This document shows positions 1 to 64,000 of a stretch of 64,000 nucleotides of DNA, piece by piece. Each line of letters starts with the position of its first letter. Within the stretch, counting starts at the first letter, position 1. Both the position numbers and the translations under genes were made by a program. The notes beneath the pieces are model-generated. The model did not search any database. It saw only the letters and a program-made list of their open reading frames with translations, and had not been told where the DNA came from. The stretch is taken from NCBI RefSeq assembly GCF_011694815.1, contig NZ_CP050177.1, positions 2,221,001 through 2,285,000 on the forward strand, written 5' to 3'. This DNA comes from Streptomyces liangshanensis. GTDB lineage: Bacteria; Actinomycetota; Actinomycetes; Streptomycetales; Streptomycetaceae.

Positions 1-727
1 CGCCGGCCTCCGCCGGGTGGAAGTCGAGCCGGTCCAGCTCCTCGCCGAAGGCCGTGATGTCCTCGTCCACGACCACCCGGAGCTTCTCCAGGGCCTCCCG
101 CTGCCGCTCGGCCCGCCTGCGCCGGTTCCGGCTCGTCACGGCGTAGGCCGCGCCGCCGCCCACCACCACGAGCCCGCCGAGCGCGATCAGCCCCTCGGTC
201 CCGTCGTTGCCGTCGCCGTTGGCGGTGGAGCCCCAGGAGTCGGGGGCGTGGCCGCGCGTCTGGGGCAGGGCCCGGTCCACGAAGTCGTTCAGCTCGGTCA
301 CGGCGTCCGGGGAGCCCACCTTGACCGCGTCCGTGAGGTTGCGGACCGCGCGCTCCGACAGCACGGACGGGTCGGCGCCCGCGTTGAAGCCGTCGCCGAG
401 CCGCACCGCGTAGAGGCCGGTCACGCCCGTCTCGGCGCGGATCGCGCGGAGCACGCTGTCGGCCGGGAACTGCGCGTTCTGCGGCAGTACGGCGACGAAG
501 AGCGGCTTGTCCGCGTCCCTGATCTTCTTCGCGAGGGCGTCGGCCTGCGGCAGTGACAGCTGTCCGGTGGCGCGGGGGTCCACGTACACCGGGTTCTTCC
601 TGAGGGCGTCCGCGACGGTCCCGGGGCCGGTGGCCCTCCCGGCCGCCTCCGTGGCCGGCGCGCCCGCGAGGGCGGCGGCCGAGGCGAGCAGCAGTCCGGA
701 CAGCGCGGTGAAGAGCCTGGTCCTCAT
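1..727 (-). CDS. Secreted/membrane-anchored protein of unknown function, 3' end outside window
   Basis: The frame opens with ATG at 725-727 and stays open to the left edge, so only about 242 N-terminal residues are visible. A signal peptide (MRTRLFTALSGLLLASAAAL then an Ala-rich stretch) covers roughly residues 1-30. A soluble segment follows to about residue 165, with the phrases VYVDPRATGQLS and LFVAVLPQNA. A membrane helix (LIALGGLVVVGGGAAYAV) lies near 177-195, and a basic stop-transfer segment and charged helix follow it. The layout resembles the TPM-like secreted/membrane proteins common in actinomycetes, in which an extracellular domain is anchored by one helix; that family call is inference. 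No catalytic motif is seen. It is separated from the GH3 gene by a terminator, so it is probably not part of the glucan-degrading block. Confidence 0.7.
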   Translation of the reverse strand, partial: MRTRLFTALSGLLLASAAALAGAPATEAAGRATGPGTVADALRKNPVYVDPRATGQLSLPQADALAKKIRDADKPLFVAVLPQNAQFPADSVLRAIRAETGVTGLYAVRLGDGFNAGADPSVLSERAVRNLTDAVKVGSPDAVTELNDFVDRALPQTRGHAPDSWGSTANGDGNDGTEGLIALGGLVVVGGGAAYAVTSRNRRRRAERQREALEKLRVVVDEDITAFGEELDRLDFHPAEAG

Positions 728-773
728 ACCTCGAAGCTACCCGAATCGCACCAAGGTGGCAGAAAGCGGAAAA

Positions 774-815
774 GGGGCGGGGCACCCGAGCCCGCCGGCT
801 CGGGTGCCCCGCCCC
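774..815 (-). terminator. Strong hairpin terminator downstream of the GH3 gene
   Basis: A perfect 19-bp stem (774-792 with 797-815) with a 4-nt loop lies 18 bp past the GH3 stop. On the minus strand it is followed by a short T run (TTTTC), which suits termination of GH3 transcription. Confidence 0.75.
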
Positions 816-833
816 TCAGGGGTTCCGCGGCGG

Positions 834-3800
834 TCAGGCGGCCTTGTACGCCGCCGTCAGCTTCGCCACCGCACCGGCGAGGTCACCGGTGAGCAGCAGG
901 TGGTCGGCCTCGGCGAAGGGCTTCGCCGAGGCGGCCGTGACGGACTGGCCGATCTTCTGCTGGACGAGGAGCCTGGCCTGGCCGACCAGTTCCTTGCCCT
1001 GCGCGGACTTGCCGAGCCCGGTCTGCTGGAGGATCTTCGCCGCGAGCCCGATCGCGGCGAGCGTGACCTGGCCGCCCTTGGGGGGCGCCGTGAGGGTCGT
1101 CAGGCCCCAGCCGTACGGGTACTGCGGGTCGTAGGACGCGTCACCGACGTTGATCGGCAGCGACTCGACCGACTTGGGCCAGGTCAGCGGGAGCTGACCG
1201 GTGAAGGCCCGCTTGCCGTAGAGGACGTCGGCGACGCCGTCGCCCTCCGTGCCCGGCAGCCAGGACGCCACGAGCGCGTCGATGTCGCCGAGCTGGTCGC
1301 CGATGAGCTGCGGGCGGCCCGAAACGATCAGGACGGCGCACTTCATGGCGGCGCAGACGGTGTCGACGGCCTTCTTGTCCTCGGCGCTCAGCGCCAGGTC
1401 GTGGCCGTTGCCGACGTCACCGATGCCTTCCGCGTACGGCCTCTCGCCGACGACGACCACACCGACGTCGTAACCGGCGGTGGGCTCGGTGGCGGTCTTC
1501 GAGTACGTGAGGGTGGCGTCCGGGGCCGCCTTCCTCATGCCCTCCAGGATGGTGGTGCCCGTGGTGGTCTTGCCGGAGGCGCCCTGCCAGCTGATGGTCC
1601 AGCCGCCCGCCTGGTTGCCGAGGTCGTCGGCGTTGGAGCCGGCCACGTACACCTTCTGCGACGGCTTGAGCGGCAGGACCGCGCCGTCGTTCTTCAGCAG
1701 CACCTGCGACTCGGCGGCCGCCTGGCGGGCGACCGCGCGGTGCGCGGCCGAGCCGATGGCGGCCTGGTTCGTGGTGTCGGCGTACGGCTTCTCGAAGAGG
1801 CCGAGCTTGAACTTCTGCTCCAGGATGCGGGAGACCGCGTCGTCGATCCTGGCCTGGCTGATCCGGCCGGCCGTGACCTCCGCCTGGAGGGTCTGGGTGA
1901 AGGTCTTGTACTGCGTCGGGACCATGATCATGTCGAGCCCGGCGTTGACGGACGTCCGGACGTCGCTCGCGTAGTCGCCGGGGATCTGGTCGATCGCCTG
2001 CCAGTCGCTGATGACGAAGCCCTTGAAGCCCATCTTGTCCTTGAGCTCACCGTTGATCATCGCGCCGTCGGCGTGCATCTTGACCGGCGGCAGGGTGTCG
2101 TCGGTGATGTCCAGCGAGGAGTACGAGGGCATGACCGTGCCCACGCCCCGCTTCACGGCGTCCTTGAACGGCGCGAGGTGGACGTCCTCCAGCTCCTTGC
2201 GGGTGACCTTGGTGACGCCCTGGTCCACGGTGTACGAGCCGGTCGTGGACGAGCCGTACTCGGTGCCGCCGTCGCCGACGAAGTGCTTGGCCGTGGCCAG
2301 CACCTTGTCGTTGCGGTCGAGGTCACTGCCGGACGCGGCGCCCTGCATGCCGTTGACGACCGTGTCCATGGAGGTGACCAGCGCGGGGTCCTCGCCGAAG
2401 GTCTCGTACGTACGGCCCCAGCGCTCGTCCCTGCCGACGCAGACGCAGGGCGCGAAGTCCCACGGGACGCCGGTGGCGCGCACCTCGTTGGCCGTGACCG
2501 CGCCGGTCTTCTCCGCCAGCGCCGGGTCACGGGTCGCCCCGAGGCCGATGTTGTGCGGCATGATCGTCGCGCCGACGACGTTGTTGTGGCCGTGCACCGC
2601 GTCCACGCCGTAGATCAGCGGGATCTGGTAGCGGGTGGCCTGGGCCCTCAGCTGGAAGGCGTCGACCATCTTCGACCAGGCGGCGGGGGTGTTGGGCGTC
2701 GGCACGGAGCCGCCGCCGGAGAGCAGCGAGCCGAGGTCGTAGGTGGCGATGTCGCCCTGGGCCGTGAGCGCGTTGCGCTCGGCCTGGGTCATCTGGCCGG
2801 CCTTCTCCGCGAGGGACATGCGCGCGACCAGGTCGGCGACGCGCTTCTTCACGGGGAGCTTCGCGTCGAGGTACGGCAGCCCGTGGGCGTCCACGACGAC
2901 CTGCGGGTTCTCGACGGGGGCCTTGGCACCGGTGACGGTGAGCTTCAGCGGTACGGTCTCCGCGCTCTCGCCGGCGCGGTCCTTGAGGGTCGGGATCTCG
3001 ACGGTCTTCGAGGTGCCCGACGCGCTGCCGGCCGGGAAGGTGACCGTGCCGGAGACGGGCGTGTAGTCCTTGCCCGCCTCGGCGGTGCCGCCCTCGGTGG
3101 TGTAGTCGACGGTGACGGGCTCCTCGACCGGCACGGAGCCGGTGGTGGCGACCGAGACCTTGACCTTGGCGGTGGCGCCCTCCTTGACCGGGTACACCGC
3201 CGCGTCGGTGACGACGCTCGCCTTGAGGCTCGGGTCGGCCTTGCCGTACAACTCCACGCCGTCCAGGGCGAACCGGCCGGGTGCGCCGGTGGGCATGGTG
3301 AAGGCGTAGCCCCACATCTCGGTCAGGCCGAGGACGTGGTCGATGCCGCCGACGGGCTGGTAGTCGGTGCGGTACTGGAAGTCCGCGAAGGGGATCTCGA
3401 CCAGGTGCCACCCCTCCCAGTCGTCGGTGAAGGACGTGTTCCAGAGCTCGGAGGCCTCGCCGTTGGCGCCGCCGTCCTTGATCTCGAAGGCGATCCGCTT
3501 GCCGGAGCCGGGGGGCAGCGGCGCGGTGTTCTGGCCGTACCACCAGAAGCGGATGCCCCGGTGGGCCGACCAGTCGTGGGACGGCTTGTCGAACGCGAAG
3601 TCGTGGCTGAACCCGCCGTACCCGCTGACGTTGTAGCTGCCTTCGAGGACCTTGGCGCCCTCGGGGGCGTCGGCGCGGTCCGCGAAGCTCAGCGTCGGCG
3701 GGTCGTCGGCGTCGCCGCCCCAGGTGAAGATGCCCTCCGCGGGCGGGCTCGCGAACGGGATCTCGCCCTCGAAGCGGTCGACGGCGACGGGGGCCGGGTC

Positions 3801-3920
3801 GTCCGCCGCGGTGGCGGACGACGCGGTGCCCGCGAGGGGCAGCAGCCCCGCCAGGACGGCGGCCGCGAGCAGCGTCGCCGTCCTGGTGCCGGGTCTCGGT
3901 CTGACTCGTATGCCTTGCAT
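834..3920 (-). CDS. Secreted glycoside hydrolase family 3 beta-glucosidase with Calx-beta domain
   Basis: This 1028-aa exported enzyme should release glucose from the non-reducing ends of beta-glucans or oligosaccharides. A signal peptide spans about residues 1-39. A jelly-roll, CIA30-like domain (about 45-230) and a Calx-beta domain (about 232-345, with GGTAEAGKDYTPVSGTVTF) precede the GH3 catalytic region (about 350-960). GH3 landmarks are VDAVHGHNN, the E/R-rich ERWGRTYETFGED, AKHFVGDGG, and the nucleophile region GFVISDWQ with Asp639. A short helical tail ends the protein. The ATG is preceded by ACGAGGAG. A hairpin at 3977-4023 separates it from the upstream GH16 gene, so it is probably transcribed on its own. 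The attached non-catalytic domains suggest action on polymeric, wall-bound glucan. The exact linkage preference cannot be read from sequence. Confidence 0.9.
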   Translation of the reverse strand: MQGIRVRPRPGTRTATLLAAAVLAGLLPLAGTASSATAADDPAPVAVDRFEGEIPFASPPAEGIFTWGGDADDPPTLSFADRADAPEGAKVLEGSYNVSGYGGFSHDFAFDKPSHDWSAHRGIRFWWYGQNTAPLPPGSGKRIAFEIKDGGANGEASELWNTSFTDDWEGWHLVEIPFADFQYRTDYQPVGGIDHVLGLTEMWGYAFTMPTGAPGRFALDGVELYGKADPSLKASVVTDAAVYPVKEGATAKVKVSVATTGSVPVEEPVTVDYTTEGGTAEAGKDYTPVSGTVTFPAGSASGTSKTVEIPTLKDRAGESAETVPLKLTVTGAKAPVENPQVVVDAHGLPYLDAKLPVKKRVADLVARMSLAEKAGQMTQAERNALTAQGDIATYDLGSLLSGGGSVPTPNTPAAWSKMVDAFQLRAQATRYQIPLIYGVDAVHGHNNVVGATIMPHNIGLGATRDPALAEKTGAVTANEVRATGVPWDFAPCVCVGRDERWGRTYETFGEDPALVTSMDTVVNGMQGAASGSDLDRNDKVLATAKHFVGDGGTEYGSSTTGSYTVDQGVTKVTRKELEDVHLAPFKDAVKRGVGTVMPSYSSLDITDDTLPPVKMHADGAMINGELKDKMGFKGFVISDWQAIDQIPGDYASDVRTSVNAGLDMIMVPTQYKTFTQTLQAEVTAGRISQARIDDAVSRILEQKFKLGLFEKPYADTTNQAAIGSAAHRAVARQAAAESQVLLKNDGAVLPLKPSQKVYVAGSNADDLGNQAGGWTISWQGASGKTTTGTTILEGMRKAAPDATLTYSKTATEPTAGYDVGVVVVGERPYAEGIGDVGNGHDLALSAEDKKAVDTVCAAMKCAVLIVSGRPQLIGDQLGDIDALVASWLPGTEGDGVADVLYGKRAFTGQLPLTWPKSVESLPINVGDASYDPQYPYGWGLTTLTAPPKGGQVTLAAIGLAAKILQQTGLGKSAQGKELVGQARLLVQQKIGQSVTAASAKPFAEADHLLLTGDLAGAVAKLTAAYKAA

Positions 3921-3976
3921 GGTGCTCCTCGTGTCCCTGGTGCTCCCGGTGACTCTGGTGCCACCGGGGTGGTGCG

Positions 3977-4023
3977 GGCCGTCCGGCGCGCGGGGGTGTC
4001 ACACCCCCGCGCGCCGGACGGCC
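3977..4023 (-). terminator. Long hairpin terminator after the GH16 gene
   Basis: A nearly perfect stem of about 22 bp (left arm from 3977, right arm to 4023, minimal loop near 4000) lies 19 bp past the GH16 stop and ahead of the GH3 start. It has no U tract, as is common for actinomycete terminators. Confidence 0.65.
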
Positions 4024-4042
4024 TGAGGCCGGAAGGGACGGC

Positions 4043-5938
4043 CTACTTCTGTTCGACCCTCACCCAGTCCACCTCGGCCTTGACGCCGCCTTGCGCGACG
4101 CGGTCGACGCTCGACTGCGGGAGGCCCCAGTAGGGCTGGGTCACCTTGTTCCAGCCGGCCGGATAGGCGCCGCCCAGAGCGAGGTTGAGGATCACGTACT
4201 GGTTGTGGTCGAAGACCCACTTGCCGCGGGTCGATTCCAGCTTCTGCCGGGAGGTCTCCTGCACCACACGGTCGTCGACGGTGAAGCGCATGCCTTCCGG
4301 CTGCCACTCGACGGCGTACGTGTGCCACTGGTCGACGCGGCCGCCTCCCGGGAAGGTCTGGGTCCTGCCGATGTTGCCGTCGGCAGAGTAACCGGGTCCG
4401 TGCAACGCGGTGCTCGTCCAGTCGCCGTAGCCGATGTTCTCCATGATGTCGGTCTCGCCCGAACCGGGCCAGGACACCGACGGGTTGTCCACATCACTTC
4501 CGAGCAGCCAGAACGCCGGCCAGAACCCGTCGCCGACGGGGAGCTTCAGACGGGCGCTCACCTTGCCGTAGGTGAAGTCGAACTTGGTGTTGGTGTCGAT
4601 GCGGCCCGAGGTGAAGTCGTAGGTCCCGCCGCCCGGTACGGTCGTGCACGCCTTGCAGTACTTGGACTCCAGGACCAGAGTGCCGTTCTCCGTACGGATG
4701 TTGTTCGCCGAGTCCACGTACGCCTGGGACTCGCCGTTGACCGAGCCCATCTCCTGGCCGGTGCGCACCACGCGCCACTTGTTGCGGTCGAGCCCGGAGC
4801 CGGTGAAGTCGTCGAAGAAGGTGGTCCGGTAGGCGCCGGTGGAGTTCTTCGGCAGGGCGGGGTAGGCCGCGTTGGCGTTGCCGCCGGTCCCCCACACCTG
4901 GAACTCGTAGAGCGAGTAGCCGAATTGGGCGGTGGCGGGCGCCGGGTTGTAGAACGAGCGGCGCTCCTTGCCCAGCATCCGTACGTAGCGGCCGGTCGCC
5001 GGGGTCGGCAGGGTGATGGTGTCGCGCCGCCCGGCCGCCTCCCCCGGGGCCTTGACGTCGGCGCGGCGGGCGGCGACCTCGGCGGCCGAGGGCCGGTAGA
5101 CGGTGCGCCAGGTGCGGTTGTCGTCGGAGACCTGGAGTTCGTAGTCGACGGCGTAGGCCGCCTCCCAGTACAGGTCGACCGCTTCGATACGGGACGAGGC
5201 GCCCAGGTCGACGCCGACCCAGCGGTCCGCGTTCCAGTCGCTCGCCCAGCGGGTCTGGTCGGCCTTGAGGTCGGCGGGCCAGCCGCCGTCGGTCACGTAG
5301 GCCGGTGAATTGCCCGCGTGCTGGTAGAGGTTGCCGTACGCGGGGTGGTTCAGGGCGAGGTTGGTGCGGGTGGTGGAGGCGGGCGCCGGCTCACCGCCGT
5401 ACACCTGGAAGGAGAAGAGGGAGTAGCCCCAGGCGGTGGCGCGCTGGACGCCGCGCAGCCGGACGTACCGGCCGGTGACCTCCTGGGGGTAGGTGTGGGC
5501 GGTGACGGTGCCGCCGGTGCCGTCGTTCTCGGTGTAGAAGGTGGTCCAGTTGGTGCCGTCCTTGGAGACTTCGAGGACGTACTGCTTGCCGTACGCGGCC
5601 TCCCATTCCAGCTTGACCTGGTTGACGCGCAGGGTGCTGCCCAGGTCGACCTGGATCCAGGCGTTGTCGGCGAACTCGCTGCCCCAGCGGGTGCCGGCGT
5701 TGCCGTCGAAGGCGTTGCCGGGGCCGACGCCGGGGTTCTCGCTGCCGGAGGCGGTGACCCGGGCGGGGCTGATCGCGTAGGAGGCGGCGGCCTGGTCGGC
5801 GTTCCAGGGCGCGGCGGCCACCGCGGCGGCCTTCGCGGGGGCCGCCCCGGGCGCGGCCGGGGGCGCGGCGAAGGCGAGCGGTGCGGAGAGGGCCACCAGT
5901 GCGGCGGTGGTGGCGAGGAGTGTGGTGCGCGAGGGCAT
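4043..5938 (-). CDS. Secreted GH16 beta-1,3-glucanase (laminarinase type) with two discoidin domains
   Basis: This 631-aa exported endo-glucanase has a signal peptide (MPSRTTLLATTAALVALSAP onward), two F5/8 type C (discoidin) carbohydrate-binding domains at about 55-188 and 192-350, and a GH16 domain at about 365-631. The catalytic signature E-T-D-I-M-E occupies residues 495-500, with Glu495 as expected nucleophile and Glu500 as acid/base. It lacks the extra loop residues of kappa-carrageenases and agarases and most resembles laminarinases, so beta-1,3-glucan is the likely substrate (inference). I chose the ATG at 5936-5938 rather than an in-frame GTG 35 codons upstream, because GGAGG lies just ahead of it and the signal peptide begins here. 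The gene sits immediately downstream of the GH1 remnant and LacI gene on the same strand. Confidence 0.9.
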   Translation of the reverse strand: MPSRTTLLATTAALVALSAPLAFAAPPAAPGAAPAKAAAVAAAPWNADQAAASYAISPARVTASGSENPGVGPGNAFDGNAGTRWGSEFADNAWIQVDLGSTLRVNQVKLEWEAAYGKQYVLEVSKDGTNWTTFYTENDGTGGTVTAHTYPQEVTGRYVRLRGVQRATAWGYSLFSFQVYGGEPAPASTTRTNLALNHPAYGNLYQHAGNSPAYVTDGGWPADLKADQTRWASDWNADRWVGVDLGASSRIEAVDLYWEAAYAVDYELQVSDDNRTWRTVYRPSAAEVAARRADVKAPGEAAGRRDTITLPTPATGRYVRMLGKERRSFYNPAPATAQFGYSLYEFQVWGTGGNANAAYPALPKNSTGAYRTTFFDDFTGSGLDRNKWRVVRTGQEMGSVNGESQAYVDSANNIRTENGTLVLESKYCKACTTVPGGGTYDFTSGRIDTNTKFDFTYGKVSARLKLPVGDGFWPAFWLLGSDVDNPSVSWPGSGETDIMENIGYGDWTSTALHGPGYSADGNIGRTQTFPGGGRVDQWHTYAVEWQPEGMRFTVDDRVVQETSRQKLESTRGKWVFDHNQYVILNLALGGAYPAGWNKVTQPYWGLPQSSVDRVAQGGVKAEVDWVRVEQK

Positions 5939-5997
5939 CGTTGCCTCCGAGGTGGGGGGAGTGCGGGTGGCAGTGCGGTGCGGTGCGGTGGGGCGTG

Positions 5998-6296
5998 CTA
6001 CCGCCGGGCGGCCCGGGTACGGCCGATCGTGTCGCGGTACCACGTGGCGCTGTCCTTCAGAGGCGGCTGCCGGGGGCGTGCGCCCCGGCGTCGTACGCGG
6101 GGGCCGCGATCAGCTCCGCGTCCCGCGGAGCCCGGCGGAAGGTGTCCCAGACCGAGGGGGTCCTGCCGTCGTCGGCAGCCGCTCCCTCGATCTGGTCGGC
6201 GGGGGTGGCGACGGTCCGGCGGAAGCCCGCGGGCAGGCCGGGGACCGCCACGGCGGTGGCGGCGCCCGGGGCCCGGGGCTTGCGGTGTGCGGACAT
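5998..6296 (-). pseudogene. Remnant of a GH1 beta-glucosidase: start and end kept, middle deleted
   Basis: The frame from ATG 6294-6296 (preceded by GGAGAC) reads, after about 24 residues, FRRTVATPADQIEGAA then DDGRTPSVWDTFRRAP. This is the N-terminal signature of GH1 beta-glucosidases (FLWGVATASYQIEG and EDGRGPSIWDTF). It stops at 6057 after only 79 codons. In the next frame, at 6060-5998, the sequence reads LKDSATWYRDTIGRTRAARR followed by a stop, which matches the usual GH1 C-terminus. About 400 internal codons are therefore missing and the two ends are joined one base out of frame. Both catalytic glutamate regions are absent, so no GH1 activity is possible. A 79-aa peptide could still be made. 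Position directly after the LacI gene fits a former regulator-glucosidase operon. Confidence 0.8.
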
Positions 6297-6373
6297 GACG
6301 TCTCCAGAAAGCTGCGAGGTCGGGCGGACCGGTGCGTGCCGTGCGAGGGGGTGCGAGGCGTGCGAGGCGGTGC

Positions 6374-7351
6374 CTAGGGCGCCGACTGCCGGACGACGAG
6401 TTCGGTGGGCAGGACGACCGGTTCGTCGGGGGCGGCCGCCCCGCCGAGGTGCTCCAGCAGCATCCGCGCCGCCGTCTCGCCCATCTCGCGGGCGGGCTGG
6501 CGGACGGTCGTCAGCGGGGGCTCGGTGTGCCGGGCCATCGGGATGTTGTCGAAGCCGACCACGGCGATGTCGTCGGGGACGCTCCGCCCGGCGGCCCGCA
6601 GGGCCCGCAGGGCGCCGGCCGCGCTGATGTCGTTGTGCGCGAACACCGCGTCGAACTCGACCCGGGCGTGCAGGAGTTTCTCCACCGCGAGCCGCCCCGA
6701 CAGCTCCGTGAAGTCGCCCACCACGACCCGGTCGGTGGGCAGGACGTGCCGGAAGCCGGCGAGCCGCTCCCGTACGCACCCGAAGTGGGCGGGTCCCGTG
6801 ATGACCAGCGGCTTGGTGCGTCCGTCGGCCAGCAGATGGCGGGCCGCGGACGCGCCGCCCTCGAAGTTGGTGGTCACGACCGAGGGGAAGTCCTCGGGGT
6901 GGGCGCCGCGGTCGTCGATCAGGACGACGGGCAGACCCTGGTGGTGCAGGCCGACGATGGTGTCGAGGGTGTTCTCCGGTTCGACGACGAGCAGTCCGTC
7001 GAAGGCGCGGGCCGAGACCTGGGTGGTGAACCGCTGAACCGATTCCGCACCCCGGTTGCAGGTGAAGAGCAGCAGCCCGTACCCGGCGGCCTCCACGGTG
7101 TCGACGACCCCCTGGAGCACCTCGCCCATCCACGGCCAGGTCAGCGAGGGCACCAGCATGCCGACCGTACGGCTGCTCCCCCGGGCCAGTCCGACGGCGC
7201 CCGAGCTGGGTACGTACCCGAGCCGGGCGATGACCGCGCGGACGCGGGCCGCCGTACCGCCGTCGACCTCGCCCTTGGTGTTGATGACCCGGGACACGGT
7301 CGTCTTGCTGACGCCCGCCTGGCGGGCGACGTCGGCGATCGTGACACGCAT
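6374..7351 (-). CDS. LacI-family transcriptional regulator of the glucanase block
   Basis: This 325-aa protein has an N-terminal LacI helix-turn-helix (TIADVARQAGVSKTTVSRVI, residues 4-23, then the hinge helix around LGYVPSSGAVGLARGSS) and a periplasmic-binding-protein-like effector domain (about 60-325, with VVGFDNIPMARHTEPPLTTV near the C-terminus). Such proteins normally repress sugar-utilisation genes until a sugar binds. ATG at 7349-7351 is preceded by GGAGG. It is divergent from the GH30 gene and lies upstream of the GH1 remnant and GH16 gene. Repeated palindromic sequences in the shared intergenic region are the likely operators. The inducer is probably a beta-glucan-derived oligosaccharide such as laminaribiose, gentiobiose or cellobiose (inference from neighbours). 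Confidence 0.88.
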   Translation of the reverse strand: MRVTIADVARQAGVSKTTVSRVINTKGEVDGGTAARVRAVIARLGYVPSSGAVGLARGSSRTVGMLVPSLTWPWMGEVLQGVVDTVEAAGYGLLLFTCNRGAESVQRFTTQVSARAFDGLLVVEPENTLDTIVGLHHQGLPVVLIDDRGAHPEDFPSVVTTNFEGGASAARHLLADGRTKPLVITGPAHFGCVRERLAGFRHVLPTDRVVVGDFTELSGRLAVEKLLHARVEFDAVFAHNDISAAGALRALRAAGRSVPDDIAVVGFDNIPMARHTEPPLTTVRQPAREMGETAARMLLEHLGGAAAPDEPVVLPTELVVRQSAP

Positions 7352-7375
7352 CGGGGCGCCTCCGCGTCGAGGTGT

Positions 7376-7412
7376 GGAACCGGTACCGCAACCGCTTCCG
7401 GAACCGGTACCG
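7376..7412. promoter_or_regulatory. Probable LacI-family operator cluster between lacI-type gene and GH30 gene
   Basis: The 13-mer GGAACCGGTACCG occurs twice as a direct repeat, at 7376-7388 and 7400-7412. Each copy contains a palindromic CGGTACCG core, and a third palindrome, TTCCGGAA (7396-7403), overlaps the second copy. Central-CG palindromes are typical LacI-family operators. The cluster lies 25 bp upstream of the regulator start and about 225 bp before the GH30 start, so direct autoregulation is easier to envisage than direct control of GH30. A TTGACG at 7550-7555 could be a -35 for GH30, but the matching -10 is weak. Confidence 0.55.
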
Positions 7413-7637
7413 GGCGTTGGGCGGTGAGTTAACCGGGAGGCAACACTGCCGTCAATACTTCACGTCGAGATTGGTCCGCACCTTTGGTGCATAGCAGGCC
7501 AGTAGCGGGCCAAGGGAGTTATGCGTTCAGGTTGTGAATGCGCGGACTCTTGACGGGAGTTCGTAACAGCAGTTCACTCACGCCGCAGGCACCATCGCGT
7601 AACCCCCCACCTCTGTGCCGAGAAGGGCAGCAGTCAC

Positions 7638-9527
7638 ATGGCGAGATCGAGTGCTCAAGGACGGCGTCTCACGAGGGTCCTCCTCGCGGGCGCCCTGGCC
7701 ACGGCCGGGCTGACCGGCCTGTCCGCCGGGCCGGCCCAGGCCGCGGGCGAGCAGGTCAACATCTATCTGACGACGACGAGCGACGCCGGGGGCCGGGTCG
7801 TCACCCGCGGGCTCCAGCAGCAGACTCCCGTCAACTTCCAGTCGGGCAACGGCGGCAGCGGTACGAACGTGTCCGTCGACGAGAACACCCGCTACCAGAC
7901 CTTCACGGGCGGCGGCGCGTCCTTCACGGACACCGCCGCGTACCTGATGAAGGAGAGCGGCGCGCTCTCGCAGGCGACCCTCGACGCCACGATGAGGAAG
8001 CTCTTCTCCCCCACCGACGGCATCGGGCTCTCCTTCAACCGGAACCCGATCGGCGGCTCGGACCTCGCCCGCTTCGGCTACACGTACGACGACCTGCCGG
8101 CGGGCCAGACGGACCCCACCCTGTCGCGGTTCTCGATCGCCCACGACCTGCGGGCGGTGCTGCCGCTGACCAAGCAGGCGAAGCAGCTCAACCCGGCCAT
8201 GACCAACGTGGCGTCGCCCTGGACCGCCCCGGCCTGGATGAAGGACAACGGGCAGCTCAACGGCGGCTGGCTGAAGGCGGAGAACTACGGCACGTACGCC
8301 GACTACTTCGTCAAGTACCTCCAGGCGTACCGCGACCAGGGCATCCCGATCGACTACGTCACGGCGCAGAACGAGCCGACGTGCTGCTCCAGCTACCCGT
8401 CGATGAGCTGGAACGGCTCGGGCCTGGCGTTCTTCACCAAGAGCAACCTGCTGCCCAAGCTCCAGGCGGCCGGCCTGCCCACCAAGGTGCTGGCGCACGA
8501 CTGGAACTGGGACACGTACGACGCGTACGCCGCGGAGACCGTGAACGACCCGGCCGTCCGCAACCACCCGAACTTCGGCGGGGTCGCCTGGCACGGCTAC
8601 GGCGGCGACATCGCCAAGCAGACCACCGTGCACAACCAGTACCCGACGATGGACGCGTTCCAGACCGAGCACTCCGGTGGCACGTGGATCGCCAACCAGC
8701 AGCGCGAGGACATGAACAACATCATCGACTACACCCGTAACTGGGCGAAGTCGGTGACCAAGTGGTCCCTCGCGGTGGACCAGAACCGTGGTCCCCACAA
8801 CGGTGGTTGCGGCACCTGCGACGGTCTGATCACGGTCCACAACGGGGACAGCCGACACGGCCAGGTCGACTACAACATCGAGTACTACACGATGGGCCAC
8901 CTGACCAAGTTCGTGAAGCCGGGTGCCTCGCGCATCGCGTCCACCGCCAGTGGCACCGTCCCGAACGTGGCCTGGCGCAACACCGACGGCTCCAAGGCGC
9001 TGATCGCGTACAACGACGGCACCGGCGCGCAGACCCTGCGGGTCAACTGGGGCGGCCAGAACTTCAGTTACTCGCTGCCCGGCAAGACCTCGGCCACGTT
9101 CACCTGGTCGGGCACCCAGGCGGGCGGCGGGGGCGGCACCGGTTCGACCGGCACCCTGCGCGGCCTCGCCGGCAAGTGCCTGGACGCGGCGGCCGGTTCG
9201 AGCGCCAACGGCACCGCCGTGCAGCTCTACGACTGCAACGGCTCGGCGGCCCAGAACTGGACCGTCGGCACCGACAACACGATCCGGACGCTCGGCAAGT
9301 GCCTGGACGTGACGGCGGCCTCCACGGCCGACGGGGCGAAGGTGCAGCTCTACGACTGCAACGGCTCCACGGCCCAGCAGTTCACGTACAACTCCGGATC
9401 CGGCGACATCGTCAACCTCGGGGCGAACAAGTGCCTCGACGTGACGGGCAACTCGTCGGCGAACGGGGCCCGCGCGCAGATCTGGACCTGCACCGGGGCC
9501 GCCAACCAGAAGTGGCGCCTCCAGTAG
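7638..9527 (+). CDS. Secreted GH30 glucanase with C-terminal ricin-type (CBM13) lectin domain
   Basis: This 629-aa exported enzyme has a signal peptide (about residues 1-36, ending near GPAQAAG), a GH30 barrel with associated beta domain (about 40-490) and a Gly/Thr linker leading to a ricin B-type lectin domain (about 500-629) with three KCLDV/KCLDA repeats, each followed by QxW-like motifs. The acid/base Glu246 is in VTAQNEP and the nucleophile Glu344 in FQTEHSG. The GH30 family includes endo-beta-1,6-glucanases, glucocerebrosidases and xylanases. The neighbouring GH16 and GH3 genes favour a beta-1,6-glucanase role (inference). ATG at 7638 follows AGAAGG at a slightly long spacing. The gene is divergent from the LacI regulator and ends at a bidirectional terminator. 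Confidence 0.88.
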   Translation: MARSSAQGRRLTRVLLAGALATAGLTGLSAGPAQAAGEQVNIYLTTTSDAGGRVVTRGLQQQTPVNFQSGNGGSGTNVSVDENTRYQTFTGGGASFTDTAAYLMKESGALSQATLDATMRKLFSPTDGIGLSFNRNPIGGSDLARFGYTYDDLPAGQTDPTLSRFSIAHDLRAVLPLTKQAKQLNPAMTNVASPWTAPAWMKDNGQLNGGWLKAENYGTYADYFVKYLQAYRDQGIPIDYVTAQNEPTCCSSYPSMSWNGSGLAFFTKSNLLPKLQAAGLPTKVLAHDWNWDTYDAYAAETVNDPAVRNHPNFGGVAWHGYGGDIAKQTTVHNQYPTMDAFQTEHSGGTWIANQQREDMNNIIDYTRNWAKSVTKWSLAVDQNRGPHNGGCGTCDGLITVHNGDSRHGQVDYNIEYYTMGHLTKFVKPGASRIASTASGTVPNVAWRNTDGSKALIAYNDGTGAQTLRVNWGGQNFSYSLPGKTSATFTWSGTQAGGGGGTGSTGTLRGLAGKCLDAAAGSSANGTAVQLYDCNGSAAQNWTVGTDNTIRTLGKCLDVTAASTADGAKVQLYDCNGSTAQQFTYNSGSGDIVNLGANKCLDVTGNSSANGARAQIWTCTGAANQKWRLQ

Positions 9528-9590
9528 CCGGACCGGATCGCCGGGATCCCCTGGCGTAGGCGGAACGAAGAAGCGAAAACGGGAACGGAA

Positions 9591-9624
9591 ACGCCGGACG
9601 GGCTGCCAGCAGCCCGTCCGGCGT
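9591..9624. terminator. Bidirectional terminator between GH30 gene and cimA
   Basis: A perfect 14-bp stem (9591-9604 with 9611-9624) with a 6-nt loop sits between two convergent genes, 64 bp after the GH30 stop and 39 bp after the cimA stop. It can serve both directions. Confidence 0.8.
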
Positions 9625-9662
9625 CGTTCCGGGTCACTCCCCGGGACGCTCCCCGGGTCACG

Positions 9663-11279
9663 TCACTCCGCCGGCTCGGCCCCGGCCCGCAGCAGACCGT
9701 ACGTGTACGCGTCCTCCAGCGCCTGCCAGGACGCCGCGATGACGTTCTCGGCGACGCCGACCGTGGACCACTCGCCCGTGCCGTCCGACGTGGTGACCAG
9801 CACCCGGGTGGTGGAGTCCGTGCCGTGCTTGCCCTCCAGGATGCGGACCTTGTAGTCCACCAGCTGGAACTTGGCGAGCTGCGGGTAGATCCGTTCGAGC
9901 CCCACCCGCATCGCCCGGTCCAGGGCGTTGACCGGGCCGTTCCCCTCCGCGGTGGCGACGATCCGCTCGCCCTTCGCCCAGATCTTCACGGTGGCCTCGT
10001 TGGCGTGGGTGCCGTCGGGGCGGTCCTCGACGATCGCCCGCCAGGACTCCGTACGGAAGTAGACGCGCGGCTTCCCCTCGGCCTCCTCGCGCAGCAGCAG
10101 CTCGAAGGAGGCGTCCGCGGCCTCGTACGTGTACCCCTTGAGTTCGCGCTCCTTGACCCGGCCGACCACCCGCGCGACCAGGTCGCGGTCGCCGCCGAGG
10201 TCGACGCCCAGCTCCTTGCCCTTGAGCTCGATGGAGGCGCGGCCGGCCATGTCGGAGACCAGCATGCGCATGCTGTTGCCGACCAGCTCGGGGGCGATGT
10301 GCTGGTACAGGTCGGGGTCGACCTTGATCGCGGAGGCGTGCAGCCCCGCCTTGTGCGCGAAGGCCGACACCCCGACGTACGGCTGGTGGGTGGAGGGGAC
10401 CAGGTTGACGACCTCGGCGATGGCGTGCGAGATCCGGGTCATCTCGGCCAGCGCGCCCGGGGGCAGTACCCGCTGGTCGTACTTGAGCTCCAGGGCGGCG
10501 ACGACCGGGAAGAGGTTGGCGTTGCCGACCCGCTCGCCGTACCCGTTGGCCGTGCACTGGACGTGCGTGGCGCCCGCGTCGACCGCGGCGAGGGTGTTGG
10601 CGACGGCGCACCCCGTGTCGTCCTGGGCGTGGATGCCGAGCCGGGCGCCGGTGTCGGCGAGGACGGTGGTGACGACGGCCTGGATCTGCGCGGGCAGCAT
10701 GCCGCCGTTCGTGTCGCAGAGGACCACCACGTCGGCGCCGGCCTCGGCGGCGGCCCGTACGACGGACTTGGCGTACTCGGGGTTGGCGCGGTAGCCGTCG
10801 AAGAAGTGCTCGCAGTCGACGAAGACGCGGCGGCCCTGCTCGCGCAGGTACGAGACGGTGTCGCGGATCATCGCGAGGTTCTCGTCCAGGGTGGTGCGCA
10901 GTGCCAGCTCGACATGGCGGTCGTGGGACTTGGCGACCAGGGTGACCACCGGGGCACCGGACTCCACGAGGGCCTTGACCTGCGGGTCCTCCGAGGCCTT
11001 CGCGCCGGGGCGCCGGGTGGAGCCGAAGGCGACGAGCTGGGCGTGCTGGAAGTCGATCTCCTGCTGGGCGCGGGCGAAGAACTCGGTGTCCCGGGGGTTG
11101 GCCCCCGGCCAGCCCCCCTCGATGAAGCCCACGCCGAATTCGTCCAGGTACCGCGCGATGGACAGCTTGTCGGCGACCGTCAGGTTGATGCCCTCACGCT
11201 GCGCGCCGTCGCGCAGCGTCGTGTCGAAGACATGGAAGCCGTCGTCGTTCCCCGAGGGCCCCGTGGACTCTGTGGTCAT
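9663..11279 (-). CDS. cimA: (R)-citramalate synthase
   Basis: CimA condenses pyruvate with acetyl-CoA to citramalate, giving a threonine-independent entry to 2-oxobutyrate and isoleucine. The 538-aa protein has the HMGL/LeuA-type barrel (about 17-290; FDTTLRDGAQREGINLT near the start with the metal-binding Asp) and a C-terminal LeuA-type dimer regulatory domain (about 395-525) expected to bind the feedback inhibitor. Length and the GGWPGANPRDTEFF motif match the CimA subgroup rather than 2-isopropylmalate synthase LeuA. The usual metal-ligand HxH motif reads IHAQDD, so the second His is Gln; GERVGNAN supplies the Asn. I chose ATG at 11277-11279, with AGGAG nine bases upstream, over an earlier in-frame GTG. 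A leader peptide and terminator hairpin upstream suggest attenuation control. Confidence 0.9.
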   Translation of the reverse strand: MTTESTGPSGNDDGFHVFDTTLRDGAQREGINLTVADKLSIARYLDEFGVGFIEGGWPGANPRDTEFFARAQQEIDFQHAQLVAFGSTRRPGAKASEDPQVKALVESGAPVVTLVAKSHDRHVELALRTTLDENLAMIRDTVSYLREQGRRVFVDCEHFFDGYRANPEYAKSVVRAAAEAGADVVVLCDTNGGMLPAQIQAVVTTVLADTGARLGIHAQDDTGCAVANTLAAVDAGATHVQCTANGYGERVGNANLFPVVAALELKYDQRVLPPGALAEMTRISHAIAEVVNLVPSTHQPYVGVSAFAHKAGLHASAIKVDPDLYQHIAPELVGNSMRMLVSDMAGRASIELKGKELGVDLGGDRDLVARVVGRVKERELKGYTYEAADASFELLLREEAEGKPRVYFRTESWRAIVEDRPDGTHANEATVKIWAKGERIVATAEGNGPVNALDRAMRVGLERIYPQLAKFQLVDYKVRILEGKHGTDSTTRVLVTTSDGTGEWSTVGVAENVIAASWQALEDAYTYGLLRAGAEPAE

Positions 11280-11370
11280 GGTGTCCTGCTCCTGTTGAGT
11301 GGATGGTCTGGCTCCACCTGCCCCCGTCACCACGCGCGGCCCGTCTCCGGCCGGGGTAGGGCCGGAAAAC

Positions 11371-11398
11371 GAAAAAACCCCTCGCGGATGCGAGAGGT
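11371..11398 (-). terminator. Attenuator-type rho-independent terminator in the cimA leader
   Basis: On the minus strand an interrupted GC-rich stem (CCTCTCGC pairing with GCGAGGGG around an ATCC loop, one mismatch) is followed at once by six T residues at 11372-11377. U-tract terminators are uncommon in such GC-rich genomes. It lies between a short leader ORF ending at 11451 and the cimA start at 11279, as expected for transcription attenuation. Confidence 0.75.
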
Positions 11399-11450
11399 CT
11401 GCGCGCGGGTCCGAGGCTCGATGTCCGCGCCGTACGGGTCTACGGGGCGG

Positions 11451-11501
11451 TCACTGCGGACCGGCGCACTTGCTGCCAATAATCATGACGAACGAGAGCA
11501 C
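11451..11501 (-). CDS. Putative leader peptide of cimA rich in branched-chain codons
   Basis: A 16-codon frame starting at GTG 11499-11501 encodes (M)LSFVMIIGSKCAGPQ; a shorter ATG start at 11484-11486 gives MIIGSKCAGPQ. Leu2, Val5, Ile7 and Ile8 place four branched-chain residues in the first eight. The two isoleucines use consecutive ATT codons, which are rare in this genome where ATC dominates. No Shine-Dalgarno is visible, but a GAAAAT hexamer ends six bases before the GTG, consistent with a leaderless transcript beginning at the start codon. A U-tract terminator follows 53 bp downstream and cimA begins beyond it. This is the layout of ribosome-mediated attenuation by isoleucine or branched-chain amino acid supply. 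Translation has not been shown, so this is inference from arrangement. Confidence 0.6.
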   Translation of the reverse strand: MLSFVMIIGSKCAGPQ

Positions 11502-11507
11502 GACCCG

Positions 11508-11513
11508 ATTTTC
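11508..11513 (-). promoter_or_regulatory. Candidate -10 element of the cimA leader transcript
   Basis: GAAAAT on the minus strand ends six bases before the leader GTG, so initiation would fall on that codon. The -35 region (TTCCCA at a 16-bp spacing) is poor, so the promoter call is tentative. Confidence 0.4.
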
Positions 11514-11673
11514 GCACGTCCGGTCACTTTGGGAAGCCCCTGTCTCACGATGCGGTCGGTGACCTCCGGGTCACCAGCGTACCGGGGCCCGCACCCCGCG
11601 AACGGGGTACGGGCCCTCGTACGCCGGTCCCGGCCGGTGCCGGGGACGGGGGTACGGACGCCGCGGCGCCGGG

Positions 11674-12765
11674 TCAGGCGACGGTGTGCCGCCAGCCGTG
11701 GGCGTCCGGGACCGCGCCCGACTGGACCTCCAGGAGGGCCTTGCGCACCTTCATGGTGACCTCGCCGGGGCGGCCGTCGGCCACTGTCCAGCCCCCGCGC
11801 GCCGAGTGGACCGTGCCGACCGGGGTGACGACGGCGGCGGTGCCGCACGCGAAGACCTCGGTGAGGGTCCCGTCGGCGTTGCCGGTGCGCCAGTCGTCGA
11901 CGGTCAGGCGGCCCTCGGTGACCTCGTACCCCAGGTCGGCGGCGATGCTCAGGACGGAGTCGCGGGTGATCCCGGCGAGGAGGGTGCCGGTGAGCTCGGG
12001 CGTCATGAGCTTGTCGCCGTACACGAAGAAGAGGTTGTTGGTGCCCATCTCCTCGATCCAGCGCCGCTCGGTCGCGTCCAGCCAGACCACCTGGTCGCAG
12101 CCGTGCTTGGTGGCCTCGGCCTGGGCGATGAGGGACGCGGCGTAGTTGCCGCCGGCCTTCGCCTCGCCCGTGCCGCCGGGGGCGGCGCGCACGTACTCCT
12201 CGGAGAGCCAGACGGAGACCGGCTTCACACCGCCGGCGAAGTACGCCCCTGCCGGGGACGCGATGACCATGAAGAGGAACTCGTTGGCCGGGCGCACGCC
12301 GACGCCGACCTCCGTCGCGAACATGAACGGCCGGATGTAGAGGGATTCCTCACCGACGCCGGGCACCCACGCGCGGTCCTGGGCGATGAGCGCGTCCACC
12401 GCCGCGACGAACGTCTCGACGGGCAGCTCGGGCATCGCCATCCGGCGCGCGGAGCGCTGGAAGCGGCGCGCGTTCTCCTCGGGACGGAAGGTGGCCACCG
12501 AGCCGTCCACCTGCCGGTACGCCTTGAGCCCCTCGAAGATGGTCTGCGCGTAGTGCAGGGTCATGTTCGCCGGGTCGAGCGACAGCGGGGCGTACGGCAC
12601 GAGCTCCGCGTCGTGCCAGCCGCGGCCCTCGGTCCACTTCACCGTCACCATGTTGTCGGTGAAGTAGCGGCCGAAACCGGGGTTGGCGAGGATCCGCTCC
12701 CGCTCGGTGTCGGACAGCGGGTGCGCGGAGGGCTTGAGCTCCAGGGTGGTCGTGGGCGTGGTCAT
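11674..12765 (-). CDS. ilvE: Branched-chain amino acid aminotransferase
   Basis: IlvE is the PLP enzyme that interconverts valine, leucine and isoleucine with their 2-oxo acids using glutamate/2-oxoglutarate. The 363-aa length and fold-type IV motifs fit bacterial class II BCATs: LHYAQTIFEGLKAYR, YIRPFMFATE, the PLP lysine Lys203 in GTGEAKAGGNYAAS, and the signature WIEEMGTNNLFF. ATG at 12763-12765 follows AAGGACGAGAG. The gene has its own 5' region containing a shared 18-bp element (12825-12842) and lies downstream of leuB, separated by a terminator, so it is likely a single transcription unit. It supplies the last step for the pathway built from ilvBN, ilvC, leuB and cimA in this window. 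Confidence 0.95.
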   Translation of the reverse strand: MTTPTTTLELKPSAHPLSDTERERILANPGFGRYFTDNMVTVKWTEGRGWHDAELVPYAPLSLDPANMTLHYAQTIFEGLKAYRQVDGSVATFRPEENARRFQRSARRMAMPELPVETFVAAVDALIAQDRAWVPGVGEESLYIRPFMFATEVGVGVRPANEFLFMVIASPAGAYFAGGVKPVSVWLSEEYVRAAPGGTGEAKAGGNYAASLIAQAEATKHGCDQVVWLDATERRWIEEMGTNNLFFVYGDKLMTPELTGTLLAGITRDSVLSIAADLGYEVTEGRLTVDDWRTGNADGTLTEVFACGTAAVVTPVGTVHSARGGWTVADGRPGEVTMKVRKALLEVQSGAVPDAHGWRHTVA

Positions 12766-12824
12766 GAATACTCTCGTCCTTCACCGGTTGTGTGTGACGG
12801 ACCGCGTTCACGCCGCTACGGATC

Positions 12825-12842
12825 TACTAGGACGTCCGACTA
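12825..12842. promoter_or_regulatory. 18-bp partly palindromic element upstream of ilvE
   Basis: TACTAGGACGTCCGACTA (plus strand), centred on the palindrome GGACGTCC, lies 60 bp before the ilvE start. A 15/18 match occurs on the minus strand at 14516-14533. The pair defines a possible motif TASTAGGAMGTCCGASTA, which could be an operator or an activator site. Confidence 0.45.
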
Positions 12843-12948
12843 TGCGGGCGGGCCACTGCCCCCGCCGTGGACGACGAGGGCAGGGCCGTGACCGGAACGA
12901 GTGAATGCGGTCCTGGGATGATGGTGTCACCCGGAGGCCGCAAAAGCA

Positions 12949-12978
12949 CAGCCGCCGGGTCACGGGACCCGGCGGCTG
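12949..12978 (-). terminator. Hairpin terminator after leuB
   Basis: A perfect 13-bp stem (12949-12961 with 12966-12978) with a 4-nt loop starts 19 bp past the leuB stop. On the minus strand it is followed by TGCTTTTG. Confidence 0.75.
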
Positions 12979-12997
12979 TTTCGGAAGTCGCGGCGGG

Positions 12998-14044
12998 TCA
13001 GCTCGCTACGCGTACGGCGAGCGCGTCACCGATCTCGTCGGTCGTCCGCGCGGCCGCGGAGCCGTCACGCCCGGCGAGGTCGGCCGCGACGGCCTCCTCG
13101 ATCCGGATGGCCTCGGCGTCGAGGCCGAGGTGGCGCAGCAGCAGGGCGACGGACAGGACGGTGGCGGTGGGGTCGGCCTTCCCCTGGCCCGCGATGTCCG
13201 GCGCGGAGCCGTGCACCGGCTCGAACATCGAGGGGAACGCGCGGTCCGGGTTGATGTTCGCGGACGCGGCCAGGCCGATGCCCCCGCTGATGGCGGCGGC
13301 CAGGTCGGTGAGGATGTCACCGAAGAGGTTGTCGGTCACGATCACGTCGAAGCGCTCGGGCTGGGTGACGAAGAAGATCGTCGCGGCGTCGACGTGCAGG
13401 TAGTCGGTGGTGACCTCGGGGAACTCCTGGCCGACCCGGTCGAAGATGTTCTTCCACAGGTGGCCGGCGTAGACGAGGACGTTGTTCTTGTGGACCAGCG
13501 TCAGCTTCTTGCGGGGACGGGCGGCGGCGCGCGCGTACGCGTCCCTGACGACCCGCTCGACGCCGTACGCCGTGTTGAGGCTCACTTCCGTGGCCACCTC
13601 GGCGGGGGTGCCGGTGCGCAGCGAACCTCCGTTGCCCGTGTACGGGCCTTCGGTGCCCTCGCGGACGACGACGAAGTCGATGTCGGGGCGGCCGGCCAGC
13701 GGGGTGGCGGTGTTCGGGAAGAGCTTCGACGGGCGCAGGTTCACGTAGTGGTCGAAGGCGAAGCGCAGCTTGAGGAGGAGGCCGCGCTCCAGGACGCCGG
13801 ACGGCACGCTCGGGTCGCCGATCGCGCCGAGCAGGATGGCGTCGTGGCCCTTGAGGGCTTCGAGGTCCGCGTCCGGGAGGGTCTCCCCGGTCCGGTGCCA
13901 GCGCCCCGCGCCGAGGTCGTACTCCTTGGTCTCCAGCTTCACATCCTGCGGGAGGACGGCACGCAGGACCTTCAGGCCCTGGGCGACGACCTCCTGACCG
14001 ATGCCGTCACCGGGGATCACTGCGAGATTGATGCTGCGAGACAT
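12998..14044 (-). CDS. leuB: 3-isopropylmalate dehydrogenase
   Basis: LeuB oxidatively decarboxylates 3-isopropylmalate with NAD in leucine synthesis, and by analogy 3-methylmalate on the citramalate route to isoleucine. The 348-aa protein shows the family motifs [14 protein letters not shown] at the N-terminus, [30 protein letters not shown], the metal-binding [18 protein letters not shown], and [19 protein letters not shown] with the NAD-specific adenine loop. ATG at 14042-14044. A TAGGGT -10 ends six bases before the ATG, so the mRNA may be leaderless, although an AGGG within that -10 could also act as a weak ribosome site. Nested inverted repeats at 14074-14109 overlap the expected -35 region. 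Confidence 0.95.
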
Positions 14045-14050
14045 AGCGGC

Positions 14051-14109
14051 ACCCTACTCTGCGTCCCATGGATTGACATCGCGTGTCCATTCCCTGGACA
14101 CGGATGTCA
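14051..14109 (-). promoter_or_regulatory. leuB promoter with nested 36-bp inverted repeat
   Basis: The minus-strand -10 is TAGGGT (14051-14056). From 14074 to 14109 the plus strand reads TGACATC, GC, GTGTCCA, TTCCC, TGGACAC, G, GATGTCA, that is, two nested perfect 7-bp inverted repeats. The inner arms are 14083-14089 and 14095-14101; the outer arms are 14074-14080 and 14103-14109. The outer left arm coincides with where the -35 should be. This arrangement suits a dimeric regulator acting on leuB. No U tract follows, so it is unlikely to be a terminator. Confidence 0.55.
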
Positions 14110-14178
14110 GATCCCTGGAGGCTGCGGCCTGTTGGCGGCGCGTGCGGTCGCGGTCCCGTCCGCGGCGGCGCCCGCGGC

Positions 14179-14307
14179 TCAGTGGCCGGTCGAGCCGCCG
14201 TTGTCCCTGCGGTCGAGGGCGCGCTGGAGCGCGGCGGCGGCGTTCTTGCGGTCGGACTCGCTCGTACGGGGAGTGTGACGGACGCGGCGGACGGTGGTCT
14301 CGGCCAT
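14179..14307 (-). CDS. Small basic hypothetical protein (42 aa)
   Basis: The frame starts at ATG 14305-14307 behind a strong AAGGAG at ideal spacing and encodes MAETTVRRVRHTPRTSESDR and a further 22 residues rich in Lys, Ala, Arg and Asp. It contains one predicted amphipathic helix (KNAAAALQRALDRRD) and has no membrane segment. The frame remains open upstream for 57 codons, but only this start has a ribosome site, so the shorter product is preferred. A candidate promoter (AAGACA, 17 bp, TAGCTT) lies at 14482-14510. Function is unknown. Strong translation signals in an otherwise gene-free stretch support a real gene. Confidence 0.65.
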   Translation of the reverse strand: MAETTVRRVRHTPRTSESDRKNAAAALQRALDRRDNGGSTGH

Positions 14308-14706
14308 GTTGATCGACTCCTTGGGGCAGCGGAGAGCGGGGACGCGCGGCGCGAAAGGCCGCGGGATGCGTCTGCGAGGCGCCGGAAGGGGCGGTGCGGT
14401 ATGCGCGGCAGGGGTTGCCTGCGTGGGGGCGCGTGCCGTCGACCGCGTTCGCTCGATGAAGCGAGACGTTCGGCTCATTCCAAGCTAGGCGAGCCGCGCC
14501 GCCCTGTCTTCTATTTACTCGGACTTCCTACTATCTGAGACGGCGATCATGGAACAACGCCGGGCGGCGTCCGGGCGAATGCCGAGAAGCCGCCCGGAGA
14601 CCGCCGGGCATCCGCCGGGCATCGGCCGCGCGCGGGCCGGGAGGACACCCCCTGGGCAGCCGTTTCCGCCCGGCGGCCGGGGGCACCCGGACAGCGGAGG
14701 TTCACC
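14308..14706. promoter_or_regulatory. Divergent intergenic region between small protein gene and DUF1206 gene
   Basis: This 399-bp stretch holds no convincing further gene. On the minus strand, AAGACA (14505-14510) and TAGCTT (14482-14487) with a 17-bp spacer could drive the 42-aa gene with a leader of about 170 nt. Six bases upstream of that -35 lies TAGTAGGAAGTCCGAGTA (14516-14533), the relative of the ilvE element, positioned where an activator would bind. The part from 14560 to 14700 is GC-rich low-complexity sequence preceding the DUF1206 ribosome site. Confidence 0.45.
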
Positions 14707-15546
14707 ATGGACGCAGGGACGGTTTCACACAGTGGCCGGGGCAAGGCACAACAGGCGGCGAACAGCCCGGTGATGGACGGGGCGGCCCGCTGGGGGTTCG
14801 CCGCACGGGGCGTGATCTACCTGCTGATCGGGATCCTGGCGCTGCGGATCGCGTTCGGCGGGGGCGGTGAGCAGGCCGACCGCGGGGGCGCGCTCGCCGA
14901 GCTGGCGAAGCAGCCGATGGGGTCGGTCCTGCTGTGGGCCCTCGGGATCGGCATGGTCGGGATGGCGCTGTGGCGGTTGTCGGAGGCGATCGTGGGCGCG
15001 GCGGGCCCCGACGGGCGGAAGCCGGGCAAGCGGCTGATGTCGGCGGGCCGCTTCCTCTTCTACGGCTTTGTCGCCTACTCGGTCCTGGCATTCGCCGCCG
15101 GTGAGAAGAGCAGCGGCAGCGGGTCGGGCGACCAGGAGTCGCAGGACATCACCGCCCGGGCGCTGAACTGGCCCGGCGGTCAGTGGATCGTGGGGATCGC
15201 GGGCGTAGGCATCGTGGCCGCGGGCCTCTGGATCGGCGCGCGTGCGGTGATGCGCTCGTACCACAAGCACCTGAAGCTCGGCGAGATGTCGCACCGGACC
15301 CGGAAGCTCGTCGACGTGACCGGCGTCGGCGGGGGCGCGGGGCGCGGGATCCTGTTCGCCGCGATCGGCGGGTTCGTGATCCAGGCGGCCGTGACGTACG
15401 AGCCGGACAAGGCCAAGGGCTTCGACGACACCCTGCGCTCGTTCACCGACACCCCGGCCGGCCCCTGGCTGCTGGCGCTCGTCGCGACGGGACTGGTGCT
15501 GTTCGGCGTCTTCTCGTTCGCGATGGCGCGCTGGCGCCGGGTCTGA
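14707..15546 (+). CDS. DUF1206 family integral membrane protein
   Basis: This 279-aa protein belongs to DUF1206, built from three two-helix repeats. The pairs are visible as GFAARGVIYLLIGILALRIA with VLLWALGIGMVGMALWRLSE, then a second pair beginning GRFLFYGFVAYSVLAFA followed by WIVGIAGVGIVAAGLWIGAR, then GRGILFAAIGGFVIQAA with WLLALVATGLVLFGVFSF. Six membrane helices are therefore expected, with the polar linker near residues 133-150 (SSGSGSGDQESQ). ATG at 14707 follows GGAGG. The biochemical role of the family is not established. It is convergent with pruA across a hairpin and is a usual resident of this chromosomal region. Confidence 0.85.
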   Translation: MDAGTVSHSGRGKAQQAANSPVMDGAARWGFAARGVIYLLIGILALRIAFGGGGEQADRGGALAELAKQPMGSVLLWALGIGMVGMALWRLSEAIVGAAGPDGRKPGKRLMSAGRFLFYGFVAYSVLAFAAGEKSSGSGSGDQESQDITARALNWPGGQWIVGIAGVGIVAAGLWIGARAVMRSYHKHLKLGEMSHRTRKLVDVTGVGGGAGRGILFAAIGGFVIQAAVTYEPDKAKGFDDTLRSFTDTPAGPWLLALVATGLVLFGVFSFAMARWRRV

Positions 15547-15584
15547 CGGCCCGCCGGCCGCACCCCGGACGCGTCCCCCGCCTC

Positions 15585-15653
15585 CGCACCGGCGCCCCTC
15601 TCCCGTACGGAGGCATGACACCGCCCCCGCTCCGGAGGGGGGCGCCGGTGCGG
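15585..15653. terminator. Bidirectional terminator between DUF1206 gene and pruA
   Basis: CGCACCGGCGCCCCTC on the left (15585-15600) pairs with a complementary arm in 15635-15653 that carries two extra G residues, around a loop of about 34 nt. It sits between convergent genes. Confidence 0.6.
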
Positions 15654-15690
15654 GGGCGGGGGTGTGAGGGGCCCCGGGGGCCCTGGGCCG

Positions 15691-17322
15691 TCAGCCCATG
15701 TGCGGGTAGCGGTGGTCCGTCGGCGGGACCAGCGTCTCCTTGATGGCGCGGGTGAGGGTCCAGCGCATCAGGTTCTGCGGGGCGCCCGCCTTGTCGTTGG
15801 TGCCGGACGCGCGGCCGCCGCCGAAGGGCTGCTGGCCGACGACGGCGCCGGTGGACTTGTCGTTGATGTAGAAGTTGCCGGCCGCGTACCGCAGCTTCTC
15901 CATCGTCCGGGCGGCCGCCGCGCGGTCGTTGGCGATGACCGAGCCGGTCAGCGCGTAGGCCGAGACCGACTCCAGCTGCGTGAGGACGCTGTCGTAGTCG
16001 GCGTCCTCGTACACGTGCACCGCGAGGATCGGGCCGAAGTACTCGGTCGTGAAGACCTCGTTCTCCGGGTCGGTGCAGACGATGACCGTCGGCCGGACGA
16101 AGTACCCGACCGAGTCGTCGTACGTCCCGCCGGCGACGATCGTGCAGGAGGGGTCGGCGGCGGCCCGGTCGATCGCGGCCTTGTTCTTCGCGAAGGCGCG
16201 CTCGTCGATGACCGCGCCCATGAAGTTCCCGAGGTCGGTGACGTCGCCCATGGTGAGCGAGTCGACCTCGGCGGCGAACCGCTCCTTGAAGCCGTCGTTC
16301 CAGATCGACGCGGGGATGTACGCGCGCGAGGACGCCGAGCACTTCTGGCCCTGGTACTCGAACGAACCCCGGGTCAGCGCGGTCTTGAGGATCGCCGGGT
16401 CGGCGCTCGGGTGCGCGACGACGAAGTCCTTGCCGCCGGTCTCGCCGACGATCCGCGGGTACGAGCGGTACGTCTCGATGTTGTTGCCGACCGTCTTCCA
16501 CAGGTGCTGGAAGGTCTTGGTCGAGCCGGTGAAGTGGATCCCGGCCAGGTCGCGGTGGTTCAGCGCCACCTCGGAGACGGCGAGGCCGTCGCCCGTCACC
16601 AGGTTGATGACGCCCTTCGGCAGCCCGGCCTCCTCCAGCAGCTCCATCAGCAGCACGGCCGCCAGGGTCTGGGTGGGCGAGGGCTTCCAGACGACGACGT
16701 TGCCCATCAGCGCGGGCGCGGTGGGCAGGTTGCCCGCGATGGCGGAGAAGTTGAACGGCGTGATCGCGTAGACGAAGCCTTCGAGCGGGCGGTGGTCGAG
16801 CCGGTTCCACACGCCGGGCGAGTTGGCCGGCGGCTGCTCGGCGAGCAGGTCACGGGCGTACGAGACGTTGAAGCGCCAGAAGTCGACCAGCTCGCAGGGG
16901 CAGTCGATCTCGGCCTGCTGCGCGGTCTTCGACTGGCCGAGCATGGTCGCGGCGGCCAGCGTCTCGCGCCAGGGGCCCGCCAGCAGCTCGGCGGCGCGCA
17001 GGATGATCGCCGCGCGGTCGTCGAAGGCCATGGCGCGCCAGGCCGGGGCGGCGGCGAGGGCCGCGTCGACGGCGTCCTTCGCGTCCTGCTCGGTGGCGCC
17101 GGCGAACGTACCGAGCACCGCGTCGTGGCGGTGGGGCTGGACGACGTCGACCCGGGCGCCGCCGCCCATCCGCTTCACGCCGCCGATGGTCATCGGCAGG
17201 TCGACGGGGTTCTCGGCCAGTTCCTTGAGCTTGGCCTCCAGGAGGGCGCGCTCGGGCGATCCCGGGGCGTAGCCGTGCACCGGTTCGTTGACCGGCGTCG
17301 GAACCTGTGTCACAGCGTCCAT
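15691..17322 (-). CDS. pruA: L-glutamate gamma-semialdehyde (delta-1-pyrroline-5-carboxylate) dehydrogenase
   Basis: PruA oxidises glutamate semialdehyde to glutamate with NAD, the second step of proline catabolism. The 543-aa length is typical of the monofunctional enzyme. Aldehyde dehydrogenase landmarks are present: FNFSAIAGNLPTAPALMGN for NAD binding, IHFTGSTKTF, general-base Glu294 in VGETGGKDFVVAHPS, and catalytic Cys328 in EYQGQKCSASSR. The C-terminal part contains PFGGGRASGTNDKAG. ATG at 17320-17322 follows GAAGGAG. It is 104 bp downstream of the proline dehydrogenase gene on the same strand, forming a proline-utilisation unit. Confidence 0.95.
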   Translation of the reverse strand: MDAVTQVPTPVNEPVHGYAPGSPERALLEAKLKELAENPVDLPMTIGGVKRMGGGARVDVVQPHRHDAVLGTFAGATEQDAKDAVDAALAAAPAWRAMAFDDRAAIILRAAELLAGPWRETLAAATMLGQSKTAQQAEIDCPCELVDFWRFNVSYARDLLAEQPPANSPGVWNRLDHRPLEGFVYAITPFNFSAIAGNLPTAPALMGNVVVWKPSPTQTLAAVLLMELLEEAGLPKGVINLVTGDGLAVSEVALNHRDLAGIHFTGSTKTFQHLWKTVGNNIETYRSYPRIVGETGGKDFVVAHPSADPAILKTALTRGSFEYQGQKCSASSRAYIPASIWNDGFKERFAAEVDSLTMGDVTDLGNFMGAVIDERAFAKNKAAIDRAAADPSCTIVAGGTYDDSVGYFVRPTVIVCTDPENEVFTTEYFGPILAVHVYEDADYDSVLTQLESVSAYALTGSVIANDRAAAARTMEKLRYAAGNFYINDKSTGAVVGQQPFGGGRASGTNDKAGAPQNLMRWTLTRAIKETLVPPTDHRYPHMG

Positions 17323-17426
17323 GGGTGGCGGATCTCCTTCAGCGGCTTCAACGGATTCAGCGGCTTGGTCGGCTTCCTCGGCGTCATGTGCTTCGTCAGC
17401 CTCGTCGGCGGGGCGGTCGGGGTGTG

Positions 17427-18353
17427 TCAGCCACGGCTGACGACCGAGCGCAGGAAGAACGCGAGGTTGGCGGGGCGCTCGGCGAGGCGGCGCATGAAGT
17501 AGCCGTACCAGTCGGTGCCGTACGCGATGTACACACGCACCCGGTGGCCCTCGGCGGCCAGCCGCGCCTGCTCGGCCTCGCGGATGCCGTACAGCATCTG
17601 GAACTCGTACGCGTCGGGCTTGCGGCCCGCGCGGTACGCGAGGTCCTGGGCGATCGCGACGATCCGGGGGTCGTGGGTGCCGACCATCGGGTAACCGGCG
17701 CCCTCCATCAGGATCCGCAGGCTCCGGATGTACGCCTTGTCGACGTCGGCCTTGTCCTGGTACGCGACGGAGGCGGGCTCCTTGTAGGCGCCCTTCACGA
17801 GCCGTACCCGCGCGCCCGCGTCCGCCAGCGCGCGGCAGTCGTCCTCCGTACGGAAGAGGTACGACTGCACGACGGCGCCGGTCAGCGGGTAGTCGCGGCG
17901 GACCTCGGCGTGGATCGCGAGCGTCGAGTCGACGGTGGTGTGGTCCTCCATGTCGAGGGTGACCGTGGTGCCGATGGCGTCGGCGGCCTCGACGACGGCG
18001 GTGACGTTCTTGAGCGCGAGGTCGTGCCCGCCGGGCAGGGCCTGGCCGAAGGAGGAGAGCTTCACCGACATCTCGGCGCGGGGCCCCAGGTCCAGCGGCT
18101 CCAGGGCCTCGACCAGCCGCAGGTAGGCGTCCCGGGCGCGCAGCGCCTCCGCCGGGTCGGTGACGTCCTCGCCGAGGACGTCGAGGGTGACCTCCAGGCC
18201 GCGCGCCGCCATGGACCGGACGACGGGCGTGGTCTCCTCGACCGACTCACCGGCGATGAAACGGTCCACCACGGGCTTGGTGACCGGCGCGGCCGACACG
18301 GCGCGGCGCAGGGAGCCGCTGCGCGAGGCGGCCAGGATCACGGGACCCAGCAC
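17427..18353 (-). CDS. Proline dehydrogenase (FAD-dependent)
   Basis: This 308-aa flavoprotein oxidises proline to delta-1-pyrroline-5-carboxylate and passes electrons to the quinone pool. It has the monofunctional PRODH barrel: VTLDMEDHTTVDSTL, QSYLFRTEDDCRALA, RVRLVKGAYKEP (substrate/FAD-binding Arg-Lys region) and the C-terminal helix motif with RVYIAYGTDWYGYFMRRLAERPAN. I chose the GTG at 18351-18353 because GGAGG sits seven bases upstream and the length then matches the family; an earlier in-frame ATG at 18416 overlaps the promoter -10. A TAGATT -10 is at 18417-18422. It is divergent from putR and upstream of pruA. Confidence 0.93.
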   Translation of the reverse strand: MLGPVILAASRSGSLRRAVSAAPVTKPVVDRFIAGESVEETTPVVRSMAARGLEVTLDVLGEDVTDPAEALRARDAYLRLVEALEPLDLGPRAEMSVKLSSFGQALPGGHDLALKNVTAVVEAADAIGTTVTLDMEDHTTVDSTLAIHAEVRRDYPLTGAVVQSYLFRTEDDCRALADAGARVRLVKGAYKEPASVAYQDKADVDKAYIRSLRILMEGAGYPMVGTHDPRIVAIAQDLAYRAGRKPDAYEFQMLYGIREAEQARLAAEGHRVRVYIAYGTDWYGYFMRRLAERPANLAFFLRSVVSRG

Positions 18354-18416
18354 GGGGCACCTCCACGGTGAGGACGAGCGCCCGGTGCGTTCGGGTGCGT
18401 TCGGGCGTCGGCTCAA

Positions 18417-18508
18417 AATCTAGGGAGCGGTCCGATCCTCTGCCATCGACAGCTGTCACGCATCCGTGGGCGGGATCTCATACATCTGTCTGAGAGCGGT
18501 GCGAGAAT
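18417..18508. promoter_or_regulatory. Divergent promoter region of proline dehydrogenase and putR
   Basis: The minus-strand -10 TAGATT (18417-18422) lies 64 bp before the proline dehydrogenase GTG. On the plus strand GAGAAT (18503-18508) ends six bases before the putR ATG, consistent with a leaderless putR mRNA; no ribosome site is visible there. The 80 bp between them should contain the PutR site, but no clear palindrome stands out. Confidence 0.45.
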
Positions 18509-18514
18509 GTCTGG

Positions 18515-19660
18515 ATGAAAGGCGATTACCAGGACCTGGTGGACGAGATCTCGGCGCTGCTCGGCGTCCCCGCGACGCTGGAGAACCGCGACTTCGGGCT
18601 GATCGCCTTCGGCGCGCACGACACCGAGGACGACACGGCGATGGACCCGGTCAGGACCCGGTCGATCGTGACGAGGAAGTCCACCCCCGCGGTGCGCGCG
18701 TGGTTCGAGGGCTTCGGCATCGCGCGGGCCACCGGCCCCGTCCGCATCCCGGCGGCCCCGGACGCGGGGGTCTTCCGGGGCCGGATCTGCCTGCCCGTGC
18801 GCCACCGGGGCATGGTGCTCGGGTACGTGTGGCTGCTGGACGACTCCGACCCGGGCCCGGACACCGCCCGGCTGGCGACGGCCATGGAGGTGACCGCCCG
18901 GATCGGCGACCTGCTCGCCGAGGAGGTCAAGGCGGGCACGGACCTGGCCCGCGAACTGCGCGCGGTGCTGACCGCCGGGCCCGGCTGGCAGCGCGAGACG
19001 GCGCTGACCGCGCTGCGCACGGCGCTGGGACCCGGCGCGGAGGGGCAGCACGTGGTGGTGTGCGTGGCGCCGTGGCGCGACGAGGAGCCGTCGGTACGGG
19101 CGGTGCCGGGCACCGCCGCGCTCTGCACGCTCCCCCGGGACGGCCTGCCGTACGGCGCCGGGGTGGCGCTGGCCCTGCTCGTACGACTGCGCTCGCCGGA
19201 CGCCCTCGCCCCGGCGCTCGCGGCGGTGGCCCGGCTGCGCGGGAGCGCGGGCGAGGACACGGCGGCCGGCGCCTCGGCCCCCCGGCGCGGCCCGGCGCAA
19301 CTGCCCGAGGCCTGGCACGAGGCGGTCGCGGCGGCCCGCGCGGCGGTGGCCCGGCCCCGCCTGGGCCCGGTCGCCCAGTGGCCGTCGATCGGCCCGTACC
19401 GTCTGCTCACCGCCCTGCCCGCCACCCCCGACCCGGCGATCGCCCCGCTCCTGACCCCGGCCCACACCGAACTGGCCCACACCGCCGAGGTCTTCCTCGA
19501 CTGCGCGGGCCAGGCGGGCCGCACGGCGGCAGCCCTGGGCATCCACCGCCAGACCCTGTACTACCGCCTGTCCCGCATCGAACACCTGACAGGCCTGACC
19601 CTCACCTCCGGCGAGGACCGCCTGCTCCTGCACATGGGCCTGAAGGCGGCCCGGCTCTGA
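18515..19660 (+). CDS. putR: PucR-family transcriptional regulator of proline utilisation
   Basis: This 381-aa regulator has an N-terminal sensor region (about 1-140, including [12 protein letters not shown]), a middle PucR/CdaR-like domain, and the C-terminal PucR helix-turn-helix (about 325-380) with [20 protein letters not shown]. Members activate genes for amino acid and nucleobase breakdown in response to substrate. Divergence from proline dehydrogenase and pruA identifies it as PutR. It starts at ATG 18515. Lack of a Shine-Dalgarno and a -10-like GAGAAT just upstream suggest leaderless translation. Confidence 0.85.
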
Positions 19661-19718
19661 GCCCTGCCCGGGCGGACGGGCCGAGGGGGTGTCAGTGAGG
19701 GGTGCGACGATCCGGGGC

Positions 19719-20927
19719 ATGACGCGAACTGCTTTCGACTGGCGGCCCTTTCTTGTGCGGTGGAGCGAGGAGTGGGCGGACGCGTGCGAGCCCGGCAAGC
19801 TGTACGAGGAGGACCAACGGGCGAAGGACACACGGTGGTTGGGCTTCGCGCCCGCCTCCGCGGCTCGGATCGGGGCGCTGGAGGAGCGGCTCGGACGCCG
19901 ACTGCCGCCGTCGTACCGGACGTTCCTGGAGGTCAGTGACGGGTGGCGGCACGCGGGCGGCTTCATCGAACTGCTCGCCGGGACCGAGGCGGCCCGGTGG
20001 TTCGAGGACGAGGGCGGCTTCGGCGCGTGGTACCGCGAGGACCTGCGCGAGGATTCCACCCCGGAGGAGGTCCTGTTCGCCGGCATGTGGGAGCGCGCGC
20101 TGCAACTGGACGTGGAGTCGGACCTCACGTACGTCCTGCTGGATCCGCTGGACGTGGACGCCGACGGCGAGTGGGCCGTCCACTGCTACCGCAGCTGGGC
20201 GGGTGACATGCCGGTACGGTACGCGTCCTTCCGGGAGTTCATGGAGGCGATGCACCGCGAGTTCCACCAGCTCCGGGCGGGCGAGAGCCGGACGGGGCGG
20301 GAGTTCGCCAACGCCACCACACGGGAGTGGGACGCCGCCGTCGAGGAGGGCCGGCGCGCCGCGCTGCGCGGCGAACACGCGGCGGCCGAGCGGGCGTTCG
20401 CCCGCGCGGAGAGCTACGGCAGGCCCTGGGCGAAGGCGCTCGGCGACCAGATCCGATGGCTGTGCGGGAACACGTATCTCGCGGACTTCGGGGAACTGAG
20501 GGCCGACCCGGTCTACGCGCCCGACGTACTGGCGGTCCTCGCCGACGAACACGTCAGGAACGGGCACGGCGACGGGGTGTGGTCGTACCACTTCCGGTCC
20601 GCCTCGGACGAGGTCCGCGCGACGGGGGACGCCCTCCTCCGGGAGGTGCGGGAGGGAAGCTTCCGCTACCGCGCGCCCGGCCCGTTCGGCGAGGCGGTCG
20701 ACGTCGCGCGGGAGCAGGCCCGCCGGGGCGACACCGACGCGGCGTGGCGCACGCTCCTGACGGCGCTGCCGCGATGGTCCCCGCCGGGTCCCGACCTCCT
20801 CGCACCGATCGGTCTGCTCGCGGACCGGATCCTGGGGCCCGTGCTCACCCCGGAGCGCGGGCGGGAGTTGCTGGCCACCCCGCGGGGCAGCGCGGCCACC
20901 GCCGGGCCGGGCGCCGCGTCGCGCTGA
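19719..20927 (+). CDS. SMI1/KNR4-family protein with helical repeat C-terminus
   Basis: This 402-aa cytoplasmic protein carries an SMI1/KNR4 (SUKH-type) domain at about residues 40-190, recognised from IGALEERLGRRLPPSYRTFLEVSDGWR followed by the YVLLDPLDVDADGEW strand region and FREFMEAMHREF. The remaining half contains alpha-helical tetratricopeptide-like segments (EEGRRAALRGEHAAAERAFARAESYGRPW). SUKH proteins often act as immunity proteins against polymorphic toxins, but many orphan copies exist and no toxin gene is adjacent. I chose ATG at 19719 over a GTG ten codons earlier because the conserved part begins soon after; neither has a strong ribosome site. It sits between putR and serA together with a broken ORF, so this stretch is a likely site of gene insertion or loss. 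Confidence 0.75.
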   Translation: MTRTAFDWRPFLVRWSEEWADACEPGKLYEEDQRAKDTRWLGFAPASAARIGALEERLGRRLPPSYRTFLEVSDGWRHAGGFIELLAGTEAARWFEDEGGFGAWYREDLREDSTPEEVLFAGMWERALQLDVESDLTYVLLDPLDVDADGEWAVHCYRSWAGDMPVRYASFREFMEAMHREFHQLRAGESRTGREFANATTREWDAAVEEGRRAALRGEHAAAERAFARAESYGRPWAKALGDQIRWLCGNTYLADFGELRADPVYAPDVLAVLADEHVRNGHGDGVWSYHFRSASDEVRATGDALLREVREGSFRYRAPGPFGEAVDVAREQARRGDTDAAWRTLLTALPRWSPPGPDLLAPIGLLADRILGPVLTPERGRELLATPRGSAATAGPGAASR

Positions 20928-20935
20928 ACGGACCG

Positions 20936-21016
20936 ATGACGCCGCGGGAGGCCTGGCGCGCGCTGCGTCTGAGCGGGGAGATACCGGCGTCGCTGGAACC
21001 CGGCGACCCGCGAGGG
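20936..21016 (+). pseudogene. Possible truncated gene fragment after the SMI1/KNR4 gene
   Basis: Eight bases after the SMI1/KNR4 stop an ATG opens MTPREAWRALRLSGEIPASL followed by EPGDPR with normal high-GC3 codons. From about 21017 codon quality falls and the frame runs through the serA terminator into antisense serA sequence. This looks like the 5' end of a gene whose remainder has been lost. The family was not recognised, and the boundary is estimated from codon use only. Confidence 0.35.
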
Positions 21017-21028
21017 CCTGGCGCAGCA

Positions 21029-21068
21029 CAGCGCCGGACGGCCCTTGAGGGCGGGCCGGCCGGCGCTG
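21029..21068 (-). terminator. Hairpin terminator downstream of serA
   Basis: CAGCGCCGG (21029-21037) pairs with CCGGCGCTG (21060-21068), with further pairing inside the 22-nt loop (GGCCC with GGGCC). It starts 19 bp after the serA stop. Confidence 0.6.
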
Positions 21069-21087
21069 GGGGCGTGTGCCTGGGGGG

Positions 21088-22680
21088 TCAGTCGGTGAGG
21101 TTCACCGTGCGGGCCGAGGCCGCGCCGATCTCCTCGGAGATCTCCGCCAGGACCGCGGGCGGGACGTTGTCGTCCACCGTGAGGACCACGACCGCCTCGC
21201 CGCCCTCCTCCGCGCGGGAGACCTGCATGCCCGCGATGTTCAGGCCGGCCTCGCCGAGGATGCGGCCGACCGTGCCGACGACGCCCGGGCGGTCGTGGTA
21301 GCGGAGCACGACCATGTGGTCGGCGAGGGCCAGGTCGATGTCGTAGTCGCCGATGGCGACGATCTTCTGGAGGTGCTTGGGGCCCGCCAGGGTGCCGGAG
21401 ACCGATACCTCCTCGCCGCCCGCGAGCGTGCCGCGGACGGTGACCACGTTGCGGTGGTTCGGCGACTCGCTGGAGGTGGTGAGCCGTACCTCGACGCCGC
21501 GCTCCTGCGCGAACAGCGGCGCGTTGACGTAGCTGACCGTCTCGGCGACGACGTCCTCGAACACGCCCTTGAGCGCGGACAGTTCGAGCACCTTCACGTC
21601 GTGCTGGGTGATCTCGCCGTACACCTCGACGTCGAGCCGGACCGCGACCTCGCCCGCGAGGGCGGTGAAGATGCGGCCGAGCTTCTCGGCGAGCGGCAGG
21701 CCGGGCCGTACGTCCTCGGCGATCACGCCGCCCTGGACGTTGACCGCGTCGGGGACCAGCTCACCGGCGAGCGCCAGGCGTACGGAACGCGCGACCGCGA
21801 CGCCCGCCTTCTCCTGCGCCTCGTCGGTGGACGCGCCGAGGTGCGGGGTGGCGACGACCTGGTCGAACTCGAAGAGCGGGGAGTCCGTGCAGGGCTCCTT
21901 CGCGTACACGTCCAGGCCGGCGCCCGCCACGCGGCCCTCCTTGAGGGCGGCGGCGAGCGCCACCTCGTCCACGATCCCGCCGCGCGCGGCGTTCACGATC
22001 CGGACGGACGGCTTGACCTTGTGCAGCGCGTCGTCGCCGATCAGGCCCAGCGTCTCGGGGGTCTTGGGGAGGTGGACGGTGATGAAGTCGGAGACCGCGA
22101 GCAGTTCGTCCAGCGTGAGGAGCTTGACGCCCATCTGCGCGGCGCGGGCCGGCTGCACGTAGGGGTCGTACGCGACGATGTTCATGCCGAACGCGGACAT
22201 GCGCTGCGCGACGAGGACCCCGATGCGGCCGAGGCCGACGACCCCGAGGGTCTTCTCGCTCAGCTCGACGCCCGTGTACTTGGAGCGCTTCCACTCGCCG
22301 TTCTTGAGCGCGGTGTTGGCCTGCGGGATGTGCCGCGCGGTGGCGATCAGCAGACCGCAGGCCAGCTCGGCGGCGGTGACGATGTTGGAGGTCGGCGCGT
22401 TCACGACCATCACGCCCGCCTTGGTGGCGGCGGAGACGTCGACGTTGTCCAGGCCCACCCCGGCGCGGGCGACCACGCGCAGCTTGCGCGCCGCGGCGAT
22501 GGCCTCGGCGTCGACCTTGGTGGCGGAGCGGACGAGGATCGCGTCCACATCGGCGATGGCGGGCAGCAACTCCGCGCGGTCGGCGCCGTTGCAGTGCCGG
22601 ATCTCGAAGTCCGGGCCGAGCGCGTCGACCGTGGCGGGCGAAAGCTCTTCAGCGATGAGTACGACAGGTTTCGAGCTCAC
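21088..22680 (-). CDS. serA: D-3-phosphoglycerate dehydrogenase
   Basis: SerA makes the first committed step of serine synthesis, oxidising 3-phosphoglycerate with NAD. The 530-aa length marks the long form: a substrate domain split around a Rossmann nucleotide-binding domain (LGVVGLGRIGVLVAQR, and VNAARGGIVDEVAL; active-site His in VATPHLGASTDEAQ), an intervening ASB domain (about 320-455) and a C-terminal ACT domain (about 458-530, DRPGVVGTVGRILGEAGLNI) for serine feedback. I chose the GTG at 22678-22680, reading VSSKPVVLIAEELS, because GAGGA lies seven bases upstream and the protein length then fits; an in-frame upstream ATG lacks support. Terminators on both sides suggest a monocistronic gene. 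Confidence 0.95.
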   Translation of the reverse strand: MSSKPVVLIAEELSPATVDALGPDFEIRHCNGADRAELLPAIADVDAILVRSATKVDAEAIAAARKLRVVARAGVGLDNVDVSAATKAGVMVVNAPTSNIVTAAELACGLLIATARHIPQANTALKNGEWKRSKYTGVELSEKTLGVVGLGRIGVLVAQRMSAFGMNIVAYDPYVQPARAAQMGVKLLTLDELLAVSDFITVHLPKTPETLGLIGDDALHKVKPSVRIVNAARGGIVDEVALAAALKEGRVAGAGLDVYAKEPCTDSPLFEFDQVVATPHLGASTDEAQEKAGVAVARSVRLALAGELVPDAVNVQGGVIAEDVRPGLPLAEKLGRIFTALAGEVAVRLDVEVYGEITQHDVKVLELSALKGVFEDVVAETVSYVNAPLFAQERGVEVRLTTSSESPNHRNVVTVRGTLAGGEEVSVSGTLAGPKHLQKIVAIGDYDIDLALADHMVVLRYHDRPGVVGTVGRILGEAGLNIAGMQVSRAEEGGEAVVVLTVDDNVPPAVLAEISEEIGAASARTVNLTD

Positions 22681-22893
22681 GTGAGTCCTCACAAGTCCCA
22701 TTGCGGACGGCCGTCCCGACGGCCGCATGCGGTGGAGGTCTGACCGCGAAGACGCACGACGCTGTGGGCCTGACGCGTTTGTGTTGAGCAGTGTAGTGCT
22801 GTCGCCGGGTGTGGACTTCCGTCTTCGGCGACTGCGTCACCCGTACGGGAGCCGGTTCGAAAGGCGCCCCCGGGCGCACCCCGCGAGCGGCAC

Positions 22894-22942
22894 GCGCCCC
22901 CGGGCGCCGGGCGGGCGCGAGGCCCGTCCGGCGCCCGGGGGC
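22894..22942 (-). terminator. Long hairpin terminator downstream of ilvC
   Basis: A 16-bp perfect stem (22894-22909 with 22927-22942) extends, after one G-T pair, by five more base pairs around a short loop (cgggc with gcccg). It begins 21 bp past the ilvC stop. Confidence 0.75.
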
Positions 22943-22963
22943 GACCCCGGCCCGGAGGTCCGG

Positions 22964-24091
<1,128 letters not shown>

Positions 24092-24111
24092 CTACACGCC
24101 GCGTCCGGGAA

Positions 24112-24639
24112 CTACGCGCTGCGGTCGAGGGCTCGCAGGCTGCGGTCCGTGATGGACCGCGCGCCACGCCCTATGGCGATGGTCCCCGACTGGACCAGCT
24201 CCTTGACGCCGAACTGCTCCAGCATCTTGAGCATCGCGTCGAGCTTGTCGCTCGATCCGGTGGCCTCGATCGTGACGGCGTCGGGTGAGACGTCCACGGT
24301 CTTGGCACGGAACAGCTGGACGATCTCGACGATCTGGGAGCGGGTCTCGTTGTCGGCGCGCACCTTCACCAGGACCAGTTCGCGCTGGATCGCCGCGTTC
24401 GGCTCCAACTCGACGATCTTGAGGACGTTGACCAGCTTGTTGAGCTGCTTCGTGACCTGTTCCAGGGGCAGTCCGTCGACATTCACCACGATGGTGATGC
24501 GGGAGATGTCGGGGTGCTCGGTGACACCGACGGCGAGCGAGTCGATGTTGAAGCCGCGGCGGGAGAACAGGGCGGCGATCCGGGCGAGGATGCCGGGCGT
24601 GTTCTCGACCAGGACGGAGAGGGTGTGCTTCGTGGACAT
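24112..24639 (-). CDS. ilvN: Acetolactate synthase regulatory (small) subunit
   Basis: This 175-aa subunit activates IlvB and confers valine feedback inhibition. The N-terminal ACT domain (about 5-78, HTLSVLVENTPGILARIAALFSRRGFN) and the C-terminal ALS-type domain (about 85-160, VKVRADNETRSQIVEIVQLF) are both complete. ATG at 24637-24639 sits behind a run of GAGAGA sequence that supplies the ribosome site. It starts 43 bp after ilvB and is co-transcribed with it. Confidence 0.95.
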   Translation of the reverse strand: MSTKHTLSVLVENTPGILARIAALFSRRGFNIDSLAVGVTEHPDISRITIVVNVDGLPLEQVTKQLNKLVNVLKIVELEPNAAIQRELVLVKVRADNETRSQIVEIVQLFRAKTVDVSPDAVTIEATGSSDKLDAMLKMLEQFGVKELVQSGTIAIGRGARSITDRSLRALDRSA

Positions 24640-24682
24640 GTCTGTCTCTCTCGTGCTCTCTCTGGGGCTCTCGGGTCTCGGC

Positions 24683-26533
24683 TCAGTCGTCCAGGTTCTC
24701 GCCGAAGTCGGGGCGGACGCCGAGGGCGGCCATGACCTCGTCGTTGGAGGTGCCGGCGGCGACCATCGGCCAGACCTGGGCGTCCTCGTGGACGATGAAG
24801 TCCACGACGACCGGCCGGTCGTTGATCGAGTTGGCCTTGGCGATCACCGCGTCCAGCTCCTCCGGGGACTCGCAGCGCATCGCGACGCAGCCCATGGCCT
24901 CCGCCAGCTTCACGAAGTCGGGGATGCGGGTGCCGCGGCAGACCTCGCCGTCGGAGTCCTTGCCGGAGTGCAGGACGGTATTGGAGTAGCGCTCGTTGTA
25001 GAAGAGGGTCTGCCACTGGCGGACCATCCCGAGCGCCCCGTTGTTGATGATCGCGACCTTGATCGGGATGTTGTTGACGGCGCAGGTGGCCAACTCCTGG
25101 TTGGTCATCTGGAAGCAGCCGTCGCCGTCGATCGCCCAGACGGTACGGTCCGGCTGTCCGGCCTTCGCGCCCATCGCGGCGGGCACCGCGTACCCCATCG
25201 TCCCGGCGCCGCCCGAGTTGAGCCAGGTGGCCGGCTGCTCGTAGTCGATGAAGTGGGCGGCCCACATCTGGTGTTGGCCGACGCCCGCCGCGTAGATGGT
25301 GTCGTCGGGGGCGAGTTGGCCGATGCGCTGGATGACCTGCTGCGGGGACAGGCTGCCGTCGTCGGGCTGCGTGTAGCCGAGGGGGTAGGTGTCGCGCCAG
25401 CGGGAGAGGTCCTTCCACCAGGCGCTGTAGTCACCGGTGTTGCCCTCGGTGTGCTCGGCCTGGACGGCCTGGACGAGGTCGGCCAGGACCTCGCGGGCGT
25501 CCCCGACGATCGGGACGTCCGCGGCGCGGTTCTTGCCGATCTCGGCCGGGTCGATGTCGGCGTGCACGATCTTGGCGTACGGCGCGAAGCTGTCCAGCTT
25601 GCCGGTGACGCGGTCGTCGAAACGGGCTCCGAGGGCGACGATCAGGTCGGCCTTCTGCAACGCGGTGACGGCGGTGACCGCACCGTGCATGCCCGGCATT
25701 CCCACGTGCAGGGGGTGACTGTCGGGGAACGAACCCAGCGCCATCAGGGTGGTGGTGACGGGGGCTCCGGTCAGCTCGGCGAGCACGCGCAACTCGGCGG
25801 TGGCGCCGGCCTTCATGACCCCGCCGCCGACGTACAGGACCGGGCGCTTGGCCGCGGCGAGCAGCTTGGCGGCCTCGCGGATCTGCTTGGCGTGCGGCTT
25901 GGTGACGGGGCGGTAGCCGGGGAGGTCGAGGACGGGGGGCCAGCTGAAGGTGGTACGGGCCTGGAGGGCGTCCTTGGCGATGTCGACCAGGACAGGGCCC
26001 GGGCGGCCGGTGGACGCGATGTGGAAGGCCTCCGCGATGGTCCGCGGGATGTCCTCGGCCTTGGTCACCAGGAAGTTGTGCTTCGTGATCGGCATGGTGA
26101 TACCGACGATGTCCGCCTCCTGGAAGGCGTCCGTCCCGATCGCCGCGCTCGCCACCTGCCCGGTGATCGCGACCAGCGGCACCGAATCCATGTGCGCGTC
26201 CGCGATCGGCGTCACCAGATTCGTCGCCCCCGGACCCGACGTCGCCATGCACACCCCGACCTTGCCGGTCGCCTGGGCGTACCCGGTGGCCGCGTGACCC
26301 GCCCCCTGCTCATGGCGGACCAGCACATGACGCACCCGCGTCGAATCCATCATCGGGTCATAGGCGGGGAGGATCGCACCGCCCGGGATACCGAACACCG
26401 TGTCGGCTCCCACTTCCTCCAGCGAGCGGATGAGGGACTGCGCGCCCGTGACGTGCTCAACGGCGGCGGAGGACGGTCCGGCGGTACGGGCCCGCGGCTG
26501 CGGATGGTGGGCCCCGGTGGCCTGGTCGGTCAT
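24683..26533 (-). CDS. ilvB: Acetolactate synthase catalytic (large) subunit
   Basis: IlvB is the TPP- and FAD-dependent enzyme that condenses pyruvate with pyruvate or 2-oxobutyrate. The 616-aa protein has the N-terminal TPP-binding domain ([20 protein letters not shown], catalytic Glu in [14 protein letters not shown]), the central FAD/TPP domain, and the C-terminal TPP domain with [30 protein letters not shown] prefer the ATG at 26531-26533 (MTDQATG) to the ATG two codons earlier because the GAGAAGAG ribosome site is correctly spaced only for the second. An attenuator and leader peptide lie upstream. Confidence 0.95.
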
Positions 26534-26591
26534 CGGCATTCTCTTCTCGAAGCTGGAGGTGTTCGCGAGGGTTTGGGCGGTATCGGTGCAA

Positions 26592-26626
26592 CAAAAAACC
26601 CCTCGTGCCGGGAGGCAGGCGAGGGG
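26592..26626 (-). terminator. Attenuator terminator in the ilvB leader
   Basis: On the minus strand CCCCTCG (26620-26626) pairs with CGAGGGG (26599-26605) and is followed at once by TTTTTTGTT. It lies between the ilvB leader peptide and ilvB, the classic arrangement for attenuation by branched-chain aminoacyl-tRNA levels. Confidence 0.85.
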
Positions 26627-26668
26627 AGCGCGTCGGGTGCGGTCTGCGGAGCCGGTACGGGCTCTGCT

Positions 26669-26710
26669 TCAGCCGACGCGCTTGCCAAGTACGAGAATTC
26701 GGGTGCGCAT
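26669..26710 (-). CDS. ilvB operon leader peptide
   Basis: The 13-codon frame encodes MRTRILVLGKRVG, the leader peptide conserved upstream of ilvB in actinobacteria. The consecutive control codons Ile-Leu-Val-Leu are spelled ATT CTC GTA CTT, mostly rare codons in this genome. Scarcity of charged branched-chain tRNAs should stall the ribosome here and prevent formation of the terminator at 26592-26626. A purine-rich GGAGGGAGGG lies about 9 bases upstream, but the -10 candidate also places transcription initiation close to the ATG. Confidence 0.92.
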   Translation of the reverse strand: MRTRILVLGKRVG

Positions 26711-26717
26711 GGCAATG

Positions 26718-26747
26718 ACCCTCCCTCCGGCGCGCCACGGCTGTCAA
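26718..26747 (-). promoter_or_regulatory. Candidate ilvB operon promoter
   Basis: A consensus TTGACA (26742-26747, minus strand) and GAGGGT (26718-26723) are separated by 18 bp. Initiation about seven bases downstream would fall at or next to the leader ATG at 26710, implying a nearly leaderless leader transcript. The -35 overlaps the last bases of the upstream cdgE-like gene. Confidence 0.5.
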
Positions 26748-29700
26748 GTGGGTGGGACGGGCGTCTCATTATTTGAGCGGCTGGCCGGGATGGAGGGGTA
26801 CGGGATCCGGTCACCGCCCGGCGGGCGGGTGTGGCGGACGGGCAGCGAGCCGCCGCTCAGGACGGGGCGCGGGACGCCCTGGGCGCCCGGGAGACCGCCC
26901 GGCAGCGGGTACGTGCCCCGCACCAGGGCCCGGCGCAGCCGGAACTCGTCGAGCGGCCCGGAGAAGGCCATCCCCAGGCCGTGGGTACAGCCCATGGCGC
27001 GCAGGGCCACCACCTGCTCGGGAAGGTCGACGCCCTCCGCGACCGACTCCAGGCCGAGGTCGCCGGCGATCTTGAGCAGCCCGGTGGTGATCTTGTGCAG
27101 CCGGGCGGACTCGACGACTCCGTCGACCAGCCCGCGGTCCAGTTTCAGGATGTCCACGGGGAGCCGGCGCAGGGCGTTGATGGCCGCGTACCCGCTGCCG
27201 AAGCCGTCGAGCGCGATCCGTACCCCGAGCCGGCGCAGGGACAGGAGGCGGTGCTCCAGCTCGTCCAGGGAGCTGCGCGGGTCGCTGTCGGCCAGCTCGA
27301 TCACCAGGGCCCCCGAGGGCAGGCCGTGGCGGGCGAGGAGCGTCTCCACGGAGCCGAGGGGCAGGGACCGGTCGAGCAGCCTGCGGGCCGGGAGCCGGAC
27401 GACGACCGGGGCGGGGTGGCCGAGCGCGGTGCGCTCGGCGGCCTGGGTGACGGCCTCTTCGAGGAGCCAGCGGCTCAGCTCGGCGGTGCGGTCGCCGTCG
27501 TCGGCGACGCGCAGGATCTCGGCGGGCGTGGAGAGGATGCCCTGCGCGGTGCGCCAGCGCGCCTGGGCGGCGACGGAACAGATCCGGCCGGTGGCCAGGT
27601 GGACGACGGGCTGGTGCAGGAGGGCGAACTCGCCGTCGTGCAGGGCGGTGCGCAGCCGGGCCGCCAGCTCCGTCCTGCGGACGACGTCGGCCTGCATCTG
27701 CGGCGCGTACAGCTCGACGCGGTCCTTGCCGCCGGCCTTGGCCCGGTACATGGCGAGGTCGGCGTTGCGCATCAGGTCGGTGGGGGTGATGCCGGGCTCG
27801 GCGAAGGCGACGCCGATGGAGGCGGCGACCCGGACATCGTTGCCTTCGATGCGGTACGGCTGGGAGAGCTGGAGGCGCAGGCGGTCGGCGATCTCGTGGA
27901 CCAGGTACTCCCGGGCGGTCTGGTCGTCGCCGCCGTCGCCGAGGACGATCGCCGCGAACTCGTCGCCGCCGAGGCGGGCCACGGTGTCCTCGGCGCGGAC
28001 GGAGTCCTGGAGGCGGCGGGCGGCCCGGACCAGCAGCTCGTCGCCGACCTGGTGGCCCAGCCGGTCGTTGACGCTCTTGAAGCCGTCGAGGTCGATGAAG
28101 AGGACAGCCGTGCCGGGGTCGGTCGCGCGGCGGCCGGACAGGGCGAGCCGGACGCGCTCGGTGAACAGGGCGCGGTTGGGCAGGTCGGTGAGCGGGTCGT
28201 GCTCGGCGTTGTGCTGCAACTGCGCCTGGAGGCGGACCCGCTCGGTGACGTCCCGGCTGTTGAAGATCAGGCCGCCCTCGTGGCGGTTGACGGTGGACTC
28301 CACGTTGAGCCAGTCGCCGGTGCCGGACTTGAAGCGGCACTCGATCCGGGTGGTGGGCTCCTCGGCGGGGGGCGCGGCCAGAAATCGCCGTACCTCGTGG
28401 TGCACCCGGCCCAGGTCGTCCGGGTGGATGATCGTGGCCAGTTCGGCGCCGACGAGGGCCTCGGCGTCGCGTCCGTAGACGCCGGTCGCGGCGGGGCTGA
28501 CGTAGCGCAGGGTGCCGGAGGGCGCGGCGATCATGATGACGTCGCTGGAGCCCTGGACCAGGGAGCGGAAGTGGTTCTCCTTCTGGGCCAGTTCATGGGT
28601 GAGCGCGATGTTCTCGACCAGCATGATGCCCTGCCGGACGACCAGGGCGAGCACGACCGTGGAGCCGGTGAGGACCACCACCCGGTCCACCCGGCGGCCC
28701 TCGATGACGTTGTAGAGGATCCCGAGCGTGCAGACGGCGGCGGCGAGGTAGGGCGTGAGCGCGGCGAGGGAGCTCGCGATGGGGCGGCCGGAAGGGCGGA
28801 CGGCGGGGCCCTGGAGGAGGACGGGGGGCGGCGGGTCCGGGGCCGCGTCCGCGACGCGGCGCACGCCCCAGGGCGCGTACGCGAGGAGGAGGGAGCCGGC
28901 GAACCAGCCGGCGTCCAGGAGCTGTCCCGAGCGGTACGTGGCCCTCAGCAGCGGCGAGGTGAACAGGGCGTCGCACACCACGGTCAGCGCGAGGGCCGCG
29001 ATGGCGGTGTTCACCGCGGAGCGGCTGCCCGTGGAGCGCCGGAAGTGCAGGGCGAGCACCATGCTGACGAGCACGATGTCGAGCAGCGGGTAGGCGAGGG
29101 ACAGGGCGGCCTGGGCGACGCTCTCGCCGCGGAAGTGCGCGTTGTGGGCGAGGGCGAGGCTCCAGGAGAGGGTCAGCAGCGAGCCGCCGATGAGCCAGGA
29201 GTCGAGGGCCAGGCAGACCCAGCCGGCCTTCGTGACAGGGCGCTTGGCGAGGACGAGCAGCCCCACGATGGCGGGCGGCGCGAAGCAGAGGAAGAAGAGG
29301 TCGGCGAGGGACAGGCCGGGTACGGGCCGGTCGAGGACCACCTCGTACCAGCCCCAGACGGCGTTGCCGCAGGAGGCCATGGCGGAGGACAGCGAGAAGA
29401 GCAGCCAGGCGGGGCGGAAGCGCCGGTCGCGGCCGCGGGCGTAGAGGAAGCAGGAGACGGCCGCGATCCCGGCGGCGAGGCTCAGCCCGAAGTCGCCCAT
29501 TATCAGGGCCAGTTCCGGCGATCCCCAGCCGAGGGCGGCGCCCGCCGCGTACCCCCCGCAGATCAGGGCGAGGAGGAGTTGGGAGAGGAGCCCCGTACCG
29601 ACTCCGCCCGGGGTGGGCCGGTGGGCGGGGAGCACGCCCTCGGCGCTCACCGGAGCGTCCCCGGGAGCGTCGCTGTCACCGCCGCGGGGCCCGGTCCGTG

Positions 29701-29923
29701 CGTCGCGGGTCCCGGGGTCCCCGGGGCCGGGGCCGCGGTCCGGGCAGCGGGCGTCAGAGTGTCCGGGGGTCGCCGTCGGCGGCCCTGCCGCGTCGGATGG
29801 TCGGTCCATCGCCCGTGCATCGCCCGTCGCCCCCCTCGCTGTCTGATCACCCACCGCGCCGCGCCTCCGCGCGTCGCGACCCCCAGATCGGGACGATACA
29901 CCAGTCTCGTCACTCAGGGACAT
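26744..29923 (-). CDS. cdgE: Membrane PAS-GGDEF-EAL protein, predicted diguanylate cyclase with degenerate EAL
   Basis: This protein of about 1059 aa has a long Pro/Gly-rich N-terminus (1-85), some ten membrane helices (about 90-430), a PAS domain (about 460-570, SSDVIMIAAPSGTLRYVSPA), a GGDEF domain with intact GGDEF at 652-656, and an EAL-type domain. The EAL domain has lost key residues: the EAL triplet reads AAQ (785-787), DDFGTGYSS is replaced by LDGFGSGYAA, and the terminal QGY motif reads LGM. Synthesis of cyclic di-GMP is therefore likelier than its hydrolysis. Position beside ilvB matches the Streptomyces gene I know as cdgE; the symbol is tentative. I prefer ATG 29921-29923 over a GTG seven codons upstream, with AGAAG nearby. 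Its stop lies inside the ilvB promoter. Confidence 0.85.
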   Translation of the reverse strand: MSLSDETGVSSRSGGRDARRRGAVGDQTARGATGDARAMDRPSDAAGPPTATPGHSDARCPDRGPGPGDPGTRDARTGPRGGDSDAPGDAPVSAEGVLPAHRPTPGGVGTGLLSQLLLALICGGYAAGAALGWGSPELALIMGDFGLSLAAGIAAVSCFLYARGRDRRFRPAWLLFSLSSAMASCGNAVWGWYEVVLDRPVPGLSLADLFFLCFAPPAIVGLLVLAKRPVTKAGWVCLALDSWLIGGSLLTLSWSLALAHNAHFRGESVAQAALSLAYPLLDIVLVSMVLALHFRRSTGSRSAVNTAIAALALTVVCDALFTSPLLRATYRSGQLLDAGWFAGSLLLAYAPWGVRRVADAAPDPPPPVLLQGPAVRPSGRPIASSLAALTPYLAAAVCTLGILYNVIEGRRVDRVVVLTGSTVVLALVVRQGIMLVENIALTHELAQKENHFRSLVQGSSDVIMIAAPSGTLRYVSPAATGVYGRDAEALVGAELATIIHPDDLGRVHHEVRRFLAAPPAEEPTTRIECRFKSGTGDWLNVESTVNRHEGGLIFNSRDVTERVRLQAQLQHNAEHDPLTDLPNRALFTERVRLALSGRRATDPGTAVLFIDLDGFKSVNDRLGHQVGDELLVRAARRLQDSVRAEDTVARLGGDEFAAIVLGDGGDDQTAREYLVHEIADRLRLQLSQPYRIEGNDVRVAASIGVAFAEPGITPTDLMRNADLAMYRAKAGGKDRVELYAPQMQADVVRRTELAARLRTALHDGEFALLHQPVVHLATGRICSVAAQARWRTAQGILSTPAEILRVADDGDRTAELSRWLLEEAVTQAAERTALGHPAPVVVRLPARRLLDRSLPLGSVETLLARHGLPSGALVIELADSDPRSSLDELEHRLLSLRRLGVRIALDGFGSGYAAINALRRLPVDILKLDRGLVDGVVESARLHKITTGLLKIAGDLGLESVAEGVDLPEQVVALRAMGCTHGLGMAFSGPLDEFRLRRALVRGTYPLPGGLPGAQGVPRPVLSGGSLPVRHTRPPGGDRIPYPSIPASRSNNETPVPPT

Positions 29924-29995
29924 AGCACTTCTACTCTCCGTCACCAGCAGGGGAGTTGCGGGTACCGGGTGTATCCACGGCGCGGCCCGCGCGGG

Positions 29996-30937
29996 TCAGC
30001 GGCCTGTGGTGTGCACCACGTTGTGCGGTTCCTCCCCCGCCGCGAACCGGGTCAGCTGTCCGGCGAGCAGCCGCTTGGCACGGGGCAGGAAGGCGGAGGT
30101 GGACCCGCCCACGTGCGGACTGATGAGAACACCCGGAGCATGCCAGAGCGGATGCCCCGCGGGGAGCGGTTCAGGCTCGGTGACGTCGAGCGCGGCCCTG
30201 ATCCTTCCGCTTTCCAGCTCGCCCAGGAGCGCCTTGGTGTCGACGACGGCGCCGCGCGCCACGTTCACGAGGAGCGCGCCGTCCTTCATGCGGGCCAGGA
30301 ACTCCGCGTCTGCCAGGCCCTTCGTCTCCTCGGTGAGCGGCGTCGAGAGGATCACGACGTCGGCGTCGGGGAGCAGGGCGGGCAGCGCGTCGAGCGGGTG
30401 GACCTCACCGCGCCCCGTGGTGCGGGCGGAGCGCGCGACGCGCGCCACCCGCGCACACTCGAACGGAGTGAGCCGGTCCTCGATGGCGGCGCCGATCGAC
30501 CCGTACCCGACGATCAGTACCGACTTGTCGGCGAGGGAGGGGTAGAAGCCGGACCGCCACTCCTCGCGCTCCTGGCCCGCGACGAAGCCGGGGACTCCCC
30601 GCAGCGAGGCGAGCACCAGGGTGAGGGCCAGTTCGGCGGTGCTGGCCTCGTGGACGCCCTTCGCGTTGCACAGCCGTACGCCGGCGGGCAGGCCCGCGAG
30701 TCCCGGCAGCACGTGGTCGGTGCCGGCGGACAGCGTCTGCACGACCCGTACGGACGTCATCCGCGCGAGCGGCCGGACGGCGATCTCCTGGCCCTTCATG
30801 TAAGGGACCACGTAGAAGGCGCAGTCGGCGGGATCCGCGGGGAAGTCCGCCGCGCCGTCCCAGTGGACGTAGCGCGGTCCGGAGGGGAGCCCTTCGATCT
30901 CGTCCGCCGGTATCGGGAGCCAGATGTCTGAAGTCAT
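29996..30937 (-). CDS. D-isomer-specific 2-hydroxyacid dehydrogenase family protein
   Basis: This 313-aa NAD(P)-dependent oxidoreductase has the Rossmann motif LIVGYGSIGAAIEDRL, the conserved NVARGAVVDTKAL with catalytic Arg, the E in LDVTEPEPLPAGHPLW, and catalytic His in LISPHVGGST. It is of the short form without ACT domain, so it is not a second SerA; glyoxylate/hydroxypyruvate or phosphite-type reductase activities are possible. ATG at 30935-30937. It is divergent from the aldo/keto reductase and downstream of nothing on its own strand within about 4 kb, suggesting a single-gene unit. Confidence 0.88.
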   Translation of the reverse strand: MTSDIWLPIPADEIEGLPSGPRYVHWDGAADFPADPADCAFYVVPYMKGQEIAVRPLARMTSVRVVQTLSAGTDHVLPGLAGLPAGVRLCNAKGVHEASTAELALTLVLASLRGVPGFVAGQEREEWRSGFYPSLADKSVLIVGYGSIGAAIEDRLTPFECARVARVARSARTTGRGEVHPLDALPALLPDADVVILSTPLTEETKGLADAEFLARMKDGALLVNVARGAVVDTKALLGELESGRIRAALDVTEPEPLPAGHPLWHAPGVLISPHVGGSTSAFLPRAKRLLAGQLTRFAAGEEPHNVVHTTGR

Positions 30938-31002
30938 GGCCAGGAGGCTATGCGAAGGACCATGGGGTTAGCGTGTGGGCGGAACGAGAAGGGATACGGC
31001 GG

Positions 31003-32013
31003 TTGGAGCGCAGGACCATCGGTGCGGCGGCCCTCGACGTGGGCGCGATCGGCCTCGGCTGCGCGCCGATGAGCTGGGCGTACACCGCCTCGGAGCAGCG
31101 CGGCGACCGGTCGTTGCGGGCCGTGCACGCGGCGCTCGACGCCGGGACGAGCCTGCTCGACACGGCCGACATGTACGGGCCGTTCACCAACGAGCTGTTG
31201 TTGGGGCGGGTCGTCGGGGAGCGGCGGTCCGAGATCTTCGTCTCCACCAAGTGCGGTCTGCTGGTGGGTGACCGGCACCTGGTCGCCAACGGCAGCCCCC
31301 GGTACGTGAAGCGGGCCTGTGACGCCTCCCTGCGGCGGTTGCGGACCGACGTGATCGATCTGTACCAACTCCACCGCGCGGACCCGGAGATACCCGTCGA
31401 GGAGACGTGGGGGGCCATGGCGGAGCTGGTGGGCGCGGGGAAGGTACGGGCGCTCGGGCTGTGCGCGGTGGAGGCCGGTCCCACGGCGTCGCGGGCCTTC
31501 CGCCGGGGCGCGCGGGCGCGGCCGTACGAGGCGACCGTACGGCAGTTGGAGCGGGTGCAGCAGGTCTTCCCGGTGAGCGCGGTCGAGGCCGAGCTGTCCC
31601 TGTGGTCGCCGGAGGCGCTGGAGCGGCTGCTGCCGTGGTGCGAGGCGCGGGGGGTGGGGTTCCTGGCGGCGATGCCGCTGGGCAGCGGGTTCCTGACGGG
31701 GACGCTCACGCCGGGGCAGGGCTTCGAGCCGGACGACGTACGGGCCAGGCATCCGCGGTTCACGGCGGAGATGATGGCCGCGAACCAGCCTCTGGTGGCG
31801 GGGATACGGCGGGTCGCGGAGCGGCACGGCGCGACCCCGGCGCAGGTCGCGCTGGCCTGGGTGCTGGGCCGGGGGCCGCACGTGGTGCCGGTGCCGGGGA
31901 CCAAGCGGGCGGAGTGGGCGGTGGAGAACGCGGGCGCGTCGGGGCTGGCGCTGACGGCGGCGGACCTGGCGGAGCTGGCCGGACTCCCGGCGGCGCGCGG
32001 GTCCTGGGACTGA
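31003..32013 (+). CDS. Aldo/keto reductase
   Basis: This 336-aa NADPH-dependent reductase of the AKR superfamily contains the catalytic tetrad regions DTADMYGPFTNELLLG (Asp, Tyr), VSTKCG (Lys) and YQLHRADPEIPVEE (His), and the cofactor-binding GATPAQVALAWVLGRGPHVVPVPGT near the C-terminus. The frame opens at GTG 30973, but I favour the TTG at 31003 (LERRTIGAAALDVG), because GAGAAGGGA is at proper distance from it and the AKR fold begins there. The substrate is unknown. It is divergent from the hydroxyacid dehydrogenase and followed by the lipoprotein sugar dehydrogenase. Confidence 0.85.
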   Translation: MERRTIGAAALDVGAIGLGCAPMSWAYTASEQRGDRSLRAVHAALDAGTSLLDTADMYGPFTNELLLGRVVGERRSEIFVSTKCGLLVGDRHLVANGSPRYVKRACDASLRRLRTDVIDLYQLHRADPEIPVEETWGAMAELVGAGKVRALGLCAVEAGPTASRAFRRGARARPYEATVRQLERVQQVFPVSAVEAELSLWSPEALERLLPWCEARGVGFLAAMPLGSGFLTGTLTPGQGFEPDDVRARHPRFTAEMMAANQPLVAGIRRVAERHGATPAQVALAWVLGRGPHVVPVPGTKRAEWAVENAGASGLALTAADLAELAGLPAARGSWD

Positions 32014-32126
32014 GGCGGGGCGGGAGCGCGGAGGCGGTCCGGCGGGGCAAGTCGGCGGTGCGGGGGCGGGCGGCGGTGTAAGAACAGGAGGGACCGCAGC
32101 GCCCGCCCGCCGAAGGGATCAGAACC

Positions 32127-33314
32127 GTGCAACGTTCCGCAGTGACGGCCGTATGGGCCGCCGCCGTTCTTCTCGTGGCCACCGGGTGCTCCGGGGGCGG
32201 GGACGGACCGCGGACCGGCCGGATCCCGGTCGCCACGCCGAGTACGCAGGGGACGGCCGCCGGGGCGTCGGCCGGCGCGCCGTCCACCGGCGCGGAGGCG
32301 AGCGAGTCGGCGGCTCCCGCGAAGGGCTCCGCCCGGGTGGTGCGGACGCTCACCGAGGGGCTCAAGTCCCCCTGGGGGCTGGCCGCCCTGCCCGACGGCG
32401 ACCTGCTGGTGTCCTCGCGGGACGAGGGCACGCTCACCCGCGTCGCGCAGGACAGCGGGAAGCAGACCGTGATCGGCTCGGTGCCCGGCGTCTCCCCCGC
32501 CGGCGAGGGCGGCCTGCTGGGGATCGCGCTCTCCCCCTCGTACGCCTCGGACCACCTGGTGTACGCGTACTTCACGACGGAGTCGGACAACCGCATCGCG
32601 CGCCTGCGCTACGACGAGACCCGGCCGGCCGGGGAGCAGCTGGGCGCGCCGGACACGATCCTGCGGTCGATCCCCAAGGGCGCGATCCACAACGGCGGCC
32701 GGATCGCCTTCGGCCCCGACAAGATGCTCTACGCGGGCACCGGCGAGACGGGCGAGACGGGGCTCGCGCAGGACATGAAGTCGCTGGCGGGCAAGATCCT
32801 GCGGATGACGCCGGACGGGACGCCCGCGCCCGGCAACCCGGTGCCCGGCTCGCTGGTGTACTCGCCGGGCCACCGCAACGTGCAGGGCCTGGCCTGGGAC
32901 TCGCGGGGCCGGCTGTGGGCGGCGGAGTTCGGGCAGAACACCTGGGACGAGCTGAACCTGATCGAGCCGGGGAAGAACTACGGCTGGCCGGACGTGGAAG
33001 GGAAGGCGGGGAAGGCCGGGTTCGTGGACCCGGTGGTCCAGTGGCGGACGAGCGAGGCCTCGCCGAGCGGGATCGCCTACGCGCGCGGCTCGATCTGGAT
33101 GGCGGGACTGCGCGGCGAGCGGCTCTGGCGGATTCCGCTGGACGGGCGGGAATCCGCGGCGGCGCCCCAGGCGTTCTTCGAGGGGCAGTACGGCCGTCTG
33201 CGCACCGTTCTCGCGGTGGGCGGCGCCACGGTGTGGTTGGTGACCAGCGAAACGGACACCAGGGGGACACCGCGGCCGGGGGACGACAAGATCCTCCGGC
33301 TGGAGGTCTCATGA
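32127..33314 (+). CDS. PQQ-dependent sugar dehydrogenase-type lipoprotein
   Basis: This 395-aa extracytoplasmic protein has a lipoprotein signal with lipobox VATGC (Cys at about residue 21), a low-complexity Ala/Ser/Gly linker to about residue 70, and a six-bladed propeller of the glucose/sorbosone dehydrogenase family (SPWGLAALPDGDLLVSSRD, GEGGLLGIALSPSY, HNGGRIAFGPDKMLYAGTGE, GHRNVQGLAWDSRGRLWAAEFGQNTWDELNLI). The family can oxidise aldoses using pyrroloquinoline quinone, but many actinomycete members have no known substrate. GTG at 32127 follows GAAGGGA. It probably forms a unit with the downstream DUF6191 gene 28 bp away. Confidence 0.87.
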   Translation: MQRSAVTAVWAAAVLLVATGCSGGGDGPRTGRIPVATPSTQGTAAGASAGAPSTGAEASESAAPAKGSARVVRTLTEGLKSPWGLAALPDGDLLVSSRDEGTLTRVAQDSGKQTVIGSVPGVSPAGEGGLLGIALSPSYASDHLVYAYFTTESDNRIARLRYDETRPAGEQLGAPDTILRSIPKGAIHNGGRIAFGPDKMLYAGTGETGETGLAQDMKSLAGKILRMTPDGTPAPGNPVPGSLVYSPGHRNVQGLAWDSRGRLWAAEFGQNTWDELNLIEPGKNYGWPDVEGKAGKAGFVDPVVQWRTSEASPSGIAYARGSIWMAGLRGERLWRIPLDGRESAAAPQAFFEGQYGRLRTVLAVGGATVWLVTSETDTRGTPRPGDDKILRLEVS

Positions 33315-33342
33315 CTACGCGTAGCGAGAAGGTGGACCGTCC

Positions 33343-33576
33343 GTGTTCAACATGATCGAGCAGCTCTTCGCGCCCGGCCGCAAGCACACCCACGAGGAAC
33401 AGAAGCGCCTGGAGCTCAGCCGGGTCGACGTCGACGCGAACGACCCGGGGCGGGGTCCGATAGACCTCGCCTCCGGGAAGGTCACGATACGGGTCCCCGA
33501 CGAGGCGTCCGGGCCGTCGGAGGCGGCGGAGCCGTCCGACGCGCCCGGGACCCCGCCGGGGACCGGGGGTCAGTGA
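33343..33576 (+). CDS. DUF6191-type small conserved protein
   Basis: This 77-aa protein begins at GTG 33343, with GAAGGTGG upstream. The first 50 residues (FNMIEQLFAPGRKHTHEEQK, then DPGRGPIDLASGKVTI) match the short actinobacterial family DUF6191 as I recall it; the tail is a disordered Pro/Gly/Ser-rich extension. It has no membrane segment or catalytic motif. It follows the sugar dehydrogenase at 28 bp, so the two are likely co-transcribed, and its 3' end overlaps the convergent hydrolase gene by 7 bp. Confidence 0.7.
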   Translation: MFNMIEQLFAPGRKHTHEEQKRLELSRVDVDANDPGRGPIDLASGKVTIRVPDEASGPSEAAEPSDAPGTPPGTGGQ

Positions 33577-34391
33577 CCCGCCGCGCTCACGATGAGGTCG
33601 GTGATCTCACGGGGGTGCGTCACGAGCGAGAGGTGCCCGGAGTCCAGCTCGACGGTCCGGGCGCCCATGCGCTGGGCGACGAAGCGCTGGAGGTCCGGTG
33701 ACGCCGTCCGGTCCCGCTTGGAGACGGCGTACCAGGACGGCTTGTCCCGCCAGGCGGCCGCGGTGGTCCGGGTGGCGAACAGGTCCTGGGCGATGCGGCC
33801 CTGGACGACGTACAGCGCCCGTGCCGTGTCCTGGTCCACGCCGTTGGCGAAGTCGTCGAGGAACGCCTCCTCGGTGAGCTGTCCGAAGCCGTCCCGAAAG
33901 ACGAGCCCGGCGGACGCGGGCGGGGTCGGGAACCGCGCCGCCAGCGCCCCGTAGTCCTCGCCCGCCTCCGGGGCGCGGGCGGCGACGTACACGAGGGACG
34001 TCACGGCCGGGTGGTCGCCCGCCTGGCTGATGACGACCCCTCCGTAGGAGTGCGCGGCGAGGACGGTCGGCCCGTCCTGGAGGTCCAGGACGCGGCGCGT
34101 GGCGTCGACGTCGGCGGCGACCGAGGACAGCGGGTTCTGGACGGACGTGACCGTGAAGCCCTTGGCCTGGAGCCGCTTGATCACCTCGGTCCAGGAGGAC
34201 CCGTCGGTGTAGGCGCCGTGCACCAGCACCACGTTGCGGGCGCGCGGGGCGGGGGTGGCCGGGGGCGTGGCGGAGGGGGCGGGGGCGTGCGCGGCGGGGG
34301 TGTGGGGGGCGGCGGAGGCGGGGGTCGCGGCGAGGAGGCCGGCGGCCGGGGCGGCGACCGCGGCGGCGGAGAAGGTACGTCGATCGATCAC
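33570..34391 (-). CDS. Secreted alpha/beta hydrolase
   Basis: This 273-aa hydrolase has an N-terminal export signal (MIDRRTFSAAAVAAPAAGLL) containing DRRTF, so twin-arginine export is possible. A Pro/Ala-rich linker precedes the catalytic domain from about residue 50. Motifs are the oxyanion strand VVLVHGAYTDGSSW, nucleophile Ser in AAHSYGGVVI, and the late His in LDSGHLSLVTHP. The sequence resembles the EstC/haloperoxidase-like esterase group. Substrate is unknown. It lies downstream of the LuxR-type regulator on the same strand, with a hairpin between them. Confidence 0.85.
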   Translation of the reverse strand: MIDRRTFSAAAVAAPAAGLLAATPASAAPHTPAAHAPAPSATPPATPAPRARNVVLVHGAYTDGSSWTEVIKRLQAKGFTVTSVQNPLSSVAADVDATRRVLDLQDGPTVLAAHSYGGVVISQAGDHPAVTSLVYVAARAPEAGEDYGALAARFPTPPASAGLVFRDGFGQLTEEAFLDDFANGVDQDTARALYVVQGRIAQDLFATRTTAAAWRDKPSWYAVSKRDRTASPDLQRFVAQRMGARTVELDSGHLSLVTHPREITDLIVSAAGH

Positions 34392-34455
34392 GGGCGGGAC
34401 TTCCTTCGTACGGGGGGTGATGTCCTGCCCGAAGCATTTCGCGCGGCGGCGGTTC

Positions 34456-34483
34456 GCCCGGCACCGGGGTGACCGTGCCGGGC
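34456..34483 (-). terminator. Hairpin between the LuxR-type regulator and the alpha/beta hydrolase
   Basis: GCCCGGCAC (34456-34464) pairs with GTGCCGGGC (34475-34483) around a 10-nt loop, 29 bp past the regulator stop. There is no U tract. It probably terminates or attenuates the long upstream transcript. Confidence 0.5.
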
Positions 34484-34511
34484 GCCGGCCGCCGGGCCGG
34501 CCCTCGGGCCC

Positions 34512-37500
34512 TCAGGCCACCGGGTCGCCGAAGAGCCGCAGCCGGTGCGCCGTCGCCGCGGCCTCCGTGCGGCCCGAGACGCCGAGCTTCCCCAGGATGT
34601 TGGAGACGTGCACACTCGCGGTCTTCGGCGAGATGTACAGCTCCTCCGCGATCCGGCGGTTGGTGTGCCCCGCGGCGACCAGCCGCAGCACGTCCTGTTC
34701 GCGCGGCGTCAGGCCCAGGGCCCGTACGGGATCGGTGTCGTCGGCCGTGGGATCGCCCTCGCCGGGCGCGGCGTCGAGGCCGATACGGGCCCGCGCGGCG
34801 AGCTGCGCGGTCTCCTCGGCCAGCGGGCGGGCGCCGAGCCCGGCGGCGAGCGCGTGCGCCCGGGCCAGCGGGCCGGCCGCCGCCGACCGGTTCCCGTGGG
34901 CGTCCAGCAGGGCGGCGGCCCAGCCGCACTGCGCCACCGCCGTCTCGTAGGGCCGCCCGGCCCGCTCGAAGGCGAGCGCCGCCCGCCCCCACAGCTCCGG
35001 GTCCGTACGGCCCTCGGCGCGGGCCAGTTCGGCGTCGAGCAGCAGACCGTACGCCTGCCACACGGGCACGACCGTCGGCAGCCGCTTGGCCTCCGCGCGG
35101 ACGGCGGCCAGGATCCGCGCCCGGCCGCCCGCCGACCCCGGCAGGCCCAGCGCCCCGGCCTCCATCGCCACGGCCGCGCACAGCAGCGGGAGCGCGTACC
35201 GCTGGGTGCCCGGCGGGAAGCCGCGCCCGACGGCCTGCTCGAACTCGGCGCGCGCGTCGGCGAGCCGGCCCTCCCGCGCGGCGACGCACATCGCCATCCG
35301 CGACAGCGAGATCGAGTGCTGTGGCTGGGGGTCGTGGGTGCCGTAGAAGGCGCGGGCGGCGTCCACCTGGACCCGCGCCTGCGTCAGGTCGCCCCGGCGC
35401 AGGGCCAGTTCGGCGCGCCGGTCGGCGATCAGGCCGCGGGTCTTGCGGGAGTGCGCGAGCCCGGCCGCCTCGTCGAGGATCCGGTCGGCCTCGGTCCAGC
35501 GGCCCAGCGAGGTGAGCGACTGGGCGAGGTTGCCGCGCACCCAGCCCTCCGAGTTGGCCAGCCCCCGCTGGTGGCAGTGCGCGATCGCCAGTTCGGCGGC
35601 GGCGACCGCCTCCGCAGAACGCCCCATGGCCTCCAGCGTGGAGGGCAGGTTGGTGCCCGCGCGGCCGATGACGCCGACCTCGCCGATCTCCACGGCCCGG
35701 TCGCGCACCGCGTACATCTCGGCGAGGCCCTCCTCGACACCGCCCGCGTCGGCGGTGAGCCAGCCGCGGGTGAGGCGGGCGTGCAGCTCGATGGTCTCGG
35801 CGCCGACCAGCTCCGCGTACTCGACGGCGCGGGTCGCGGCGGCCAGTGCCTCGGGGCCGGGCCGGTGCAGCGCGCCCCAGCTCGCGATGTTGACGAGGAT
35901 GTCGGCGTGCACGGCCGACGGCGGCAGGCCGCGTACCAGCTCCTGGGCGGTGGCGAGTTCGTCCCAGCCGTCGCCGCGCGTCAGTTCCTGCGTGAGCCGG
36001 GAGCGCTGGGTCCAGAACCACGCGGCGCGCAGCGGGTCGGTGTCCCGCTCCAGGACCCGTACGGCCTTCTTGGAGAGGGCGAGGGCCCGTTCGCGGTCGC
36101 CGCCGAAGCGGGCGGCGACGGTCGCCTCCGCCATCAGGTCGAGGTACGAGAGCGCGGAGGTCTTCGTCCCGCTCGCGCACGCGGGGTAGACCTCGGCGTC
36201 GTCCGGCGGCCGCAGGGTCGCGAGGACCTCGGGCGGGGCGTCGTCCCACAGCTCCATGGCCCGCTCCAGCAGGCGCAGTTGCTCGGAGTAGGCGTAGCGC
36301 CGGCGCGCCTCGACGGCGGCGCTCAGGACGACGGGCAGGGCCTTGGCCGCGTCGTGCGCGTTGTACCAGTACCCGGCGAGGCGCGTAGTGCGCACGTCCA
36401 CGCAGACCCCGCCCGGATCGGCCTCCAGGGCCTCCGCGTACCGGCGGTTGAGCCGGGAGCGCTCGCCGGGGAGCAGGTCGTCGCTGACCGCCTCGCGGAC
36501 CAGCGAGTGGCGGAAGCGGTAGCTGTTGTCGTCCACCGGGAGCAGGATGTTGGCGCCCACGGCGAGCCGCAGCGCCTCGATGAGGTCGTCCTCGGCGAGC
36601 CGCGAGACGGCGAGCAGCAGCGGGTGTTCGACGGTGGTGCCGCCCTCGGCGACGATCCGTACGACCCGCTGGGCGTGGTCGGGCAGCGCCTCGACCCGGA
36701 CGAGCAGGACGTCGCGCAGGGACTCGGTCAGTCCTGGGCTGCATCCGGTGCCGTACGAGCAGGCCAGCTCCTCGACGAAGAAGGCGTTGCCGTCGGAGCG
36801 GGTGAAGATCTCGTCGAGCAGGGCCGCGCCCGGTTCGGCGGCGAGGATGCCGGCGAGCTGGGTGGCGACCTCGGCGCGGGTGAAGCGGGAGAGTTCGAGG
36901 TGGCGGACGGACCGCAGGCGGTCCAGCTCGGCCAGGAGCGGGCGCAGCGGGTGGCGGCGGTGGATGTCGTCGGCGCGGTAGGTGGCGATCACGACGAGGC
37001 GGCCGCGGCGCAGCGCGCGGAAGAGGTAGGCGAGGAGGTTCCGGGTGGAGGCGTCGGACCAGTGCAGGTCCTCCAGGACGAGCACCACCGTACGGTCGGC
37101 CGCCAGCCGCTCCAGCAGCCGGACGGTCAGTTCGAAGAGGCGGGCCGTGGCGTCCTCGCCGAGGGCTTCGCGCCCGGACTGTCCCAACTCGGGCAGGATG
37201 CGCGCCAGTTCGCCTTCCTGGCCGTCGGCCGCCGCGATGAGTTCGTCGGGCAGGCGGCGCAGGAGCGAGCGCAGGGCGGTGGAGAAGGGCGCGAAGGGCA
37301 GGCCGTCGGCGCCGATCTCGACGCAGCCGCCGACGGCGACGACGGCCCCGCGGGAGCAGGCGGTGTCGACCAGTTCCTCGACCAGGCGGGTCTTGCCGAC
37401 GCCGGCCTCGCCGCTGACGAGCAGGGCCTGCGGCTCGCCGGCGTCGGCGCGGGCGAGCGCGGCGGTGAGGGCGGTGAGTTCCCCGGTTCTGCCGACGAAC

Positions 37501-37538
37501 ACGGGGCTGACGGACCTGGTATCCACACGGCCGAGCAT
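34512..37538 (-). CDS. LuxR-family regulator with large ATPase domain (LAL type)
   Basis: This protein of about 1008 aa has an N-terminal AAA/STAND ATPase module: Walker A GEAGVGKT at about residues 45-52 and Walker B VVLVLEDLHWSD near 150-162. A long helical-repeat middle region (about 400-930) follows, then a C-terminal LuxR helix-turn-helix (LTPREQDVLRLVAAGHTNRR, then ELYISPKTASVHVSNILGKL). Such regulators use ATP and an inducer to activate nearby genes, often for sugars or secondary metabolites. I chose ATG 37536-37538 (MLGRVDTRSVSPVFVGRTGE) because the conserved region begins immediately; the upstream open frame has shadow-like composition. The ribosome site is weak, and a GTG four codons later (VDTRSV) is possible. 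The target genes are not evident. Confidence 0.88.
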   Translation of the reverse strand: MLGRVDTRSVSPVFVGRTGELTALTAALARADAGEPQALLVSGEAGVGKTRLVEELVDTACSRGAVVAVGGCVEIGADGLPFAPFSTALRSLLRRLPDELIAAADGQEGELARILPELGQSGREALGEDATARLFELTVRLLERLAADRTVVLVLEDLHWSDASTRNLLAYLFRALRRGRLVVIATYRADDIHRRHPLRPLLAELDRLRSVRHLELSRFTRAEVATQLAGILAAEPGAALLDEIFTRSDGNAFFVEELACSYGTGCSPGLTESLRDVLLVRVEALPDHAQRVVRIVAEGGTTVEHPLLLAVSRLAEDDLIEALRLAVGANILLPVDDNSYRFRHSLVREAVSDDLLPGERSRLNRRYAEALEADPGGVCVDVRTTRLAGYWYNAHDAAKALPVVLSAAVEARRRYAYSEQLRLLERAMELWDDAPPEVLATLRPPDDAEVYPACASGTKTSALSYLDLMAEATVAARFGGDRERALALSKKAVRVLERDTDPLRAAWFWTQRSRLTQELTRGDGWDELATAQELVRGLPPSAVHADILVNIASWGALHRPGPEALAAATRAVEYAELVGAETIELHARLTRGWLTADAGGVEEGLAEMYAVRDRAVEIGEVGVIGRAGTNLPSTLEAMGRSAEAVAAAELAIAHCHQRGLANSEGWVRGNLAQSLTSLGRWTEADRILDEAAGLAHSRKTRGLIADRRAELALRRGDLTQARVQVDAARAFYGTHDPQPQHSISLSRMAMCVAAREGRLADARAEFEQAVGRGFPPGTQRYALPLLCAAVAMEAGALGLPGSAGGRARILAAVRAEAKRLPTVVPVWQAYGLLLDAELARAEGRTDPELWGRAALAFERAGRPYETAVAQCGWAAALLDAHGNRSAAAGPLARAHALAAGLGARPLAEETAQLAARARIGLDAAPGEGDPTADDTDPVRALGLTPREQDVLRLVAAGHTNRRIAEELYISPKTASVHVSNILGKLGVSGRTEAAATAHRLRLFGDPVA

Positions 37539-37602
37539 CGCACAACCGCCCGAGGCCGGCGTACCGGTTTGTCCGTGCCCCCGGAGCGCGGGGAGGGGCG
37601 CG

Positions 37603-37638
37603 CGCACCGGCGCGGCCGCGAGGGCTCGCGCCGGTGCG
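37603..37638 (-). terminator. Hairpin terminator after the 57-aa gene
   Basis: CGCACCGGCGCG (37603-37614) pairs perfectly with CGCGCCGGTGCG (37627-37638) around a 12-nt loop, starting 11 bp past the stop of the small gene and ahead of the LuxR-type regulator. Confidence 0.65.
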
Positions 37639-37648
37639 GGGGCCGGGC

Positions 37649-37822
37649 TCATGCCGCGGGCGCGAAGCGGTCGCGCGGGGAGTTCACCGGCCCCTTCCCG
37701 GCGTCCCTGGCGGCCCGCCGCGCCTCGCGGCGGGCGGCGCGGGCCTCCTGGAGGAGCCGCTCCCGGGCGGCCCGGCGCAGCAGTTCCTCGGTGTGGATCC
37801 TCTGGAGTTCGTACGCGAACAT
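37649..37822 (-). CDS. Small Arg/Ala-rich helical protein (57 aa)
   Basis: ATG at 37820-37822 follows AGGGGG. The product MFAYELQRIHTEELLRRAAR continues as an Arg/Glu/Ala-rich predicted long helix or coiled coil ([17 protein letters not shown]) and ends in a short Pro-containing tail. It has no signal peptide or membrane helix and no recognised domain. Short proteins of this character are frequent in streptomycetes and their function is unknown. A terminator follows directly, so it is likely monocistronic. Confidence 0.6.
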   Translation of the reverse strand: MFAYELQRIHTEELLRRAARERLLQEARAARREARRAARDAGKGPVNSPRDRFAPAA

Positions 37823-37925
37823 GGTGTGCCCCCTGATGCGAAGGTTCCGGCGTCTTGCGATGCCTCCACCTTCGTCGCCCAGGGGGTTCGCGGGCATCGG
37901 GAGAGTGCCGCATTTCCCGGCCCCG

Positions 37926-38002
37926 GGGGCCTTAGGCGCGGGGCGGGAGCGGAGTACGGGCGGGGCCGCGGCGGTCCGGGCATAGGGACGGCCTAAGGCC
38001 CC
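37926..38002. repeat. Spaced 11-bp inverted repeat in intergenic region
   Basis: GGGGCCTTAGG (37926-37936) is repeated in inverted form as CCTAAGGCCCC (37992-38002), 55 bp apart, between the 57-aa gene and the downstream end of the next gene. It might be a long hairpin terminator for the gene ending at 38065 or a protein-binding site. The region otherwise shows nothing. Confidence 0.4.
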
Positions 38003-38064
38003 GGCGGCGATGTGCGCGCGAGGGCCTCAGGCCGGAAAGGAAGGGCGGACGTCCGCCCGGGTGC

Positions 38065-38727
38065 TTACGGGGCCGCCGGGGCCGCCGGCGGGGCGGGCGG
38101 GACCGGGATGGACGCGAAGATGTCGAAGTACATGCCGAGGGCGACCAGGACGCCCACGAAGCCGAGGACGGCCCCGGCGACGGCGACGGGGCGCACCCAG
38201 CCGGTGCGCTGCGGCAGGGCCAGCACGATCGCGCCGACCAGCAGGGCGAGCAGCGCCACGACCCCGTTGGCGGCGGCGGAGGCGTGCCACGCGTCGGCGT
38301 ACCCCTCGGAGATCTGCTTGGCGGCGGTGGCGCTCTGGTCGAGCTTGACCTGCCCGGAGAGCGCCTCGCGCTCGGAGAGGACCTTGCCGAACCAGGTGCC
38401 GGTGAGGCCGACGATGCCGAGGGCCAGGGCGAGGAAGGCCGCGGCCATCGAGCCCAGGCCGGACTGGGCGGGCTCGTCGGGCAGTTCGTCCGCGAAGTCG
38501 TCGTCCGACCCGTCGGTCTCGTCGGCGGCTTCGTCGTCGAACTCGATGACCGCCGCGCCGCCGGCCGTGCCGGTCCCTTCGGACGGGTCCGCCTTGCGGG
38601 CCGCGGGGACCGTCTCGTCACGCACGTCGCTGTCCCCGGCCTTGGGCTCGGTGGCCGCGGCGTTCTCAGGCGTGGGGTCCTGGGACGACTCCGGCTCGGG
38701 GGTCTGGGTCTTGGAGGTGGGGTTCAT
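38065..38727 (-). CDS. Three-helix membrane protein with acidic disordered N-terminus
   Basis: From ATG 38725-38727 the 220-aa product has an acidic, Pro/Thr-rich N-terminal domain (about 1-90; includes FDDEAADETDGSDDDFADEL) followed by three membrane helices (SMAAAFLALALGIVGLTGTW, GVVALLALLVGAIVLALP, PVAVAGAVLGFVGVLVALGM) and a Pro/Ala tail. No enzymatic motif is present. There is no Shine-Dalgarno; TAGCGT ends seven bases before the ATG, so the mRNA is probably leaderless. A direct repeat at the -35 region suggests control by an OmpR-type response regulator (inference). Confidence 0.7.
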   Translation of the reverse strand: MNPTSKTQTPEPESSQDPTPENAAATEPKAGDSDVRDETVPAARKADPSEGTGTAGGAAVIEFDDEAADETDGSDDDFADELPDEPAQSGLGSMAAAFLALALGIVGLTGTWFGKVLSEREALSGQVKLDQSATAAKQISEGYADAWHASAAANGVVALLALLVGAIVLALPQRTGWVRPVAVAGAVLGFVGVLVALGMYFDIFASIPVPPAPPAAPAAP

Positions 38728-38734
38728 ACGGCGC

Positions 38735-38769
38735 ACGCTAGGGGCGAAGTCTGAGAACTTCCTGAGAAC
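38735..38769 (-). promoter_or_regulatory. Leaderless promoter with 11-bp-spaced direct repeat
   Basis: The minus-strand -10 TAGCGT is at 38735-38740. GTTCTCAG occurs twice in the same orientation, at 38751-38758 and 38762-38769, with start points exactly 11 bp apart and covering the -35 region. One-helical-turn direct repeats are the usual binding pattern of OmpR/PhoB-family activators. No recognisable -35 is present, as expected for an activator-dependent promoter. Confidence 0.5.
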
Positions 38770-38842
38770 GCCGGAACTGACCGGAAGAGGCCCAACCTCC
38801 GGCGGCTCCACGGGCAACCTCCGGCGGCTCCCGGGCGTCCGG

Positions 38843-39385
38843 TCACCGCCGCCAGTCGGGGGCGAGGACCGACCAGATCTCGGTGTCCTGGCGCTTCCCG
38901 CGGTGCGGGTAGTTCTCCCGCAGCACGCCTTCGCGGGTCATTCCCAGGCGCTGGGCGACCCGGATACTGGGGCCGTTCCCGGTGGAGACCAGCCACTCCA
39001 CCCGGTGGATCCCGCGCTCCCGCACGGCCCAGTCGATGATCGTCCGGGCGGCGCGGGTGACCAGGCCGCGTCCCGTACCGGCGGGTTCGAGCCAGCACCC
39101 GACCTCGCAGGTGCCGGCCTCGGCGTCGAACGCGGGGAACAGCACCCCGCCGACCAGGGTGGAGTCCAGCCAGATCCCGAGGATCCGCCCGCCGTCGGCC
39201 GCCTGCCTCTCCGCGTACGAGGTGAGGACGGCGCGCGCGGACGGCAGGTCGGTGACCAGTTGGGCGAAGCGGATGTGCTCGTCGACCAGGGTCCTGGCCC
39301 GGTCCATGTGCGCGAGGAACTCCCGGGCCTGCCAGGGCTCCAGGGGGCGCAGCTCCGCCCCGTCACCCAGCGGTGTCGCGAACAT
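38843..39385 (-). CDS. GNAT-family N-acetyltransferase (RimJ/RimL-like)
   Basis: This 180-aa protein has the GNAT fold with the acetyl-CoA loop in EPAGTGRGLVTRAARTIIDW and the RimJ/RimL-type later segment HRVEWLVSTGNGPSIRVAQR followed by LGMTREGVLREN. It could acetylate a ribosomal protein N-terminus or a small amine; the substrate is unknown. The start at 39383-39385 overlaps the 3' end of the MMPL transporter gene by 23 bp, so the two are translationally linked in one operon. Confidence 0.85.
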   Translation of the reverse strand: MFATPLGDGAELRPLEPWQAREFLAHMDRARTLVDEHIRFAQLVTDLPSARAVLTSYAERQAADGGRILGIWLDSTLVGGVLFPAFDAEAGTCEVGCWLEPAGTGRGLVTRAARTIIDWAVRERGIHRVEWLVSTGNGPSIRVAQRLGMTREGVLRENYPHRGKRQDTEIWSVLAPDWRR

Positions 39386-41660
39386 CCGACTCCCTCTTCA
39401 CGGCGGACTCCCCCGTCAGGGCGGACTCCCTCTTCACGAACGTCACCCGGTGACGTGCCTCGTGCGGTGCGTGCCCGGTGGCGCGCTGCCCGGGGACCGT
39501 CGCACGCGGGCGGTGCTCGGGGGCCTCGACGCTGATCCGCGGCAGCCACCGGTCCAGCCGCCCCGGCAGCCACCAGTTGGCGCCGCCGAGCAGGTGCATG
39601 AGCGCGGGCACCAGCAGTGTACGGAGGACGAACGCGTCCAGCGCGACCGCGGCGGCGAGCGCGATGCCGAACATCGCGATGACCCGGTCGCCGCTGAGGA
39701 CGAACGCGAGGAACACCGAGATCATGATGACGGCCGCCGAGTTGATCACCCGTCCGGTCTCGGCGAGGCCGACCCGTACCGCCCGTCTGTTGTCGCCGGT
39801 CTCCAGCCACTCCTCGTACATCCGGCTGACCAGGAACACCTGGTAGTCCATGGAGAGCCCGAAGAGGACCGACACCATGATCACGGGGAGGAAGGGCTCG
39901 ATCGGCCCGCCCCCGCCGAGCCCCAGCAGCTCGCTTCCCCAGCCCCATTGGAAGATCGCGACGACCACCCCGAAGGACGAGGCGACGGCGGCGACGTTCA
40001 TGACCGCCGCCTTGAGCGGGATCCCCACGGAGCGGAAGGCCAGCAGCAGGAGCAGGCAGCCGAGGGTGATCACCACCCCGACGAACAGGGGCAGTTTGCC
40101 GACGATCGTGCCGGCGAAGTCGTCGTAGCTCGCGGTGACCCCGCCGACGTACACCTCCAGCGAGGTGTCGGCCTCGGCCCGCGGGACCACGTCCGTGCGC
40201 AACCGCTCCACCAGGTCGCTGGTCTGCCGGGACTGCGGCGCCGAGGTCGGTACGACGGTGAGGGACGCGGTGTCGCCGCTGCCGTTGAACGTGATCGGGC
40301 CGACGGACGCCACGCCCTTCGTCGTACGGAGCAGGTCGGGCAGCTGGTCCATGGCGAGCCGGTCGTCCGCGCCGTCGAGGTGCGCGACCAGCGCGAGCGG
40401 CCCGTTGACGCCGGGGCCGAACCCGTCGGCGAGCCGGTCGTACGCCTGCCGGGTGGTGGTCGTGGCGGGGTTGTTGCCCTGGTCGGAGGTGCCGAGGTGG
40501 AGGGAGAACGTCGGCAGGGCGAGGAGCAGCATCACGCCGGCGGCGAGCGCGCCCAGCAGCTTGGGGTGGCGTTCCACGAAGAGCGACCACCGGACGGCGA
40601 GGCCGCCGGGGACCTCGGGCTCCGGGCCGCGCGTGGCGAGGCGCGCCCGCTCGCGGCGGCTCAGGGCGCGGGTCCCGGCGAACGACAGCAGGGACGGCAG
40701 GAGGGTGACGGACGCGGCGACGGTCAGCACGACCGTGAGGGAGGCGGCGATCGCGACGCCGTTGAGGAAGCCGAGCCGCAGGACGAGCATGCCGAGCAGG
40801 GCGATGCAGACGGTGGCGCCGGCGAAGACGACGGCTCTGCCGGTGGTCGCGACGGCGTTCGTGGCGGCCTCGGTGACGGTGAGCCCGCGTTTGAGGCCCT
40901 TGCGGTGGCGGGTGACGATGAACAGCGCGTAGTCGATCCCGACGCCGAGCCCGATCAGCAGGCCGAGCATCGGCGCGAAGTCGGCGACGGTCATCACGTG
41001 GCCGAGGAGTCCGATGCCCGCGTACGCCGTGCCGACCGAGACCAGCGCGGTGGCGAGGGGCAGGGCGCTGGCGGCGAGCGAGCCGAAGGCCAGGAAGAGG
41101 ACCACGGCGGCGACGACCACCCCCACGATCTCGCTGCTGTGGGCGCCCGTCGAGCCCTCGGTGAGGGCGACGGCGTCGCCGCCCAGGTCCACGTCGAGGG
41201 TGTCCGTGGCGGCGGCCTTCGCGGTGTCGACCACCGCCTGGGCCTGCGCCTTCGGGAGGTCGTCGGCCTGCCGGTCGAAGGTGACGGTGGCGTAGGCGGT
41301 ACGGCCGTCCTCGCTGATCCGGCCGTCGCCGTCGGGCGCGTACGGGCTGACGACGGACGCGACCCCGGGCAGTTTCGCGAGCGTGGCGAGCGTCCGGCTT
41401 ATGTCCTGACGGACCTCGCCCGTGCGGACCGATCCCCGGTCGGTGTGCCAGACGACGGAGTCGCTGTCACCGCCGAGTCCCCGGAACCGCTGGTCGAGGA
41501 GCTGGGCGGCGTGACCGGACTCGCTGCCGGAGGTGTCGTAGTCGTTGGAGTAGGAGGACCCCATCACCTGGGCGGCCGCCGTGACCCCGCCGAGAGCGGT
41601 CAGCCACAGGAGGACGGTGAGCAGGCGATGTCTGACGCACCATCGAGCGAGCGCTGCCAA
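39363..41660 (-). CDS. MMPL-family RND transporter
   Basis: This 765-aa membrane protein has two repeats of one helix, a large extracellular loop, and five clustered helices, about twelve helices in total. MMPL signatures include GLLIGLGVGIDYALFIVTRHRK in repeat one and VLFGLSMDYQVFLVSRMYEEW in repeat two; the Asp-Tyr pairs are the expected proton-relay residues. Actinobacterial members export lipids, siderophores or drugs. It lies downstream of a TetR regulator on the same strand and upstream of the GNAT gene. A -10-like CATTAT overlapping the palindrome AATGATCATT at 41769-41778 suggests repressor control. Confidence 0.9.
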   Translation of the reverse strand: MAALARWCVRHRLLTVLLWLTALGGVTAAAQVMGSSYSNDYDTSGSESGHAAQLLDQRFRGLGGDSDSVVWHTDRGSVRTGEVRQDISRTLATLAKLPGVASVVSPYAPDGDGRISEDGRTAYATVTFDRQADDLPKAQAQAVVDTAKAAATDTLDVDLGGDAVALTEGSTGAHSSEIVGVVVAAVVLFLAFGSLAASALPLATALVSVGTAYAGIGLLGHVMTVADFAPMLGLLIGLGVGIDYALFIVTRHRKGLKRGLTVTEAATNAVATTGRAVVFAGATVCIALLGMLVLRLGFLNGVAIAASLTVVLTVAASVTLLPSLLSFAGTRALSRRERARLATRGPEPEVPGGLAVRWSLFVERHPKLLGALAAGVMLLLALPTFSLHLGTSDQGNNPATTTTRQAYDRLADGFGPGVNGPLALVAHLDGADDRLAMDQLPDLLRTTKGVASVGPITFNGSGDTASLTVVPTSAPQSRQTSDLVERLRTDVVPRAEADTSLEVYVGGVTASYDDFAGTIVGKLPLFVGVVITLGCLLLLLAFRSVGIPLKAAVMNVAAVASSFGVVVAIFQWGWGSELLGLGGGGPIEPFLPVIMVSVLFGLSMDYQVFLVSRMYEEWLETGDNRRAVRVGLAETGRVINSAAVIMISVFLAFVLSGDRVIAMFGIALAAAVALDAFVLRTLLVPALMHLLGGANWWLPGRLDRWLPRISVEAPEHRPRATVPGQRATGHAPHEARHRVTFVKRESALTGESAVKRESDVRDTAG

Positions 41661-41768
41661 GAGGGTGCTCCCAGGGTTCGTGGCTCCGCACCGTGAACAC
41701 CCGTCGAGCGGCGGGGGGATCCGGGGTGAAAAGCGCGTGACCTACGGAGCGCCACTCTCGCAGCCGAT

Positions 41769-41778
41769 AATGATCATT
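41769..41778 (-). promoter_or_regulatory. Palindrome overlapping a candidate -10 of the MMPL gene
   Basis: AATGATCATT is a perfect 10-bp palindrome in an AT-rich island and overlaps CATTAT on the minus strand, 109 bp before the MMPL start. It may be an operator. Confidence 0.35.
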
Positions 41779-41798
41779 TGTCCGCTTCGTGGGGTTAC

Positions 41799-42458
41799 TC
41801 ACAGTGCATGCGGAGCGGGAACTTCCGCGGCAGGCGCGGGAACCTCCCCGGGCGCCCCGCCGGCGGGAGCCGCGTCCTCGCGGGCGCCGTACGGCCGGGT
41901 GAGGCGCCCGACGGCGACCACCACCGCGTGCCGGCGGGCCGCGGTCTCCGCCGCGCTCCCGGCCCCCGCCCCGGGCTCCGGGCCGCCGTCGCCCCAGGTG
42001 GTGGCGATGCCCACCAGCAGCGCGAGCATCGCGCGGGGCGGCAGACCGGCGTCGACCCGGCCGTCGCCCTGGGCGGCGGACAGCAGCCGCAGCTTCTCGG
42101 CGCCGGCCCGCTCGGCGAGCGGCAGCACCTCGCCGGGCCGCTCCAGGCCGTGCCAGCGCGCGAGGCGCAGGAGGTGCGGGTGGACGAGGTGGAAGTCGAA
42201 GAGGGCGCCCGCGTACCCCGGCAGGTCGTCGGCGTCGAAGGGCGCGGCCGCCAGGATCTCCGTGACGGCGGCCTCGTACACGGCGTCGAAGAGCCGTTCC
42301 TTGCTGCCGAAGTGCACGTAGATCAGGTTCTTGTTGTACCCGGCCGCCGCGGCGATCCGGTCCACCCGCGCACCGGCGATGCCGTGCGCGGCGAACTCGT
42401 CCGTCGCCGCGCGCAGGAGTCCGGCCTTGGTCGTACGGGAGTCTCGGGGCACCGCCAC
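41799..42458 (-). CDS. TetR-family transcriptional regulator
   Basis: This 219-aa repressor-type protein has an N-terminal TetR helix-turn-helix (about 10-56: LRAATDEFAAHGIAGARVDR, then AAAAGYNKNLIYVHFGSKERLF) and a ligand-binding domain with a TetR C-terminal 19-like arrangement. The tail (about 195-219) is Pro/Ala-rich and disordered. ATG at 42456-42458. It is divergent from the SDR gene; a strong inverted repeat between them is the likely operator. The MMPL-GNAT genes follow on the same strand and might also respond to it. Confidence 0.88.
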   Translation of the reverse strand: MAVPRDSRTTKAGLLRAATDEFAAHGIAGARVDRIAAAAGYNKNLIYVHFGSKERLFDAVYEAAVTEILAAAPFDADDLPGYAGALFDFHLVHPHLLRLARWHGLERPGEVLPLAERAGAEKLRLLSAAQGDGRVDAGLPPRAMLALLVGIATTWGDGGPEPGAGAGSAAETAARRHAVVVAVGRLTRPYGAREDAAPAGGAPGEVPAPAAEVPAPHAL

Positions 42459-42569
42459 ATCGTAGACAAGGACGGGCGGCGCGGGGCCGGCTCGTAACCG
42501 AAAAGTCAGTTACCCGTCCCCTGGAGCGCCGCGTCAGCCTTGCACCCGCCTTGCGTCCGGGTCTACAGT

Positions 42570-42595
42570 CAATTAACTAGACAGTCAGTTAGTTG
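42570..42595. promoter_or_regulatory. TetR operator between the tetR-type and SDR genes
   Basis: CAATTAACT (42570-42578) and AGTTAGTTG (42587-42595) form an 8/9 inverted repeat around AGACAGTC; the inner TAACT/AGTTA arms are perfect. It is strikingly AT-rich, lies 28 bp before the SDR start, and sits within the divergent promoter region. A partial copy (GTCAGTTAC) occurs near 42505. Confidence 0.7.
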
Positions 42596-42622
42596 AGTGC
42601 CGTTCCGAGGAGTGATCCGCCC

Positions 42623-43549
42623 ATGTCCGAGTGGTCCCCACAGAACCTCCCCCGCCAGGAGGGCCGCCTCGCCGTCGTGACCGGCGCGAACAGCGGCATC
42701 GGCGAGGTCACCGCGGCCGAGCTGGCCCGCGCGGGGGCCGAGGTCGTGCTGGCGGGACGCTCCGCCGACAAGGTCCGCGCCGCCGCCGCGCGGCTCACCG
42801 GGGCCGTCCCCGGCGCCACGGTCCGCGCCGAGGTGCTCGACCTCGCCGACCTGTCCTCCGTGGCCGCCTTCGCGGGCCGCCTCCTGGAGAGCGGACGCCC
42901 GCTGGACCTGCTGGTCAACAACGCCGGCGTGATGGCCATCCCCGAGCGCCGCACCACGAAGGACGGCTTCGAGCTGACCTTCGGCACCAACCACCTCGGC
43001 CACTTCGCGCTCACCGGGCGCCTGCTGCCGCTCCTGCTCAAGGCGCCCGCGCCGCGGGTGGTGACGGTCAGCGCGGTGATCGCCGGGGCCAGGGCCTTCA
43101 CCGGCGACCTCCAGGACCCGCAGAGCGTCAAGCGCTACCGGCCGATGGGGTCGTACGCGAGGTCCAAGCTCGCCAACATCCTCTTCGCGCAGGAGCTCCA
43201 GCGCCGCGCCGACGCGGCGGGCGTGCCCCTGACCAGCGTCGTCGTCCACCCGGGCTCGGCCTTCACCGGGCTCCAGCAGCACGGCTCCGGCCTCACCCGG
43301 AGGCTGTCGAAGCTCGCCCTCGGCCGGGTCGTCGGCTCCAGTACGGAGGAGGCCGCGCTGCCCTCGCTGTACGCGGCGACCGCGCCGGACGTGACCCCCG
43401 GCGGCTACTACGAGCCGGGCGGGCGGCGCGGGGCGCCGGAGGCCCCGCAGCCCGCCAAGCCGCCGTCGGCGTCCTCCGACATCCAGCTGGCGACGACGTT
43501 GTGGACCGACTCGGAGGAGCAGACGCGGGTGTTCTACCACTGGTCGTGA
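42623..43549 (+). CDS. Short-chain dehydrogenase/reductase
   Basis: This 308-aa classical SDR has the cofactor motif VVTGANSGIGEV (about 17-28), NNAGV near residue 97, and the YxxxK catalytic pair in GSYARSKLANILF; sequence is closest in style to retinol dehydrogenase/WW-domain oxidoreductase-like SDRs. Arg in LAGRSADK suggests NADPH preference. I chose ATG 42623, which has GAGGAG upstream, over the TTG at 42593, which lies within the operator. The gene is divergent from, and probably repressed by, the TetR protein. Confidence 0.88.
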   Translation: MSEWSPQNLPRQEGRLAVVTGANSGIGEVTAAELARAGAEVVLAGRSADKVRAAAARLTGAVPGATVRAEVLDLADLSSVAAFAGRLLESGRPLDLLVNNAGVMAIPERRTTKDGFELTFGTNHLGHFALTGRLLPLLLKAPAPRVVTVSAVIAGARAFTGDLQDPQSVKRYRPMGSYARSKLANILFAQELQRRADAAGVPLTSVVVHPGSAFTGLQQHGSGLTRRLSKLALGRVVGSSTEEAALPSLYAATAPDVTPGGYYEPGGRRGAPEAPQPAKPPSASSDIQLATTLWTDSEEQTRVFYHWS

Positions 43550-43567
43550 GCCGCGACCGGGTACGGA

Positions 43568-43604
43568 GAGGCCCTGGCGACCGGTGACCGGTCGCCAGGG
43601 CCTC
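43568..43604. terminator. Bidirectional terminator between SDR and chitinase genes
   Basis: GAGGCCCTGGCGACC (43568-43582) pairs perfectly with its complement at 43590-43604. It lies between convergent genes. Confidence 0.8.
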
Positions 43605-43618
43605 GTCTCGCAGGAGCG

Positions 43619-45058
43619 TCAGGCGGGCAGCAGGAACTGCTGGTTGGTGCCGCCCGCGCAGGTCCAGATCTGGAGCCGCGTGCCGTTCGCCGTGGACTTG
43701 TCCGTCACGTCCAGGCACTTGCCGGACACGGGGTTCACCAGCGTGTTGCCGCTGCCCTTCTGCCACTGCTGGGCGCCGGTGCCGTTGCAGTCGTACAGCT
43801 GCGCCTTGGTGCCGTTGGCCGTACCCGCCGCGGCCAGGTCGAGGCACTTGCCGAGCGCGCGGACCGTACCGTCCGTGCCCACCGTCCACCGCTGGGCGGT
43901 GGAGCCGTTGCAGTCGTAGAGCTGCACCGCGGTGCCGTTGGCGTTGCTCGCCGCGTTCACGTCGACGCACTTGCCGCCGAGACCGGTGATCTGGCCGGTC
44001 CCGCCGGTGGGCGGCGGGGTGGTCCCGCCGGAGCCCGTGACGCCGTTGACGATGGAGGAGAACTGCCAGGCGCTCTGCGAGGTGCCGCTGCACGTGTCGG
44101 ACAGCGTGCCGGTGCTCGCGCAGGCCTTGTCACGGCCGAGCGCCCAGAAGGCCAGCTCCTGGATGCCCTTGGCCTTGGCGAAGGCCGTGAGGGTGTTGGC
44201 GTTGGCCGTGGTGAACACCTCGGCCGTGGTGTCGTTCACCCCGATCATCGGGGTGTTGCCCTCCATCGCCCACAGCTGCGCGTCGGTCTTGGTGGTCCAG
44301 ATCCGGCCGAGCTGGGCGTGCAGCGCGGTGGCCGCGTCCGTGGCCGCCTTGCCCATGTCCATGGCGGGCCCGTAGTCCATCGTCATGAGGTTGACGAGGT
44401 TGACGGTGAGGTTGTTGTTCTTCGCGTTGGTCAGCAGGTCCAGCTGGTCCTGGGGCAGACCCGTGGGGTCGGTCGCCAGGGTGAACTGCACGTCCAGCTT
44501 CCGGCCCGCCGCCGCGTACTCCTGCTGGAGCTGGGCGAGGGCCTTGTTGCGGCGGTCGTTGGCCGCGGCGTCGTCGATGACGCCGTCACCCTCGATGTCG
44601 AAGTCGACCCGGGTCAGGTTGAGGCCGTCGATGACGCGCTTGTACTGGGTCTTGAGGGCGGCCACCGTGGAGCAGGCCTGGCCCAGTTCGGTACCGGAGG
44701 CCCCGCCGAAGGAGGCGATGACGTCTCCGCCCGCGGCACGGTCGGCGTTGATCGCCGCGGTCCAGCCGGCGTCGGTGATGGGGGTGTCACCGTTGTACGT
44801 GGCGTTGCAGCCGCCGCCGTCGATGACAAAGGCGAGGGTGAAGTACTTGAGCCCGGTGGCGTTGCGGGCGTTGGTCATCGCCGACGGCGAGGCGTAGGTC
44901 TCGATGTAGGGCGCCGCGTACTGGGCGGGGAAGCCGGGGCCCGGGTTGGCGGCGGCGACGGCGGCGGAGGCGCCGCCGGTGGAGGCGACGACCGCGGTGG
45001 CCGCGAGGGCGAGGACGGCCGGAACCGCGGCCAGCGCTCTCGTACAGGATCGGAACAC
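43619..45058 (-). CDS. Secreted GH18 chitinase with C-terminal ricin-type lectin domain
   Basis: This 479-aa exported enzyme has a signal peptide (about residues 1-35), a GH18 barrel (about 45-330) and, after a GTGSGGTTPPPTGG-type linker, a ricin B lectin domain (about 350-479) with KCVDV/KCLDL/KCLDV repeats. The catalytic motif reads TRVDFDIEGD: Glu156 and the two nearer Asp residues of DxxDxDxE are intact, while the first Asp is Thr. YGPAMDMG carries the conserved Met-Asp-Tyr region. I chose the GTG at 45056-45058 because AGGAG lies five bases upstream; the ATG five codons earlier overlaps that ribosome site. A DasR-like site in the promoter spacer supports induction by chitin breakdown products. 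Confidence 0.9.
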   Translation of the reverse strand: MFRSCTRALAAVPAVLALAATAVVASTGGASAAVAAANPGPGFPAQYAAPYIETYASPSAMTNARNATGLKYFTLAFVIDGGGCNATYNGDTPITDAGWTAAINADRAAGGDVIASFGGASGTELGQACSTVAALKTQYKRVIDGLNLTRVDFDIEGDGVIDDAAANDRRNKALAQLQQEYAAAGRKLDVQFTLATDPTGLPQDQLDLLTNAKNNNLTVNLVNLMTMDYGPAMDMGKAATDAATALHAQLGRIWTTKTDAQLWAMEGNTPMIGVNDTTAEVFTTANANTLTAFAKAKGIQELAFWALGRDKACASTGTLSDTCSGTSQSAWQFSSIVNGVTGSGGTTPPPTGGTGQITGLGGKCVDVNAASNANGTAVQLYDCNGSTAQRWTVGTDGTVRALGKCLDLAAAGTANGTKAQLYDCNGTGAQQWQKGSGNTLVNPVSGKCLDVTDKSTANGTRLQIWTCAGGTNQQFLLPA

Positions 45059-45198
45059 GGGTACTCCTGTCATGGACGCATCAATTCACACGTGGGGGTG
45101 GAGCGCAGACAAGTAGCGGGACGAGCGAACGGGGATCGGCCGTCGGGGTTCAGAGGAACGAACGGAGACCGTTCACATGAACCGGCCGGTGTGGAACG

Positions 45199-45227
45199 AG
45201 TAAAGGACTAGACCAACGGGGCGTCAA
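45199..45227 (-). promoter_or_regulatory. Chitinase promoter with DasR-like site in the spacer
   Basis: On the minus strand TTGACG (45222-45227), a 17-bp spacer and TTTACT (45199-45204) make a good promoter. The window GTTGGTCTAGTCCTTT (45202-45217) matches the DasR consensus ACTGGTCTAGACCACT at 11 of 16 positions, including the GGTCTAG core, and fills the spacer and -10. Binding there would block RNA polymerase until N-acetylglucosamine phosphates release DasR. Confidence 0.72.
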
Positions 45228-45335
45228 TGGGCTGCCCACCGACCACATGAGTTGCAGACCTGGTTTTTGACGGCTGTTTACCGTCGCGGGTCGGTCGGGC
45301 GGTCGGTCGCCGGGTCGGTCGCGTCGGTCGTGGGG

Positions 45336-46616
45336 TCAGCTTTCGAACGCGAGCAGCGACAGCCAGAGCCCCACCGTCGAGACCACGAGGGTGGCCGGCA
45401 CGGTCAGCAGACCCAGCCGGGTGAACAGGCCCAACTCCGCTTCCGTGCGGTGCTCGTGCATGATCCGCCGCCACAGCAGGGTCGCCAGGGAGCCGACGTA
45501 CGTGAGGTTCGGGCCGAGGTTCACGCCGATCAGCGCGGCCAGCACCGGGCCGGGCCCGGCGGGTCCGACGACCGGCAACAGGGCCAGGATCGCGGGGAGG
45601 TTGTTGATCAGGTTGGACAGGACGGCGGCGACGGCGGCGATCGCCAGCAGCGCGGCCAGCGACGAACCGTCCGGGAGCAGGCGCTCGATCCCGGTGTTGA
45701 GGCCGTTGTCCACCACGGCCTTGACCACCACCCCGAGCGCGAGGACGAAGAGGCAGAAGAGCGGCGAGGCGGCGCGGACCAGGCCGGGCACGGTCGTACG
45801 GCGCTGGACCAGGGCGCGGACGGCGAGGACCACCGCGCCGGCGAACGCCGCCCAGACGGGCTCGATCCCGGCGAACGAGGTGACGACGAACCCGGCGAGG
45901 GTCAGGGCGAGCACGACGAGGGTGAACACGGGGACGCCGGGGGTCTTCTCCCGGGTATCGCCCGCGGCCTCCGGCTCCGTGCCCGCCCCGGCGTCCGCGT
46001 CGAGGTCTTTCGCGAAGAACCGGCGGAAGACGACGTACTCCACGCCCACCGCCGCGATCCAGGGCAGGGTCATCAGCAGCGCGAACCGCGTGAACGACAG
46101 GCCGCTCGCCGTCAGCGCCAGCAGATTGGTGAGGTTGGAGACCGGCAGCAACAGCGAGGCCGAGTTCGCGAGATGGGCGCAGGCGTAGACGTGCGGCCGG
46201 GGCCGGGCGCCCAGCTTGGCGGCCGTCGCGAAGACCACCGGCGTCAGCAGTACGACCGTCGCGTCCAGGCTGAGGATCGCGGTGATGACGGCGGCGACGG
46301 CGAACACCCCGCCCAGCAGCCGCCGCGGCCGGCGCCCGCACACCCGCGCCACCAGCTCCCCCGCCGCCGTGAACAGCCCCTCGTCGGCGCACAGCTGGGC
46401 CAGGACGAGCACCGCCGCCAGGAAGCCGACCACCGGCAGCAGGCTGTGCGTCTGCTGCCACGCCTCGTGCGGCGACACGGCGCCGACCGCGACGAGGAGC
46501 AGCGCGGCGGGTACGGCGGCCACCGCCTCCGGCCACCCCCGGGGGCGTACGACGGCGAACGCCAGCACGGCCAGCAGCAGCGCGACGGAGACCGTTTCCG
46601 CGACGACGACGTTCAG
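45336..46616 (-). CDS. SLC13/ArsB-NhaD-type anion permease, probable CTG start
   Basis: This membrane transporter of about 426 aa has some eleven helices, with the duplicated family signature around the hairpins: DATVVLLTPVVFATAAKLGA and SNLTNLLALT in the first half, NLINNLPAILALLP and GVNLGPNLTYVGSLATLLWRR in the second. It may export arsenite or carry another anion. No ATG, GTG or TTG is well placed. The best ribosome site (CCAGGAG) is followed after TGCGCC by CTG AAC GTC, so I place the start at CTG 46614-46616; an in-frame ATG at 46688 lies beyond a terminator hairpin. A later GTG would cut the first helix. The start is therefore uncertain, the rest of the call is secure. Confidence 0.78.
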   Translation of the reverse strand: MNVVVAETVSVALLLAVLAFAVVRPRGWPEAVAAVPAALLLVAVGAVSPHEAWQQTHSLLPVVGFLAAVLVLAQLCADEGLFTAAGELVARVCGRRPRRLLGGVFAVAAVITAILSLDATVVLLTPVVFATAAKLGARPRPHVYACAHLANSASLLLPVSNLTNLLALTASGLSFTRFALLMTLPWIAAVGVEYVVFRRFFAKDLDADAGAGTEPEAAGDTREKTPGVPVFTLVVLALTLAGFVVTSFAGIEPVWAAFAGAVVLAVRALVQRRTTVPGLVRAASPLFCLFVLALGVVVKAVVDNGLNTGIERLLPDGSSLAALLAIAAVAAVLSNLINNLPAILALLPVVGPAGPGPVLAALIGVNLGPNLTYVGSLATLLWRRIMHEHRTEAELGLFTRLGLLTVPATLVVSTVGLWLSLLAFES

Positions 46617-46647
46617 GGCGCACTCCTGGAGGCAGCGGGCAAAGATC

Positions 46648-46680
46648 GGGGGTGGCGCACCCGTCGGGTGCGCCACCCCC
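46648..46680 (-). terminator. Perfect hairpin terminator after gatB
   Basis: A 15-bp perfect stem (46648-46662 with 46666-46680) with a 3-nt loop lies 47 bp past the gatB stop and only 31 bp before the permease start. Confidence 0.8.
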
Positions 46681-46726
46681 GGTGGCATACGTACGGCAAG
46701 GGGTCAGCCCCCGCCCGGACCGAGGA

Positions 46727-48235
46727 TCAGCCCTCGGCTCCCAGCTTCTCCAGGATCAGCTCGCGCACACGTGCCGCGTCCGCCTGGCCGCGCGTGGCCT
46801 TCATCACCGCGCCGACCAGCGCGCCCGCCGCGGCGACCTTGCCCGCCCTGATCTTGTCGGCGATCGCCGCGTTGCCCGCGATCGCCTCGTCCACGGCCAG
46901 GCCGAGCGCGCCCTCGTCGGAGACGACCTTGAGGCCGCGCTTCTCGACGACGGTGTCCGGGTCGCCCTCGCCGGCGAGCACGCCGTCCAGGACCTGCCGG
47001 GCCAGCTTGTCGTTGAGGTCGCCGGACGTGACCAGCGCCGCCACCCGCGCGACCTGCTCCGGGGTGATGGGCAGCTCGTCCAGCGCACGGCCCGATTCGT
47101 TGGCGTGCCGGGCCAGCTCGCCCATCCACCACTTGCGGGCCTGGTCGGCCGGGGCGCCCACGGCGATCGTCGCGACGATCGGCTCGATCGCGCCGGCGTT
47201 CAGCATCGACTGCATGTCGTGCTCGGTGACCCCCCACTCCTCGCGGAGCCGGTTGCGGCGCGCACGCGGCATCTCGGGCAGCCCGGCGCGCAGTTCCTCC
47301 ACCCAGTCACGGGCGGGGGCGACCGGCACGAGGTCGGGCTCCGGGAAGTACCGGTAGTCCTCCGCGTTGTCCTTGATGCGGCCGGCCGTGGTCGACCCGT
47401 CCTCCTCGTGGAAGTGGCGGGTCTCCTGGACGACGGTGCCGCCCGAGTTCAGCACCGCGGCGTGGCGCTGGATCTCGTAGTGGGCGGCGCGCTCCACGCT
47501 GCGCAGCGAGTTGACGTTCTTCGTCTCGGAGCGGGTGCCGAACTCCTCGCGGCCGTGCGGGCGCAGCGACAGGTTCACGTCGCACCGCATCTGGCCCATC
47601 TCCATGCGCGCCTCGGAGACCCCGAGCGCCTTGATGAGCTCGCGCAGCTCGGCGACGTACGCCTTGGCGACCTCGGGGGCCCGGGAACCCGCGCCCTCGA
47701 TCGGCTTGGTGACGATCTCGATGAGCGGGATGCCGGCGCGGTTGTAGTCGAGCAGGGAGTGGGACGCGCCGTGGATACGGCCGGTGGCGCCGCCGACGTG
47801 CAGCGACTTGCCGGTGTCCTCCTCCATGTGGGCGCGCTCGATCTGCACCCGGAAGATCTCGCCGTCGTCGAGCTGGACGTCCAGATGGCCGTTGAAGGCG
47901 ATCGGCTCGTCGTATTGCGAGGTCTGGAAGTTCTTGGGCATGTCCGGATAGAAGTAGTTCTTCCGGGCGAAGCGGCACCACTCGGCGATCTCGCAGTTGA
48001 GCGCGAGGCCGATCTTGATCGCCGACTCGACCCCGATCGCGTTGACGACGGGGAGCGAGCCGGGCAGACCCAGGCAGGTGGGGCACGTCTGCGAGTTGGG
48101 GTCGGCCCCCAGCTCGGTCGAGCAGCCGCAGAACATCTTGGTCCTGGTGCCGAGCTCGACATGGACCTCCAGGCCCATGACGGGGTCGTACGTAGCGAGG
48201 GCGTCCTCGTACGGCACGAGTTCAGTGACGGTCAC
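46727..48235 (-). CDS. gatB: Asp-tRNA(Asn)/Glu-tRNA(Gln) amidotransferase subunit B
   Basis: GatB binds misacylated tRNA and activates its carboxyl group with ATP so that ammonia from GatA can convert it to Asn- or Gln-tRNA. The 502-aa protein has the GatB/GatE cradle ([20 protein letters not shown]), a zinc-type cysteine set ([19 protein letters not shown]), [20 protein letters not shown], and the C-terminal YqeY-like helical domain (about 350-502). GTG at 48233-48235 follows GAGAGGGA. It is the last gene of gatC-gatA-small protein-gatB. Confidence 0.96.
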
Positions 48236-48251
48236 GGTGAAACATTCCCTC

Positions 48252-48494
48252 TCAGCCCAGCAGGACGTCGTCGTCGCCCAGGCGCTTCAGCTCGCGGTAC
48301 AGGATCGCCAGGCCGGTCACGATGGCCGCGGCGGAGATGGCGGCGTCGACGAGGCGCAGCGTGTCCTGCTCGGTACGGGCCCTCTTGACCTGCTTGGCGA
48401 CGCTGAGGGCGCTGAAGGCCGTGGTGGCCATGGACAGGTAGGTGCCGGACTTGGACTTCTTGAAGCCCTTGGCCTTGCTGATCGCGTTACTCAT
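48252..48494 (-). CDS. Small protein with one membrane helix, coupled between gatA and gatB
   Basis: This 80-aa protein starts at ATG 48492-48494, overlapping the gatA stop as ATGA, which implies translational coupling. It has a basic N-terminus ([20 protein letters not shown]), a helical segment [20 protein letters not shown] and one likely membrane helix ([22 protein letters not shown]), then an acidic end. gatB begins 16 bp after its stop. It has no recognised domain; its fixed place inside an essential operon suggests a conserved but unassigned role, perhaps at the membrane. Confidence 0.75.
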
Positions 48495-50020
48495 AGTGAC
48501 GGTGCCTCCTCCAGCAGCGGGTGCCCCCACCTTTCCACGAAGGCGGCCTCGACGGCGGCTCCGACCTTGTACAGCCGGTCGTCCTTCATGGCGGGGGCGA
48601 TGATCTGGAGCCCGACCGGCAGGCCGTCCTCCGGCGCGAGGCCGCAGGGCAGGGACATGGCGGCGTTGCCCGCCATGTTGGTCGGGATGGTGCACAGGTC
48701 CGCGAGGTACATCGCCATCGGGTCGTCGGCGCGCTCGCCGATCGGGAAGGCGGTGGTCGGGGTCGTCGGGGAGACGATCACGTCGACCTGCTCGAAGGCC
48801 TTCTCGAAGTCGCGGGTGATGAGGGTGCGGACCTTCTGGGCCGAGCCGTAGTACGCGTCGTAGTAGCCGGAGCTGAGCGCGTACGTACCGAGGATGACGC
48901 GGCGCTTGACCTCGTCGCCGAAGCCCGCCTCGCGGGTGAGGGCGGTGACGTCCTCGGCGGAGCGCGTGCCGTCGTCGCCGACCCGCAGGCCGTAGCGCAT
49001 GGCGTCGAACCGCGCGAGGTTCGAGGAGCACTCGGAGGGCGCGATCAGGTAGTACGCCGACAGCGCGAGGTCGAAGGACGGGCAGTCCAGCTCGACGACG
49101 GTGGCGCCGAGCTTGGTGAGCAGCTCCACGGCCTCCTCGAAGCGCTGGACGACGCCGGCCTGGTAGCCCTCGCCGGAGAACTGATTGACGACGCCCACGC
49201 GCATCCCGGCGACCGACCCGTTGCGGGCCGCCTCGACCACCGAGGGGACCGGCGCGTCGATGGACGTGGAGTCCATCGGGTCGTGCCCGGCGATCACCTC
49301 GTGGAGCAGGGCCGCGTCCAGGACCGTACGGGCGCAGGGGCCGCCCTGGTCGAGGGAGGACGAGAAGGCGACCATGCCGTACCGCGAGACCCCGCCGTAC
49401 GTCGGCTTGACGCCGACCGTGCCGGTGAGGGCGGCGGGCTGGCGGATCGAGCCGCCGGTGTCCGTGCCGATGGCGAGCGGCGCCTCGTACGCGGCGAGCG
49501 CGGCGGACGAGCCGCCGCCGGAGCCGCCGGGGACCCTGGTGAGGTCCCACGGGTTGCCGGTGGGGCCGTAGGCGCTGTTCTCGGTGGAGGACCCCATGGC
49601 GAACTCGTCCATGTTGGTCTTGCCGAGGATGACCACGCCCGCGTCCTTGAGCCGCTTGGTGACCGTCGCGTCGTACGGCGGGATCCAGCCTTCGAGGATC
49701 TTGGAGCCGACCGTGGTCGGCACGCCCTCGGTGGTGAAGATGTCCTTGAGCGCGAGCGGGACCCCGGCGAGCGGGCCCAGCTCCTCGCCGGCCGCGCGCC
49801 GCGCGTCCACCGCGCGGGCCTGGGCGAGCGCGCCCTCCCGGTCGACGTGCAGGAAGGCGTGGACCTTCTCGTCCACCGCCTCGATGCGGGCGAGGTGCGC
49901 CTCGGTGACCTCGACGGCCGTGAGCTCGCCCGAGGCGACCTTCGCGGCGATCGCGGCCGCGGTGAGCCTGATGATGTCGGTCTTGATGGTCGTGCCGCCA
50001 TCCGTGTTGCTGTCCGTCAT
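48491..50020 (-). CDS. gatA: Asp-tRNA(Asn)/Glu-tRNA(Gln) amidotransferase subunit A
   Basis: GatA is the amidase subunit that hydrolyses glutamine and channels ammonia to GatB. The 509-aa protein has the amidase signature with the Ser-cisSer-Lys triad: catalytic Lys in [19 protein letters not shown], cis-Ser in [19 protein letters not shown] and nucleophile Ser in [16 protein letters not shown] at 50018-50020 starts 6 bp after the gatC stop. Confidence 0.96.
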
Positions 50021-50026
50021 GGCTGT

Positions 50027-50323
50027 TTAGTCCTCCCCCAGGATCTGCGGCACCTTGAAACGCTGCTGCTCCTGGGCCGGGGCGCCGGAGAGCGCCTGCG
50101 CGGGGGTGAGCGACGGACGGACCTCGTCCGCGCGCATGACGTTCGTCAGCGGCAGCGGATGGGAGGTCGGCGGTACGTCTTGGTCGGCGACCTCGGACAC
50201 GCGGGCTACCGCGCCGATGATGTCGTCGAGCTGTCCGGCGAAGTGTTCGAGCTCTTCGGCCTTCAGCTCCAGACGCGCCAGCCGTGCGAGGTGAGCGACC
50301 TCCTCGCGCGTGATGCCAGGCAT
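50027..50323 (-). CDS. gatC: Asp-tRNA(Asn)/Glu-tRNA(Gln) amidotransferase subunit C
   Basis: GatC is the small belt-like subunit that stabilises the GatA-GatB complex. The 98-aa protein has the family pattern [20 protein letters not shown] then a helix and [19 protein letters not shown], with the C-terminal [13 protein letters not shown] segment ([20 protein letters not shown]). I chose ATG 50321-50323 with TGAGGA upstream; the open frame continues 56 codons further but is not family-like. It heads the gat operon; a TAGGAT at 50365-50370 is a possible -10. Confidence 0.94.
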
Positions 50324-50450
50324 GCGGCGATCCTCAGGGGTGAGTGAGAGTGGTTTCGGCCCCAATCCTATGGGTCGGAGCCCCCTCCCCACGAAACGGT
50401 TTGCGGCTGACCCGTCCGGGTGAGCGGCGCGGGCGCCTCCGGACCGGTGA

Positions 50451-50525
50451 CGGGACGGCCGGATCCGCCGCGGAACAGCCCGGTCCGTCACGGGGCGGCC
50501 GGGTCCGTCGCGGGGCGATCCGTTA
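50451..50525. repeat. Imperfect 20-bp tandem repeat at the rmdB 3' end
   Basis: Units start at 50451, 50471, 50491 and 50511 with the pattern CGGGRCRGCCSGRTCCGYCR. Three are full length, the fourth is 15 bp, and another CGGGACGGCC follows at 50526. The array ends at the rmdB stop codon and lies upstream of gatC. Confidence 0.65.
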
Positions 50526-52634
50526 CGGGACGGCCTGGCCGGACTGTTCGCGCCGCGCCGCCGCCTCCAGCTCCGCCGGGCGCTGCCAGCCGCGCTCGCC
50601 GCGCGCCCGCAGCCAGGCCGTCGTCTCGTGCGGCGGCATCGCGGCGGCCACCAGCCAGCCCTGGACAGCGTCGCAGCCCAGGTCCCGCAGCCGCTCCCAG
50701 GTCTCGTCGTCCTCCACGCCCTCGGCGACGACCACCAGGCCCAGCGAGTGCGCCAGGTCGACCGTGCAGCGCACGATCTCCGCGTCCTCGTTGTCGACGG
50801 CGAGCCGGGCCACGAACGACCGGTCGATCTTCAGTTCGCTCACCGGCAGGCGCCGCAGGTGCACCAGCGAGGAGTACCCCGTACCGAAGTCGTCCAGGGA
50901 CATCTTCACGCCGTGCCCGGTGAGGCCCGCGAGGGTGTCGGCGGCGCGCTGGGGGTCCTCCAGCAGGACGTGCTCCGTTATCTCCAGCTGGAGGGAGCCC
51001 GGCGGGACGCCGTGCCGGGCGAGGCGGGCGGCGACGGACCCCGCGAAGCCCGGGGTGTGGACGTCGCGCGGCGAGACGTTGACGGCCACCGGGGTCATCA
51101 GGCCCTGGGCCCGCCAGCGGGCGACCTGGGCGAGGGCCGTGTCGAGGACGTACTCGGTCAGGTGGGGCATCAGCCCCGAGGACTCGGCGATGGCGATGAA
51201 CTCGTCGGGAGGGACCCGCCCGCGCTCGGGGTGCACCCAGCGCACCAGCGCCTCCAGCCCCGCCACCTGGCCGTCGAAGCGGACCTTCGGCTGGTAGTGC
51301 AGCTCCACCTCGCCGGCGTCCAGGGCCCGGCGCAGGTCACCCAGCAGGCCGAGCCGGTCGGGGGTGTTGGAGTCCCGCTTGGACTCGTACACCTCGACGC
51401 CCGTGCGGTCCCGCTTCGCCTGGTACATCGCGACGTCCGCGCGGCGCAGCAGCCCTTCCGCGTCGAGCGCGTGCTCGGGGTAGACGGCGACCCCGGCGCT
51501 GGCCTCCAGGACGAGCGTGAGGCCGTCGAGGTCCAGCGGCGAGGACAGCTCGGCCACCAGGTGGCGGGCCACGCGCTGCGCGCTGGTCGTGGAGTCGCAC
51601 GTCGGGAGCAGCACGGCGAACTCGTCGCCGCCGAGCCTGGCCGCCTCCGCGCCCTGCGGCAGGGCGAGGCGCAGCCGGTCCGCTATCTGCAACAGGAGCC
51701 GGTCACCGGCGAGATGGCCCAGGGTGTCGTTGACGGAGCGGAAGCGGTCGAGGTCTATCAGGACGAGCGCGGACCGGGCGCCCAGGGACTCGGCCTCCTC
51801 CAGCGCGGACCAGGTGCGCTCCAGCAGCCACTGGCGGTTGGGCAGGCCGGTGAGCGGGTCGCGCAGCTGCTCCTCGGCCCGTGCCCGGGCGATCCACAGG
51901 GTGGAGTCGAGGGCGATGAGCGGGATGGAGAAGAGCGGCAGGAGCACCGGCAGGGCGATCGCGACCACGCAGATCAGCGGGGCGATGCCGAGCAGGGCCG
52001 CGGCGACCAGTCCCTGGCGCATCAGGGCCGTACGGGCGAGGTGGGGCAGGCCGCCGCCCTGCGGGGTGAGCGCGTACCAGAGCAGGACGCGCATGACGAC
52101 GAGGTGCGCGCAGGCGGCGAGCACGATCTCGGCGACGCCGCCGATCCCCCAGTCGGGCGGCTGCCAGGGGTCGGCGACGGTGGGTACGTCCCCGAAGAGC
52201 GCGAGGACGAGGGCGGCGGAGCCTATGCCGAGGATGTCGGCGGCGCCGTTCAGGACGCCCTGGCGCCAGCGGTGGCGGCGGGCGACCCCGACGAGCACCA
52301 CGACGGCGAGGCTGACCAGTCCGGCCGGCACCCACCCGTACAGCAGCAGGACGGCGAGGGTCAGGGCGGCGCCGGAGCCGGTGCCGCCCCACCAGCGGTC
52401 ACGGCCGAGCGCGACGAGGTGCCCGACGATGATGCCGGTGAGGACGGCCAGCGCCCAGCCTTCGGTGCCGCCGGGGAAGAGCGCGCGGTCCTGCTGGACC
52501 GTGCGGACGATGCCGGTGGCCAGCACGACCGCGGCGAGTCCCACGACAGCGGCGGGGAATCTCTCCGTCATCCCCGCAAATGCCGCGAAACCGCGCGGGG
52601 GTGAGACCGGGGCGGCGCTCTCGGTCGGTTTCAT
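50523..52634 (-). CDS. rmdB: Membrane GGDEF-EAL protein, predicted cyclic di-GMP phosphodiesterase
   Basis: This 703-aa protein has about seven membrane helices (residues 20-260), a GGDEF domain with intact GGDEF at 335-339 and an EAL domain with intact EAL at 461-463 plus [26 protein letters not shown] and VVVAEGVE. All metal-binding landmarks of active phosphodiesterases are present, so net c-di-GMP hydrolysis is possible. It sits immediately downstream of ligA, as does rmdB in Streptomyces coelicolor, where RmdB affects colony development (established knowledge; orthology is inferred from position and domains). I chose ATG 52632-52634 with GAGAGGGA upstream. In contrast to the cdgE-like protein, its EAL is not degenerate. 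Confidence 0.85.
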
Positions 52635-52924
52635 TCCCGTCCCTCTCACAGCCGGCGGAGCCGATGCCACGCGATGGCACGTCGTCATGCCACCACGGCC
52701 GGTATCCCTCCACGCGGCCGTGCACGACAGGCGCACGTCTCAACAGTAGGCCGCCAAGTGCCCTGACGGGCAGCGCTCTACAGCTGTTGCCCGAATGCAA
52801 CCCGCCCATCCGTATCCCACGGATATGTGCCGAACGGGTGAGCTTGAGCCCCCGATCCGGCCGCTACGGCCCGCCGCTCCGCGGGTCCTGACCGGGCGTC
52901 CGGGTCGGAGGCCTGCTCAGCGGC

Positions 52925-56254
<3,330 letters not shown>

Positions 56255-56258
<4 letters not shown>

Positions 56259-56944
56259 CGGCCGGGCCTGACGGTCATGTCGTGGATCTCCGCGTCGCGC
56301 GGCAGGTCGAGCGCGGTGAGGAACGCCGTCGCCACCGACTCCGGGTCGATCACGGTCGACGCGTCGTACTCCTTGCCCTCGTGCTGGTGGATCTTGATCT
56401 GCATCGGGGTCGCCGTACGCCCCGGGTATACGGAGGTCACCCGGACCCCGTTCGGCCGCTCCTCCTCGCGCAGCGCGTCGGCGAGCGCCTTGAGCCCGTG
56501 CTTCGACGCTGCGTACGCGGCCCACTCGGCGTTCGCCTTGAGCCCGGAGCCCGAGTTGACGAAGATCACCTGCCCCTTGGCGGCCCGCAGCTGGGGCAGG
56601 AAGAGGCGGGTCAGTTCGGCCGGGGCGATCAGGTTCACGTTGAGCTGGTGGTGCCAGCCCTTGGGCGAGAAGTCGCCGACGGGGCCGAGGTCGACCACCC
56701 CGGCGAAGTGCAGGAGCGAGTCCAGGCGGTCCGGCAGGACCTGGTGGGACATGGCCCAGGCGAGCCGGTCGGGCACGGCGAGGTCGCCGACGAGCGCGCG
56801 GGAGCCGGGGTAGAGCGCGGTGAGCTCCTTGCCGCGCCCCGCGTCACGGGCGATGAGCAGCAGGTCGTCGCCGCGCTCGTGGAGCCTGCGGGCGACCACC
56901 GCTCCTATGCCGGAGCCGGAACCGGTGATCAGATGGGTAGCCAT
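56255..56944 (-). CDS. Short-chain dehydrogenase/reductase
   Basis: This 229-aa SDR has LITGSGSGIGAVVARRL for cofactor binding, LHFAGVVDLG at the NNAG position (the Asn-Asn is replaced by His-Phe), FVNSGSGL with catalytic Ser, and YAASKHGLKAL with Tyr and Lys. ATG at 56942-56944 (MATHLITG) is chosen over an ATG three codons upstream; neither has a strong ribosome site. Its stop overlaps the start of the MetE-like gene. The substrate is unknown. Confidence 0.85.
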
Positions 56945-57008
56945 GGGGGTCATCGTCGCATCACCCGGACACCGCCCCGTACCCCCGCCGCCCGCCGCCT
57001 CCCCGGGC

Positions 57009-57548
57009 TCACCGCACCCCGAGTGATTCCTCCAGGTACGCGAGGGCGCCGACCCCGTCCTCGGCGAAGAAGACCAGGTCGAGGAGGGGCAGCGGCAGGA
57101 AGCCGTCCGCCTCCATGCGCTGGAGCTGCTGCTTGAGGCCGTCGTAGAAGCCCGCCGTGTTGAGCAGGACCACCGGCTTGGTGTGCAGGCCGTGCTTCTT
57201 GAGCTCGATGATCTCGGTCGCCTCGTCCAGCGTGCCCGCCCCGCCGACCATGATCACGACGGCGTCGGCCTTGTCGAGGAGCAGCGCCTTGCGCTCCGGG
57301 AGGTCGCGGGCGAAGACCATCTCGTCGGCGTCGGCCCGGGCCGAGCCCGCCAGGAACTCCACGGAGACGCCGACCAGCCGGCCGCCGGCCCGCGCGACCC
57401 CGTCGGCGACGACCCCCATCAGCCCGGTGTCCGAGCCGCCCCACACCAGCGTGTGGCCGCCCTTGCCGATCAGTTCGGCGAACTCGCGGGCGGGGCGTAT
57501 GTAGCGCTCGTCGAGGTCGGCGGCGGAGAGGAAGACGCAGATGTTCAT
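57009..57548 (-). CDS. LOG-family protein (nucleotide 5'-monophosphate phosphoribohydrolase type)
   Basis: This 179-aa Rossmann-fold protein has the LOG signature GGAGTLDEATEI (about 102-113) and the earlier VWGGSDTGLMGVVADG. Characterised members cleave cytokinin riboside or other nucleoside monophosphates to base and ribose 5-phosphate. Here a general nucleotide-sanitising role is as likely as cytokinin production. ATG at 57546-57548. It is divergent from the DUF427 gene and 64 bp upstream of the SDR-MetE-ligA run, so it may head that transcription unit. Confidence 0.85.
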   Translation of the reverse strand: MNICVFLSAADLDERYIRPAREFAELIGKGGHTLVWGGSDTGLMGVVADGVARAGGRLVGVSVEFLAGSARADADEMVFARDLPERKALLLDKADAVVIMVGGAGTLDEATEIIELKKHGLHTKPVVLLNTAGFYDGLKQQLQRMEADGFLPLPLLDLVFFAEDGVGALAYLEESLGVR

Positions 57549-57700
57549 CGGGCCACCGTAAAGGCCGGGATGTCGGGAAGACCACGCGGCGGTCCGGTGC
57601 TGAAGGGTGTGGGGTGAGCGCGTCCCGGCGCACGACCGGGCCGTACCACCCCGCTCCCGAGCCGCACACCGAGCCGCACCTCCCGAGGGGACTGACGATC

Positions 57701-58030
57701 ATGGCCGCAGGCCACACCATCACCATCGAGCAGGGCACCACGCACGTACGGGTGATCAGGGACGGGCAGGTGGTCGCCGAGAGCCGCCGTCCGCTGCTCC
57801 TGCGCGAGACGGGCCTGCCGGTCCGGTACTACATCCCGCCGCAGGACGTCAGGACCGAGTTGCTGACCCCGTCCGACACCAGCACCCACTGTCCGTGGAA
57901 GGGCGACGCGTCGTACTGGTCGCTGCCCGACGCGCCGGACCTGGTCTGGGGATACGAGGAGCCGAAGGCGGAGGTCGCGCAGATCAAGGGGCACTTCTGC
58001 TTCTACGACACCGAGGTCCTGGCGGTCTGA
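57701..58030 (+). CDS. DUF427 domain protein
   Basis: This 109-aa protein starts at ATG 57701 behind GAGGGGA; the frame is open further upstream without support. It matches the DUF427 beta-fold family: VRVIRDGQVVAESRRPLLLRETG, VRYYIPPQDV, STHCPWKGDASYWSL and the final CFYDTEVLAV. The conserved His-Cys-Pro-Trp-Lys-Gly segment is the family hallmark. Molecular function is not established. Confidence 0.85.
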   Translation: MAAGHTITIEQGTTHVRVIRDGQVVAESRRPLLLRETGLPVRYYIPPQDVRTELLTPSDTSTHCPWKGDASYWSLPDAPDLVWGYEEPKAEVAQIKGHFCFYDTEVLAV

Positions 58031-58098
58031 ACGGGCCCGCGAAAAGAATCTTCGCCCGTGAGCGATGAGTTGTGCGGGGCCCGCCGGTCTCCCCCGGT

Positions 58099-58884
58099 AT
58101 GAACATTGCGTGCAAGGCGAAGTCGGGGGACGGCACCCTCATCGCGTACCGGCGGACCGGCGGCGGACCGCCCCTGATCCTGGTGAGCGGAACCCTCGGC
58201 ACCGCCGAGACGGAGACCCGGCTCGCCGAGCTGCTCGCGCCGCGCTTCGAGGTGTTCGTGTACGACCGCCGGGGGCGCGGCGCGAGCGGTGACACCGGCC
58301 CGTACGAGGTGCGGCGCGAGATCGAGGACCTGGCGAGCCTCCTCGCGGAGGCGGGCGGGAGCGCTTCCGTGTACGGGGTGTCGGCGGGGGCGATCCTCGT
58401 GCTGGAGGCGGCGGCGGCCGGGCTGCCGATCACGCAGTTCGCGCTGTACGAGCCCCCGTACCCCACCGACCCGTCGGTCCTGCCGGACCGCACGGCCTTC
58501 ACCGAGCGGCTGACGAGCCTGCTGGCGCAGGGGCGGCGGGACGGCGCGGTCGAGCTGTTCCTGTCGATGGTGGGCACGCCGCGCGACCTGATCGCGGGAA
58601 TGCGCCGCTCGCCGCTCTGGCCGGGCCTGACGGCGCTCGCGCACACCCTGGCGTACGACAACGCCCTGGTGGGCCTGGAGCCGGTCCCGCAGGAGCGGCT
58701 GGCGGCGATCGGGACGCGGGGGATGGTGGTGGACGGCGGGGCCAGTACGAGAGCGTTACGCACGGCCGCGAAGGCAGTGGCCACGGCCCTGCCCCGCGGC
58801 CGTCACCGCACCCTGACGGGCCAGACGCACGAGGTGGCGCCGCATGTACTGGCGCCGGTGCTGACGGAGTTCTTCACAGCGTGA
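58099..58884 (+). CDS. Alpha/beta hydrolase
   Basis: This 261-aa cytoplasmic hydrolase has the HG-like oxyanion strand replaced by LILVSGTLGT, VYDRRGRGASGD, the nucleophile elbow YGVSAGAILVLE, and the late His in LTGQTHEVAPHV. Ser in G-x-S-x-G is intact; the acidic triad member is likely in VVDGGAS. ATG at 58099 is preceded by no strong ribosome site. It follows the DUF427 gene by 68 bp and may be co-transcribed. The substrate is unknown. Confidence 0.83.
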   Translation: MNIACKAKSGDGTLIAYRRTGGGPPLILVSGTLGTAETETRLAELLAPRFEVFVYDRRGRGASGDTGPYEVRREIEDLASLLAEAGGSASVYGVSAGAILVLEAAAAGLPITQFALYEPPYPTDPSVLPDRTAFTERLTSLLAQGRRDGAVELFLSMVGTPRDLIAGMRRSPLWPGLTALAHTLAYDNALVGLEPVPQERLAAIGTRGMVVDGGASTRALRTAAKAVATALPRGRHRTLTGQTHEVAPHVLAPVLTEFFTA

Positions 58885-58925
58885 CGCCGACCACCGCCCG
58901 CGCCCGCGCCGCCGAGCCCCTCGTC

Positions 58926-59858
58926 CTAACGGTCCGTGCCCACCGCGCCGGTCGGCAGCAGTGCGTGCACGCCCCACACCTGGTTGGCGACCTGCGTGAC
59001 CCGCAGGTCGACCGTCGCGCTGGCCAGCGCCAGCGCCGTGGCGCGGTCCAGCCCGAAGAGGGAGCCCATCCAGGTCAGCATGGCGTCGAGCGCCTGCGCC
59101 GACGCCTCGTTGAGGTCCGCGTCGAAGCCGAAGGTGATCCGTCCCGCCGGGGTCACCGCGTGCACGGTCGGTACGGGCGGAGCCGTCTCCACGTCGAGCG
59201 TCAGCCGGGTGGTCATGCCGCACTCCACCGCCGTACCGGACACCTCGCCGTCCCCCTGGGCCGCGTGGCCGTCCCCGACGCACAGCAGCGCGTCGTCCAC
59301 GGTGACCGGCAGGTACAGCGTGGATCCCGCGACCAGCTCCCGGCAGTCGATGTTGCCGCCGCCCGCCACCCGGGGCGGCACGGTCGGGTGCTCGCCCGGT
59401 TCGGCGGGCGGCAGGCCGATGACGCCGAGGAAGGGCGCCAGCGACACGGTGTGGCCGTACTGGTTCGTGCCCGTGCCCGCGTCGGCGTCCAGCTCCCACA
59501 GCAGCCAGGACGGGTCGGTGTCCGTGAGCCCGAGACGCCGGTTCAGCGGGGTGTCCGCCGCGGCGGACACCGTCCAGCCCCACGGGTCGGGACGCAGCGA
59601 CTCGACCCGCACCGCGAGCGCGGTCCCGGGGCGGGCGCCGCGCACGGCGATCGGGCCGACGAGGCAGTGCCCGGGCCGGCCGGGGAACATCCTGGGGCGC
59701 GGCTCCCCGGGGGTGCGCTGCCGCTCCAGGTGGCCCGAGGCGTCGAGCGAGTGGACGACGACGGTGTCCCCGGGGTCGACGGTCAGCACCGGGGGCAGGT
59801 CGCGCGAGAAGACGTGGGTGACCGTGCCGGGCACGGACTCCAGCCGGTGTTCGGCCAC
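58926..59858 (-). CDS. Acetamidase/formamidase-family protein
   Basis: This 310-aa protein has the FmdA/AmdA fold pattern: VDPGDTVVVHSLDASGHL, GPIAVRGARPGTALAVRVESL, the GGNIDCRELVAGSTLYLPV segment, and metal/active-site region ALLCVGDGHAAQGDGEVSGTAVEC. The family hydrolyses short amides such as formamide or acetamide to ammonia and the acid. GTG at 59856-59858 follows AAGGG. It lies downstream of mnmA, beyond a hairpin. Confidence 0.88.
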   Translation of the reverse strand: MAEHRLESVPGTVTHVFSRDLPPVLTVDPGDTVVVHSLDASGHLERQRTPGEPRPRMFPGRPGHCLVGPIAVRGARPGTALAVRVESLRPDPWGWTVSAAADTPLNRRLGLTDTDPSWLLWELDADAGTGTNQYGHTVSLAPFLGVIGLPPAEPGEHPTVPPRVAGGGNIDCRELVAGSTLYLPVTVDDALLCVGDGHAAQGDGEVSGTAVECGMTTRLTLDVETAPPVPTVHAVTPAGRITFGFDADLNEASAQALDAMLTWMGSLFGLDRATALALASATVDLRVTQVANQVWGVHALLPTGAVGTDR

Positions 59859-59885
59859 GATGGGTGAGCCCTTCCTGAGGAGGTC

Positions 59886-59907
59886 GGCATCCCGTCCCCG
59901 GGATGCC
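59886..59907 (-). terminator. Hairpin terminator after mnmA
   Basis: GGCATCCCG (59886-59894) pairs with CGGGATGCC (59899-59907) around a 4-nt loop, 71 bp past the mnmA stop and ahead of the amidase gene. Confidence 0.6.
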
Positions 59908-59978
59908 GGTCCGGTGCCGGCCCGCCGCCGGTCCGCTGCCGGTCCGAGGACGCCGGCAGGAGGACGCCTGGGCCGCTG

Positions 59979-61112
59979 TCAGCCCGCCAGCGCGTCCGTA
60001 CGGCGCCGCTCGGTCGTCGCGATCGTCGCCGAGCCGACCACGCGGGTGCCGTCGTAGAGCACGATCGCCTGGCCCGGGGCCACCCCGCGGACCGGGGCGT
60101 CGAAGGTGACGCGCAGGGTGCCGTCGGACAGCTCCGCCTCGACGGGGGTCTCGTCGCCGTGGGCGCGCAGCTGCGCGGTGTACGTGCCCCGTCCCTCCGG
60201 AGCCGTACCGCCGCACCAGCGGGGCTTGATCGCGGTCAGGGCGGTGACGTCCAGCGCGGCGGCCGGGCCGACGGTGACGGTGTTGTCCACCGGCGAGATG
60301 TCCAGGACGTAGCGCGGCTTGCCGTCGGCGGCCGGGTGGCCGATCCGCAGCCCCTTGCGCTGGCCGATCGTGAAGCCGAACGCGCCCTCGTGGCTGCCGA
60401 TCCTGGCGCCGGACTCGTCGACGATGTCGCCCTCGGCCTTGCCGAGGCGCTTCGCCAGGAAGCCCTGGGTGTCGCCGTCCGCGATGAAGCAGATGTCGTG
60501 GCTGTCGGGCTTCTTCGCCACGGCCAGGCCCCGCCGCTCCGCCTCCGCGCGGATCTCGTCCTTCGTGGTGAGGGTGTCGCCCAGCGGGAACATCGCGTGG
60601 GCGAGCTGGCGCTCGTCGAGGACCCCGAGGACGTACGACTGGTCCTTGGCCATGTCGCTCGCGCGGTGCAGCTCGCGCGCCCCGTCGGGGCCGGTGACGA
60701 CCGTCGCGTAGTGGCCGGTGCAGACGGCGTCGAAGCCGAGGGCGAGCGCCTTGTCCAGGAGCGCCGCGAACTTGATCTTCTCGTTGCAGCGCAGGCACGG
60801 GTTGGGCGTGCGGCCCGCCTCGTACTCGGCGACGAAGTCGTCCACGACGTCCTCGCGGAAGCGTTCCGCCAGGTCCCACACGTAGAACGGGATGCCGATG
60901 ACGTCGGCGGCGCGGCGGGCGTCGCGGGAGTCCTCGATCGTGCAACAGCCCCGCGCGCCCGTGCGGAACGACTGCGGGTTCGCGGAGAGCGCCAGGTGGA
61001 CGCCGGTCACGTCGTGTCCCGCCTCGGCGGCGCGGGCGGCGGCGACGGCGGAGTCCACACCGCCGGACATGGCGGCGAGCACGCGGAGGGGACGCTGGGT
61101 TGTCTGAGTCAT
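59979..61112 (-). CDS. mnmA: tRNA-specific 2-thiouridylase
   Basis: MnmA thiolates U34 of tRNAs for Glu, Gln and Lys using ATP and a persulfide donor. The 377-aa protein has the PP-loop [20 protein letters not shown], catalytic nucleophile Cys106 in [14 protein letters not shown], and the persulfide Cys208 in [15 protein letters not shown]. The central and C-terminal beta-barrel domains are complete. I chose ATG 61110-61112 with GGTGAGG upstream; the frame continues 11 codons further without a ribosome site. Confidence 0.95.
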
Positions 61113-61173
61113 AGCCTCACCAGAGTACGTGGACCCGGGAACCACCGTCGCGTGAGTATGCGTTGACGATCAC

Positions 61174-61923
61174 ATGGGCGAGAAAAAGGGGAGCCGGCGG
61201 GCCGACAGGGCCGGCCGGGGGGACGGTGGCCGGCTCGGCCGGCGGGCGGTGCTGCTCGGCGGCGCGGCGGCGGTCGTCGGCGGCGGGGTGCTCGCGCGGG
61301 ACAGGCTGGCGCCGTACTGGTGGCGGGTGCCCGGCATCGAGAAGCCGCGCAAGGAGGGCGAGCTGGACTACGCGGCGGCGGAGTGGGTCGCGGCCTCCTC
61401 GGCGAACTGGCGGCGGGCGGACCGCCCGGACGACTACACCGTGGACCGGGTGGTGATCCATGTCGTCCAGGGCAGTTACGCGACGGCGCTGAAGGTCTTC
61501 CGTGATCCGGGGCACGCGGCCGCCGCGCACTACGTGGTGCGCAAGGACGGCCATGTGGCGCAGATGATCCGCGAGTTGGACGTGGGCTTCCACGCGGGGA
61601 ACCGTACGTACAACGAACGGTCCATCGGCATCGAGCACGAGGGGTTCGTGGACGACAAGAGGTCGTTCACGACGGCGATGTACCGCTCGTCGGCGCGGCT
61701 GACGGCGGGGATATGCGCGCGGTACGGCATACCGGTGGACCGCACGCACATCATGGGCCACGTGGAGGTGCCGGGCACGGACCACACGGACCCGGGCCCG
61801 CACTGGGACTGGGCGCGGTACTTGAAGCTGGTACGGGAGGCGAGGGACCACCCGGAGCCGGTCCCCGCCCCCTCCCCCACGCCGTCCTCGACCCCCTCCA
61901 CCGCGAAACCGCGGGAGGCCTAG
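61174..61923 (+). CDS. Tat-exported N-acetylmuramoyl-L-alanine amidase (PGRP type)
   Basis: This 249-aa protein carries a twin-arginine-like signal (GRRAVLLGGAAAVVGGGVLA, about residues 22-41) and an amidase_2/PGRP domain (about 85-215). Zinc ligands are His in VVIHVVQGS, His in IMGHVEVPGTDHTDPGPHWDW, and a nearby Tyr/His set typical of the fold. It would cut the amide between muramic acid and the peptide stem during wall turnover or when attacking other bacteria. The tail is Pro/Ser/Thr-rich. Its stop overlaps the convergent regulator gene by 4 bp. Confidence 0.88.
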   Translation: MGEKKGSRRADRAGRGDGGRLGRRAVLLGGAAAVVGGGVLARDRLAPYWWRVPGIEKPRKEGELDYAAAEWVAASSANWRRADRPDDYTVDRVVIHVVQGSYATALKVFRDPGHAAAAHYVVRKDGHVAQMIRELDVGFHAGNRTYNERSIGIEHEGFVDDKRSFTTAMYRSSARLTAGICARYGIPVDRTHIMGHVEVPGTDHTDPGPHWDWARYLKLVREARDHPEPVPAPSPTPSSTPSTAKPREA

Positions 61924-62708
61924 GGGTTTGCCCGGCGGGCGTCCTCGTCGCCCTGGTCGTCCTGGTCGTCCTGGTCGTCCTGGTCGTCCTGGTCCGTGTC
62001 GGCCTTCGAGTGCAGGATCTCGCGGGCCTGCTCCGCGGCGCGGGTGATGCTCTCGGCGACGAAGTCGAGGAAGCGGGCGATGTTCTCCAGCCGGACGCCC
62101 GCCCCGGTCCCGGCACCGAGGACGGCGACGCCGTCCCGTGCCGTGCCGACGATCTGCGCGGTGGAGCGGGCGCTGGCCATCATCGACTGGTACCAGACGT
62201 CGTCGTCCACGACGTAACGCTCGCGGCGGCGTTCGTCCCGCTCCCGCCGGATGAGGCCCTGCTCCTCCAGGAACGCGACCGCCTTCGAGACCGACGCCGG
62301 GCTGACCTGGAGGCGCTGGACGAGCTCGGACGCGGTGAGGCTGCCCGCGTCGGTGAGGGTCAGGCAGGCCAGCACCCGTGACATCATCCGGGGCGCGCCG
62401 GACGCCATGAGGACGGTGGTGAACACCTCCTCGTACGCGCGCACGACCTCGTCGTCCCGCCCCTGCCCCTGCGGGGGCGCCCCCACGCGCGGGGAGGCGG
62501 TCCGCGGGCGCCGGTGGGCGCGGTGTTCGGTCGCGCGGTGGGCCAGGTCGGCGCGGTACGCGGTGGGGCCGCCGTTCCGCATCACCTCGCGGGTGACCGT
62601 CGAGGTCGGACGGTCGAGACGCCTGGCGATCTCCGCGTAGGCGAGGCCGTCGGCCAGGCCCTGGGCGATCCCCCGGCGTTCCTCGTGCGTGAGCCTGCCT
62701 CCCGGCAT
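61920..62708 (-). CDS. Regulator with two helix-turn-helix domains (IS30-type HTH plus GbsR/MarR)
   Basis: This 262-aa protein has an N-terminal HTH like those at the start of IS30 transposases (RLTHEERRGIAQGLADGLAY, then AEIARRLDRPTSTVTREVMR; about 4-45) and a GbsR/MarR winged helix (about 95-180: LTASELVQRLQVSPASVSKA, LIRRERDERRRERYVVDDD). The C-terminus (about 245-262) is a repeat-encoded DQDDQDDQ tract. ATG 62706-62708 follows AAGGGG; the longer open frame lacks support. It is divergent from the DUF4097-hydrolase genes; TTGCAAC repeats between them are likely its binding sites. Confidence 0.83.
   Translation of the reverse strand: MPGGRLTHEERRGIAQGLADGLAYAEIARRLDRPTSTVTREVMRNGGPTAYRADLAHRATEHRAHRRPRTASPRVGAPPQGQGRDDEVVRAYEEVFTTVLMASGAPRMMSRVLACLTLTDAGSLTASELVQRLQVSPASVSKAVAFLEEQGLIRRERDERRRERYVVDDDVWYQSMMASARSTAQIVGTARDGVAVLGAGTGAGVRLENIARFLDFVAESITRAAEQAREILHSKADTDQDDQDDQDDQDDQGDEDARRANP
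61952..61994. repeat. 9-bp tandem repeat in the regulator 3' end
   Basis: CCTGGTCGT is repeated 4.8 times in exact 9-bp steps from 61952. In the minus-strand gene it encodes DDQ units, so copy-number changes would be in frame and alter the acidic tail length. Confidence 0.85.
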
Positions 62709-62775
62709 GGGCGTTCCCCTTTGTCGTCCTCGGTCTTGTCGCCTCGGTGGTCGCACCATAGCGTTCACCTCCATT

Positions 62776-62907
62776 CCATTGCAACGAACGTCGACCTGCG
62801 TTGCATTAACCGGCAACTCCATTGCAACAACTTCCTAGCCCTGAGCTGCATAGATGCGATCCGAGCGCAACAACACCGTTGAGCATTCCATGAATGCAAC
62901 GTAGCGT
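62776..62907 (+). promoter_or_regulatory. Promoter and operator cluster of the DUF4097 gene
   Basis: TTGAGC (62879-62884), a 17-bp spacer and TAGCGT (62902-62907) form a plus-strand promoter. The spacer contains a perfect inverted repeat GCATTC-CAT-GAATGC (62883-62897). The half-site (A/T)TGCAAC occurs at 62779-62785, 62822-62828 and 62894-62900, and in inverted form (GTTGCAT) at 62800-62806; the first and inverted copies make TGCAAC-N14-GTTGCA. The region is markedly AT-rich. Control by the divergent GbsR/MarR protein is likely. Confidence 0.65.
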
Positions 62908-62944
62908 TTCTCTCATCGGAAACAACAACCCGAAGGAAGAAACC

Positions 62945-63616
62945 ATGCAGAAGTTCACCACCCCCGCCCCGGTCTCCGCCGTCCTCGACCTCCCCGCCGG
63001 CCGCGTCCGGTTCATCGCCGCCGACCGGGCCGACACCACGGTCGAGATCCTGCCCGCGGACCCCTCGAAGAGCCGCGACGTGAAGGCGGCGGAGCGGATC
63101 TCGGTCGCGTACGGCGACGGCGTCCTCCGGATCGAGGCCGCGCCGGCGGAGACCCGGAGCCTCCGCGACCCCGGAGCCGTCGAGGTCACGGTCCAACTGC
63201 CCGCCGGCTCCCGCGTCGAGGCCAAGGCGGCGAGCGCCGAGTTCCGGGGCGTCGGGCAGCTCGGCGACGTCACCTTCGAGGGCGCGCACGGCTCGGTCAA
63301 GCTCGACGAGACGGCCGCCGCCCGCCTCACCCTCCTCGCCGGCGACATCGCGGTCGGCCGCCTGGGCGGCCCGGCGGAGATCAGCACCCAGAAGGGCGAC
63401 ATCCGGATCACCGAGGCCCTGCGCGGCACCCTCGAACTGCGCACCGAGGCCGGCGACGTGACGGTCGGCACGCCGCGCGGGGTCTCCGGCTCCCTGGACG
63501 CCCGTACCGCCTACGGCCGGATCCACAACGCGCTCAGGAACACCGAGGGCGCGGACGCGGCCGTGCACATCCACGCGACGACGTCGTACGGCGACATCAC
63601 CGCGCGCGGCCTCTAG
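62945..63616 (+). CDS. DUF4097-type beta-strand repeat protein
   Basis: This 223-aa protein lacks signal and membrane segments and is composed of repeated beta strands of the DUF4097/adhesin-like type (SGSLDARTAYGRIHNALR, TTSYGDITARGL, STQKGDIRITEALRGTLEL), predicted to form a right-handed beta solenoid. ATG 62945 follows GAAGGA. The start MQKFTTPAPVSAVLDLPAGR fits related proteins that sit next to GbsR/MarR regulators. It is followed at 33 bp by an alpha/beta hydrolase. Function is not established. Confidence 0.82.
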   Translation: MQKFTTPAPVSAVLDLPAGRVRFIAADRADTTVEILPADPSKSRDVKAAERISVAYGDGVLRIEAAPAETRSLRDPGAVEVTVQLPAGSRVEAKAASAEFRGVGQLGDVTFEGAHGSVKLDETAAARLTLLAGDIAVGRLGGPAEISTQKGDIRITEALRGTLELRTEAGDVTVGTPRGVSGSLDARTAYGRIHNALRNTEGADAAVHIHATTSYGDITARGL

Positions 63617-63648
63617 ACCACTCCCTCCCGACCGGAAGAAGGCACACC

Positions 63649-64000
63649 GTGACAGAACGGAACTCCCCCTGGACCGGCATGGTGGCGATCGACGACACCG
63701 CCCTCGCCGTGACCGACACCGGCGGCGCGGGACAGGCCGTCGTCTACCTCAACGGCTCCTACGCCGACCAGTCCCACTGGCGGCGCGTCATCGCCGAACT
63801 CGGCGGCGGCTACCGGCACATCACCTACGACGAGCGCGCCCGGGGCAAGTCGGAACGGGCCACGGACTACTCGTTCGAGGCGTGCCTCCGCGACCTCGAC
63901 GCGGTCCTCACCGCCCGGGGCGTGGAGCGGCCGATCCTGGTGGGCTGGTCGTACGGCGCGATGATCGCGATGCACTGGGCCTCGCGCCACCCGGAGCGCA
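63649..64000 (+). CDS. Alpha/beta hydrolase, 3' end outside window
   Basis: GTG at 63649 follows GAAGAAGG. The visible 117 residues contain VVYLNGSYADQSHWRRVIAEL (oxyanion strand), TYDERARGKS, and the nucleophile elbow ILVGWSYGAMIAMHWASRHP, typical of the alpha/beta hydrolase fold. The catalytic His lies beyond the window. It is the second gene after the DUF4097 protein and is probably co-transcribed with it under the divergent regulator. Confidence 0.82.
   Translation, partial: MTERNSPWTGMVAIDDTALAVTDTGGAGQAVVYLNGSYADQSHWRRVIAELGGGYRHITYDERARGKSERATDYSFEACLRDLDAVLTARGVERPILVGWSYGAMIAMHWASRHPER

Follow-up and report, generated by a model that had tools for sequence, protein, structure and literature searches.

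In the trp, leu, thr, his and ilv attenuators of E. coli, codons for the end product lie in a short leader that is followed by an intrinsic terminator before the gene, and under a ribosome stall the 5′ arm of the terminator is paired upstream. The element characterised here, which precedes the citramalate synthase gene cimA in Streptomyces, likewise joins end-product codons in a short leader to an intrinsic terminator but does not pair the 5′ arm upstream. The pyrBI leader of E. coli offers a second comparison: it is not known to use amino acid codons or a docking hairpin, and UTP is sensed via a U-rich pause stretch. Where pyrBI has that stretch, the cimA leader carries isoleucine codons. In pyrBI the ribosome directly suppresses the terminator, as we propose for cimA (PMC4824070; this and the other papers are cited from the parts of their text that were available). 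The same source states that ribosomal protection reaches about 10 nt past the A site, that terminators are repressed by ribosomes near them, that closing of the last 2–3 hairpin pairs is reportedly essential for termination, and that in amino acid attenuators more than 20 bp separate the leader gene from the terminator. According to a review, modelling makes the collided ribosome–polymerase complex sterically incompatible with termination hairpins (PMC7858274).

Leaderless attenuator peptides have been described in Streptomyces for ilvB, leuA, leuS, trp and others, and those named ilvL, leuL1/2 and trpL1/2 have, like the cimA leader, a start codon at the promoter and end-product codons (PMC8079986). 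In the available part of that source eight leaderless leader peptides are listed for S. lividans, cimA not among them, and the available text of a comparative study from 2005 does not name cimA either (PMC1262725). The leaders of Mycobacterium ilvB1 and Corynebacterium ilvB-II also combine a branched-chain amino acid (BCAA) uORF with a terminator in actinomycetes; they serve a gene other than cimA, and an antiterminator has been proposed for them (PMC13236596, PMC10272879). Attenuation of ilvB1 in M. tuberculosis has recent experimental support (PMC13236596). The ilvBNC leader of C. glutamicum resembles the cimA element in its adjoining hairpins and BCAA codons; its hairpins are modelled to share a traded GCC (PMC11857589), whereas the corresponding helix of cimA (A:A′, below) stops exactly at the terminator. 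One published result counts against the model proposed below, since altering codons of the ilvB leader in S. coelicolor left regulation unaffected (PMC1262725). A cimA attenuator, or control of cimA in actinomycetes, was not found in open-licence PMC or Rfam; a list of premature terminators from a Term-seq study of S. clavuligerus may hold cimA (PMC8269248). An earlier note on this DNA had regarded the leaderless leader peptide as undescribed. Since leaderless BCAA leaders are already known for ilvB, leuA and leuS (PMC8079986), only the cimA case appears unreported. In kind the element appears to be a leader-peptide attenuator; what appears to be new is its target, its class-wide spread, the swapping of its codons and the missing classical antiterminator.

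The window, by which we mean the whole stretch of 64,000 nt from Streptomyces liangshanensis that was analysed, holds the element on its minus strand between ilvE (end at 11674) and cimA (ATG at 11279) (Table 1). The earlier note, made from the letters alone, had described a 16-codon GTG frame with Leu2, Val5, Ile7 and Ile8 ahead of a citramalate synthase gene, and both were found as described: the frame VLSFVMIIGSKCAGPQ, 16 codons followed by TGA with both isoleucines encoded by ATT, is present exactly at 11501–11451, and the product of the gene matches the NCBIfam equivalog TIGR00977 with 648.5 bits (cut-off 450). Citramalate synthase opens a threonine-independent route to isoleucine. The hexamer GAAAAT, reported six bases ahead of the GTG, was seen at 11513–11508, with a spacer at 11507–11502 separating it from the GTG at 11501–11499, 222 nt upstream of cimA. 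The stem-loop claimed after the leader stop is a real terminator (stem at 11400–11375, T-run as far as 11372), the sole site returned by a terminator scan of 11200–11760, where shuffles average 0.2; its full stem begins 50 nt past the leader stop, the 53 given earlier being the distance to the CCTC core. From the terminator to the cimA start there are 92 nt. Rfam gave no match to the element at gathering score, and two irrelevant weak matches (E ≤1) fall outside it. The stretch between terminator and cimA (11280–11371, minus strand) is itself partly conserved in Streptomyces (CGTTTTCCGGCCC, later GGTGGAGCC), and a second promoter is possible there. Outside Streptomyces the distance from the element to the CimA match is 11–221 nt with a median of 52 (83 loci), which leaves little room for another start.

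Table 1 Features of the cimA leader element and of the ilvB leader in the window
Feature	Position	Strand	Basis
cimA, citramalate synthase, gene under the proposed control	9663..11279	-	TIGR00977 above cut-off
CCGCATCGTGAGAC block ahead of the promoter, probably a regulator site	11542..11555	-	position of TGAGA[CT] conserved
GAAAAT, resembling a -10 element, 6 nt ahead of the leader start	11508..11513	-	xAxxxT in 79/81 loci
Leader peptide frame VLSFVMIIGSKCAGPQ, GTG start, TGA stop	11451..11501	-	frame present in 81/81 Streptomyces loci
Putative control codons Ile7-Ile8, ATT ATT	11478..11483	-	codon 7 ATT in 81/81; codon 8 Ile in 74/81
Segment A, 5′ arm of the long-range hairpin A:A′	11459..11469	-	folding; covariation in 50 class-wide sequences
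P2, variable hairpin within the A:A′ loop	11421..11454	-	compensatory changes in Streptomyces; many class members have a short P2 or none
Segment A′, 3′ arm of A:A′, directly abutting the terminator	11401..11411	-	gap 0 nt in 81/81 Streptomyces and 36/39 distant elements (A-U base pairs counted)
Intrinsic terminator hairpin and T-run	11372..11400	-	terminator scan; compensatory changes
Window ilvB leader (MRTRILVLGKRVG, then stop), A GCGCGTCGG, A′ CCGACGCGC, terminator	26595..26710	-	ranked second among R1 matches of the window, E 0.014

For comparison among close relatives we used 81 loci, namely the best 80 cimA loci of a genome contig scan (79 titled Streptomyces or [Kitasatospora], one titled Actinobacteria bacterium) together with the window locus. 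Conservation of the leader is far beyond chance, all 81 loci holding the frame with GTG as start codon in 80 and ATG in one. Codon 7 is ATT in every locus and codon 8 is ATT in 53, ATC in 21, ATG in six and ACC in one, with Ile present in all 81 leaders and Ile-Ile in 74. The description of these ATT codons as rare was borne out, ATT accounting for 0 of 212 Ile codons in 11 ORFs of the window and for 6 of the 1478 in cimA itself across the 80 loci. Leu2 and Val5 were also considered as control codons and rejected, since neither is kept in relatives; of the isoleucine or branched-chain sensing that had been suggested, it is the isoleucine part that is retained. One Streptomyces clade has lost a base after codon 10, which shifts its frame (GSSAPVRS) and leaves the DNA GCGCGCCGGTCCGCAGTG unchanged. 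The coding constraint therefore stops near the Ile codons, and the rest is kept as RNA.

A hexamer of the form xAxxxT ends 6 nt before the leader start in 79 of the 81 loci, 7 nt in one and 5 nt in one, and in those 79 the spacing of this −10-like sequence would fit a leaderless transcript. Further upstream, TGAGA[CT] ends 39–41 nt before the leader start in 80 loci and 30 nt before it in the remaining one. A conserved [CT]CGCATC[CG]TGAGAC block lies at a fixed distance before the cimA leader promoter, and a similar stretch, AATAATGAGAC, is found before the ilvB leader near 26760; perhaps one regulator might serve both blocks. NdgR was considered as the upstream factor and set aside, as cimA is not named in the available text of the NdgR regulon paper (PMC4340878); a consensus has been published (PMC8222616). 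Taken together, the conserved Ile-codon leader and terminator before cimA almost certainly act as an attenuator, and the codons and the gene make it very probable that the element answers isoleucine supply.

The spread of the element was followed with two covariance models, R1 (first) and R2 (second), both of which include AUUAU positions, so that matches lean towards Ile codons. R1 matched 197 of 199 Streptomyces genomes, 149 of 150 genomes of the family (17 of 17 genera) and 113 of 296 genomes of the class. The only two genomes of the genus that gave no match (G081 and G178) are highly fragmented, with about 700 and 620 contigs, and an assembly gap is thus possible. R2 matched 154 of the 296 class genomes, 28 of them Streptomyces, and 236 of the same 296 have a CimA match at E ≤1e-60. 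Outside Streptomyces, a place is listed for R2 in 101 of the 126 matching genomes and for CimA in 122; of the 84 genomes with both places listed, 83 carry the element just ahead of the CimA match, on the same strand. For 38 of the listed CimA genomes no R2 place is listed, three of which (G509, G532 and G554) do match R2 weakly, and an R2 match is absent in 35 of the 122. Twenty of these 38 upstream regions were read: the element was seen in four (G394 and G338, missed by R2 and both with Ile-Ile, and the weak matches G532 and G554) and was absent in 16. In some of the regions that lack it, cimA follows straight after another gene, or a different conserved block is present. Seven loci of one family (L189, L194, L196, L197, L200, L201 and L203) have a cimA upstream region free of the terminator element, and several of them share a different conserved block, rich in GC (GGCGGCGAACCCGTCTCCG...GGGCGCGTGGCGG), which might represent a leader of another type. 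At phylum level 21 of 198 genomes matched, and 11 of the 21 lie outside the class. L002 and L003, two weak genome matches, were rejected as copies, their alignments covering the ilvE end of the query and not the element.

Among 39 distant elements the downstream gene encodes CimA in 35, IlvB in one and another protein in two; one sequence ends too early. Distant leaders are short and place Ile close to the stop codon or to segment A (for example VALPLIIA, MSFWMIII and VHRTAIIIN, each followed by a stop). Across the class either ATT or ATC serves for Ile and the start and stop shift, and a frame with Ile before A persists, so that the conservation of frame and Ile codons asked about in the earlier note extends through the genus and, amid changed surroundings, through much of the class. 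In the leader Ile runs of 28 class loci ATT makes up 33 of 58 codons, compared with 11 of 315 in CimA frames, a contrast to be read with the bias of the models to AUUAU. A like architecture was found before IlvB (MTSRRDRVVP in L129, MHLTRDLVIP in L178, each with its stop) and before 2-isopropylmalate synthase (MTNLLLT in L177, MSQNLLLT in L164; NF002086 above cut-off). Inspection of nine of the eleven genomes outside the class gave ten loci, seven of which (L166–L171 and L173) carry leaders with V/L/I codons before IlvB; L165 and L172 have none of the query genes nearby and may be false matches. In one genus, Ile-rich leaders at L153 (1401–1488, minus strand) and L163 (1401–1494, minus strand) precede a small protein, which at L153 gave no Pfam or NCBIfam match and is ACT-like by eye only. 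The earlier note had also named ilvB of the window as bearing a similar leader. This is the second-best R1 match given in Table 1; the gene behind it encodes the acetolactate synthase large subunit, and it shares the cimA layout in having A′ directly before the terminator. The putative control codons thus track the gene: Ile for cimA, Leu for leuA and Val/Leu/Ile for ilvB.

Folding gave a helix A:A′ formed by GCGCGC.GGUC and GACC.GCGCGC, which encloses the variable hairpin P2 and is followed by the terminator. P2 and the terminator show compensatory changes in Streptomyces. A:A′ is invariant across 73 distinct Streptomyces sequences save for one G–U, and hence yields no covariation signal from that set. 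In the Streptomyces pair-count test, in which the register of the inner helix was partly wrong, one measure out of five clearly exceeded shuffles (cells with changes on both sides, equalled by 0 of 500), and the covariation score nearly did so (14 of 500 as high). In an alignment of 50 class-wide sequences A:A′ and the terminator covary: 24 pairs changed on both sides against a shuffled mean of 11.2, and 139 cells against 30.8, with 0 of 500 shuffles as high in either case. That alignment was fitted to the model, which favours covariation, and slid versions of it drop to 8–24 cells. A classical first stem between the leader 5′ end and the Ile-Gly region was seen in the fitted alignment and in single folds and was rejected as too weak.

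Besides the flush junction of A′ and terminator (Table 1), the distance from the end of the first Ile codon to A is 10–11 nt in 74 Streptomyces elements and 7–12 nt in 34 distant ones, the 7 of 81 and 5 of 39 elements that have no run of ATT/ATC-ATT/ATC being omitted. The position of the leader stop relative to A ranges from −4 to +35 nt. A new set of 60 class elements, whose spacings were previously unexamined, was then measured by script, which processed 50: the gap between A′ and terminator was 0 in 41, 1 in eight and 3 in one, Ile to A was 7–11 nt in 49, and the stop lay at least 18 nt from the terminator in all 50. Nine of the ten unprocessed elements have Ile by eye (seven as one codon, two as two separate codons), and in the tenth Ile-Ile is present and the terminator was missed by the script.

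The flush junction invites a classical reading, in which A:A′ is an antiterminator competing with the terminator for base pairs at the boundary. The abutting terminator and antiterminator hairpins of C. glutamicum ilvBNC, which trade a GCC (PMC11857589), and the terminator/antiterminator pair of M. tuberculosis ilvB1 (PMC13236596) are precedents for it, and A′ and the terminator abut in the cimA element as it would expect. Against it, A:A′ ends at the terminator without running into it in all 81 Streptomyces elements and in 33 of 37 distant ones (L147 and L148, where the hairpin finder failed, are missing from the 39, and L167 and L174 from a side list), and in 120 of 120 elements the minimum-energy fold contains A:A′ together with the terminator hairpin. 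We also carried out a masked partition-function test, in which the RNA was masked to the front edge of a ribosome on the first Ile codon and cut before the 3′ arm of the terminator. It covers 34 distant and 80 Streptomyces elements (5 of 39 and 1 of 81 left out) and, like the other fold tests, disregards pseudoknots and folding kinetics. With the ribosome thus stalled, none of the 34 distant and none of the 80 Streptomyces elements had the terminator 5′ arm paired upstream at P > 0.5 (medians ≤0.07); the arm was free in 114 of 114, which again argues against a classical antiterminator. A′ was paired in 114 of 114 at masks of 7–9 nt and in 113 at 10 nt. The E. coli controls, in which up to five codons were scanned from the first control codon onwards, had 5′ arm pairing peaks of 0.99 for thrL, 0.83 for trpL, 0.85 for leuL, 0.71 for hisL and 0.81 for ilvL, the last reaching 0.76 even without a ribosome. 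In the new set one of 50 elements exceeded P 0.5; this was L236, misassigned by the script and kept in the counts as a failing case.

With the ribosome placed at the stop and the terminator 3′ arm not yet present, the 5′ arm was more paired than under the stall (median P 0.27 in distant and 0.56 in Streptomyces elements), and A′ remained paired with other segments in 66 of the 80 Streptomyces and 6 of the 34 distant elements. A search for an upstream antiterminator by duplex test against shuffles gave p ≤0.05 for T5 in 3 of 39 distant and 0 of 81 Streptomyces elements and for T3 in 3 of 39 and 7 of 81. That test was weak (its A′ control succeeded in 31 of 39 but 3 of 81, trpL gave p 0.25, the hisL and ilvL hairpins were misassigned, and thrL and leuL were not found), and it was therefore superseded by the masked test. 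The folds indicate that ribosome position decides whether A:A′ forms and that the pairing of A:A′ does not prevent the terminator from folding. The ribosome-mediated attenuation put forward in the earlier note accordingly keeps its leaderless-type, Ile-coded leader and its intrinsic terminator and loses the classical antiterminator, which was sought by these tests and not found. A classical attenuator, whether with A:A′ as competitor at the boundary or with an antiterminator missed by folding, would sense isoleucine in the same way; we consider it unlikely, and the most serious of the alternatives.

Based on these spacings and folds, we propose that the isoleucine attenuator works by a hairpin-docked ribosome block with no antiterminator, a reading that we prefer and to which we give a probability of roughly one half. 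We infer that transcription starts at or beside the GTG, and the ribosome would initiate on the leaderless frame. When Ile-tRNA is ample, the ribosome would pass the Ile codons and cover segment A, so that A:A′ is opened; with the leader stop at least 18 nt from the terminator, the latter would fold and transcription would end. When isoleucine is short, the first Ile codon would hold up the ribosome, whose front edge would lie at the foot of A. In this state A:A′ would form, loop out the intervening RNA and dock the ribosome at the foot of the flush terminator, where it would sterically prevent the terminator from closing its last pairs inside the polymerase and so allow readthrough into cimA. 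The path from the P site to the polymerase active site, calculated with a folded terminator for 108 elements and an assumed U-tract of 7 nt, is 20–25 nt for a stall on the first Ile codon with A:A′ zipped and 33–92 nt for a ribosome at the stop with A covered. By this calculation a stalled ribosome would sit on the terminator foot and a ribosome at the stop would not, and the spacing geometry would be compatible with a block of the pyrBI type, in which the ribosome comes near enough to the terminator to prevent it. The replete state counts against docking in that it is not clean, the 5′ arm being more paired and A′ mostly paired in Streptomyces.

Alternatively, A:A′ could be a pause hairpin that holds RNA polymerase for the ribosome, the switch lying elsewhere, for example in Rho or in cimA translation. 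The terminator 5′ arm is 11 nt long, which places the end of A′ about 11 nt before the end of that arm, and about 11 nt is the spacing of known pause hairpins; yet a pause hairpin gives no reason for starvation to raise readthrough, and its stem need not finish flush with the terminator, and we regard this reading as improbable. Least credible by far is an RNA sensor or protein site with an incidental reading frame, for although the letters ATGATTATTGGCAGC are strongly conserved in Streptomyces, the frame with Ile before A stays across the class as Ile codons, start and stop vary, codon identity tracks the gene and no Rfam family fits.

Extending the docked-ribosome block beyond cimA, we tentatively suggest that Actinomycetota share an attenuator of BCAA genes that works without an antiterminator, in which a leader-stalled ribosome would be docked by a flush hairpin and the codon cassette would be swapped as the geometry of hairpin and terminator is kept. 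If true, such a class-wide, codon-swappable attenuator would provide one rule for BCAA control among antibiotic producers. If docking holds, a terminator would be switched without a competing fold, and this might help to explain why no simple result came from mutants of the S. coelicolor ilvB leader.
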